Positions 1 through 43,927 of a stretch of DNA of 43,927 nucleotides are shown in pieces; the stretch's first letter is position 1; each line of letters begins with the position of its first letter. The DNA lies in the NCBI RefSeq assembly GCF_002251755.1, contig NZ_NOXT01000090.1, positions 1 through 43,927 on the forward strand, written 5' to 3'. Source of the stretch: Sandarakinorhabdus cyanobacteriorum. Its GTDB lineage: Bacteria; Pseudomonadota; Alphaproteobacteria; Sphingomonadales; Sphingomonadaceae. A program made the position numbers and the translations under genes. The notes under the pieces were generated by a model. The model had not been told where the DNA came from and made no database searches. It worked only from the letters and a program-made list of their open reading frames with translations.

Positions 1-243
1 CAGGCCGCTATTGGCGAGGGGTTTTTGGAGGTGCCCAGATGCAGACTCAGAATCCTGCCGGATTACCGAGCAGCCTCGGGAATTCATCTTGGAAACAGCA
101 AATATTTCATATCAATATGTTAAATGATGGTCAGTTGGCTAGAGTTTGCTGGCGCGTTATGCCTGTCCAATAGCTGCGGATTCGTCAGACACGCTCAACG
201 CTTTTGATGCCCTGCTGCATAACAGGTCAGGAAGAAAGATCTT

Positions 244-1146
244 ATGCTTTTGGTCCGCGCCATCGCCATTTTTTCCGCATTAGCACTCGCCTTCCACCCG
301 GCTTACGCGCAAAATTCGCGCGAGATTTCGGTTGCAGTTGAAGGCGCTCAACGACGTGCCGTTGTGGTCAATGATCTTGGGCCTGGCCGCAATTCTCCTG
401 TCGTGATCGTGCTGCATGGAGGTCAGGGAAGCGCGGATGCTCAACGAGAGCGAAGCGGGTTTGATAGGCTCGCGGTCTCGGAGGGTTTCACCGTCGTCTA
501 CCCGGAAGGAACGGAATGGGCGCCGGGACGGCACGCATGGAACACTGGCTTCCTGATGCGTCGGCAGGTCGGCCAAGCCAATGACATTGCTTACCTAGAT
601 GCCTTGATCGACCTCCTCATCTGGGATCACGGCGCAGATCCCCGAAAGATCTTCATGACCGGCGGCTCAAACGGAGCCATGATGACCTTGGTCTATGCCA
701 CCCAGCGCGCTGAGCGTTTGGCAGCTATCGCGCCAGTCGTGGGTGCAATGTTCAGCTTTGACGCGAAGCCCAGCAGACCGCTGCCGATCATGCTCATCAA
801 CGGTGGGCAAGATAATGAAGTTCCTTCCGAAGGCGGCTTCAGCCGAAATCCGCTCGTTTCGCGCAATCAGGCGGCACCCTATAAGCCGCTGGCTGAAACG
901 GTTCAGTTCTGGACCGCCGCTAACCACTCACTGACGCCGCCTGTGATTACCCGAAGTGGGTCGGTGAGCACGTCTGTTTATCGCGCCGCGCCAAATGGCG
1001 CTGTCACGATCTCAGTAGTCGATGATGTTGGAGGCCATGGCTGGCCAGGGACGCGCGGTCGGCGACAGGGTAACAATCCCATCCAGTCTTTTGACGGCGC
1101 TGAACGTGTTTGGGAGTTTTTCAAGACGCAGTCCGAAATGCCTTGA
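244..1146 (+). CDS. Secreted PHB-depolymerase-like (LpqC-type) esterase
   Basis: A 300-residue alpha/beta-hydrolase with an N-terminal signal peptide that ends in AYAQ near residue 23. The oxyanion-hole region is HGGQG and the nucleophile elbow is GGSNGAMM, as in the poly(3-hydroxybutyrate) depolymerase/feruloyl esterase (LpqC, COG3509) family. A late HGWPG motif supplies the likely catalytic His. It would hydrolyse short polyesters or aryl esters outside the cytoplasm; the substrate cannot be told. The start follows an AGGAAG ribosome site. The gene and the 240 bases before it look less GC-rich than the rest of the window, so it may have been acquired separately. The first 243 bases contain no gene I can support. 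Confidence 0.8.
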   Translation: MLLVRAIAIFSALALAFHPAYAQNSREISVAVEGAQRRAVVVNDLGPGRNSPVVIVLHGGQGSADAQRERSGFDRLAVSEGFTVVYPEGTEWAPGRHAWNTGFLMRRQVGQANDIAYLDALIDLLIWDHGADPRKIFMTGGSNGAMMTLVYATQRAERLAAIAPVVGAMFSFDAKPSRPLPIMLINGGQDNEVPSEGGFSRNPLVSRNQAAPYKPLAETVQFWTAANHSLTPPVITRSGSVSTSVYRAAPNGAVTISVVDDVGGHGWPGTRGRRQGNNPIQSFDGAERVWEFFKTQSEMP

Positions 1147-1244
1147 AGGCATACAATCGCGGTTTGGGAGCGAACATTTAAACATATAATACCAATAAGA
1201 TAATGGAAAGAGAGTTCGTCCGCAGACGCTCACCCACCGGGGGT

Positions 1245-2087
1245 TCACATCGAGCAGGCATCGCTGGCGGTGGCAGGCATGGTCCGCACCCGGCGGTACA
1301 CATCGTCAAACAGCCGCAGGCTGCCATCGTCTGCCACCTCGGCCGTGAAATTGCCGACGATCACCGGCAATGGCGCGGCAAAGGCCAGGCGCTGGGTGGT
1401 GCGGCTGGTATCAGCCACGGTCTTCAGGCTGTCGCGGCTGGCGGGCGGGCCCAGCAGCGTGGCGGCGAATCCGAACGGATCATCCACCCTGATGCACCCA
1501 TGGCTGAGCGCCCGCCGTGCCCGCCCGAACAAGGGCTTTGACGGCGTGTCGTGAATGCCCACGCTGAAGGCGTTGACAAAATCCAGCTTCATCTGGCCCA
1601 GTTGGTTGGCCGGCCCCGGCATCTGGCGATAGCGATCCCCGATGCGCACATAGCCATCGCGCGCCGCCTTCTTCGGATTGCGCGCCACCAGGCGGCCCAC
1701 GCTTTCGGCCACGATGCTGGCCGGCACATCCCACCAGGGGTTGAGGATGACGGCGGTGGCCGATCCCGTGAAGCTGGGGGTGGGTGTTGCCGGTTTGCCG
1801 ACGATGGCGCGCCATGTCGCCTGGCGCACCGGGCCGTCATACAGGCTGATCTCGAAGGCCGGGATGTTGACCAGCAGCCAGCGCCCGGTGGGCAGCAGCG
1901 TCAGCGCGCGCCACGCGTCCCGGCTGGCGACCACCGCCGCCTGCGCCGACGGCGACAATGTGCCGCTGTCCAGGCTGGCCAGCCGCTCTGCCGGGGTGGC
2001 GAGCGGCTGCGCGCTGGCGGCGGTCGCCAGCAGAATCGCCAACATGGCCGCCACCGGGCGGGGAATTGGGGCGATCTGGCGCTGCAT
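1245..2087 (-). CDS. L,D-transpeptidase (ErfK/YbiS/YkuD family)
   Basis: A 280-residue protein with a signal peptide (cleavage after about residue 26, ASAQ). The YkuD catalytic domain carries SHGCIRV, with the nucleophile Cys198 and His196. This family makes 3-3 peptidoglycan cross-links or attaches lipoproteins to peptidoglycan in the periplasm. I chose the ATG at 2087 because it follows a strong GGGAGG site and puts the signal peptide at the N-terminus; the frame stays open upstream but that part is not protein-like. It is divergent from the second L,D-transpeptidase, with about 49 bases between the starts. Confidence 0.85.
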   Translation of the reverse strand: MQRQIAPIPRPVAAMLAILLATAASAQPLATPAERLASLDSGTLSPSAQAAVVASRDAWRALTLLPTGRWLLVNIPAFEISLYDGPVRQATWRAIVGKPATPTPSFTGSATAVILNPWWDVPASIVAESVGRLVARNPKKAARDGYVRIGDRYRQMPGPANQLGQMKLDFVNAFSVGIHDTPSKPLFGRARRALSHGCIRVDDPFGFAATLLGPPASRDSLKTVADTSRTTQRLAFAAPLPVIVGNFTAEVADDGSLRLFDDVYRRVRTMPATASDACSM

Positions 2088-2136
2088 CTGCGGGCCTCCC
2101 TGGAATTTTCGCCAGCATGCCCCATTTGGGGGTGGC

Positions 2137-2742
2137 ATGTCGATTGACCTTCCCATCCTGTCGCGCCGCACCCTGCTCGGCGCCGGGCTGCTGGCCGCCG
2201 GCCCGGCCCTGGCCAGCCTGCCAAGGGCCGCCGCGCCGCATCCGCGCCTGCTGGAACGGGCCCGCGATGCCTTTGTGCGCCATGGCCACCGCATCGCCCG
2301 CAAGGATCTGATCGCCATTGCCGATTATGGCGTCCACAGTGCCATTCCGCGCTTTTTCCTCTATGCCCCGGACACGGGTGCACTGACCGCGCTGCGGGTT
2401 GCGCATGGGCGCGGCTCTGATCCGGCGCATTCCGGCTGGCTGCAACGCTTTTCGGCGCAGCCGGGCTCAGCGGCAAGCAGCGAGGGCGCCTATCTGACCG
2501 GTGAGGCCTATTGGGGCCAGCATGGCGCGTCGCGGCGCCTGATCGGGCTGGATCCGGAAAACAGCACGGCAATGGCCCGCGCCATCGTCATCCACGGCGC
2601 CTGGTATTGCGAGCGCCAGGTGCTGGAAAAAACCGGCAAGCTGGGCCGCAGCGAAGGTTGTTTCGCCTTTTCGCAAGCCGATGCGGGCCTGGTGCTGGAT
2701 CGGCTTGGCCCCGGCCATCTGCTGTTTTCCGGCCGGGCATGA
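2137..2742 (+). CDS. Murein L,D-transpeptidase catalytic domain protein (YkuD_2 type)
   Basis: A 201-residue protein of the 'murein L,D-transpeptidase catalytic domain' family (PF13645 type), distinct from the classic YkuD fold sequence of its neighbour. The N-terminus has a twin-arginine-like export signal (SRRTLLGAG, then a hydrophobic stretch to about residue 27). His153 (VIHGAWY) and Cys175 in GRSEGCFAF are the likely catalytic pair. It would act in the periplasm on peptidoglycan. The start has a GGGGG-type ribosome site immediately upstream. It is divergent from the ErfK-type gene and convergent with ccmE. Confidence 0.8.
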   Translation: MSIDLPILSRRTLLGAGLLAAGPALASLPRAAAPHPRLLERARDAFVRHGHRIARKDLIAIADYGVHSAIPRFFLYAPDTGALTALRVAHGRGSDPAHSGWLQRFSAQPGSAASSEGAYLTGEAYWGQHGASRRLIGLDPENSTAMARAIVIHGAWYCERQVLEKTGKLGRSEGCFAFSQADAGLVLDRLGPGHLLFSGRA

Positions 2743-2764
2743 GCAGGGGGCGGCGCGGCCCGGT

Positions 2765-3199
2765 TCAGCTGCCCGCCGAAACGCTGCCGGTCTTCTTCAT
2801 CGCGCCGGCCACTTCCGGCGGCATATAGCTTTCATCATGCTTGGCCAGGATGGTTTCGGCCTGGAATTGCCCGGTGGCCGGATCGATCTTGCCTTCGGCG
2901 ATCACGCCCTGCCCTTCGCGGAACAGATCGGGCAGGATGCCGGTGTAGGTGACGGGCACGGTCTGCGCCATGTCGGTCACCACAAAGCGCACCGTCGCGC
3001 CTTCACGCTGGATGGAGCCCTTTTCGACCATGCCGCCCAGCCGGATGGCGGCCGTGGGCGCCGGGCCCTTCTTCAGATCGGACGGGGCATAGAAATAGGT
3101 CGCCTTCTCGCCCAGAGTCGAAAAGGCCAGCGCGCCGGCGCCGCCGAGCGCAACGAGCGCCCCGACAACCAGCCACAGGCGTTGATGCTTGGCCTTCAT
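2765..3199 (-). CDS. ccmE: Cytochrome c maturation haem chaperone CcmE
   Basis: A 144-residue periplasmic haem chaperone anchored by one N-terminal membrane segment (residues 9-26). The OB-fold domain ends with HDESY, in which His121 is the covalent haem-binding residue and Tyr125 the conserved axial partner. It receives haem from CcmC and passes it to CcmF/H for attachment to apocytochrome c. The start at 3199 overlaps the ccmD stop (ATGA); the frame continues upstream but that part is the ccmD shadow. It is the last gene of ccmC-ccmD-ccmE. Confidence 0.95.
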   Translation of the reverse strand: MKAKHQRLWLVVGALVALGGAGALAFSTLGEKATYFYAPSDLKKGPAPTAAIRLGGMVEKGSIQREGATVRFVVTDMAQTVPVTYTGILPDLFREGQGVIAEGKIDPATGQFQAETILAKHDESYMPPEVAGAMKKTGSVSAGS

Positions 3200-3348
3200 T
3201 TGCGCCTCGATTCCTCGGCCTTTTTTTCCGCCGTGCGCATCGACACAAAGGCCCAGACCAGCAGGCCAATGAGGCCAACCAGAGTCAGCCCATAGGCTGG
3301 CCAGATGAAATTGGCCCACAGATCGGGGCGGGAGACGACGCCGTCCAT
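3196..3348 (-). CDS. ccmD: Haem exporter accessory protein CcmD
   Basis: A 50-residue protein, found by reading the gap between ccmC and ccmE. It has the expected CcmD layout: a short acidic start (MDGVVSRPDLW), one membrane helix (about residues 15-36, with PAYG and VGLIGLLVWAF), and a charged cytoplasmic tail (EKKAEESRRK). Its start overlaps the ccmC stop (TGATG) and its stop overlaps the ccmE start (ATGA), so the three are translationally coupled. CcmD helps release haem-loaded CcmE from the CcmABC complex. Confidence 0.9.
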   Translation of the reverse strand: MDGVVSRPDLWANFIWPAYGLTLVGLIGLLVWAFVSMRTAEKKAEESRRK

Positions 3349-4076
3349 CACGCCAAAGCCTCTGCCATGCGCCGGCTGCGCGCATCAACCCGCGCCCAAG
3401 CCAACATCGCCCGCATCCGCATCAGCACGATGGCGCCAAACAGGAAGGAGAAGCCGGCGACCGACAGCAGCAGCGGGGTGAGCAGTTCGGGCGCGATCTT
3501 GGACGAGGCGTTGGCCACCGAGATACTGCTGCCCTGGTGCAGGGTGTTCCACCATTCCACCGAATATTTGATGATCGGCAGGTTGATCACGCCCACCAGC
3601 GCCAGGATCGCCGCGCCGCGCTGCTCGCCGCCCTTTTCCGCCTCACTGGCGCTCAAGGCCAGATAGCCCAGATAGAGGAACAGCAGCACCAGCATGGAGG
3701 TGAGGCGCGCATCCCAAACCCAATAGGTGCCCCAGGTCGGCTTGCCCCAGAGGCTGCCGGAAACCAGGCAGATGGCGGTGAAGGCGGCCCCGGCCGGCGC
3801 AATGGCGCGCGCCGCGATGGTGGCCAGCGGGTGCCGCCAGATCAGCGCGGTGGCCGATGCGATGGCAAGGCTCATGTAACCGCCAGCGCCCAACCAGGCG
3901 GCCGGCACATGCACATACATGATGCGCACGCTTTCGCCCTGCTGGTAATCCGGCGGGCTGGCGAACAGGCCGATCCACAGCCCGGCCGCCGTGAGCGCCA
4001 GGCCGAGCAGGGCGACGATCGGCGTCGCCACACGGGCGATCTTCAGGAATCGCGTGGGATTTGCATAACGGTGCAC
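3348..4076 (-). CDS. ccmC: Haem exporter/chaperone loader CcmC
   Basis: A 242-residue polytopic membrane protein with six likely helices. The tryptophan-rich motif WGTYWVWD, and flanking His residues (VHVPAAW; NTLHQGSS), form the periplasmic haem-binding site of the haem-handling protein family. It loads haem onto CcmE. It begins the ccmCDE operon. ccmA and ccmB are not upstream and ccmF/G/H are not downstream, so the rest of the maturation system must lie elsewhere. Confidence 0.95.
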   Translation of the reverse strand: MHRYANPTRFLKIARVATPIVALLGLALTAAGLWIGLFASPPDYQQGESVRIMYVHVPAAWLGAGGYMSLAIASATALIWRHPLATIAARAIAPAGAAFTAICLVSGSLWGKPTWGTYWVWDARLTSMLVLLFLYLGYLALSASEAEKGGEQRGAAILALVGVINLPIIKYSVEWWNTLHQGSSISVANASSKIAPELLTPLLLSVAGFSFLFGAIVLMRMRAMLAWARVDARSRRMAEALA

Positions 4077-4146
4077 GCCGGCCTTCTAGCAGAAGGCACA
4101 AGCGAGGGAAGGGGGCGCGGTGTCGCCGGGCGCACAGCCCTGCCGC

Positions 4147-5583
4147 TCACCATCCGTCGATGCGGCTGCTCCAGCCATCGCCCAGGAACATGCGCGTCAC
4201 CTTGCCACCGGCCTCTTCAAACCGCACCACTTCGCCCACCGGGCCGCCGCCGGTCGGCGCCATCAGTTTGAAGCGGCCGTCGCCCAGCGGTTCCAGCACA
4301 ACCCGGGTTTCGGCGGCCGGGCCATTGGCCGCCAGCAGCACCAACTGCCGGTTGAGCAACACCACCTGGGTGACGCCATCGTCATAGGGGCTGCGATAGC
4401 GGCCGGCGAAGCGTGCCCAGCCATCGTCCCACAGTGGCGGCTTGCCGGGTCTGGCGGCCTTGGCCACGGCCTCACCCACCGTGGCGAGCAACTGGTTGGC
4501 AATGTCGCCGGGGCCCGAATCATTGGTGTTGGTCAACACCACCACGCCCACCTTGTCGTTCAACTGCACCCGCGTCATGGTGGTGTTGCCGGGATAGCCG
4601 CCGCCATGCCCGACAAAGGTGCGGCCCTTGAAGCGGCTGTGATCAAACCCCAGGCCCGATCCGCTTTCCCAGCTCTCATCCACGCTGCGCACCCGCAGCG
4701 CCTCGCGCCAGGAACCGGCGGTCAGCACATTGGGTCCGCTGGTGCGCAACTGGGCCGAGATGAATTTGGCCAGATCATTGACCGTGCTGGTCATGCCGGT
4801 GGCCGACGCCATGCCGCGCGCATCCATGAACGGCAGGATGCGGCGCGTGCCCTCCGGCGTGCGACTGGCATAAGGAGTGGCCAGCCCCGGATCGGGCTTG
4901 TCGATGCTGGTGGCGGTCATGCCCAGCGGCCGGGTGATGTTGGCGGTGACATAATCGGCCCAGCGCTGGCCGGTCACCAGTTCCACCACCAACCCGGCCA
5001 CGGCAAAGGCCAGGTTGCTATATTTCCAGCGGGTCTGCGGCGGGAAGGCGGCCTGGCGATCCTGCATCAGCGCCTTGAGCTGGGCTTCGGTCGGGAAGTC
5101 AAAGCTGGACCAATGGTCGCCGGCCTCGCGCTGCATGCCGGACGAGTGTGACAGGAGTTGCTCGATGGTGATCGGGCCATCGTCGGGCCCGGCCGGCTTC
5201 ATGGTGAACCAGGGCAGATGCTTCACCACCGGATCATCCAGCCGCAGCTTGCCCTGTTCGCGCAGCTGAAGGATGGCGATGGCGGCAAACAGCTTGGAAT
5301 TGGAGGCGATGCGGAAGCGTGTGTCCGCCGTCATCGGCCGCTTCGACGCCACATCGGCAAAACCAAAGCCCTTTGACCATACCAGCTGCTGATCATGCAC
5401 AACGCCCACCGCCACGCCGGGCAGGCCGCGATAGGCGATCTGGCCTTCCATCCAGGCGCTGAACAGGCGTGTCGCGGCGGCCACGTCGGGGTTTTCGGCG
5501 ATGTTGGCGGCTGGCGGCGGCGCGGTCTGGGCGAGCGCCGGGCTGGCGAGCAGCAGAGCCAGCGCGATGGAACGGTGCAACAT
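4147..5583 (-). CDS. Exported beta-lactamase-fold serine hydrolase
   Basis: A 478-residue member of the class C beta-lactamase/DD-peptidase-like serine hydrolase family. It has a signal peptide (cleavage near ALAQ, residue 19). The catalytic motifs are present in order: SNSK (S94-K97), YSN (188-190) and HGGG (326-329). A C-terminal beta-rich domain of roughly 100 residues follows, common in esterase/peptidase members. Real beta-lactam hydrolysis cannot be inferred; many relatives are esterases or D-aminopeptidases. The start at 5583 follows a GGGGGA site and gives the signal peptide; the open frame upstream runs into the repeat at 5647-5739. Confidence 0.85.
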   Translation of the reverse strand: MLHRSIALALLLASPALAQTAPPPAANIAENPDVAAATRLFSAWMEGQIAYRGLPGVAVGVVHDQQLVWSKGFGFADVASKRPMTADTRFRIASNSKLFAAIAILQLREQGKLRLDDPVVKHLPWFTMKPAGPDDGPITIEQLLSHSSGMQREAGDHWSSFDFPTEAQLKALMQDRQAAFPPQTRWKYSNLAFAVAGLVVELVTGQRWADYVTANITRPLGMTATSIDKPDPGLATPYASRTPEGTRRILPFMDARGMASATGMTSTVNDLAKFISAQLRTSGPNVLTAGSWREALRVRSVDESWESGSGLGFDHSRFKGRTFVGHGGGYPGNTTMTRVQLNDKVGVVVLTNTNDSGPGDIANQLLATVGEAVAKAARPGKPPLWDDGWARFAGRYRSPYDDGVTQVVLLNRQLVLLAANGPAAETRVVLEPLGDGRFKLMAPTGGGPVGEVVRFEEAGGKVTRMFLGDGWSSRIDGW

Positions 5584-5646
5584 GATCTGGGTCCCCCTTG
5601 TTGAAGGGAAGGCTAGCAGGTTGGTGGTGGTTGCCAAGCGGTGCAA

Positions 5647-5739
5647 CCCACCCCCGACCCCTCCCGCAGGCGAGAGGGGAGCAGGATGCGCAAGGACCGA
5701 CCGTCTCCCCTCCCGCCTGCGGGAGGGGCTGGGGGTGGG
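5647..5739. repeat. Imperfect inverted repeat between valS and the hydrolase
   Basis: Two arms of about 34 bases, C-rich then G-rich, face each other across a spacer. The left arm begins CCCACCCCCGACCCCTCCC and the right arm ends GGGAGGGGCTGGGGGTGGG; the inner parts repeat CTCCCGC and the G-rich complement. The element starts five bases beyond the valS stop, so it may also act as a transcription terminator or mRNA-stabilising hairpin. It looks like a REP-type intergenic palindrome. Confidence 0.7.
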
Positions 5740-5743
5740 ATAA

Positions 5744-8389
5744 CTACCCCAGCCGCGCCAGCGCCGCCTGCAGCCGCTCCGCCTCGGCGGCCCGCGCCGC
5801 GTGATCCTCGCGGGCCTTTTCCACCGCTTCGGGCTTGGCCTTTTCGGTGAAGCCGGGGTTGCCCAGCCGCCCGGCGAGCGCATCGCGTTCCTTGGCAGCG
5901 GCCGCGAGGGCCTTTTCGAGGCGGGACTTTTCGGCCGCCAGATCGATCACGTCACCGACGGGGATCAGCAGCGTCGCCTCGCCATGCACCACGGCCAGCC
6001 GGCCGCCGGCACCGGCGTCGCCGGGCAGGATGCGGGCCAGCCGTTCGATGGCGGCGGCATTGGCAGCGAGGCGCTCGGCGGTCTGCTGCGAAGCGCCCTC
6101 CACGGCATAGGCCAGCTTGGCCGACGGCGGCACATTGAGCTCGGTGCGGGCGGAGCGGACTTCGGAGATGAGGCCGATCAGCCAATCGATATCCGCGCTC
6201 GCCGCCGCGTCTTCCGGCAGCGCGTCGGTTGCGACCCATTGCGCCAGCACCAGATCATCGCGAATCGCCAGCTGGTGCCACAATTCCTCGGTGAGGAAGG
6301 GCATGACCGGGTGGAGCATGACCAGCAGTTGATCGAGCGCCCAGCCCGCGACGGCCCGGGTTTCCGCAGCCACGTCGGCATCCGCCCCTTCCGCCAGCAG
6401 CGGCTTGATCAGTTCCAGATACCAGTCGCAGAAGCGGTTCCACACGAGGCGGTAGATGGCATCGGCATAGGCATCGAAGCGGAATTGCGCGATCGCCTGT
6501 TCCAGCGCGCGCGCCGTCTGTTTCACCTCGCCGATGATCCAGCGGTTGACCGGCTGGGCCGCGGCCGGCGGCAGCGGGCTGTTGCTGCCAGCGATGCCGT
6601 TCGATTGGCAGAAGCGCGCGGCATTCCACAGCTTGGTGGCAAAGTTGCGATAGCCTTCGATGCGGCTCTCGCTCAGCTTGATGTCGCGCCCCTGGGTTTC
6701 CATCGCGGTCAGCGTGAAGCGCAGGGCATCGGCGCCATATTTGTCGATCAGGGTGAGCGGATCGACCGTGTTGCCCTTGGTCTTCGACATTTTCTGGCCC
6801 TTGGCGTCGCGCACCAGGCCATGGCAATAAACCGTCTTGAACGGCACATCCTTCATGAAGTGCAAGCCCTGCATCATCATGCGGGCGACCCAGAAGAAGA
6901 TGATGTCAAACCCCGTCACCAGCACATCGCCGGGATAATGGCGGGCGAGGTCCGGCGTCTGCTCCGGCCAGCCCAGCGTGCCGAACGGCCACAGGGCAGA
7001 GGAGAACCAGGTGTCGAGCACGTCCTCGTCGCGGGTCAGCGGCAGGTCGCCGGCCTGTGTCTGCGCTTCGGCCTCGGTTTCGGCCACGAAACATTCGCCG
7101 TTCGGCCCATACCAGGCCGGAATCCGGTGGCCCCACCACAGCTGGCGGCTAACGCACCAGGGCTGGATATTCTCCATCCAGTTGAAATAGGTTTTTTCCC
7201 AGGTCTTCGGCACGAACTGGGTGCGGCCATCGTGCACGGCGGCCAGCGCCTGCTTGGCCAGTTCACCGGCGTTCACATACCATTGGTCGGTCAACCACGG
7301 CTCGATCACCACGCCCGAGCGGTCGCCATAGGGCATCTGGATGGTCTTCTGCTCGATGCGTTCGATCAGGCCCAGCGCTTCGAGATCGGCCACCACCTTC
7401 TTGCGGGCATCCTCGCGGGTCAGGCCGACATAGTCCGCCGGCACACCGTCAGCCGCGCAGATGCGGGCTTCGGCATCCAGGATGTTGATCCAGCCGACCT
7501 GCTTGTGCCGTTCATACACGGCCCAATCGTTGAAATCATGCGCCGGGGTGATCTTCACCGCGCCCGAACCAAGCTCGGGATCGGCCCAATCATCGGCGAT
7601 GATCGGGATCTGCCGGCCGGTGATCGGATGGGCGATCAGCTTGCCTACCATGGCGGTGTAGCGTTCATCCGTCGGATGCACCGCCACGCAGGTGTCGCCC
7701 AGCATGGTTTCGGGCCGGGTGGTGGCCACGATGACATGGGACACGCCGTTCACTGGGCCATCGGCGAGCGGATAGCGGATGTGGGTGAAGCTGCCGGCGA
7801 CTTCGCGGGTTTCCACCTCCAGATCGGAAATGGCGGTCTTCAGCTTCGGGTCCCAGTTCACCAGCCGCTTGTCGCGATAGAGCAGACCTTGGGCGTGGAG
7901 CTCCACAAACACCTTGAGCACGGCGGTGTTGAAGCCATCGTCCATGGTGAAGCGTTCATTGGCCCAGTCGCAGCTGGCGCCCAGCCGGCGCAGCTGGCGG
8001 GTGATGGTGCCACCGCTTTCTTCCTTCCATTCCCACACCTTCTGCACAAAGGCTTCGCGGCCCATGGCGGTGCGCCCCGGCTGCTGCGCTTCGGCCAGGC
8101 GGCGTTCCACCACCATCTGGGTGGCGATGCCGGCATGATCGGTGCCCACCACCCAGCGCGCATCGCGGCCGTTGAGGCGGTGCCAGCGGATCAGCAGATC
8201 CTGCAGCGTGTTGTCGAGCGCGTGGCCGATGTGCAAGGACCCCGTCACATTCGGCGGCGGGATGACGATGGTGAACGGCTGGGCATCGGGCCGCGCCGGG
8301 CGGAAGGCGCCGCTCGTCTCCCAATGCGCATACCAACGCTGTTCAAAACTGGCCGGGTCGAAAATCTTGTCGATCATGGCCAGCCGCAT
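5744..8389 (-). CDS. valS: Valyl-tRNA synthetase
   Basis: An 881-residue class I aminoacyl-tRNA synthetase that charges tRNA-Val. The HIGH signature appears as [10 protein letters not shown] near residue 52 and the KMSKS loop as [10 protein letters not shown]. The editing domain, anticodon-binding domain and the C-terminal coiled-coil arm (Ala/Lys/Glu-rich, last ~70 residues) are all present, so it is full length. A second ATG four codons in (8377) is an equally likely start, since neither has a clear ribosome site. The long open frame on the opposite strand is a GC-codon shadow. Confidence 0.97.
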
Positions 8390-8418
8390 AGCGGCTGGGG
8401 GCGTCGCGGGAAAGCCCG

Positions 8419-8712
8419 TTACAGCTTGCCGGTCAGCCGCCGGATTTCCTCGCGGGCCAACTTCTCGACGATTTCGGGCATGTTGGCATCCAGCCAGGCC
8501 TTGATGTGGGGCGCCAGCAGGGATCGGATCAGCTCGTCCAGCGTCATCGTCGCGGCGGCCGGGGTGACGGCCACGGTTTCCAGCGGCACGGCGGGTTCGG
8601 CGGGCGGTTCGGCCACCGGCGGCGCGGGCGGCGGGGTGGCGTCGTCCGGCCCGGTCACCCGCGCCCGGATGGAGGCCAGAATCGCATCGATGGAGGCCGG
8701 CGGCTCGCTCAT
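8419..8712 (-). CDS. popZ: DUF2497 / PopZ-family polar organizing protein
   Basis: A 97-residue protein with the DUF2497 (PopZ) pattern: a short N-terminal helix ([13 protein letters not shown]), a Pro/Ala/Glu-rich disordered middle (residues 24-55), and a conserved C-terminal helical part ([19 protein letters not shown] to the end) that mediates oligomerisation. In Caulobacter, PopZ anchors centromeres at the pole and recruits cell-cycle regulators. The position directly upstream of valS matches the usual alphaproteobacterial neighbourhood. It is much shorter than Caulobacter PopZ, as in many sphingomonads; the function is transferred by family and synteny. Confidence 0.8.
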
Positions 8713-8737
8713 GCCCCGATTGTTACGGCATTGGCCT

Positions 8738-9379
8738 TCAGAAGGCAAAGGCCGCCGGGCGGGCAAAGCCGGGCAGATCGGGGGCCGACACATCGAGGAA
8801 CGGCAGCGCCGCCGGCTGGCCATCGGCGCGCAGCGGCCCGGCATAGGCCCGGCCCACACCGGCTTCGCGCAGCACGGTCGCAACGCGGCCGCCCGGCGCC
8901 AGCTGCGCGGCAATGGCGGCCGGCACCTGGCCGATGGCGCCTTCAAACAGGATCAGATCATAAGGCGCATTGGCGGCCCAGCCTTCGGCCAGCGGGCCCT
9001 GCACGCTGGCGACCCCGGCCGCTTCGGCGCTGGCGATCAACGCGGCATCGCTTTCCAGCGCCGTCACCTGTGCCCCCATGCGGGCCAGCAGCGCCGCCGA
9101 AAGCCCGGTGGCACTGCCCACCACCAGCACGCGCTCACCCGGCTGCACGGCGGCATGCTGCAGCAGCAGCGCCAGCACCAGTGGCGGCAGCAGCCGGCGG
9201 CCCGGCGCCACCTGTTGCGCGGCATCGGCATAGGCCAATGGCGCGAGCGCCGGCGGCAGATAGGCCTCGCGCGGCAGATCGGCAAAGGCGGCAAGCACCG
9301 CGGCATCGGTGACACCCACGGTTTTCAACTGGCTGTCCACCATGGTCTGGCGGGGTGAGAGCGGTGCTGTCCGGGTCAT
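8738..9379 (-). CDS. Protein-L-isoaspartate O-methyltransferase family protein
   Basis: A 213-residue SAM-dependent methyltransferase of the PIMT (COG2518) family. The N-terminus (MVDSQLKTVGVTDAAVLAAF) and the DLPREAYLP segment match the alphaproteobacterial subgroup usually found next to tolC. The SAM-binding glycine loop reads VLVVGSATG instead of the usual GxGxGY, so catalytic competence as a true PIMT is doubtful. The start at 9379 follows an AAAGAAG site. It ends 25 bases before the PopZ gene and probably shares a transcript with it and valS. The tolC gene that commonly lies between the two is absent. Confidence 0.75.
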   Translation of the reverse strand: MTRTAPLSPRQTMVDSQLKTVGVTDAAVLAAFADLPREAYLPPALAPLAYADAAQQVAPGRRLLPPLVLALLLQHAAVQPGERVLVVGSATGLSAALLARMGAQVTALESDAALIASAEAAGVASVQGPLAEGWAANAPYDLILFEGAIGQVPAAIAAQLAPGGRVATVLREAGVGRAYAGPLRADGQPAALPFLDVSAPDLPGFARPAAFAF

Positions 9380-9512
9380 GGCCGCTTCTTTGCCCTGCGG
9401 CGGCTTGTCGCGCAATGGTGATGTTGCGCTGCGGCGGGCGCGTGCGGGCTGGCACGTGTTGGCCATTGCCCCCGCCGGCCGGCCCTGCTAGTGGCACTCT
9501 CCCACGCCTCGA

Positions 9513-9586
9513 GGCCCGATGGCGGAGTGGTGACGCAGCGGACTGCAAATCCGTGCACGCCGGTTCGATTCCGGCTCGGGCCTCCA
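9513..9586 (+). tRNA. tRNA-Cys (GCA)
   Basis: A 74-base tRNA with the 3' CCA encoded. The acceptor stem pairs GGCCCGA (9513-9519) with TCGGGCC (9576-9582). The anticodon GCA is at 9545-9547 in the loop CTGCAAA, and the T arm carries GGTTCGATTCC. All arms are in place and the variable loop is short, as expected for tRNA-Cys. Confidence 0.95.
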
Positions 9587-9699
9587 ACACAAGGTGCAGC
9601 CCCCGAACCGGCGATGCCTTGCGGCTGGATCGCCAAGCCGATCCAGTGGGGCTCAATTCCGGCTTGCCCCCCCAGGCCCAAAGGCAAGCGCCCAACAGC

Positions 9700-9733
9700 A
9701 AAAAGGCCGCCGGTTGCCCGGCGGCCCTTGTTT
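9700..9733 (-). terminator. Rho-independent terminator of ctrA
   Basis: On the minus strand, a GC stem (GGCCGCCGG pairing with CCGGCGGCC around a short CAA-type loop, about 9705-9726) is followed by five T residues. It lies about 20 bases beyond the ctrA stop. On the plus strand the stem is followed by only a mixed T run (CTTGTTT), so it may weakly end transcription from the tRNA side too. Confidence 0.8.
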
Positions 9734-9751
9734 CAACCCAGCCGTGACCAA

Positions 9752-10456
9752 TCAGGCCACGGCGGGATATTCGGACACTTCGGGATCGCGCAGCGCATAG
9801 CCGCGGCCCCAAACGGTTTCGATGCAGCCCGACGGCGGCGCACCCGCCAGGTGCAGCTTCTTGCGCAGCTTGAACACGAACACGTCGATGATCTTCAATT
9901 CGGGTTCGTCGCGGCCGCCATAAAGATGCGTCAGGAACATCTCCTTGGTCAGCGTCATGCCCTTCCTGAGCGACAGCATTTCCAGGATGGCATATTCCTT
10001 GCCGGTCAGCGACACGCGCTTGCCCGACACGGTGACACTGCGCCCGGCCAGATCAACCGACACCGGACCGGTGACGATCATCGACTGGCCATGACCCTGG
10101 CTGCGCCGCACCAGCGCGTGCAAACGGGCGAGCAATTCCTCCCGCTCGAACGGCTTGGTGACATAATCATCGGCGCCCGCGCCAAAACCTGTCACCTTGG
10201 TGGTGGTTTCGGCATCGCCCGACAGGATCAGCACCGGGGTGTTGATGCGCAGCTGGCGCATCCGGCGCAGGATTTCCTGGCCACTGATGTCCGGCAGCGT
10301 CAGATCCAGCATCACGACATCGAATTCGTAAGCGCGGACATATTCCAGCGCCAGCTCACCCGTGCTGGCGGTTTCGTGCTCCACAGCCGCGTCATCAAGC
10401 ATGCGCTCGATGCTGCGGGCCATTGCACAGTCGTCTTCGACCAAAAGAACGCGCAT
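9752..10456 (-). CDS. ctrA: Cell-cycle response regulator CtrA
   Basis: A 234-residue OmpR-class response regulator. The receiver domain has the acidic pair E7/D8/D9, the phospho-acceptor D51 (VVMLDLTLP) and the switch Lys in YVTKPFE. The winged-helix output domain (about residues 125-230) contains the CtrA-type recognition stretch (KEYAILEMLSLRKG; KIIDVFVFKLRKKL) and ends WGRGYALRDP. Phosphorylated CtrA binds TTAA-N7-TTAA sites. In sphingomonads it mainly controls motility genes, and a long flagellar operon starts 2 kb away. sciP lies upstream in the same direction. Confidence 0.97.
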   Translation of the reverse strand: MRVLLVEDDCAMARSIERMLDDAAVEHETASTGELALEYVRAYEFDVVMLDLTLPDISGQEILRRMRQLRINTPVLILSGDAETTTKVTGFGAGADDYVTKPFEREELLARLHALVRRSQGHGQSMIVTGPVSVDLAGRSVTVSGKRVSLTGKEYAILEMLSLRKGMTLTKEMFLTHLYGGRDEPELKIIDVFVFKLRKKLHLAGAPPSGCIETVWGRGYALRDPEVSEYPAVA

Positions 10457-10552
10457 GCAAATTTCTCCGGTTTAGGAACACCCCTCCTCAGGCACGACCC
10501 ACCTGACCCCATCTACGGTTGTAACAATCATTACGATGCAGTGTAAAGCCCG

Positions 10553-10557
10553 GATTC
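10553..10557. promoter_or_regulatory. GANTC methylation site in the ctrA upstream region
   Basis: A GATTC pentamer (the CcrM recognition pattern GANTC) lies about 97 bases upstream of the ctrA start, in the only non-coding stretch (10457-10585) between sciP and ctrA. In Caulobacter the ctrA P1 promoter is silenced by full methylation of such a site. Here the location is suggestive only; a five-base motif can occur by chance. Confidence 0.4.
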
Positions 10558-10585
10558 CATGGAAAAATTGTGAACCATTAATAAA

Positions 10586-10870
10586 TTATCCGTTACCGGT
10601 TTCGCCATCGTCTCGGAACAGCGGCCGATAAATCTGCACCCGGGTCACGCGCAAACCGTGCACGCCGATTTGTCGCATGGCCCGTTCCCACAATTTGATC
10701 TCCTCGATGCTCAGGCGCCAGCGCGCACAGGCCTCATCCAGGCTGATCCGGCCTTCGGCAATCGCCTTCACCACGGCAGCCTTTCGGCGCGGCACCCAGC
10801 GCACCGTATCGGCCGGCGGCAGATCATCCTCCGGCTGGGTGCCCGGCGGCGGCGGTGACATGAACGACAT
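10586..10870 (-). CDS. sciP: CtrA inhibitor SciP (DUF1153)
   Basis: A 94-residue DUF1153 protein. The core (residues ~27-75) is a helix-turn-helix with [29 protein letters not shown] and [10 protein letters not shown], as in Caulobacter SciP, which binds CtrA and DNA and blocks CtrA-activated transcription. The start at 10870 follows a perfect AGGAGG site; an internal ATG three codons later lacks one. It lies 129 bases upstream of ctrA on the same strand. Confidence 0.9.
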
Positions 10871-11030
10871 TTGGCCTCCTGGCCCCGCCGGGGCGCGTCT
10901 GGGTGGGTTCAAGCCATTGGACGGCCAATGCCAGGCTTTCTTAAGACATCGCCGGGCCTTGACGCGCCGGCGCGCCATCCCCATTGCGCCGGGTGTGACC
11001 GCACCTGCCATCCCTGCAGCCGCTGCCGCC

Positions 11031-12140
11031 GTGCTGACCCCGTTTAAGGGCCGGCGCGTGGCCGTTGCCATGTCGGGCGGGGTGGATTCCTCGGTGGTGG
11101 CGGCGCTGGCCCATGCCGCCGGCTGCGAGGCGGTGGGCATCACGCTGCAGCTTTATGACCAGGGCGCCGCCGCGCGCCGGCCCGGCGCCTGCTGTGCCGG
11201 CGCCGATATCCGCGATGCCCGCAGCGTGGCGGAACGGCTGGGCATCGCCCATTATGTCGTCGACATGGAAAGCCGCTTCCGGGAAAGCGTCATCGACAAT
11301 TTCGTCGATTCCTATGCCCGCGGCCTCACGCCGGTGCCCTGCGTTGAATGCAACAAGACGGTGAAGTTTACCGATCTCCACGCCCTTGCCCGTGATCTCG
11401 GCGCCGAAGCGCTGCTGACCGGCCATTATGTCCAGCGGCTGCCCTGCGCAGAACGGGGTGACGCCCACGGCGAGCTCCACCGCGCCGCGGATCCCACCAA
11501 GGATCAAAGCTATTTCCTGTGGGCCACCACGCAGGCCCAGCTCGATTATCTGCGCTTTCCCCTCGGCGGGCTGGCCAAGACGGAAACCCGCGCGCTGGCG
11601 CAAGCCTTTGGCCTTGTGGTCGCCGCCAAGCCCGACAGCCAGGATATCTGCTTCGTGCCCGGCGGCGATTATGCCGCCGTCGTCGAACGCATCCGCCCCG
11701 AACTCGCCAGCCCCGGCACCATCGTCGATGAACAGGGCCGCGTGCTTGGCCGCCACAACGGCATCCATCGCTTCACCGTCGGCCAGCGCCGCGGGCTCGA
11801 TATCGGCGGCCAGGCCGAGCCGCTCTATGTCGTCGGCATCGATGCCGCTGCCGGCAATGTGATCGCCGGGCCGCGCCGGTCACTGGCGGTGGCCGCCGTC
11901 CGCCTCGAAGGGCTGAACCGGCTGGGCCCCGGCGATGGCCCGCTGATGGTCAAGGTCCGCTCGATGGCACCGCTGGCGCCGGCCCGGCTCGACGGCGATT
12001 GGCTGTTGTTCGACACGCCGCAGTATGGCGTCGCCCCCGGCCAGGCCGCCGTGGCCTATGTTGGCGACCGGCTGGTGCTGGGCGGCACCATGGTCGAAAC
12101 CCGCCGCGCCACGGCCGAGGCCGAGCTGTCAAACGCCTGA
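11031..12140 (+). CDS. mnmA: tRNA-specific 2-thiouridylase MnmA
   Basis: A 369-residue enzyme that thiolates U34 of tRNA-Lys, tRNA-Glu and tRNA-Gln. The PP-loop is SGGVDSSVV. The catalytic cysteines lie in [13 protein letters not shown] and [13 protein letters not shown]. The C-terminal beta-barrel is complete. No ATG precedes the PP-loop closely; I chose the GTG at 11031, which gives the usual ~10-residue leader. A GTG at 10995 is a reasonable alternative, and neither has a clear ribosome site. It is divergent from sciP; the 160 bases between hold no other gene. Confidence 0.93.
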
Positions 12141-12159
12141 CATGTCAGCCATTTGACAG
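12126..12159. repeat. Nested concentric palindrome at the end of mnmA
   Basis: Outer arms CTGTCAAA (12126-12133) and TTTGACAG (12152-12159) enclose a perfect 12-base palindrome CTGACATGTCAG (12137-12148). Both have the same centre. The element overlaps the mnmA stop codon and lies 100 bases upstream of the sigma-54 promoter. It could be a hairpin at the end of the mnmA transcript or an operator for the flagellar operon. There is no T run, so a classic terminator is unlikely. Confidence 0.6.
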
Positions 12160-12204
12160 GCTGGCGGCGGAAAATTGACGGCGCGGCGTCAAAATCCCGA
12201 CAGA

Positions 12205-12220
12205 CTAACCATCTCGTAAC
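12205..12220 (+). promoter_or_regulatory. Candidate CtrA box upstream of the flagellar operon
   Basis: CTAA-CCATCTC-GTAAC fits the CtrA consensus TTAA-N7-TTAAC with one mismatch in each half. It can also be read as two TAACCAT units in direct repeat (from 12206 and 12217). It sits about 36 bases upstream of the sigma-54 promoter. Confidence 0.5.
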
Positions 12221-12255
12221 CATGCCGCATCGGCGCGGCCGTTCATCCGGGCACA

Positions 12256-12271
12256 TGGCACGCCCGTTGCA
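12256..12271 (+). promoter_or_regulatory. Sigma-54 promoter of the flagellar operon
   Basis: TGGCACGCCCGTTGCA matches the RpoN consensus TGGCACG-N4-TTGCW exactly, with correct GG-N10-GC spacing. Transcription would start about 12 bases past the GC, which coincides with the ATG at 12283. The transcript would therefore be leaderless or nearly so, or the true start codon lies further downstream. Confidence 0.85.
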
Positions 12272-12282
12272 ACACAGCGGGC

Positions 12283-13461
<1,179 letters not shown>

Positions 13462-13465
<4 letters not shown>

Positions 13466-13782
13466 TGCTGCCGCCGGTCGACACCAGCGCCATCCTCCGG
13501 CTGCAGCAGGACATCCTTGCCCGCAACGCCGCCCTGCGCGCCCCCGCCGCCGCGCCCGAACAACCCCGGTTCGGCGCAGCGCTCGACACCGCCCTGCGCC
13601 AGGTTTCTACCATCCAGGATCAGGCCAGCGCCGCCACCACCGCCTTTGAAACCGGGCAGACCCACGATCTCGCCAGCGTGATGATCGCCCGCCAGAAAGC
13701 CTCCATCGCCTTTGAAGCCACGCTGCAGGCGCGCAACCGCCTCGTCGCGGCGTATAAAGACGTGATGAACATGCCGTTGTGA
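13462..13782 (+). CDS. fliE: Flagellar hook-basal body protein FliE
   Basis: A 106-residue FliE, the adaptor joining the MS ring to the proximal rod. The C-terminal half ([19 protein letters not shown], then [15 protein letters not shown]) is typical. The start overlaps the preceding regulator's stop (ATGATGA); the second Met at 13465 is an alternative. It is exported by the flagellar type III apparatus encoded downstream. Confidence 0.92.
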
Positions 13783-13789
13783 TGCGCGC

Positions 13790-15571
13790 ATGAGCGAGGC
13801 TGCCGCCCTTCCGCCCGAACCCGCCGCGCCCGCTGGCCTCACCGTGCCGCCGGCGCTGGCGCCCGTTGTCGATCGCGCCCGCGCGCTCGCCGCCAGTCCG
13901 GCCATTGCCAGTGCCCGCCCGGCGCTGCTGCTGATTGCCCTGCTTGGCGTCGCCGCGCTGGCCTGGGCACTGCTGCGCCAGCCGGAATGGCGGCCGCTCT
14001 ATCCCGGCCTGTCCGAAGCCGATGCCGCCGCCGTCACCACCGCGCTGGCCGCCGCCAATTTCGATCACCGCGTCAACGAAGCCACCGGCACCGTGGAGGT
14101 CGCCGCCAGCGATGTCGCCCGCGCCCGCATCCTGCTTGCCGGCCAGGGCCTGCCCAAATCCGCCGCTGCCGGCCCGGGATCCGATCTTGATGCCATGCCC
14201 CTGGGCGCGTCACGCTCGGTGGAGGCCGCGCGCCTCAAGGCCGCACTCGCCCGCGAACTCGCCGCCAGTGTGGAGGCCATCGACGGGGTGAAATCCGCCC
14301 GCGTGCATGTCGCCGCCCCCGAACCGTCCGTCTTCATCCGCGACCGTGCCGCGCCGTCGGCCAGCGTGTTCGTCACCCTCGCCCCCGGCCGCAGCCTGTC
14401 CGAAGCCCAGGTGCGCGCCATCATCTGGCTGGTCGCCACCTCGGTCCCCGGCCTCACCTCCGATCGGGTCTCGGTGGTCGATCAATCCGGCACCCTGCTC
14501 TCGGCCGGCGTGTCGGGCGACGGCCAGCAACTTGCCTATCAACAGCGATTGGAAGGCCTGGTGCGCGACCGGCTGGTGAAACTCCTCACCCCCATGCTCG
14601 GCCCCGGCCGCTTCACCGCCGAAGTCGCCGCCGATGTCGATTTCTCCGAAAACGAAGCCGCCTCCGAACGCTTCCAGCCCGCTGGCACCGTGCGGTCGCA
14701 ACAGACCAGCCGCAACATGGAGGGCACGCCGCCACCAGCGGCTGGCATTCCCGGCGCCCTCACGAACACCGTGCCCCAGGCCGCCCAGGTGCAGGGCAAC
14801 CCGCCCGCCACGCCCGCCCCCGCTGCGGCCGGCGGCACCGTCACCGCCGAAACCGCGGCGACGAATTACGAGATCGGCAAGGATGTCTCCGTCACCCGCG
14901 CCGCCGCGCCGCGCCTCAAGCGCCTGTCGGTCGCGGTGCTGATCGACACTGCCGCGCTGGGCAATGCCAAGGCGCGGGCCGGCGAAATCGCCACCATCCA
15001 GCGGCTGGTGCGCGGCGCCATGGGCTTTGATCCGGCCCGCGGCGATCTGGTGGAGGTGCAGGTGCGCGCCTTCGCGCCGGCCGATGATGCGCCCAAGGCC
15101 TGGTATCAAACCCCGGTCGTGCAGGATTATGGCCCGTGGATCGCGGCCGTCGGCGCGGTGCTGCTGCTGCTGGGCGGCGGCTTCCTGCTCTGGCGCGCCC
15201 GGCGCAAGGCCGCGCAGGCCGCCCTCTCCGCCGCCGGGTTGGCCGGGGCCGCGGCCGATGGCGCCGGGGCCGTGGTCGGCGGCGCGGTCGGCGGTGTGCT
15301 CGGCAGCGTGCTTGGCGCCGTTGGCCGCGCCGGCCCGGTGCCCACCGTCTATCCCGAAGGCTCGGCCGAAAAGGCCGCCGTCGATGCCATGATCGATGGC
15401 GGCGAACTGCTGCGCCCCGCCGCCGCCCGCGATTACAGCGGCAAGCTCGACATTGCCCGCACCCTCGTCACCGGTGACCGGGATCGTGCCATGGCCGTCG
15501 CCCGCCAGATGCTGCTCGCCGATCAGAGCAGCGCGCCGGCCGCAGACGAACCCGAAGAGGACGCCGCCTGA
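13790..15571 (+). CDS. fliF: Flagellar MS-ring protein FliF
   Basis: A 593-residue MS-ring protein. One membrane helix near residues 44-62 (ALLLIALLGVAALAWALL) is followed by the ring-building motifs (YPGLSEADAAAV; SVEAARLKAALARELAASVE; ARVHVAAPEPSVF; VSVVDQSGTLL). A second helix near residues 450-470 (WIAAVGAVLLLLGGGFLLW) leads to a cytoplasmic tail that should bind FliG. An Ala/Gly-rich stretch after the second helix is unusual but in frame. The stop overlaps the fliG start. Confidence 0.95.
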   Translation: MSEAAALPPEPAAPAGLTVPPALAPVVDRARALAASPAIASARPALLLIALLGVAALAWALLRQPEWRPLYPGLSEADAAAVTTALAAANFDHRVNEATGTVEVAASDVARARILLAGQGLPKSAAAGPGSDLDAMPLGASRSVEAARLKAALARELAASVEAIDGVKSARVHVAAPEPSVFIRDRAAPSASVFVTLAPGRSLSEAQVRAIIWLVATSVPGLTSDRVSVVDQSGTLLSAGVSGDGQQLAYQQRLEGLVRDRLVKLLTPMLGPGRFTAEVAADVDFSENEAASERFQPAGTVRSQQTSRNMEGTPPPAAGIPGALTNTVPQAAQVQGNPPATPAPAAAGGTVTAETAATNYEIGKDVSVTRAAAPRLKRLSVAVLIDTAALGNAKARAGEIATIQRLVRGAMGFDPARGDLVEVQVRAFAPADDAPKAWYQTPVVQDYGPWIAAVGAVLLLLGGGFLLWRARRKAAQAALSAAGLAGAAADGAGAVVGGAVGGVLGSVLGAVGRAGPVPTVYPEGSAEKAAVDAMIDGGELLRPAAARDYSGKLDIARTLVTGDRDRAMAVARQMLLADQSSAPAADEPEEDAA

Positions 15572-16602
15572 TGGCCAGCGCGCCGATCCTGCCGGCCGGC
15601 AGCCCGGCTGCCGCCCTGTCCGGCGCGCAGAAATGCGCCATCATGCTGCTGGTGCTGGAAGAGGCGCAGGCCAGCGAGATGCTGGCCGGCATGACCCCCG
15701 CCGAGGTGCAGCAGGTCGGCGAAGCCATGCTCACCGTGGCGGAAATCGATCCGCTCGCCATCGATCACGTCCTCGATGAATTTCTCGCCCGCACCGCGCA
15801 GGTGGCGGCGCTCGACAGCCAGGGCCGTCAGGTGCGCCAGCGGCTGGGCGCGGCGCTGGGCACCCCGCGCGCCGAAACCATTCGAAAAAATCGGTCCGCC
15901 CGCCGCCGGCCGCCGCTTTGCCGTGCTGGATTGGGTGGATGCCCCGGCGCTGGCCACGCTGATCGCCGATGAACATCCCCAGGCCATCGCCGTCGTGCTG
16001 GCCCATCTGCCCGAAGAGCGCGCCGCCGCCGTGCTCGATGGCCTGCCCGAAGATCTGCAGCCCGATGTCGCCACCCGGCTGGCGACGCTGAACCCCGTCA
16101 ACATCCATGATCTGGCAGCCCTGGAATCCGATCTGGAGGCCAAGCTGCGCGGCGTCGGCACCAACCGCGACAGCGCCAAACTGGCCGGCACCGATTTTGC
16201 CGCCGCCGTCATCAAGCGGGCGCGCGGGCGCGCGGGCGCGGCGCGCTGCTCGAAGCGCTGATGGGCGTCAACGCCGATCTCGCCGCCGAGCTGGAAAGCC
16301 AGCAGTTCATCTTCGAGGATCTGCTCGGCCTGAGCCAGAAGGACATGCAGCTGGTGCTGCGCGAGGTTGATCCCGGCCAGCTCGCCATCGCCATGAAGGG
16401 CGCCAGCCCGGCGCTGAAGGACTTCATCTTCGGTTCGATGTCGAGCCGCGCCGCCGCGCAGCTGCAGGACGAACTGGCCGAACGCGGCCCGATGAAGCGC
16501 AGCGAGGTCGATGCGGCCCAGCGCGATCTGTGCCGCACCGTGCGCCGCCTGGGCGACAGCGGCGCGCTGACCCTGCCCACCGCCGGGGAGGCGATGCTGT
16601 GA
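15571..16602 (+). pseudogene. fliG: Flagellar motor switch protein FliG, two compensating frameshifts
   Basis: All three FliG domains are recognisable but in alternating frames. Frame 1 (15571 to ~15885) gives FliG-N (LSGAQKCAIMLLVLEE). Frame 2 (~15888 to ~16220) gives FliG-M with the conserved EHPQAIAVVLAHL. Frame 1 again (~16240 to 16602) gives FliG-C with the charged torque helix (LREVDPGQLAIAMKGAS; FIFGSMSSRAA). Total length corresponds to 343 residues, normal for FliG. The first shift lies near an A6 run (15884-15890), where one A fewer restores ETIRKIGPP. The second lies in a GCGCGGG low-complexity stretch (16215-16246). FliG-C starts at an ATG (16261), so a free C-terminal fragment could also be made. 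If the indels are sequencing errors, the gene is intact. Confidence 0.88.
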
Positions 16603-17201
16603 CCGCGCATGATCCCCGCCTTGCCGCCCTCTTGGGCACCGCCCCGGCCAAATCCGCCGGCCTGGCCGCGCTGCTGGCCAGCCACCTGCCCAAACCGCCG
16701 CCGCCGCCCGAACCGGCGATCGACATCAGCGCCCTGCTCGAAGACGCCCGCGCGCAAGGCCGCGCGGAGGGTGAGGCCATTGGCGAAGCGCGCGGCCACG
16801 CCGCGGCCCTGGCCGAACTCGCCCCCCGCCTTGCCGCCCTCGACGCCGCCGCCCGCGCTCTCACGGCAGCGACCGGCCTTGACGAAGCGGTGCTGGCGCC
16901 GCTGCTCACCGGCCTCGCCCGGGCCATTTGCGAGGCCGTGCTGATGGCCGAACTCAGCCGCCCGCACAGCCTGCGCCCACTGGTCGCCGCCGCGCTCGCC
17001 GAAGTCGCCGATGCCGCGCTGCCCACCCTGTCGGCCCACCCCGACACGCTGGCCCTGATCGCCGCCGATCTGCCCCCCGGCCTTGCCACCCGTGCCGATA
17101 CCAGCCTGCCGCCCGGCCACATCACCGTCGCCGGCCCGGATTATCGCGTCGATGCCGGCCTCGCTGACCGGCTGGCGCAGTTGCTGAAAGCCCTGCCATG
17201 A
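16599..17201 (+). CDS. fliH: Flagellar assembly protein FliH
   Basis: A 200-residue FliH-like protein starting at a GTG that overlaps the fliG stop (GTGA). Pro-rich N-terminus, then an Ala/Glu/Arg helical region with the GxxxG-type repeat (GRAEGEAIGEARGHAAAL), and a C-terminal domain related to the V/F-ATPase peripheral stalk. FliH holds the ATPase FliI and delivers it to the export gate. Sequence conservation is low; the call rests on position between fliG and fliI plus this layout. Confidence 0.85.
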   Translation: MTAHDPRLAALLGTAPAKSAGLAALLASHLPKPPPPPEPAIDISALLEDARAQGRAEGEAIGEARGHAAALAELAPRLAALDAAARALTAATGLDEAVLAPLLTGLARAICEAVLMAELSRPHSLRPLVAAALAEVADAALPTLSAHPDTLALIAADLPPGLATRADTSLPPGHITVAGPDYRVDAGLADRLAQLLKALP

Positions 17202-18793
17202 GCCGCGCCCCCTCCGCCCTGCGGGCATCTCCCCCAGAGGGGGAGGATCAAACCCATCCTCCCCCCCTGGGGGAGGTGCCGAGCGCAGCGAGGCGGAGGG
17301 GGCCCGCCGCCCCGCGCCCATCCAGATCATCCTCCCCACCCGGAGGAAGTGCCGAGCGCAGCAAGGAGGACGGGCCCACCACCCGCCCCAGATCATCCTC
17401 CCCCCCTGGGGGAGGTGCCGAGCGCAGCGAGGCGGAGGGGGCCGCGCCAGGCCAAAACTCCACCGCCACCACCGCGCTGGCCTGCCGCATCGCCGCCACC
17501 CGCGTGCCGGCGCTGCCGCTGCGCCGCGCCGGCGTCGTCGTCGCCGCCGATGGCGCCATCCTCGAAGCCGTCGGCATCAGCGCCGCCATCGGCAGCCGCG
17601 TCGCCATCGGGGCCACGAAGGCTGTGGGAGAGGTCATCGGCTTCCGCGACGGCCGCGCCCTCGTGATGGGCCTGTCCGCCCTGCCCGCCATCGCGCCGGG
17701 CGCGGCGGTGCTGCCCGATCCGGCCGGCGGCCAAGTCGCGGTGGGCAATGGCCTCCTCGGCCGCGTCATCGATGGCCTGGGCCAGCCATTGGATGGGCTC
17801 GGCCCGCCGGCCACCAGCGCCTGGATGCCGGCCAGCCCGGCACCGCTGCCGCCGCATGCCCGCGCCCGCGTCACCTGCCCGCTGCCCACCGGGGTGCGCG
17901 CCATCGATGCGCTCCTTAGCGTCAGCGTCGGCCAGCGCATCGGCATCATGGCCGGCACCGGTGTGGGCAAATCGGTGCTGCTCGGCCAGATCACCCGCTG
18001 GGCCCGCGCCGATGTCGTGGTGGTCGCCCTGATCGGCGAACGCAGCCGCGAAATCAGCGACTTCATCGATACCGAGCTTTCAGGGCCGGCGCGTGGCCGC
18101 ACCATCACCATCACCATCGCCGTGCCAGCCTCTGATGCGATGCTGTGCCGGGTGCGCGGGGCCCAGGCCGCCATGGCGATTGCCGAATGGCACCGGGCGC
18201 AGGGGAAACAGGTGCTGCTCATCCTCGACAGCCTGTCACGCGTCGTCCACGGCGCGCGGGAGGTGGCGATGGCGCGCGGCGAGCCGATGGGCACGCGCGG
18301 CTATCCGCCCTCCGCGCTGCAGCTGGTCGCCGATCTGGCCGAACGTGCCGGCGGCGACCGCCAATCGGGCGGCGCCATCACGCTGATCGCCACCGTGCTC
18401 GCCGAAAATGATGACCGCGCCGATCCGGTAGTCGATGCGGCGCGCGGGGTGATGGATGGCCATATCCTGCTCGCCCGCCGGCTCGCCGGGCGCGGGCAGT
18501 TCCCGGCCATCGATCTGGTCAGTTCGGCCAGCCGGGTGATGTTCGACATTTGCGACCCCGCCCATCTCGCTGCCGCCAGCCGCTTCCGCCGCATGATCGC
18601 CCTCACCGAGGAAAACCGCGACTTGGTGCTGATGGGCGCCTATGCCCCCGGCGCCGATCCCGAGCTGGATCTCGCCCTCGCCCTGCAGCCGGCGCTGGCC
18701 GCCTTCATGGCCCAGCCGCGCGAACAGCCGGCCGATCCGGCCGACAGCATCGCCACCCTCAATGAACTCGTCGCCCCCATGGAGACGGCCTGA
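17198..18793 (+). CDS. fliI: Flagellum-specific ATPase FliI with repeat-derived N-terminal insertion
   Basis: A 531-residue export ATPase. From about residue 88 it is a normal FliI: ATP-binding GTGVGKS (253-259), the GERSREISDF motif, Walker B LLILDSLSR, and the C-terminal helical part. FliI is usually ~440-450 residues; the excess is residues ~10-85, encoded by three copies of a palindromic repeat (17226-17441) that stay in frame. The ATG overlaps the fliH stop (ATGA), and no plausible start exists after the repeats, so the insertion is probably translated. The extreme N-terminus of FliI is where FliH binds, so the insert lies at a sensitive place. Confidence 0.93.
   Translation: MSRAPSALRASPPEGEDQTHPPPLGEVPSAARRRGPAAPRPSRSSSPPGGSAERSKEDGPTTRPRSSSPPGGGAERSEAEGAAPGQNSTATTALACRIAATRVPALPLRRAGVVVAADGAILEAVGISAAIGSRVAIGATKAVGEVIGFRDGRALVMGLSALPAIAPGAAVLPDPAGGQVAVGNGLLGRVIDGLGQPLDGLGPPATSAWMPASPAPLPPHARARVTCPLPTGVRAIDALLSVSVGQRIGIMAGTGVGKSVLLGQITRWARADVVVVALIGERSREISDFIDTELSGPARGRTITITIAVPASDAMLCRVRGAQAAMAIAEWHRAQGKQVLLILDSLSRVVHGAREVAMARGEPMGTRGYPPSALQLVADLAERAGGDRQSGGAITLIATVLAENDDRADPVVDAARGVMDGHILLARRLAGRGQFPAIDLVSSASRVMFDICDPAHLAAASRFRRMIALTEENRDLVLMGAYAPGADPELDLALALQPALAAFMAQPREQPADPADSIATLNELVAPMETA
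17226..17441 (+). repeat. Three palindromic repeat copies inside the 5' end of fliI
   Basis: Copies at 17255-17302, 17328-17374 and 17394-17441 share the pattern CATCCTCCCC, a C-to-G palindrome, then GTGCCGAGCGCAGC and AGG-rich ending. Copy 1 is preceded by a further small palindrome (17226-17248). Copies 1 and 3 are nearly identical; copy 2 has several changes. Copy 1 is read in one frame (GEVPSAARRRG), copies 2 and 3 in another (SSSPPGG..AERS), and all three are free of stops. It looks like an intergenic REP-type element that entered a coding region. Confidence 0.85.
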
Positions 18794-19140
18794 TGACCAC
18801 ACCCACCCCCATCGACCGCCTGATCCGCGTGCGCCGCATCCGCGAACGGCTGGCGCTGGCCGATCTGGCCCGCGCCCAGGGCCAGGCTGCCGCCGATGCC
18901 GCGCTGTTGGGCCGGGTGCGCGCGCTGGTGGGCGGGCAGGGCGAAGGCACGGCCAACGCCGGCGCCCGCGCCGCCCGGGCCCGCATCGATGGCCAGTTGC
19001 AGGCCATCGCGGCCGACATCGCCGATCGCCAGACCCGCGCGCTGGCCCGGCGGGACGAGGCCAGCCGCCAACTCGCCGCCGCCCGCGCCGCCGTGGACGC
19101 CGCCCTGGCCCGCCGCGCCGAGCAGGAGAGCGGGCAATGA
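18793..19140 (+). CDS. fliJ: Flagellar export chaperone FliJ-like protein
   Basis: A 115-residue, almost wholly helical protein with long Arg/Ala/Glu heptad-like stretches (RLIRVRRIRERLALADLARA; ARRDEASRQLAAARAAVD), as in FliJ, the coiled-coil stalk inside the FliI hexamer. Little sequence identity is expected in this family, so the call depends on position between fliI and fliK and the coiled-coil character. Start overlaps the fliI stop (TGATG) and its stop overlaps the fliK start (ATGA). Confidence 0.8.
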   Translation: MTTPTPIDRLIRVRRIRERLALADLARAQGQAAADAALLGRVRALVGGQGEGTANAGARAARARIDGQLQAIAADIADRQTRALARRDEASRQLAAARAAVDAALARRAEQESGQ

Positions 19141-20792
19141 TCCCGACCGCCCTGCCAGCCCTGCCGCAACCAGCCCCGCTGCCCGGCGCAGCGCCTGCGC
19201 CCGGCCTGCCATTGCTGCAGCCCGGCGCGCTGCCGCCGGGGCCGGTCGCCGCCACACCGGCAGAGTTGCCCCCATCGCCGACAGCACCGGCCGAGGCACC
19301 ACCCTTTGCGCTGGCGCTGGCCTCCGCCCTGCCCATCGAAACGCCGCTGGCCCAACCAGCCGTCGCACTTGATGGGGAGGCCGAACCCGCCAGCCCGGAT
19401 GCCGCGTCGGCCGACCTTGCCGACCAGCCCTGGGCGACCCTGCTAGTCCCCGAACTCGCCGCCCCCACGCCAGCCGCACTGCCCGCACCGTTGGCGGCCA
19501 GCCCGCTGGCGCCATCGGCCGAACCCATGCCGGAGACGGCCCCCGCCAACACCGCTCCGGTCCGCACCGCAGCCATCCGCCCGGCCATCCGCGCGCTGAT
19601 GGTCACCTCGCTCGCCAGCCCGGCCACGCGGTCTGACGTGCCCCCCGCCCCGCCGCTGCTTGCCAGCAGCCGAGGCATGCCTGAAGCCGCCGCGCCCCTG
19701 GCCCCGCCCTTGCCGACCGCCGAGCCGCCAGCGCGTCTGCCCGCCGAAACCGCATCGGCCACCATGCCAGCCCCGCTGCGCCAGCCCAGCGGACTGGCAC
19801 TGCAGCCCACGAAGGCCGCCGCCGCGCTTGTGCCAGCAGTGCCCGTGCCAGCCACGCCGCCCGCAGTGCGCGTGCCACCGCCGGGCCAGCCACCATTGGC
19901 GTCGCCGCTGGCCGACACCGCGGTCCAGCCCAGGCCAATCGCTGCGCCCAGCCTGTCCATCCCTGGTGCCGAACCGCCGCCCGCCGTGCGCCCGGCAACA
20001 GCAGAGTCCGTTCCGGCCACGCCGGCTGCGTCCGCCGCACGCGCAACCATTGCATCCGCCCCCATGGCCGCGACATTGCCCGCCGCCGCGCTGTGGCCGT
20101 CCCCACCGCAGCCGGCGGCCAATCCGCCCGCCCGCCTCGCCCTCGCCGCGCCGCGCCCGCCGGCCGATTGGCAGCGCAGCCTGCCGGCCGCCGTCGCGGC
20201 GATGCCGGCTGCGCCCGAGCTTGCGCCCGGTCCCGAATTGCCACCGCCCGCCCCGGCCACCACCATCGCCCCGCCGCTTGCCGCCGAACTGCCCGCCGAA
20301 CCGCCGCCGCGCCGCCGCCTGGTGGAGGCAGCCGAGCCGCTGCAATCACCCGCGCCGGGTCTGATTCCGGCCAGTGGCCCGATCTTGCCACCGGATGCCC
20401 CGTTGCGGTCACCGGCGGCCGATGTGCGGTCACAGCCGACCCAGCCGGCTGCCACCAGCGCACCGGATGCGGGCACGGATTCCGCGCTGTCCATCCCGTC
20501 GACCCGGCTGGGCCAGGTCCAGGTGGAACTGGCCGGCAGCGCGGCCGATCTTGCCGTCAGCCTCGCCGCCGCGCCGCAATCAGCGCCCCTGATCGATGCC
20601 GCCGGCGGCCGCCTGCAACAGGATCTCGCCGCTGCCGGCATCACCCTGTCGTCCCTCTCCATCAACGGCCAGCGCAGCGACCTGTCGGGCGGCCAGCGCC
20701 AGAAACGCCCCCCGCCCCAGCTCGAAGCCATCGCCGCCGCCCGCCGCCCTGCCCGCGCCGCTCCCACCCCCGCAACTGACCGCTTCGCCTGA
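19137..20792 (+). CDS. fliK: Flagellar hook-length control protein FliK
   Basis: A 551-residue protein dominated by Pro/Ala-rich disordered sequence (residues 1-430), which acts as the molecular ruler, followed by a compact C-terminal Flg_hook domain (about residues 455-530: LGQVQVELAGSAADLAVSL, and LQQDLAAAGITLSSLSING). That domain contacts FlhB and switches export from hook to filament proteins. Starts at 19137, overlapping the fliJ stop. The long open frame on the opposite strand here is a GC-codon shadow. Confidence 0.85.
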   Translation: MIPTALPALPQPAPLPGAAPAPGLPLLQPGALPPGPVAATPAELPPSPTAPAEAPPFALALASALPIETPLAQPAVALDGEAEPASPDAASADLADQPWATLLVPELAAPTPAALPAPLAASPLAPSAEPMPETAPANTAPVRTAAIRPAIRALMVTSLASPATRSDVPPAPPLLASSRGMPEAAAPLAPPLPTAEPPARLPAETASATMPAPLRQPSGLALQPTKAAAALVPAVPVPATPPAVRVPPPGQPPLASPLADTAVQPRPIAAPSLSIPGAEPPPAVRPATAESVPATPAASAARATIASAPMAATLPAAALWPSPPQPAANPPARLALAAPRPPADWQRSLPAAVAAMPAAPELAPGPELPPPAPATTIAPPLAAELPAEPPPRRRLVEAAEPLQSPAPGLIPASGPILPPDAPLRSPAADVRSQPTQPAATSAPDAGTDSALSIPSTRLGQVQVELAGSAADLAVSLAAAPQSAPLIDAAGGRLQQDLAAAGITLSSLSINGQRSDLSGGQRQKRPPPQLEAIAAARRPARAAPTPATDRFA

Positions 20793-20803
20793 GGAACCAG
20801 ACC

Positions 20804-21310
20804 ATGGCCGACAAAGCCGAAAAGCCTGAAAAGCCAAAGAAAAACATCATGGGCAAGCTGTTGCCCCTGCTCGCCTTTGTTGCGGGGGCCGGGGCCGGCG
20901 GCGCCGGGGCCGGCATCGCCGTGATGAAGTTCGCCGCCCCCGCCGGCGATCATGGCAAGGCCGCCCACGCCGAAGCGCCGCCGCCGCCGGCCGGGCCATT
21001 GGAATATGTCGAGATTGAAAATGCCTTCACGAGCAACCTCGCGGATTCCGGTCGCTATCTGCAGGTCAAGCTCTCGGTCTCCACCTTCGGGGGGGCTGAG
21101 GCCGTGGCCGCCATCGGCAAGCACAAGCCGGCCATCGTCTCCGCCGTCCTTGGCGCCCTGGGCGAAGCCCGCGATGCCGATATCGAAACCGCCAAGGCCA
21201 AGGAACAACTGGCGGCGCGGCTCAAGGATGTCGTCAACAAGACACTGAAATCAAAGGGCGAACCCGGCACAGTGGAAGAGGTGTTCTTCACCTCCCTGGT
21301 GGTGCAATGA
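20804..21310 (+). CDS. fliL: Flagellar basal body-associated protein FliL
   Basis: A 168-residue single-pass membrane protein: Lys-rich cytoplasmic start (KAEKPEKPKKNIMGK), a Gly/Ala-rich helix (residues 18-40), a Pro-rich linker, and the periplasmic FliL domain (LEYVEIENAFTSNL; RYLQVKLSVSTF; VEEVFFTSLVVQ). FliL rings the stators and supports torque. Ends in an ATGA overlap with fliM. Confidence 0.93.
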   Translation: MADKAEKPEKPKKNIMGKLLPLLAFVAGAGAGGAGAGIAVMKFAAPAGDHGKAAHAEAPPPPAGPLEYVEIENAFTSNLADSGRYLQVKLSVSTFGGAEAVAAIGKHKPAIVSAVLGALGEARDADIETAKAKEQLAARLKDVVNKTLKSKGEPGTVEEVFFTSLVVQ

Positions 21311-22038
21311 GCGAGCTGCGCATCCGCACCGAAGCGCCGCCGGCCGCCGATTTCGTCGATGTCTGGCAACCGCGCAGCGCCGCCGCCCCGCCCGATGATG
21401 GCGACGACACGCCGTTCATGCCGCTGATCCTGGCGCTGGAGGAGGCGCTGGCCGGCCTGTTCGGCCTGCCCGTCGCCGTCCACCCCGGCCGCGGCCTGCC
21501 GCCGGGCGCGCCTGATGTGGCGCTGGAACTGGGCGCCTTGCTGGCCACGGTGCGGCTCGGTGGCGACCCCGCCCGGCCGATCGCTTGCATCACCGGCGTC
21601 ACCACCGCCCGCCATGCCCGGCAATTGGGCGAACAATTGCAGCCACTTGTGCTCAAGATGTGGCCCGCGGAAAGCCTGAGGCCGGCGCTGGTCATCGATG
21701 TGATCGTGACGCTTGGGGCCAGCAGCAGCGTGGTGGGCGTTGTGCGCCTGCCGGCCCCCGAAGCACCGCGCCCGGCCGAACCCAGCCGGCCCCTGGGCAC
21801 TGCAGCCTTGGCGCTGCCACTGCGCCTGCCGGTGCGTTTGGCCAGCGAAATGCTGCCGCTGTCGCGCCTGCTGCCGCTGCAGCCCGGCCTCGTCATCCCC
21901 ATCCACAGCTGCCCCGAAATGCCGGTGATGCTGGGCGATCATCAGGTGGCGCTGGCCAGCCTGGTGCCGCTGCCCGACGGCCGCCAGCAGGCCAGCCTGA
22001 TCGCCATCGACATCAAACCCCAGGGAGAATGCGCATGA
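21307..22038 (+). CDS. fliM: Short FliM-like motor switch protein
   Basis: A 243-residue protein in the fliM position. The C-terminal ~70 residues form a SpoA/FliN-like domain (LPLRLPVRLASEMLPLSRLL; PVMLGDHQVALASLV), which binds FliN in the C ring. The middle domain is only ~120 residues against ~190 in typical FliM, and the N-terminal CheY-binding motif (LSQDEIDALL in E. coli) is absent. Normal FliM is ~330 residues. It may therefore support rotor assembly without CheY-P switching. No frameshift is seen here; overlaps on both sides argue for the stated ends. Confidence 0.75.
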   Translation: MSELRIRTEAPPAADFVDVWQPRSAAAPPDDGDDTPFMPLILALEEALAGLFGLPVAVHPGRGLPPGAPDVALELGALLATVRLGGDPARPIACITGVTTARHARQLGEQLQPLVLKMWPAESLRPALVIDVIVTLGASSSVVGVVRLPAPEAPRPAEPSRPLGTAALALPLRLPVRLASEMLPLSRLLPLQPGLVIPIHSCPEMPVMLGDHQVALASLVPLPDGRQQASLIAIDIKPQGECA

Positions 22039-22334
22039 CCATCGAACAGGGCCCGCTGCAGGGCCAGCCCACCATGCCGCCCGGCGATGTCGCGGGCCTA
22101 GGCATGTTTGGTGCCATCAGCGTGCGCCTCGCCGTCGAAGTCGGCGGCATCCGCCTGAAATTGGCCGATGTTCTGGCGATGGCACCGGGGCAGGTGCATG
22201 TGCTCGACCGGCGGGTCGATCAACCGGTGGACGTGCTGATTTCCGAACGCCTCGTCGCCCGCGGCGAGATTGTGGCGGTGGGCGACAAATTTGGCGTGCG
22301 GCTGACCGAAGTGCTGCCGGGCAGCGCGCAATGA
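22035..22334 (+). CDS. fliN: Flagellar motor switch protein FliN
   Basis: A 99-residue protein containing a single SpoA domain (SVRLAVEVGGIRLKLADVLAM; VDVLISERLVARGEIVAVGD; FGVRLTEVL), the base of the C ring and docking site for FliH. Start overlaps the fliM stop (ATGA) and stop overlaps fliO. Confidence 0.93.
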   Translation: MTIEQGPLQGQPTMPPGDVAGLGMFGAISVRLAVEVGGIRLKLADVLAMAPGQVHVLDRRVDQPVDVLISERLVARGEIVAVGDKFGVRLTEVLPGSAQ

Positions 22335-22540
22335 CCGCGCTGGCCAGCCTGGTCACCGCGCTGCGCGACCGGTCATCGGCGCTGGCGCTGCGGCTGCCGG
22401 CGCGTCATGCCCAGGTGGTGCAGGCGCTGCCGCTCGGCCCCGGCGCACGGCTGCTGGTGGTGGAATTTGCCGGCCGGCGCCTGCTCGTCGGCCAATCGCG
22501 CGCTGGCCTTGCCACGCTGGCGGAAAGCCCGGCCGAATGA
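22331..22540 (+). CDS. fliO: FliO-like flagellar biosynthesis protein, lacking a membrane helix
   Basis: A 69-residue protein. Its second half (VVQALPLGPGARLLVVEFAG, RRLLVGQSRAGLATLAE) matches the cytoplasmic FliO domain. The N-terminal membrane segment usual for FliO is missing: residues 1-25 are amphipathic and charged (RDR, R, R). FliO assists assembly of FliP into the export gate. Call based on this motif plus position between fliN and fliP. Confidence 0.75.
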   Translation: MTALASLVTALRDRSSALALRLPARHAQVVQALPLGPGARLLVVEFAGRRLLVGQSRAGLATLAESPAE

Positions 22541-23193
22541 ACGAAATCATCAACTTGCCGCCGCTGTCCACCACGCTGCAGATCCTGCTGCTGATGACAG
22601 CGCTGACGCTGCTGCCGGCGGCGCTGTTGATGATGACGGCCTTCACCCGCATCGCCATCGTGCTGGCAATCCTGCGGCAGGCGCTGGGCCTGGGGCAAAG
22701 CCCGCCCAACCAGCTGCTGGTCGGAACCGCGCTGCTGCTCACCCTGTTCGTCATGAAGCCGCAGTTTGACCGCATCCACGACGGCGCCTGGACTCCGATG
22801 CTGGCGGGCAAACTGCCGGCCGAACAGGCGCTTGCCCGCACCGGCGCGGAACTCAAGACCTTCATGCTCGGCCAGACCCGGTCGCGCGATCTCACCCGTT
22901 TTGCCGAGATTGCTGGCGGCGGCCCCTATGCGCGGCCGGCCGATGTGCCACTGGTGGTGGTGATGCCGGCATTCGTCGCCAGTGAGCTGAAGACGGCGCT
23001 GGAAATCGGCCTCGTCATCTATCTGCCCTTTCTGATCATCGATCTGATCGTCGCCTCCGTGCTGATGGCAATGGGCATGATGATGGTCTCGCCGGCCACC
23101 GTGTCCCTGCCGCTGAAGATCGCGCTGTTCGTGGTGGTTGATGGCTGGACGCTGGTGCTCGGCGCGCTGGCCAAGAGTTTTGGGTCCGCCTGA
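22537..23193 (+). CDS. fliP: Flagellar export gate protein FliP
   Basis: A 218-residue membrane protein of the FliP-FliQ-FliR export gate. Conserved stretches are PAALLMMTAFTRIAIVLAIL, SPPNQLLVGTALLLTLFVM, FVASELKTALEIG and FLIIDLIVASVLMAMGMMM. It starts directly before the first conserved segment and so lacks the ~30-residue cleavable signal present in E. coli FliP. Overlaps fliO by an ATGA. Confidence 0.95.
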   Translation: MNEIINLPPLSTTLQILLLMTALTLLPAALLMMTAFTRIAIVLAILRQALGLGQSPPNQLLVGTALLLTLFVMKPQFDRIHDGAWTPMLAGKLPAEQALARTGAELKTFMLGQTRSRDLTRFAEIAGGGPYARPADVPLVVVMPAFVASELKTALEIGLVIYLPFLIIDLIVASVLMAMGMMMVSPATVSLPLKIALFVVVDGWTLVLGALAKSFGSA

Positions 23194-23474
23194 TGGCCCC
23201 GGCGCCCGATGATGTGATGCTGGCCGATCTGGCGCGCGAGGCCGTGCTGCTGTTTGCCGGCACCGCCACGCTGTTCCTGGCGCCGCTGCTGGTGGTCGCC
23301 ATCCTCGTCGGCCTCGTCCAGACCATCTTTTCGGTGCAGGAAAGCAGCATTTCCTTCCTGCCCAAGCTGGCGGCGCTGGTGCTGGTGCTGGCCATTTCGG
23401 GCGAGGCCATGCTGATGAATCTGGACGAATTTCTGGAAATGGGCCTCACCGATATGGTCGGGGCGATCCGGTGA
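23193..23474 (+). CDS. fliQ: Flagellar export gate protein FliQ
   Basis: A 93-residue protein with two membrane helices and the conserved loop VGLVQTIFSVQESSISFLPK. FliQ packs around FliP/FliR in the type III export gate. Start overlaps the fliP stop (TGATG). Confidence 0.95.
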   Translation: MAPAPDDVMLADLAREAVLLFAGTATLFLAPLLVVAILVGLVQTIFSVQESSISFLPKLAALVLVLAISGEAMLMNLDEFLEMGLTDMVGAIR

Positions 23475-24193
23475 ACCTGGCCATCCCCGATTTCGATGGG
23501 CTGGCGCTGATGACCCGGTTCATGTTGGCCGCCGTCCGGCCACTGGCCTGTGTGGCGCTGCTGCCGCCGCTGGCCGGGGCCAGCCTGCCGTGGCGGGCGC
23601 GGCTGGCGCTGGTGGCGGCGCTGGCGGCCTTTGCGGCCTTCCGCCCCGGCGCGCCCGTGCTCGGCCCAATCGATGTTCCGGCCGAACTAATGGCCGGCTT
23701 GGTCGCTGGCCTCGGGTTGGCGCTGGCCTTTGCCGCCGCCGCGCTGGCCGGCGAGCTGCTGGCCCAGATGATCGGCCTGGGCTTTGCCACGCTGGGCCCG
23801 ATGGGCGGCAATGGCTGCGCGGTGCCGGCGCTGTTCACCACCCTGGCCTGGGTGATGCTGCTGGTGGGCGATCTCCACCTTGATCTGTTCGCCCTGCTGG
23901 CCAGCGGTGCCAGCCTCTATCCGCCCGGCGGCATGGGGCTGGCCGGTATCGCGGCGCTGGGCAGCCTGATGTTCCTGTGGGGCCTCAAACTGGCGCTGCC
24001 GCTGATGGCGGTGCTACTGCTCGCGCAAGCGGTGGTGGCCATCGCCAGCCGGGCCGCGCCGCAGATGTCGGCCATGGCGGTTGGCCCGGCGGCGCTGCTG
24101 CTGGCCTTTGTCACGCTGTTGCCGCTGGTGTTTGGCCATATCGCCGCCCGTCTGGCCGGAGCGCTGGCCACCGGCCTAGGGCTGCTCGGCTGA
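23471..24193 (+). CDS. fliR: Flagellar export gate protein FliR
   Basis: A 240-residue, highly hydrophobic protein with five to six helices, starting at a GTG that overlaps the fliQ stop (GTGA). The FliR pattern includes RPLACVALLPPLAGASLPWR, a GELLAQMIGLGFATLGPMGG-like segment and LGSLMFLWGLKLALPLM. Completes the fliPQR gate; the stop overlaps flhB. Confidence 0.93.
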   Translation: MNLAIPDFDGLALMTRFMLAAVRPLACVALLPPLAGASLPWRARLALVAALAAFAAFRPGAPVLGPIDVPAELMAGLVAGLGLALAFAAAALAGELLAQMIGLGFATLGPMGGNGCAVPALFTTLAWVMLLVGDLHLDLFALLASGASLYPPGGMGLAGIAALGSLMFLWGLKLALPLMAVLLLAQAVVAIASRAAPQMSAMAVGPAALLLAFVTLLPLVFGHIAARLAGALATGLGLLG

Positions 24194-25296
24194 TGGCGGG
24201 GGACAAGACCGAAAAGCCCACACCCCGGCGCCGCGAAAAGGCGCTGGAGGATGGCAATGTGCTGGCTCCCAGGGAACTGGCCTCGGCCGGCAGCCTGGCG
24301 CTGGCGGCGGGCTTTCTGGCGCTGGCCGGGCCGGCGCTGTGGCAGGGGCTGGCCGGCTTTCTGGCCGATGCGCTGGCAAGGGCCGGCACACCCGATGCGG
24401 TGGCGCTGGTGCGCCGCGCACCGCTGCTGTGGCCGCTGCTGCTGCTCGCTGCCGTCACCGTCACCGCCTTTGGCCTGCAGCTGGCGGTCACCCGCCATGT
24501 CAGCACAAGGCTGGCCGCGCCAAAATTCAGCCGCCTGTCCCCGCTGAATGGCCTCAAGCGGCTGTTCGGCTGGCAGGGGTTGGCCGGGGCCGGATCCGCC
24601 CTGCTCAAGATCGGCGGCATGGCGGCGCTGGCCTGGGCGGTGCTGCTGCCGCTGCTGCCGGGCCTCGCCGGGCTGGAGGATCAGGGGCTGGCCGGCATCG
24701 GCGCGGCGCTGTTGCGGCTGGCCGGGGCGGCGGCGCTGTTGATGCTGGCGGTGGCAGCGCTTGATTTCGGCTTCACCTGGTGGCGGCGGGAGCAGCAGCT
24801 GATGATGACCCGCGAGGAGGTGAAGCGCGAATCCCGCGAGAATGACGGTGCCCCAGAACTGAAGGCGGCACTGCGCCGGGCCCAGATGCAGGCGGCACAG
24901 GGCCGCATGAAGAAGGGGCTGGCGCAAGCCTCGGTCGTGGTGGTCAACCCCACCCATTTTGCCGTCGCCCTGCGATACCGGCCGGAAACGGATTCGGCGC
25001 CGGTGGTGGTGGAAAAGGGCCGGCTCGACATGGCCGTGGCGCTCATCGCGGCGGCGCGGGATCTGGGTGTGCCGGTGATCCGCACGCCGCGGCTGGCCCG
25101 CGCCCTGTTCTGGTCGGCCCGGCGCGGCGCGCAGGTGCAGCCCGAACTGTTTCAGGCTGTGGCCACCATCCTCGCCTTCGTCATGCGCTTTTATGATCCA
25201 GAAGCCGAAGCGGTGCCCGATGTGTTCGTGCCGGCCGCGCTGGATTTTGACGAGGCCGGGCAACCGCGCAAGCCGGGCAGCCCGGCGCCGTTATAG
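24193..25296 (+). CDS. flhB: Flagellar export switch protein FlhB
   Basis: A 367-residue protein with the signature N-terminus (DKTEKPTPRRREKALEDG), four membrane helices and a cytoplasmic domain containing the self-cleavage motif NPTH (residues 252-255). Cleavage there switches export specificity together with FliK. The segment KRESRENDGAPELKA upstream of it is the conserved linker. Start overlaps the fliR stop (TGATG). Confidence 0.96.
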   Translation: MAGDKTEKPTPRRREKALEDGNVLAPRELASAGSLALAAGFLALAGPALWQGLAGFLADALARAGTPDAVALVRRAPLLWPLLLLAAVTVTAFGLQLAVTRHVSTRLAAPKFSRLSPLNGLKRLFGWQGLAGAGSALLKIGGMAALAWAVLLPLLPGLAGLEDQGLAGIGAALLRLAGAAALLMLAVAALDFGFTWWRREQQLMMTREEVKRESRENDGAPELKAALRRAQMQAAQGRMKKGLAQASVVVVNPTHFAVALRYRPETDSAPVVVEKGRLDMAVALIAAARDLGVPVIRTPRLARALFWSARRGAQVQPELFQAVATILAFVMRFYDPEAEAVPDVFVPAALDFDEAGQPRKPGSPAPL

Positions 25297-25304
25297 GGTG
25301 ACGC

Positions 25305-26714
25305 ATGGCCAGCAACCCCCTCATCAGCTTTGGCGCCGGCTCCGGGCTCGACAGCCGGGCGATTGTCGACAGCCTGGTGAGCGCCGAGCGGACCAACCGC
25401 ACCCGGCCGGTGACGCGGCGGGTGGAGGCGCTGACGGCGCGCATCTCGGCGCTGGGTCAGCTGCAATCGGCGCTGACCGGCATTGCCACCTCGCTCGACA
25501 CCAGGGTGCGCATCGGCGAGCTGGGTCTGCAGCTGGCCAGCAGCGATAGCGCCGTGGCGGTGGAGCGGCTGGGCAGCGGGCCGCCATCGCCGTTGGTGAA
25601 CGGGCTCAATATCACCCGCTTGGCCGCCGGGCAGCGGCTGAACAGCGCCGCCTTCACCAGCGCCAATGATCCCGTGGGGCTGGGCACACTCACCTTCATT
25701 GCCGGGCGGCGCACGCCCGATGGCAATGGCGGCTTCAGCTTTGCCGCCGGGGCGCGGCCATCGGTGAATGTCACCATCACCGCCCAGAACAACAGCCTGG
25801 CGGGCCTGGCGCGTGCCATCAACGACAGCGCCGCCGGGGTGACGGCCAGCATCGTCGCATCGGCCGGCAGCGCCACGCTGGTGCTGCGCGGCGCTGAAGG
25901 GGCTGAAAACGCCTTCATCATCAGCGCCGCGCCCAGTGGCGGCCCGCCCGGACTGGAGCGGTTCAACCACACGCCCGGCGCCGCGACCATGGCGCTGGGG
26001 GAGGCGGCGCGCGATGCCGAGTTGGTGATCGATGGCGTTGCCGTCACCCGCCCGGCCAACCGCATCGATGATCTGGTGCCCGGTGCCCGCCTCACCCTGC
26101 GGCGCGAGAATGCCAGTGCGGTGGTGAGCGCGTCCCGCGATGGCAATGCACTGTCAGGGGCGCTGGCCGATTTTGTCGGCACGCTGCAGGCGATGCGCCA
26201 GTTGATCGGCGATTTCCGCAAGCCGGCGCAAGGCGGAGAGGCGCCCGGCCCGCTGGCCACCGATGCCACCGCCCGCAGCATCGATCAGCAACTGGTGCGG
26301 CTGGTCACCACCCCGATTGCCGAGGCGAATGGCCTGCGCCTGTCTGATCTGGGCGTCAGCGTGCTGCGCGACGGCACGATTTCGGTGGATGCCGCCCGGC
26401 TGGCCAATCTGCCGCCGACCCGGCTGGGCGATGCCGAAGCGCTGCTGCGCGAGGTGGCCGGCCCGGCCCGGGCTGACCGGCCGAACCGCCTGCAGAGCAT
26501 CGCCGCCAACGTGGGCACCGCCACCACCGGCCTCACCCGGCAGCGCGATGGCGCCAATGCCGAGCTGGCCCGCATCGACACACGGGTGGAGCAGATGCGC
26601 CAGGTGCTGACCCGCCAGTTCGCCGCGATGGACACGGCCGTTGGCCAATCCCGCGCCGCCGCCCAGCAGCTGACCCAGCTGATGGACCTGTGGACGGCCG
26701 ACGCCCGCCGTTGA
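25305..26714 (+). CDS. fliD: Flagellar hook-associated protein 2 (filament cap) FliD
   Basis: A 469-residue FliD. The N-terminus (GAGSGLDSRAIVDSLVSAER) and C-terminal coiled coil (RQRDGANAELARIDTRVEQM, then LTQLMDLWTA) are typical; the middle carries the cap domains. It caps the growing filament and promotes flagellin insertion. Eight bases separate it from flhB. No flagellin or hook gene is in the window. Confidence 0.9.
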   Translation: MASNPLISFGAGSGLDSRAIVDSLVSAERTNRTRPVTRRVEALTARISALGQLQSALTGIATSLDTRVRIGELGLQLASSDSAVAVERLGSGPPSPLVNGLNITRLAAGQRLNSAAFTSANDPVGLGTLTFIAGRRTPDGNGGFSFAAGARPSVNVTITAQNNSLAGLARAINDSAAGVTASIVASAGSATLVLRGAEGAENAFIISAAPSGGPPGLERFNHTPGAATMALGEAARDAELVIDGVAVTRPANRIDDLVPGARLTLRRENASAVVSASRDGNALSGALADFVGTLQAMRQLIGDFRKPAQGGEAPGPLATDATARSIDQQLVRLVTTPIAEANGLRLSDLGVSVLRDGTISVDAARLANLPPTRLGDAEALLREVAGPARADRPNRLQSIAANVGTATTGLTRQRDGANAELARIDTRVEQMRQVLTRQFAAMDTAVGQSRAAAQQLTQLMDLWTADARR

Positions 26715-26769
26715 TTCGTCTGTCAAGGAGCCTGTCGTTGCCGGCCTGTTTTGACACAATTGACGAATC
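26713..26769. repeat. Inverted repeats after fliD
   Basis: Outer arms GATTCGTC (26713-26720) and GACGAATC (26762-26769) enclose inner arms TGTCAA (26721-26726) and TTGACA (26751-26756). The outer arms carry GANTC sites. The inner motif recalls the CTGTCAAA/TTTGACAG palindrome at 12126-12159 on the other side of the flagellar cluster. It lies between the convergent fliD and sigma-54 activator genes; no T run is seen. Confidence 0.55.
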
Positions 26770-26852
26770 TTGCGGGGTTCAGCGTTGATTTCACGCGCAA
26801 ATCGACAGTGGCCAGCATCAACATCATGACAGGTTTCGCCGGTGTAGGACAG

Positions 26853-27833
26853 TCAGGCCGCGCGGGCGTCAATCTCCAGCCGGCGCATCTTTTCGATCAG
26901 CGTCGTGCGCTGCAGGCGCAGCAACCGGGCGGTGTGGCTGATGGTGCCGCCGGTCTGTTCCAGCGCGGCGCGGATATAGGCGCGTTCCAGATCGGCCGGC
27001 AGCGGATCGGCCAGCGTTGGCACGGCGGCCACGCCGGGGCTGCGCAACAGCCGGTCCAGCCCGTCGCGGCCGATCACCTCGCCGCCATGGTGCACGCAGG
27101 CGCGTTCGACGAAGTTGCGCAGCTCGCGCACATTGCCTGGCCAGGGCCAGGCCGACAGCGCATCCAGCGCCGCCGTGGTGAAGCGCACCGGATTGGCCTG
27201 CTGGCGCAGGAAATGCTGCACCAGCGCCGGCACATCCTCGGCATGGTCGGCCAGCGCCGGCATGGCGATGTGGATGACATCCAGCCGATAGAGAAGATCG
27301 GTGCGGAAACGGCCGGCCGCTGTCGCCGCGGCCAGATCGACGCTGGTGGCGGCGATCACCCGCACATCCAGGCTGATCGGCAGCATGCCGCCCACCCGTT
27401 CGACCTGGCGGGTTTCCAGCGCGCGCAACAGCTTTGCCTGCATGGCCAGCGGCATGTCGCCCACTTCATCAAGGAACAGGGTGCCGCCATTGGCCGCCTC
27501 GAACCGGCCGGCGCGGGCGCGGATGGCGCCGGTGAAGGCGCCCTGTTCATGGCCAAAAAGTTCGGATTCCAGCAGCTCGGCCGGCACGGCGGCACAGTTC
27601 AGCGCCACCAGGGGGCGGGGCGCGCGGCGGCTGCGCTGGTGCAGCAACTGGGCCACAACATCCTTGCCGCTGCCGGAAGGTCCGGTGATCAGCACCGAAG
27701 CATTGGCATCGGCAATCTTAAGAATTTCTTCCCGTATCAGCGAAATTGATTTGCTGTTTCCCACCAACTCGGCCAGATGCTCTGGCCGATCCTCCCGTTG
27801 GCTTGGCGAAAAACGCTTGGTCTCCCTGCGCAT
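26853..27833 (-). CDS. Sigma-54-dependent activator (FleQ/FlbD-like), no receiver domain
   Basis: About 326 residues. The AAA+ core carries Walker A (GPSGSGKD), GAFTGA ([14 protein letters not shown]), Walker B ([10 protein letters not shown]), the GNVRELRNF motif and a C-terminal Fis-type helix-turn-helix ([20 protein letters not shown]). It starts almost at the AAA+ domain, so it has no phosphorylation or ligand domain and may be active constitutively or through a partner. I chose the ATG at 27833 because a GGGGTGGG site precedes it; an ATG at 27869 is the longer alternative. It probably activates the sigma-54 promoter(s) of the flagellar genes. Confidence 0.88.
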
Positions 27834-27908
27834 AGCCCACCCCGTCAACACTTGTACAACAAACGCCATGACGCTGGCCTATTCCTCTCAGACTGCGCCA
27901 CGCGACCT

Positions 27909-27916
27909 TTAACCAT
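27909..27916 (+). promoter_or_regulatory. TTAACCAT octamer (possible CtrA half site)
   Basis: TTAACCAT is the second CtrA-associated motif described in Caulobacter. It lies in the 174-base gap between the divergent sigma-54 activator (start 27833) and the winged-helix gene (start 28008), an appropriate place for control of either. Eight bases can occur by chance. Confidence 0.35.
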
Positions 27917-28007
27917 GATCATCATGCCGCCGATACTGGTGATTGCTTCCAATCTGACCAATATGTAATTGGCCCCACCCCATGGTTCCCCCCAATCCGG
28001 AGCGGTC

Positions 28008-28737
28008 ATGAACGATTGTCGCATCCTGTCGCTTGATGAAGCCCTGCCCGAAGCCGGCCCCGGCTGGCGGCGGGTGGCCGGCGACGCCGATGTGGCGCTG
28101 ATTCCGGGCGATCTGGCGGCGGCCGAATCAGCGGTGCGCGGCCTGATGCTGCCGGTGATCCTGCGCGTGGCGGCCGATGTGCCGGCGCTGCCGCACTGGC
28201 TTGATCTGGCCGATGCACTGTTGCTGCCCGGCGATGATGAAGACAGGCTGGCCATGCTGGCGCGCGGGCTGCTGGCCGGCGCCCCGGCCGGCGTCGCCGA
28301 ACTGTCGGACACGGCGCAGAATATCGCGGCGCTGGGGCAGGAGGCGCAGCGCATCGCCGATCGGCTGGCGCAACTGGCGCTGGCCGCCGACAGCGGCGAA
28401 ACCCCGATCAACGCCGCGCTGGTGCGCAAGCTGATCCGGCTGCGGCGTGACCGTGACCGGCATCTGCCCGCCGAGCTGTTCGGCGACCCGGCGTGGGACA
28501 TGCTGCTGGATCTGACCGCGGCGCGGATGGAACAGGTGGATGTGCCGGTGTCCAGCCTGTGCCTCGCTGCCGCCGTGCCCACCACCACAGCGCTGCGCCG
28601 GGTGCGCAGCCTGTCGGAAGCCGGGCTGTTCGTGCGGCGCACCGGCCCGCCGGGCGTTCATCACCCTGTCAGAGCCGGCGTTTCAGGCGATGACGGCCTG
28701 GCTCAGGCGCTTTGCCGGGCAGTTCCAGCTGCGCTGA
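28008..28737 (+). pseudogene. MarR-like winged-helix protein, frameshifted near its end
   Basis: The start at 28008 has a GGAG site. The first ~150 residues are helical with no motif I recognise. Residues ~155-205 resemble a winged helix-turn-helix (VSSLCLAAAVPTTTALRRV, RSLSEAGLFVRRT). The protein should continue as RRAFITLSEPAFQAMTAWLR, the usual MarR wing and last helix, but this is in another frame: a one- or two-base indel lies in the GC run at about 28640-28662. The corrected gene ends at 28737, one base before the stop of the convergent hydrolase; the uncorrected frame runs to 28817 into that gene. Target genes unknown. Confidence 0.75.
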
Positions 28738-29787
28738 TCAGGCCGCGGTGGCCGGCTTCGCAGCAGCGTCGCCGGTGCCGCTGGGCGGCGGCAAGACGGC
28801 CGTGCCCAATTCGCTGATGTCCACCAGGAAGTCGAGCACCGGTGCCAGGCTGCGGTCCGGCGCCTCTTCCATCGGGATATGGCCGATGCCATCCAGGATG
28901 GCGATGCGGCTGTTCGGGATCTGCCGGTTGAACCAGGCGGCGACCGAAACCGGGATCAGCCTGTCTTCCCGGCCCCACAGGATCAGCGTCGGCACCTTGA
29001 GGCCGGGCAGCTTCGCGGCAGCGCCATCATCGCCCTGATACTGGCCAAAGCGCTGCACCGTGGCGCGGCGGTTGCCGGGATAGAGCAGCAGTTCCCAATA
29101 ACGGTCCACCATCGCCGGGGTGGCGATGGCCTGGTTGGAAATGGATTGTTTGAAGCTTTGCTCGATCAGGCCGCGCGGGGTGACGGTGGCCAGGATATCG
29201 CGCGCCACCGGCACGCGCGCCAGCCGGAAGCCCAGCGGCGGGGAGGAGCCCTTGGGCTGTGGCTGGCCGCTGGCATCCACCAGAATCAGGCCACGCAGCC
29301 GTTCCGGATGAGCCAGGGCATAGCGCCAGGCGACGCCGCCACCCATCGAATTGCCCCCCAGAACAAAGTCCTGCAGGCCCAGCCGGTCGACCAGTTGCTC
29401 GACAATGCCGACATAGGCCGCGCTGGTGTAAAGCCCCTGCGGGGTGGGGCCCGACAGGCCATGGGCCGGCAGATCAAGGCTGACCACGCGGATGTTGCGG
29501 GCCGTCAGCCGCTTCACCCACGGCTCCCACGTGTGCAGCGAGGCGTTGCTGCCGTGGATCAGCACGATGGTCAGCCCGTCGCGCGGGCCTTCGTCGCGCA
29601 CATGGATGGTGGTGCCGGGCGACAGTTCGACGAACTGGCTGGCGCTGTTGGCATATTTGGCCTTGAGCGTGGCCACCGGAATGTCGGGCGTGGCAAAGAT
29701 GGCCCGGGCGACGGCGATCAGGCCGGCCACCACGGCAAGCCCATAGCCCAATCCCCGCCACCAGTTGCGCCGCTTGCCGCCCGCCAT
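28738..29787 (-). CDS. Membrane-anchored alpha/beta hydrolase
   Basis: A 349-residue alpha/beta-hydrolase with an N-terminal membrane helix (residues ~12-30). The oxyanion region is HGSNASLHTW, the nucleophile elbow GNSMGGG, with the later LWGREDRLIP acid and GIGHIPMEE histidine. Substrate not evident. Its start overlaps the P450 stop (TGATG), so it is co-expressed with the P450; together they may modify an isoprenoid or ester. Confidence 0.85.
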   Translation of the reverse strand: MAGGKRRNWWRGLGYGLAVVAGLIAVARAIFATPDIPVATLKAKYANSASQFVELSPGTTIHVRDEGPRDGLTIVLIHGSNASLHTWEPWVKRLTARNIRVVSLDLPAHGLSGPTPQGLYTSAAYVGIVEQLVDRLGLQDFVLGGNSMGGGVAWRYALAHPERLRGLILVDASGQPQPKGSSPPLGFRLARVPVARDILATVTPRGLIEQSFKQSISNQAIATPAMVDRYWELLLYPGNRRATVQRFGQYQGDDGAAAKLPGLKVPTLILWGREDRLIPVSVAAWFNRQIPNSRIAILDGIGHIPMEEAPDRSLAPVLDFLVDISELGTAVLPPPSGTGDAAAKPATAA

Positions 29788-31172
29788 CAGATCGCCTCGA
29801 TCCGCACGGGCAGGCCATCCTTGGGCTTGGGAATGGGGAACATGCGAAAATCGCTTTCCACGTCACCCAGCGGCTTGTCGGCCACGATGCGATGGCCTTC
29901 CAGCAGGGCGAAGAAGAACATCTTCACCTGCATATAGGCGAAATGCTGGCCAAGGCACATGTGGGCGCCGCCGCCGAACGGCACCCAGGCATATTTGTGT
30001 CGGCCCCGGCTGTTTTCCGGCGTGAAGCGGGTGGGATCGAAATGTTCCGGGTTCGGCCAATATTCCGGCAGGCGGTGGCTGATCATCTGGTTGATGCCCA
30101 CATGCGCGCCGGCCGGCACGACATGGTTCTGGAACACGAAGCTCTTCACCGCCCGGCGCGGCATCGAAGGCACCGGCGGGATCAGCCGCAGCGCCTCCTT
30201 GAACACCATGTCGGTCACCTCCATCTCGCCCAGCGTCTCGTAACTCAGCGCGCCGTGGCGGGCGCGGATGCCGGCGATCTCCTCGCGCAATTTGTCCTGC
30301 CATTCCGGATATTTGGCCAGGCACCACACGATGCTGGTGATCGATGATGTGGTGGTGTCGTGCGCCGCCATCATCAGGAAATTCATGTGATCGATGATGT
30401 CCTGCTCAGTGAGCAGCTGGTCATTCTCGTCGCGGGCGTTGCACACCTGGGTGAAGATGTCGTTGGCCACAGTCCCGCGCCGCTTGGGGATTTCGCGGGC
30501 GAAATATTGGCTCATGAAGGCCCGGCCATCGACGCCGCGCTTCATGGCGGTGAAGGGCAGCGGCTTGCGCACCACGCCGACCGAGGCCGCGACCATGTCG
30601 CAGAACGCCTTGTTGATCTTGTCGGCCTCGCCGCCCCACGGCACGCCCAAAAAGCTGGTGGCCGCCAGATCGAGGGTGAGGGCCTTGATCGCCGGGTAGA
30701 ATTTGAAGCTCTGCTGGCGCGGCCATTTCTTCAGGCCGCGGGTGATGCCATCATCCAACTGGGCAAAATAATGGCGCATCGGCTCGGTCTTGAAGGCGAC
30801 CGACAGGGTCTTCCGGTGGATGCGATGCTCTTCGAAATCCATCAGCATCAGGCCGCGGGGGAACAGCAGTTCCAGCACCGGGTTCCAGCCCAGTTCGCTC
30901 GAAAAAATCTTGTCCTTGTTGAACAGCACCATTTCGTTGGCTTCGGGGCCGATCATCGACACGCCCCAGCCGCCGAAATCCTGGCGGCGGAAGATATGGC
31001 CATATTGTTCGACCAGCTCGCGGCTGCGGCCCAGCGGATTGGCCAGAAACTTCAGCGTGCGCAGCATCTTGAAGCGCGCCGGCTCCATGCCGGGGATATG
31101 CTTGATCTCCTCGAAGCCGGGTTCGGGCAGGTCGGCGGGAATGAACTCGCTCTTGGAAATCGGGGCATTCAT
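29787..31172 (-). CDS. Cytochrome P450 divergent from the carotenoid operon
   Basis: A 461-residue P450 monooxygenase. The I-helix oxygen-binding motif is AHDTT (270-274), the K-helix ExxR is EALR (326-329), and the haem ligand Cys406 lies in PFGGGAHMCLGQHF. Segments such as FPRGLMLMDFEEHRIHRKTL resemble the CYP120/CYP26 (retinoid/isoprenoid hydroxylase) lineage rather than the common soluble bacterial camphor type; this is a judgement by eye. Start at 31172 has a GGGAGAGG site. It is divergent from crtY with 151 bases between, suggesting a carotenoid or apocarotenoid substrate, which is inference. Confidence 0.88.
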   Translation of the reverse strand: MNAPISKSEFIPADLPEPGFEEIKHIPGMEPARFKMLRTLKFLANPLGRSRELVEQYGHIFRRQDFGGWGVSMIGPEANEMVLFNKDKIFSSELGWNPVLELLFPRGLMLMDFEEHRIHRKTLSVAFKTEPMRHYFAQLDDGITRGLKKWPRQQSFKFYPAIKALTLDLAATSFLGVPWGGEADKINKAFCDMVAASVGVVRKPLPFTAMKRGVDGRAFMSQYFAREIPKRRGTVANDIFTQVCNARDENDQLLTEQDIIDHMNFLMMAAHDTTTSSITSIVWCLAKYPEWQDKLREEIAGIRARHGALSYETLGEMEVTDMVFKEALRLIPPVPSMPRRAVKSFVFQNHVVPAGAHVGINQMISHRLPEYWPNPEHFDPTRFTPENSRGRHKYAWVPFGGGAHMCLGQHFAYMQVKMFFFALLEGHRIVADKPLGDVESDFRMFPIPKPKDGLPVRIEAI

Positions 31173-31323
31173 GGGTTGCAGCCTCTCCCTTGGTGCGGAG
31201 TGGTGATACGCAGTTGCTGGCGCCGGGGCAATGGCGCCCGTGTCGCGGGAGATGCCGTGGCGGTGGGGATGGCGACATTCATTCCCCTTTCCCGCAGCAT
31301 CGCGCCCGTCTAACAGCGAATGC

Positions 31324-32490
31324 GTGACGCCTGATTTCGATCTCATCCTGGCGGGCGGCGGTCTCGCCAACGGCCTGATTGCCCTGCGCCTGGCGCAGCT
31401 GCGCCCCGAATTGCGCGTGGCCATCGTCGAATCCGGCCCATCGATCGGCGGCGATCACACCTGGTCGTCGTTCGGGCTGGACATCAACGAAGAACAGCGG
31501 CGCTGGACCCAGCCGCTGTTTGCCCACCGCTGGGATTGTTATTCGGTGCGCTTCCCGCGCCATCATCGCACGCTGGATGTCGGCTATGGCACGAGCAACA
31601 GCGAACGGCTGGCCGCCGCCGTCACCGCCGCGCTGCCGCCCGGCCACATCATCACCAACGTGCCGGTGGTCGCATTGTCGCCCACCAGCGTGACGCTGGC
31701 CGATCAGCGGGTGCTGCACTGCAACGCAGTGATCGATGGCCGCGGCCAGAAGAAGACCGACGCGCTCGATCTCAGGTGGCAGAAATTCCTGGGGCAGGAA
31801 GTGGAACTGGCCGAGGATCATGGGCTGAAGGGCCCGATCATCATGGATGCCACCATTCCCCAAGCCGATGGCTATCGCTTTGTCTACACACTGCCCTATG
31901 GCCCGCGCCATGTGCTGATCGAGGACACTTATTACAGCGATGGCCGCGACATGGCACCCGATCTGCTGCGCCGCCACATCGCCGATTATGCCGCCCAGCA
32001 GGGCTGGACGATCAGACAAGTGATCCGCGAGGAAACCGGCATCCTGCCGCTGGCGGTGGGCGGCAGCATCACCAAATTCCTCGATGAAGGCGTGCCCGGT
32101 GTGGCGCGGGTGGGCCTGGCCGCCGGCCTGTTCCATCCGGTGACCGGCTACAGCTTCCCCGATGCGGTGCGCATGGCCGACATGATCGCGGCGCTGCCGG
32201 CCTTTGATGCCGCGACCATCCACCGCGCCACCCGCGACCATGCGATGCGTGTGTGGAACAGCCGCGGCATGTATCGGGTGCTCAATCGCATGCTGTTCCT
32301 GGCCGCACATGACGAGGAACGGCGCACGATCCTGGAGCGTTTCTATGAACACCCGGATGATCTGGTCGGCCGGCTCTATGCCGCTGATCTGAAACTGAAT
32401 GACTGGCGGCGGATCTTTTCCGGCCGTCCGCCCATCCCGCCCTTGAGGGCGGTGGGCACCGTGCTCAAATATGGATTGGGATTGAAATGA
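31324..32490 (+). CDS. crtY: Lycopene beta-cyclase CrtY
   Basis: A 388-residue flavoprotein that closes both ends of lycopene to beta-carotene. The dinucleotide-binding motif is LILAGGGLANGLIALRL, followed by the CrtY motifs GGDHTWSSFG and ILPLAVGG, and FHPVTGYSFPDAVRMAD near the C-terminus. I chose the GTG at 31324, right before the FAD fold; the frame is open further upstream, but those residues do not look native. Its stop overlaps the crtI start (ATGA). Confidence 0.93.
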   Translation: MTPDFDLILAGGGLANGLIALRLAQLRPELRVAIVESGPSIGGDHTWSSFGLDINEEQRRWTQPLFAHRWDCYSVRFPRHHRTLDVGYGTSNSERLAAAVTAALPPGHIITNVPVVALSPTSVTLADQRVLHCNAVIDGRGQKKTDALDLRWQKFLGQEVELAEDHGLKGPIIMDATIPQADGYRFVYTLPYGPRHVLIEDTYYSDGRDMAPDLLRRHIADYAAQQGWTIRQVIREETGILPLAVGGSITKFLDEGVPGVARVGLAAGLFHPVTGYSFPDAVRMADMIAALPAFDAATIHRATRDHAMRVWNSRGMYRVLNRMLFLAAHDEERRTILERFYEHPDDLVGRLYAADLKLNDWRRIFSGRPPIPPLRAVGTVLKYGLGLK

Positions 32491-33983
32491 CGACTGCTGC
32501 AGTGATTGGTTCCGGTTTTGGTGGTCTGGCGCTGGCCATCCGCCTGCAATCGGCCGGCATCCAGACCACCCTGATCGAAGCCCGCGACAAGCCGGGCGGC
32601 CGTGCCTATGTGTTTGAAGATGATGGCTTCAAGTTCGATGCCGGCCCCACCGTCATCACCGATCCCACCTGTCTTGAGGAATTGTTCGAACTGTCCGGCC
32701 GCAAGCTGTCGGACTATGTTGAGCTGATCAACGTCACGCCCTTCTATCGCCTGCTGTGGGAAGACGGCTCGGTGTTCGATTATTCGAACGACGAGGAGGC
32801 GCTGTTCAAGCAGATCGAGGCGTTCAATCCCAAGGATGTCGCCGGCTACCGGAAGTTTCTGGAATTCTCGGACAATGTGTTCCGCGAAGGCTATCAGAAG
32901 CTCGGCCACGAAGCCTTTCTCGATTTCAAGTCGATGCTGAAGGCAGCGCCGCAGCTGATGCGCTATGAGGCGTTCCGTTCGGTCTACGCCATGGTCGCCC
33001 GCCATATCGAGGATGACCGGCTGCGCCAGGCCTTCAGCTTCCACACGCTGCTGGTTGGCGGCAATCCGTTCAAGACCAGCTCGGTCTATGCCCTCATCCA
33101 CGCGCTCGAAAAGAAGTGGGGCGTGTGGTTCCCGCGCGGCGGCACCCACGCGCTGGTGCGCGGGATGGTCAAGCTGTTCGAGGATCTGGGCGGCACCACC
33201 CGCATCGGCAGCAAGGTCGAAGCCATCATGGCCGACAGCGGCCGGGTCACTGGCGTGCGCTGCGCCGATGGCTGGTCGGGCCGCTTCGATGCGGTCGTCT
33301 CCAATGGCGATGTCGTCAACACCTACAAGGATCTGCTCGGCGCCCATCCGCGCGGTGCCGAAATGGCCGGCAAGATGATGCGGCGCAGCTTCTCGCCGTC
33401 GCTGTTCGTCACCTATTTCGGGCTGAAGGGCGAACGGCCGGATGTGAAGCATCACACCATCCTGTTCGGCCATCGCTACAAGGGCCTGCTCGACGAGATC
33501 TACAAGGGCGGCGACAAGCTGGCCGAGGATTTCTCGCTCTATCTCCACCACCCGACCGCGACCGATCCGGCCATGGCCCCTCCCGGCCACAGCGCTTTCT
33601 ATGTGCTGTCGCCGGTGCCGCACCTCGGCAAGCTCGACATTGATTGGGAAAAGGAAGCGCCGCGTTACGCCGATTCCATCCTCGACTCGCTGGAGCGCCG
33701 TTGCATCCCCAATCTGCGCCGCGACCTGGTGACGATGCGCACCTGGACGCCGAAGGATTTCCAGACGACGCTGTTCGCCCACCAGGGCAGCGCCTTCAGC
33801 CTGGAGCCGGTGCTGTGGCAGTCCGCCTATTTCCGCACCCACAACCGCGATGATGTGCTGACCAACCTCTATTTCGTTGGCGCCGGCACCCACCCGGGCG
33901 CCGGCATCCCCGGCGTGGTCGGCAGCGCCAAGGCGACCGGCAAACTGATGATCGAGGATCTGCTGGCCAAGAAGGCGGCCTGA
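32487..33983 (+). CDS. crtI: Phytoene desaturase (lycopene-forming) CrtI
   Basis: A 498-residue FAD-dependent desaturase. N-terminal Rossmann motif AAVIGSGFGGLALAIRL, then GGRAYVFEDDGFKFDAGPTV, and the C-terminal bacterial-type desaturase signature ending FVGAGTHPGAGIPGVVGSAK. Makes lycopene from phytoene. Length and motifs are normal. It sits between crtY and crtB in a tight operon. Confidence 0.97.
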   Translation: MTTAAVIGSGFGGLALAIRLQSAGIQTTLIEARDKPGGRAYVFEDDGFKFDAGPTVITDPTCLEELFELSGRKLSDYVELINVTPFYRLLWEDGSVFDYSNDEEALFKQIEAFNPKDVAGYRKFLEFSDNVFREGYQKLGHEAFLDFKSMLKAAPQLMRYEAFRSVYAMVARHIEDDRLRQAFSFHTLLVGGNPFKTSSVYALIHALEKKWGVWFPRGGTHALVRGMVKLFEDLGGTTRIGSKVEAIMADSGRVTGVRCADGWSGRFDAVVSNGDVVNTYKDLLGAHPRGAEMAGKMMRRSFSPSLFVTYFGLKGERPDVKHHTILFGHRYKGLLDEIYKGGDKLAEDFSLYLHHPTATDPAMAPPGHSAFYVLSPVPHLGKLDIDWEKEAPRYADSILDSLERRCIPNLRRDLVTMRTWTPKDFQTTLFAHQGSAFSLEPVLWQSAYFRTHNRDDVLTNLYFVGAGTHPGAGIPGVVGSAKATGKLMIEDLLAKKAA

Positions 33984-34041
33984 TCGCCTTCGCCATTCAG
34001 CCCGCTTGCGCGACAAGGCGCAGGCGGGCAGGAAGCATCCC

Positions 34042-34974
34042 GTGTCTGACGTTCTCGCCAATGCCCGCGACGCCATCGCGCGCGGCTCCAAAAGCTTCGC
34101 ACTGGCCAGCCGGCTGTTCGATGCGCCGACGCGTGATCGCGCCATGCTGCTCTATGCCTGGTGCCGCCACACCGATGATGTGATCGACGGCCAGGTCTTG
34201 GGCGAAGGGCGCAACGATGACCGCCGCCCGCCCGCCGAACGCCTGGCCGAGGTGCATTGGGAAACCGAACGCGCCTTGGCCGGCAACCCCACGCCCGGCA
34301 CCCCCTATGAGGCGCTGGCCATGGTGGTGCGCGACACCGGCATGCCCGCCCGCTACCCGCGCGATCTCATCCACGGCTTTCGCATCGACATGGAGGAGCG
34401 GCCGTTCCTCACCTTCGATGACACGTTGACCTATTGCTATCATGTCGCCGGCTGCGTGGGTGTGATGATGGCGATCGTCATGGGCGTGAAGCCGGATGAT
34501 CGCCCGGTGCTGGATCGCGCCTGCGACCTGGGCATGAGCTTTCAATTGAACAACATCGCCCGCGACGTGATCGAGGATGCGATGAACAGCCGCCGCTATA
34601 TCCCAGATGACTGGCTGGCCAGCGTCGGCCTGGATGGCGACAGTTTCGCCTTCCCGCCCTATCGCCGCCAGCTGGCGCGGCTGGTCGCCCGGCTGGTGTT
34701 CAAGGCCGAGGACTATGAGGAATCGGCCCGCTTCGGCACCTCCGCGCTCGGCAACCGCGCCGCCTGGGCCGTGCTGGCGGCGGCCCGCATCTATGGCGGC
34801 ATCGGCCGCAAGGTGCGCGCCCTGGAAGAAGCCGGGCTGGAAACCCGCGTGTCCACCACCAAGGCGGAAAAGGCCCGCGCCGTGGCGGCGGCCTTTGGCG
34901 AAATGCTGGTGCGCAAGCAGCGCTGGCCAATGCCGGGGCCTTCGCGGAATGGCCTGTGGACGATGCCGGATTGA
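34042..34974 (+). CDS. crtB: Phytoene synthase CrtB
   Basis: A 310-residue squalene/phytoene synthase that condenses two GGPP. Both Asp-rich motifs are present: DDVID (in YAWCRHTDDVIDGQ) and DVIED (in NNIARDVIEDAMN). The GTG at 34042 has an AGGAAG site; a TTG at 34006 is the longer alternative. No crtE (GGPP synthase) is in the window. Confidence 0.95.
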   Translation: MSDVLANARDAIARGSKSFALASRLFDAPTRDRAMLLYAWCRHTDDVIDGQVLGEGRNDDRRPPAERLAEVHWETERALAGNPTPGTPYEALAMVVRDTGMPARYPRDLIHGFRIDMEERPFLTFDDTLTYCYHVAGCVGVMMAIVMGVKPDDRPVLDRACDLGMSFQLNNIARDVIEDAMNSRRYIPDDWLASVGLDGDSFAFPPYRRQLARLVARLVFKAEDYEESARFGTSALGNRAAWAVLAAARIYGGIGRKVRALEEAGLETRVSTTKAEKARAVAAAFGEMLVRKQRWPMPGPSRNGLWTMPD

Positions 34975-34981
34975 AATCCTC

Positions 34982-35061
34982 TGTCATGCTGGCGAAGGCC
35001 AGCATCCATTGCACTGCTGGAACGCGATCGCCGACGGATGCTGGGCTTCGCCAGCATGACA
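34982..35061. repeat. Inverted repeat between crtB and crtZ
   Basis: Arms of about 26 bases: TGTCATGCTGGCGAAG continuing to AGCATCC on the left (34982-35007), mirrored on the right as GGATGCTG through CTTCGCCAGCATGACA (35036-35061). The arms are near-perfect complements with a ~28-base spacer. It separates two convergent genes and may end transcription from both. It is a different family from the repeats at 5647 and 17255. Confidence 0.8.
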
Positions 35062-35073
35062 GCGAATGAACCT

Positions 35074-35667
35074 TTACCGCGCCCAGTGCTCAGCGTTGTC
35101 AATCATGCCCATCTCGGCCTTCATCTTCGCACTTGCACGAATCCGCCCGCGGCCATCGGCCTCCAGCTGCGCCTTCAGCTTGCGGATCGGCGGCGCCCAG
35201 ATGAAGCCAAAGCTCACCGTGCCGTGCTTGGTTTCCACCACATGGTGCAACCGGTGCGCCTGCACCACCCGCTTCATGTAACCCCATTGCGGGTTCCAGC
35301 TGTGCTTGACCCGGCGGTGCACCAGCACGTCGTGCAGGCCGAAATAGATGGCGCCATAGGCGGTGATGCCGGCCCCGATGGCGGTGATCATGTGCAGGCC
35401 ATAATGGGTGCCGATCATCAGCAGGATCATCGACGGGATGGCCCCGGCCACGCCGAACCAGTCGTTCTTTTCAAAGGCGCCGGTGCGCGGCTCGTGATGG
35501 CTCTTGTGCAGGCTCCACAGGAAGCCGTGCATCACATATTTGTGGGAAACAATGGCCACCACCTCCATGATCGCCACGACGATGAGCGCGATGATGATGC
35601 CCTGCCACCAGGTCACATCGGTGAGCACGGGATAGCGGGTGGACAGCGAGGCCAGATAATCGAGCAT
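35074..35667 (-). CDS. crtZ: Beta-carotene 3-hydroxylase CrtZ
   Basis: A 197-residue membrane di-iron hydroxylase of the fatty-acid-hydroxylase superfamily. The four His clusters are HKYVMH, HKSHH, HDVLVHRR and HRLHH. It hydroxylates beta-ionone rings to give zeaxanthin. Convergent with crtB; the C-terminal ~35 residues form a charged tail. Confidence 0.95.
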   Translation of the reverse strand: MLDYLASLSTRYPVLTDVTWWQGIIIALIVVAIMEVVAIVSHKYVMHGFLWSLHKSHHEPRTGAFEKNDWFGVAGAIPSMILLMIGTHYGLHMITAIGAGITAYGAIYFGLHDVLVHRRVKHSWNPQWGYMKRVVQAHRLHHVVETKHGTVSFGFIWAPPIRKLKAQLEADGRGRIRASAKMKAEMGMIDNAEHWAR

Positions 35668-35747
35668 GGGTTCATCCTATAGCCAGCCACCGCGCGATAT
35701 GCATTAGGGGACTTGCCGCACCCCCCATCAAAAGAGGCCCCAATCCC

Positions 35748-36062
35748 GTGACTGCCCGCACCGCCCTGCTGCCCCTGATCGCGCTGCCCTTGCTGCTCAG
35801 CGCCTGCGCCACCCCGGCCCAGCGCATCACGAAAAATCTCACCGAACTCGGCGTCTCCCCGCGTCAGGCCCAGTGCATGGGCGACCGGCTGGGCCAGCGC
35901 CTGTCGGTGGGCCAGCTGCTGCGCCTGCAGGAGCTGACCAACATCCGCATGGAAAAGCTGCAGCGCATGTCCATCCGCCAGATCGCCGACAAGCTGACCG
36001 ACGACAAGGACCCCGGCCTGGTCGCCGAATTCCTGCGCGCTGGCATCGGCTGCGCCTTCTAG
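35748..36062 (+). CDS. Small predicted lipoprotein
   Basis: A 104-residue protein with a lipoprotein signal (hydrophobic stretch, lipobox LLSAC, Cys at ~24). The mature part is helical and charged (VGQLLRLQELTNIRMEKLQR) with two further cysteines. It starts at a GTG. Small lipoproteins of this kind recur in sphingomonads, but I recognise no function. Confidence 0.7.
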   Translation: MTARTALLPLIALPLLLSACATPAQRITKNLTELGVSPRQAQCMGDRLGQRLSVGQLLRLQELTNIRMEKLQRMSIRQIADKLTDDKDPGLVAEFLRAGIGCAF

Positions 36063-36157
36063 AGCGGGCTCCGACCCGGAACTCGGGGCCGTTCATGGAA
36101 AGGACAGCCGCGACTTGGCATGCTGTGCCCATCATCCCGCCTTGAGGGGGTTTTGCC

Positions 36158-37570
36158 ATGCCGATTGCCGCCCGTTTCCTGACTCCGCTGCTTGGCGTTG
36201 CCGGCGCGGCCCTGGCCCAACCGGCCCTGGCGCAGCCCGCTGTTGTGCCACCGCCCGACATGGCGCCGCCTGCCGACGCCGGGCCGGTGATCGCTGCGCC
36301 GCCACATGCCGCCACCATGGACCCGGCCGTCGCCGCCCAGGCCGCCCAGCCGGGTGACCGGTTCGGCTTCCAGAATGTGGCCGATGTGGCCGTGTTCCAG
36401 GACGCGCTGGCCGCGCACGGCCGTTGGGTGAACAGCCGTTGGGGTAATGCCTTTCTGCCCGATGCGCCGGATGGCTGGCGCCCCTACCAGAATGGCGAAT
36501 GGAGCCCGGACCGGTTCTGGCGGAGCGCCGATCCCTGGGGCTGGGCCACCGATCATTATGGCCGCTGGGGCTTTGACGACAGCGTGGGCTGGGTGTGGGT
36601 GCCCGGCACCGAATGGGCCCCCAGCTGGACCGCCTGGCGCGAGGATGACGATGTGGTGGGCTGGGCGCCGATCCCGCCGCAGGTCCGCTATCGCTGGGAT
36701 GCCGGCTTTGACAATGATTGGCGCTGGAACGACTGGAACAGCTGGTATGCGCCCAGCTGGATCTGGGTGCCGCGCACCCAGGTGTTTGCCGGCGGTTATC
36801 GCACCCGCGCCCTGCCGTGGCACAATGGCGCCCGCTATTGGCGGGGCAGCCGCTGGAACTGGGGTTTGGGCTTCAGCTGGAATGATTGGGGCCGCCGTGG
36901 TGGCACCAGCGTTTCGATTGGTTTCGGGAATGGCTGGAACAATTGGGGCTGGAACAACTGGAACCGGCCCTGGGGTTACAGCAACTGGAGCCGGCCGTGG
37001 GCAGCGCAACAGCCGTGGGGCTGGAACAACTGGGGTTGGAACCGGCCGGGTTGGGGCTGGAACAATCGCGGCTGGAACAATCGCAATTGGGACAATCGGG
37101 GCCGCAACGATTGGCGCGACCGGGATCGCGGCCGGGATCGTGACTGGGATCGGGATCGGAACCGCGACTGGCGCGGCAATGATCCGCGCCGCGGTGCCCC
37201 CGGCAGCGTGGGCGATTATATCGGGCGCGGCCTCAACGGCGCACCGCCGCCGGCGCCGGGCGATGGCCGACGTCGGGACGGATTTCGCGGCGATGGCCGG
37301 GCCGATAATGGCTTCAGGGGGGATGGCTTCAGGGGCGATGGCTTCAGGGGCCGCAACCCGGATGGCAATGGCGGCTTTCGCTCGCCCCGGCCGGAACGGA
37401 TGATGGGCAACCCCGCCGCCGACATGGGCTATCGCAGGCCGCCTGGCGGTGATTCCGGTTCGGTGGGGGCCAGCATCGGTCGCGCCATGGCGCCGCCGCC
37501 CAGCGCACCAGCCCCCTCGCCGCCGCCCTCGCGCGAATTCAGGCCAGACGATCGCACCCGGCCGCAGTGA
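36158..37570 (+). CDS. Secreted DUF6600-like Trp/Asn/Arg-rich protein
   Basis: A 470-residue exported protein with a signal peptide (ALAQPALAQ, cleavage near residue 25). Residues ~70-215 carry the DUF6600-type repeats: GRW, WRPYQNGEWSPDRFW, WGWATDHYGRWGFDD, GWVWVPGTEWAPSWTAWRED, VGWAPIPPQ. Residues ~245-345 become low-complexity, with dozens of W-N-N, W-G-W-N and then R-D repeats. A second repeat block (D-G-F-R-G units, ~370-400) and a Pro-rich tail follow. It starts after a GAGGGGG site. Function unknown; the aromatic modules suggest envelope or carbohydrate contact. Confidence 0.8.
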   Translation: MPIAARFLTPLLGVAGAALAQPALAQPAVVPPPDMAPPADAGPVIAAPPHAATMDPAVAAQAAQPGDRFGFQNVADVAVFQDALAAHGRWVNSRWGNAFLPDAPDGWRPYQNGEWSPDRFWRSADPWGWATDHYGRWGFDDSVGWVWVPGTEWAPSWTAWREDDDVVGWAPIPPQVRYRWDAGFDNDWRWNDWNSWYAPSWIWVPRTQVFAGGYRTRALPWHNGARYWRGSRWNWGLGFSWNDWGRRGGTSVSIGFGNGWNNWGWNNWNRPWGYSNWSRPWAAQQPWGWNNWGWNRPGWGWNNRGWNNRNWDNRGRNDWRDRDRGRDRDWDRDRNRDWRGNDPRRGAPGSVGDYIGRGLNGAPPPAPGDGRRRDGFRGDGRADNGFRGDGFRGDGFRGRNPDGNGGFRSPRPERMMGNPAADMGYRRPPGGDSGSVGASIGRAMAPPPSAPAPSPPPSREFRPDDRTRPQ

Positions 37571-37913
37571 CGGCACCGGCCCACCAGGCAAAGGCCCGGG
37601 CCTGACAGGCATCGACATAGGCACGCGCGGCGGGCCCGGTCCAATCAGCCGGGGCATCGCTGCGACCCACCCACCAGCCCTGGCCCGGCAGCCGATCCGA
37701 TTCGCGCACCACCAGCACCGCCAGCTCGGGCTGCCCGGCGGCACGCCCTTCGGCGTCGATGGCGTCCAGCAGCTTGCACAGGCTGCGCATCTTTGGCCGG
37801 GTGAAACGATGGCCCAGCGCCAGCAGCACTTCGGAATAGGACAGATCGCGCCCGCCACGCGCCGCCGCGATCAACAGGGCGCGCACGTCGGGCAGATCGG
37901 CCGGGGTTACCAT
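37539..37913 (-). CDS. Small conserved protein of unknown function
   Basis: About 124 residues. The segments DLSYSEVLLALGHRFTRPKM, AVLVVRESDRLPGQGWWVG and WTGPAARAYVDACQARAF look like a family I recall from sphingomonad genomes, sometimes labelled 'ribose-phosphate pyrophosphokinase' without basis. No catalytic motif is evident. The ATG at 37913 is my choice; one at 37925 is possible. Its 3' end overlaps the end of the DUF6600-like gene by about 32 bases, tail to tail. Confidence 0.65.
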   Translation of the reverse strand: MVTPADLPDVRALLIAAARGGRDLSYSEVLLALGHRFTRPKMRSLCKLLDAIDAEGRAAGQPELAVLVVRESDRLPGQGWWVGRSDAPADWTGPAARAYVDACQARAFAWWAGAVTAAGCDRLA

Positions 37914-37979
37914 CGCCGCCAGCATAACCGCTTGCAACGCAGGATGACAGGCCATGCGCCCCCTGCTAACGCGGGTGGC

Positions 37980-38594
37980 ATGACGGTTTATCTGCACGAA
38001 GGCGATCTGCCTGCTGATGTTCTGGCCCCCGGCCCGGTGGCAGTGGACAGCGAGACCATGGGCCTCAACCCGCACCGCGATCGCCTGTGCCTGCTGCAGA
38101 TCAGCGACGGGCGCGGTGACGAGCATCTGGTGCGCTTTGCCGCCGGCCAGTATGACGCGCCCAATCTGAAGGCGGTGCTGGCCGATCCGGCGCGCATCAA
38201 GCTGATGCATTTTGCCCGCTTCGATGTCGCGGTGATCCGCCAGTTCCTCGGCGTGTGGGCCACACCGGTGTTCTGCACCAAGATCGCATCGAAACTGGTG
38301 CGCACCTACACCGATCGCCACGGCCTGAAGGATCTGCTGCGCGAAACGCTGGGCGTTGAAATTTCCAAGCAGCAGCAATCCAGCGACTGGGGCGCTGCTG
38401 TGCTTTCGGAAGCGCAGAAGGAATATGCCGCCAGCGATGTGCGCCACCTGCACCGGGCCTATGACATCCTGGTCGAACGGCTGGCCCGCGAAGGCCGCAC
38501 CCACATCGCCCAGGCCTGTTTCGATTTCCTGCCCACCCGCGCCGAACTTGATCTGGCCGGCTGGGCGGAAACCGATATCTTCGCCCATATGTGA
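37980..38594 (+). CDS. Short RNase D-like 3'-5' exonuclease
   Basis: A 204-residue protein that is only the DEDDy exonuclease domain of RNase D. Motifs: VDSETMGL (DxE), LMHFARFDVAVI (second Asp) and the final YAASDVRHL (YxxxD). The HRDC domains of full RNase D are absent, as is usual for this short alphaproteobacterial form. It precedes lptC-lptA by 18 bases, a neighbourhood I recall from other sphingomonads. Confidence 0.9.
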   Translation: MTVYLHEGDLPADVLAPGPVAVDSETMGLNPHRDRLCLLQISDGRGDEHLVRFAAGQYDAPNLKAVLADPARIKLMHFARFDVAVIRQFLGVWATPVFCTKIASKLVRTYTDRHGLKDLLRETLGVEISKQQQSSDWGAAVLSEAQKEYAASDVRHLHRAYDILVERLAREGRTHIAQACFDFLPTRAELDLAGWAETDIFAHM

Positions 38595-38612
38595 CCGGCG
38601 CAGCCGCGGCGC

Positions 38613-39263
38613 ATGGCCTCCCGCCCCACCCCGTCCAGCCTGTCGCCCCGGCAGCGCGCCGCCTTGCCGGGCAGCCGGCACGAGGCGTTGATGGGGCAGT
38701 TGAAATGGCTGCTGCCCGCGCTCGCCGGCATGCTGGCGCTGGCCATCCTGGTCTGGCCGCTGGTGGCCGCCCAGGAATTCTCCTTCCTGCTCGCCAAGGA
38801 TCAGGTGGCCGTGGCGCCGGAACGGCTGAAGGTGACCCGCGCCGAATATCGCGGCAAGACCGCCGCCGGCGAGGCCTTCTCGATCATCGCCGGCACCGCC
38901 CTGCAACGTTCCAGCGCCGATCCGGTGGTGGAGCTGAGCCGCCTTTCAGCCAGCATCGATGACCGGGAGGGCCCCTCGCGCGTGACCGCCCCCAAGGGCC
39001 GCTATTTCATCGAGGAAGACCGGCTGGAGGTTTCCGGCCCGGTGCAGCTGCGATCGGATGGCGGCTATCGCATCGATGCCGCAACCGTGCAGGTTGACAT
39101 GAAACGGCGGACCATCCGCACCGACGCGGCGGTGAGCGGCGCCACGCCGATCGGCGATTTCCGCGCCAACAGCTTGAGTGGCGATCTCGCCGGCAAGCGC
39201 ATCACCATGGTTGGCAATGTCCACTTGCGGATAGACCAGCGACGCGGCAGAGGAAGCCGATGA
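38613..39263 (+). CDS. lptC: LPS export protein LptC
   Basis: A 216-residue inner-membrane-anchored protein with one helix (residues ~32-52, LLPALAGMLALAILVWPL) and a periplasmic beta-jellyroll (LptC/OstA-like; YRGKTAAGEAFSIIAGTALQ, DGGYRIDAATVQVDM). Passes LPS from LptBFG to LptA. Overlaps lptA by ATGA. Confidence 0.88.
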   Translation: MASRPTPSSLSPRQRAALPGSRHEALMGQLKWLLPALAGMLALAILVWPLVAAQEFSFLLAKDQVAVAPERLKVTRAEYRGKTAAGEAFSIIAGTALQRSSADPVVELSRLSASIDDREGPSRVTAPKGRYFIEEDRLEVSGPVQLRSDGGYRIDAATVQVDMKRRTIRTDAAVSGATPIGDFRANSLSGDLAGKRITMVGNVHLRIDQRRGRGSR

Positions 39264-39751
39264 CGCGCGCGATCATGGCCTATCTGCTGCTGGCGGCAGC
39301 GCCGGTGCTGGCCCAGGCTTTCGATTCCAGGGCCCCGGTGGACATTGATGCCGCCCGCATGGACCTGTCTGACGATGACCGCGAGGTGATCTTTTCCGGC
39401 AGCGTCGTCATCCGCCAGGCCAATCTGACGCTGAACGCCGATCGCGTCCGCGTCACCTATGCCAAGGATGCCAGCGGCAATCCGCAGGTGCAGCGGCTGG
39501 ATGCGCTGGGCAATGTGCGCATCGCGCAGGACACGATGCGCGCCAGCGCCCGCACCGGTTATTATGATGTCAACGCCCGGCTGATCACCCTCTTGGGCGG
39601 CGTCAAGATGGACCGCGCCGGCAACCAGTTGAGCGGCGAGCGCGTGGTGTGGAATTTGAACACCCGCACCTCCAGCTTCGATGCCCGCACCGCCGCCAAT
39701 CCCGGTGGCCGCGTGACCGGCCGCTTCACGGTTCCCGACAAGAAGAACTGA
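39260..39751 (+). CDS. lptA: LPS transport periplasmic protein LptA
   Basis: A 163-residue periplasmic OstA-family protein with a signal peptide (cleavage near VLAQA, residue 19) and the beta-jellyroll repeats VDIDAARMDLSDDDREVIF, GSVVIRQANLTLNADRVRV, and GVKMDRAGNQLSGERVVWNL. It bridges LPS across the periplasm. lptB and rpoN, which often follow it, are absent; a convergent hydrolase follows instead. Confidence 0.9.
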   Translation: MTRAIMAYLLLAAAPVLAQAFDSRAPVDIDAARMDLSDDDREVIFSGSVVIRQANLTLNADRVRVTYAKDASGNPQVQRLDALGNVRIAQDTMRASARTGYYDVNARLITLLGGVKMDRAGNQLSGERVVWNLNTRTSSFDARTAANPGGRVTGRFTVPDKKN

Positions 39752-40586
39752 TCCGTCGGATCGCGGTGCGCACCGCCTCGGGCTGTTCCAGCGGCAGGAA
39801 ATGGCTGGTGCCCGGCAGGCGCCGCGCCTCCAGGCAGGCTGAGTGCGCGGCAAAGATCGCCAGCTCGGGATCGCGCACCGTTGATCCCTCCTCGCCGGCC
39901 AACAGGATGAACGGGCACTGCAGCTGCGCCAGCGCCAGTTCGACATTGGGCGACACCGCGCGGAAGGTCGCAGCCTCGAACGCCGGCCGGCACGCCAGTT
40001 CCGCCCCGGCCGCGCTGTCGATCATCCCCCCGTCCAGATAGGCATCCAGATCGGCATCGCTCCAGCTGCGGAACACACCGCGGCCATGATAGGCGGCGCG
40101 CGCCTCGGCCCGGCTGGCAAAAACACCCCGCCGCCGCGCCGCCTGATCGGCCATCGGATTGGGCACCACGGCGCCGGCCCGCACCGCCCGCGCCACCTCA
40201 AACGGCAGCATCGGCGGGTCGAGCAGCACCAAGCCCGCCACCCGGTCCGGCCGCAGCGCGGCGGCCAGCAGCGAAACGGTCGCCCCCATCGAATGCCCGG
40301 CCAGAATCCAGCGGCTGCCGCCATCGATCACATCGATCAGCCGCAGCAGATCATAGGCAAAATCCTCCCACGCGGTCAGGCCGGCCGGATCGGCATCCAG
40401 CCCGGTCAGGCCATGGCCGCGCGCATCACTGGCGGTAATGGCAAAATCATCGGCCAGCGGCGCCAGCAACCCGCGATACAGGGCGGCATTCATGCCGGTG
40501 GCATGGGCAAAATGCAGCCGGGGGCCGCTGCCCGCCTGCAAGGCGGAAACCGGGCCGGCGGCGGTGGTGATGCTGATGCGATCCAT
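39726..40586 (-). CDS. Alpha/beta hydrolase
   Basis: A 286-residue soluble alpha/beta-hydrolase: oxyanion region HATGMN, nucleophile elbow GHSMGAT, and a late TSHFLPLEQP histidine. The substrate cannot be told. The ATG at 40586 is chosen because the upstream frame is Trp/Arg-rich nonsense. Its 3' end overlaps lptA by 26 bases. Confidence 0.82.
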   Translation of the reverse strand: MDRISITTAAGPVSALQAGSGPRLHFAHATGMNAALYRGLLAPLADDFAITASDARGHGLTGLDADPAGLTAWEDFAYDLLRLIDVIDGGSRWILAGHSMGATVSLLAAALRPDRVAGLVLLDPPMLPFEVARAVRAGAVVPNPMADQAARRRGVFASRAEARAAYHGRGVFRSWSDADLDAYLDGGMIDSAAGAELACRPAFEAATFRAVSPNVELALAQLQCPFILLAGEEGSTVRDPELAIFAAHSACLEARRLPGTSHFLPLEQPEAVRTAIRRISSSCREP

Positions 40587-40614
40587 GCGGCCTGCGATAG
40601 CAGCACGCGCCGTT

Positions 40615-41490
40615 TCAGCCAGTGCGCTGATTTGCCAGCCAGCGCGCCAATATGGCCTCGTTCTTCGCCAGTATGGCCGGATCGCGCACATCGGGCGCCG
40701 TCATGATGGCCTGGTCCAGCACCGTGTCGATCGGGCTGGCATCGCGAACCGGCGGCAGCGCCGCGCACAGCGCCTTCACACTGGCCCGGGCCAGGGCGGC
40801 ATTGCCCTGCATCACCGCCATGATGTTGGCCACATCCACATCATCGCCATCGTGCCAGCAGTCAAAATCGGTGACCATGGCCAGCAAGGCATAGGGCAAC
40901 TCCGCCTCCCGCGCCAATTTTGCCTCCGGCATGCCGGTCATCCCCACCAGATCACAGCCTTGAGACCGGTGCAGCCGGCTCTCGGCCCGGGTGGAAAAGG
41001 CCGGCCCCTCCATGGCCAGATAGGTGCCCGCGCGATGCACCCGCCCACCACACGCCGCCACCGCATCGGCCGCAAAGGCCGAAAGCCGCGGGCAGGTGGG
41101 ATCGGCCATCGGCACATGGCCCACCAGGCCGGTTTCGAAAAAGGTCGATGGCCGCCCCTTGGTGCGATCGATGAACTGATCCACCACGGTGAAATCACCA
41201 GGCTTCATCGCGGCGTTGAGGGACCCCACCGCCGAAATCGCCAGCAGATCGGTGCAGCCCAGCCGCTTCAGCACATCGATATTGGCGCGCACGTTGAGCT
41301 GGTGCGGCGGAATGCGGTGGCCCCGGCCATGGCGCGGCAGAAAACGCAGCTCGACATGCCCGATGCGCCCGGCCAGCACCGCATCCGATGAGGCGCCCCA
41401 CGGACTCTCCACGCTGATCCAGCGCGCGTCCTCCAGCCCGTCGATGGCATACAGCCCCGATCCGCCGATGATGCCGATGGTCCAGCTCAT
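40615..41490 (-). CDS. mtnP: S-methyl-5'-thioadenosine phosphorylase
   Basis: A 291-residue purine-nucleoside-phosphorylase-family enzyme: IGIIGGSGLYAIDG (phosphate site), RHGRGHRIPPHQLNVRANI, TYLAMEGPAFSTRAE, and the MTA-specific VTDFDCWHDG. It phosphorolyses methylthioadenosine to adenine and methylthioribose-1-phosphate. Start overlaps the stop of the upstream PLP enzyme (ATGA), implying one transcript. Confidence 0.92.
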   Translation of the reverse strand: MSWTIGIIGGSGLYAIDGLEDARWISVESPWGASSDAVLAGRIGHVELRFLPRHGRGHRIPPHQLNVRANIDVLKRLGCTDLLAISAVGSLNAAMKPGDFTVVDQFIDRTKGRPSTFFETGLVGHVPMADPTCPRLSAFAADAVAACGGRVHRAGTYLAMEGPAFSTRAESRLHRSQGCDLVGMTGMPEAKLAREAELPYALLAMVTDFDCWHDGDDVDVANIMAVMQGNAALARASVKALCAALPPVRDASPIDTVLDQAIMTAPDVRDPAILAKNEAILARWLANQRTG

Positions 41491-42569
41491 GTCGTGGTCC
41501 GCCGCGCATCGATGGGCCAGCGCTCCAGCCGGCCATCCTCGTCCGCCACGAAATAGGCATCGTGCAACGCCACCGTGGGGTCAACATGGCCGGGCTGCAG
41601 CCAGACGAGGTCGCCCTCCGCCGCCCCGTTCGGCGGCAGGATCGCGCCATGCTCATCCCCGGCCGGGCGATACTGGCTGCCCACCGGCCACACCACGCGT
41701 TGCGGCGGGCCATTGGGGTGCAGCGCCTTGTGCCCGGCATCGCAGGTCACATGGCTGTCATGCCGGGCCGAGACCACGCTCGCCGCCAGAAACAGCGCCG
41801 GCTGGAACGGCAGGTCGCCCAGGTCGCCATATTCCACATCCATCAGGGCATAGCTGCCGGCCTGCAATTCCGTGTAAACGCCCGCCGCCAGGTCCATCGC
41901 CGCCGTGCCGGTGCCGCCGCCCGTCACCTGCCCAGGCGCCAGGCCGGCGCTGCGCAGATCGGCCAGCAGGGCCCGCAGCCGCCTTGTCCACGCCGCATGC
42001 GCCGCCGCCCGCTCCGCCGGCAGCATGTGCTGATGATGCCCGCAATAGGCCTGGATGCCCGCCCAGCGGAGGCCCGGCAGCGCCACAATCGCCTGCACCA
42101 GCGCCGGCGCACCCGCCGGCGCCACCCCGGCCCGGCCCATGCCCGGGTCCACATCGACATAGGCATCCAGCACCACGCCCGCCGCCACCGCCGCCGCGCT
42201 CGCCGCCTGCGCCTGGGCCGCGCTGTCCATCACCGCGCCCACACGCGCAGCCGCCGCCAGCGCCGCCAGCCGCGGCCAGCCCCAGGGCGGCACCGGCGCC
42301 GTCACCAGCACATCGGGCACACCGCCGGCGACATAGGCCTCAGCCTCCCCCACCGTCTGGCAGCACAGGCCCACGGCCCCGCGCGCCAGCTGCTCGGCCG
42401 CGATCCGGCTGGATTTGTGCATCTTGCCATGGGCCCGCAGCCGCACGCCCTTCGCCGCACATTCGCCCTGCATCAGGGCCAGATTCGCCGCGAACGCCGC
42501 GCGGCGGATCACCAGCGCCGGGGTGATCGGCGGCTTCACATTTGCCAGAAAGGCGACGACATCCTGCAT
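41487..42569 (-). CDS. DSD1/D-threonine aldolase-like PLP enzyme
   Basis: A 360-residue fold-type III PLP enzyme (alanine racemase-like N-terminal barrel). RLRAHGKMHKS (residues ~44-53) carries the PLP lysine, and GGGTGTAAMD the phosphate-binding loop. The C-terminal domain has a metal pair HVD (H328, D330). HxD is typical of D-threonine aldolase, while D-serine dehydratase has HxC, so aldolase-type activity on D-threonine/D-allo-threonine is more likely. The start at 42569 is chosen; upstream sequence overlaps the LPOR 5' end. Confidence 0.8.
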   Translation of the reverse strand: MQDVVAFLANVKPPITPALVIRRAAFAANLALMQGECAAKGVRLRAHGKMHKSSRIAAEQLARGAVGLCCQTVGEAEAYVAGGVPDVLVTAPVPPWGWPRLAALAAAARVGAVMDSAAQAQAASAAAVAAGVVLDAYVDVDPGMGRAGVAPAGAPALVQAIVALPGLRWAGIQAYCGHHQHMLPAERAAAHAAWTRRLRALLADLRSAGLAPGQVTGGGTGTAAMDLAAGVYTELQAGSYALMDVEYGDLGDLPFQPALFLAASVVSARHDSHVTCDAGHKALHPNGPPQRVVWPVGSQYRPAGDEHGAILPPNGAAEGDLVWLQPGHVDPTVALHDAYFVADEDGRLERWPIDARRTTT

Positions 42570-42593
42570 TGCGTCGTCTTGCCGCGACCCACG

Positions 42594-43646
<1,053 letters not shown>

Positions 43647-43679
43647 CCTTCAGGCAAGGAGTCGAGGGGCCTCCGGCGG

Positions 43680-43711
43680 GCAGGGACTCAGTCCCTGCAC
43701 CCGTTTGTTTT
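43680..43711 (+). terminator. Stem-loop after the LPOR gene
   Basis: GCAGGGA and TCCCTGC form a stem around a five-base loop, followed by CACCCGTTTGTTTT. It is 34 bases past the LPOR stop. The stem may also be part of a dispersed intergenic repeat. Beyond it, to the window end, I see no supported gene. Confidence 0.6.
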
Positions 43712-43927
43712 CAGGCGCGCGAGTTGAGAAGGGGCGCATTTGCGATCCAAGGACAGCCGCTGTCATCTACCTTCAATACAACCGCTTTGCCGCGGGACGT
43801 CGGCTCCCACCCTGCCGACAAGGCCGCCTGCACGCCGTTCTCCAAAATCCGACGATTCAACTGCGGGCGGCGAAGTTGCGGTTGCAACTTAGCCCGCCTT
43901 ATTCATGAGCCTTCCTGTCAGGGCGTT

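Follow-up and report, generated by a model that had tools for sequence, protein, structure and literature searches.

In the 43,927-nucleotide stretch of Sandarakinorhabdus cyanobacteriorum DNA analysed here (contig NZ_NOXT01000090.1, hereafter the window), four copies of a palindromic REP element lie near the start of the flagellar ATPase gene fliI. We consider it likely that a REP pair was inserted at the fliI start in the ancestor of three species, was subsequently reshaped, and is read through into an N-terminal tail of FliI. In-gene REPs have already been published; the fliI case is real and very probably translated, and the wider pattern, in which distinct REP families occupy the same sites in IleRS and ccmH and REPs enclose DUF559 genes, is more interesting than fliI alone. 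N-terminal in-gene REPs are easily written off as annotation errors. The fliI insert represents a testable case of selfish DNA turning into protein and, given the combination of insert-free relatives, inserted sister species and an example from the interior of IleRS, REP translation becomes testable in free-living bacteria.

The original prediction described three copies of a GC palindrome at 17226-17441. Three forward copies are present, but they are preceded by a fourth in reverse orientation, inside which position 17226 falls; the whole repeat stretch spans 17207-17442, between the ATG and the conserved core (Table 1). When a 28-base core was searched with up to 3 mismatches, two matches were obtained in the window, both in fliI, while 100 shuffles gave none. 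Two reading frames had been expected across the copies, and three are used once the reverse copy is counted: one by forward copy 1, another by copies 2 and 3, and a third by the reverse copy. The predicted N-terminal extension was also found, although its size, given as about 75 residues, is 87 residues relative to the genomes G010 and G011, of which approximately 79 are within the REP stretch (G000 denotes the window's own genome and labels between G003 and G020 other genomes of the genus, with 24 genus genomes in total). All copies are open in the frames in which they are read. However, the stop-free insert is weak evidence, because any one forward frame, taken over the whole insert, stays open in 62% of its shuffles; four of its six frames are open, compared to a mean of 3.3 in shuffles. 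REP copies were open in all six frames in 255 of 313 cases, versus 48% of their dinucleotide shuffles. Stop-free frames were considered as a sign of selection and this was rejected, as composition explains most of the effect.

Table 1. Positions of the features discussed, in window coordinates for the fliI locus and in locus coordinates (L numbers) elsewhere.
Feature	Position	Strand	Basis or remark
fliH	16599..17201	+	Pfam FliH match, gene call; TGA stop overlaps fliI start (ATGA)
ATGA stop/start overlap, sole in-frame ATG before FliI core	17198..17201	+	
fliI, 531 aa, putative REP-coded N-terminal tail	17198..18793	+	ORF; ATP-synt_ab and T3SS_ATPase_C
REP, reverse orientation, short-loop type	17207..17248	-	
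REP copy 1	17255..17303	+	
REP copy 2, diverged	17328..17376	+	
REP copy 3, identical to copy 1	17394..17442	+	
Native N-terminal helix of FliI, residues 90-100	17465..17497	+	Alignment, AlphaFold2 helix 90-100
First in-frame GTG 3' of the repeats	17504..17506	+	
gspG with REP-enlarged leader, G000	L102:1541-2011		
gspG with REP-enlarged leader, G015	L183	-	
ccmH with REP pair, G000	L124:1047-1646	-	
DUF559 genes with the same REP on both sides	L292, L120, L304, L293, L291		
DUF559 gene with another palindrome on both sides, G014	L289		35 identical bases

The palindrome had been judged to look like an intergenic REP, and the genome-wide search for the repeat unit bore this out. The fliI REP family consists of 42-49 bp units with core lengths of 26, 30 and 32 bases, inverted arms and one consensus, its commonest form being ATCCTCCCCCTCTGGGGGAGGTGCC, a short variable loop, and then GGCGGAGGGGGC. 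With the 32-base core and up to 3 mismatches, we found 41 places in the window's assembly and none with a reversed control pattern; an exact gapped pattern gave 78 places in the same genome, 44 in G015, at least 28 in G014 and 16 in G009. The core (up to 3 mismatches) was likewise found 37 times in G014, 20 in G015, 5 in G009 and 2 in G005, so that 5 of the 24 genus genomes have the family and 19 lack it. Loci fetched from the five genomes contained at least 169 REP clusters (78 in G000, at least 43 in G014, 30 in G015, 16 in G009 and 2 in G005), mostly outside protein-coding genes. A coding scan of these clusters returned 3 rows that run from coding sequence into a REP and 25 that are open on the start side, many of them with a start right after the REP; these rows are not equivalent to genes, and 4-mismatch matches in plain coding DNA were discarded as chance. 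Further N-terminal rows of the scan are at L233, L153, L181 and L154.

Alignment of FliI from relatives showed no unrelated native N-terminal extension. Thirteen other fliI loci of the genus lack the insert, all starting close to the core. In near relatives of this kind, fliI begins directly at the fliH stop and the residues up to the conserved IAA number 13 (G003, G010, G011 and G020) or 15 (G005); in the genes with REPs, they number 100 in the window, 64 in G009 and 37 in G014. Among the genus fliI loci read, REPs occur at this place only in G000, G009 and G014, which group together as a clade (support 99/97) in a FliI tree with 18 rows. Most simply, the insertion would be a single event in their common ancestor. 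G015, which carries the same REP family, gave no FliI match.

The layout differs between the three species. The window has four copies and G009 has two; G014 has four around the start. The first forward copy has the same frame in G000 and G009 while the frame of the reverse copy differs, which suggests that the frame, not the peptide, was kept. In G014, a 76-codon REP ORF begins at the old start, its TGA overlaps a new FliI ATG preceded by GGAGG, and one REP copy remains inside FliI; the junction can thus also evolve away from fusion. We envisage that an inverted REP pair, reverse then forward, entered the first fliI codons in the common ancestor of the three Sandarakinorhabdus species, just 3' of the ATG that forms the overlap with fliH, and that the REP count then shifted by lineage. 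Given the high GC content of the repeat and its near lack of stops in any frame, insertions that kept or restored the frame would have survived, and a ribosome leaving fliH would start at the old ATG and read the repeats, producing FliI with a long disordered tail.

The ATGA overlap of fliH and fliI noted earlier was confirmed, with the frame open from 17198 to 18793. The accompanying claim, that the insert is translated, we likewise infer, from the available starts and the conserved residues. An in-frame GTG is present inside REP copy 1, and from the last REP to the GTG at 17504 no in-frame ATG, GTG or TTG was found. The segment encoding the native helix aligns with the FliI start of near relatives, and a start at GTG 17504, which lies within conserved sequence, would lose LACRIAATR, conserved in those relatives. 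Translation through the fliI repeats is therefore very probably the best reading of the sequence. Alternatively, the repeats may be 5' untranslated sequence; initiation would then occur at GTG 17504 or some rare non-AUG codon, and high GC content would account for the open frame. A codon-based gene caller did pick GTG 17504, a given frame is open in 62% of the shuffled inserts, and caution has been advised in that many N-terminal in-gene REPs may be extragenic and possibly untranslated (available text of PMC3733652). We nevertheless regard this alternative as unlikely. Besides the loss of LACRIAATR that it would entail, the frame is kept in G009 at another insert length, gspG of G015 has no start between its REP and the FTLIEL motif, and the ileS insert sits in the middle of the enzyme.

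AlphaFold2 (22 sequences) gave low confidence for FliI residues 1-90, with block means of 30-44 and a tail pLDDT of mostly 30-38; the helix at 90-100 was retained and was followed by the usual fold. The REP-coded tail is thus predicted to be disordered and to lie ahead of the native N-terminal helix. FliH binds the FliI N-terminus, and the insert had been placed inside this FliH-binding part. We rejected this placement. The best PDB matches of the window FliI were 5b0o and 2dpy, flagellum-specific ATP synthase, the former of which we take to be the Salmonella FliI-FliH complex. Residue 105 of the window protein aligns with residue 21 of the 5b0o chain and the REP stretch (approximately residues 4-82) consequently precedes chain residue 1, so that the alignment, 5b0o and the AlphaFold2 model all put the insert before the native N-terminal segment. 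Most likely, the tail is tolerated rather than selected. Elsewhere in the protein, two extra residues (TI) are encoded at approximately 18101-18106 by a CACCAT-like short tandem and have no counterpart in 21 other aligned FliI sequences.

The RNA fold of the insert is very stable (-170.8 versus -131.7 kcal/mol for shuffles, z -7.4) and could hinder translation. It is conceivable that the hairpins are retained since they tune FliI relative to FliH, either by slowing ribosomes or by protecting the message at the coupled junction, and, along with the fold, the presence of REPs at several tight operon junctions and their retention in three species would fit such a role. We consider this quite unlikely, as copy number and layout differ between sister species, unrelated genes also carry REPs, and a test of the phase at junctions gave a weak result. 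In that test, 23 junction ORFs comprised 6 fused, 8 coupled, 5 with the stop inside the REP and 4 others; REP ORFs ended in step with the next start in 14 of 18 cases, versus an expected 56% (28% fused and 28% coupled, over three phases). The idea that REP mini-ORFs keep translational coupling was rejected as not clearly above chance. One of the junction ORFs, at L186, is a GTG fusion. At L119, L219, L142 and L200, tight operon junctions likewise hold REP pairs whose short REP ORFs terminate at the next start or close to it, in orthologous places in G000 and G014. Around fliI, a search of 16500-18000 for promoter and terminator patterns found none, and the single Rfam match over the window is a tRNA at 9513-9583, with none at fliI.

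Several REPs are near contig ends in these assemblies, as might be expected if the insert were an assembly error, or fliI a decayed gene. This is highly improbable, given that contig 81 runs through the site, that the G009 and G014 assemblies also show REPs there, and that fliI encodes a full-length core, has both Pfam domains and adjoins fliH and a gene with a FliG C-terminal domain.

REPs were found in frame in other genes as well. In gspG of G000 and G015, a REP lies in the leader peptide, with 23 and 24 residues, respectively, to the glycine before FTLIEL; the leader has 9-11 residues in 9 of 10 other loci, the tenth being that of G007. There is no second start before the FTLIEL motif in G015, and in G000 an ATG is located at the REP edge. 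In ccmH of G000, a whole REP pair is in frame before the signal sequence; alternative starts are conceivable, given a TTG inside the pair and a CTG in frame a few bases further on. The insert is absent from the ccmH loci of 8 of 9 relatives. In the remaining one, G014, this start carries a pair formed by another palindrome (L249:1372-1520), which is open from an overlapping GTG and directly followed by an ATG. The gspI gene of G009 (L166) is an ambiguous case, since an ATG follows later in frame, and gspI of G000 (L102, 2410-2611) contains undetermined bases.

In ileS of G000, a REP pair lies in frame within the interior of the enzyme (L271, approximately 1458-1583, equivalent to G000:C116, approximately 12057-12182). 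We compared this loop in 13 genomes (12 searched plus G000; G005 gave no match). Palindromic inserts were present in G000 (126 bases), G009 (150 bases) and G010 (114 bases), each of a different type; the loop comprises 12-27 bases in seven genomes, and 108 bases in G007 and 87 in G019 with no recognised REP. The insert of G010 corresponds to repeats that flank a DUF559 gene of that genome on both sides (L300). For the G009 insert, matching repeats were found in loci of other genomes, and a second G009 copy was not among the loci examined. The one IleRS loop harbours different REP families in three species, as does the ccmH start in two.

E. litoralis and S. alaskensis are sphingomonads. In-frame REPs have been described inside genes of several species, including tRNA synthetases of these two, and in-gene REP clusters code for 43 to 82 residues and are often dimers (PMC3733652); the available text of that paper contains no mention that we could find of fliI as a REP-carrying gene. 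The present elements resemble those REPs in being short, palindromic and mostly intergenic, with some in frame within ORFs. However, PMC3733652 classifies REPs according to their end motif, GTAG or CGTC, and the fliI consensus with its flanks shows neither. The original prediction also pointed to the Rickettsia palindromic elements (RPEs), the classical example of in-frame repeats, of which RPE-4 and RPE-6 are counted as REPs (PMC3733652). The likeness holds for the mode, as palindromic repeats are in frame in unrelated alphaproteobacterial genes, here fliI, gspG, ccmH and ileS. It does not extend to the product: RPEs are approximately 150 bp with a conserved encoded peptide (PMC10969869, PMC3733652), whereas here 42-49 bp units are read in three frames in fliI, and no conserved REP peptide is encoded because the copies are read in different frames both within fliI and between species.

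A further comparison is the REPtron, a REP plus RAYT unit (PMC3733652), which shares with our data a gene flanked by REPs and many solo REPs elsewhere. Here, in contrast, the gene encodes DUF559 (PD-(D/E)XK) in place of an HUH transposase. For the CGTC class, predominant in alphaproteobacteria, the available text of PMC3733652 gives no transposase partner, whereas DUF559 lies between the REPs studied here. A RAYT as mobiliser was not supported, as PF01797 (RAYT-like, Y1_Tnp) was found in only 1 of 24 genomes and its sole gene (L235, G000:C27) has no fliI REP in its 2.2 kb locus. The DUF559 domain is PD-(D/E)XK and Vsr-like, and VsrA, a DUF559 protein of Caulobacter, was held responsible for an SOS response in a subset of cells lacking a cytosine methylase (PMC12907096). 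It has the same domain as the proteins found here, but REPs are not mentioned, and "palindrom" occurs 0 times, in the available text of PMC12907096. In the accessible literature, most subscription papers being outside its scope, we found no paper on an association of DUF559 with REPs or repeats.

DUF559 genes are present in 20 of 24 genus genomes, 15 of which lack the fliI REP family. In the five REP genomes, the fliI REP occurred on both sides of 5 of 7 DUF559 genes (within 300 bases on each side, also at 3 mismatches, leaving out a split match at G000:C118), compared to 4 of 400 random windows from 20 loci of REP-bearing genomes. The DUF559 genes of G009 and G014 do not have the fliI REP on both sides; in G014 the palindrome on either side is instead, over 35 identical bases, that of the ccmH-start insert. 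Irrespective of family, the two flanks shared at least 16 bases in 25 of 29 genus DUF559 loci (from 55 match rows) versus 1 of 147 control windows, and at order level a shared flank stretch was found in 16 of 27 loci (from 29 newly fetched) versus 0 of 84, two of these 16 stretches (L337 and L338) not being REP-like. L296, L342 and L344 were dropped from these tallies for short flanks. In both G010 (ileS) and G014 (ccmH), the inserted family is the one that flanks a DUF559 gene of that genome.

Flanking by REPs is an association and not proof of mobilisation. The Vsr-like DUF559 nuclease gene between REPs is a candidate mobiliser replacing the usual RAYT, which we regard as a fair hypothesis; if the association holds, it would supply a gene partner for REPs without RAYTs. 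More tentatively, it is possible, if somewhat short of probable, that REPs of the Sphingomonadales are spread by DUF559 nucleases carried between REPs and not by RAYTs, and that these REP-DUF559-REP units seed stop-free repeats, which time and again become protein where operon genes overlap and within protein loops. At one DUF559 locus, that of leuD in G005 (L198, minus strand, ORF 2-1126), a single frame runs from leuD through a REP pair into the DUF559 gene and ends through a second REP pair.
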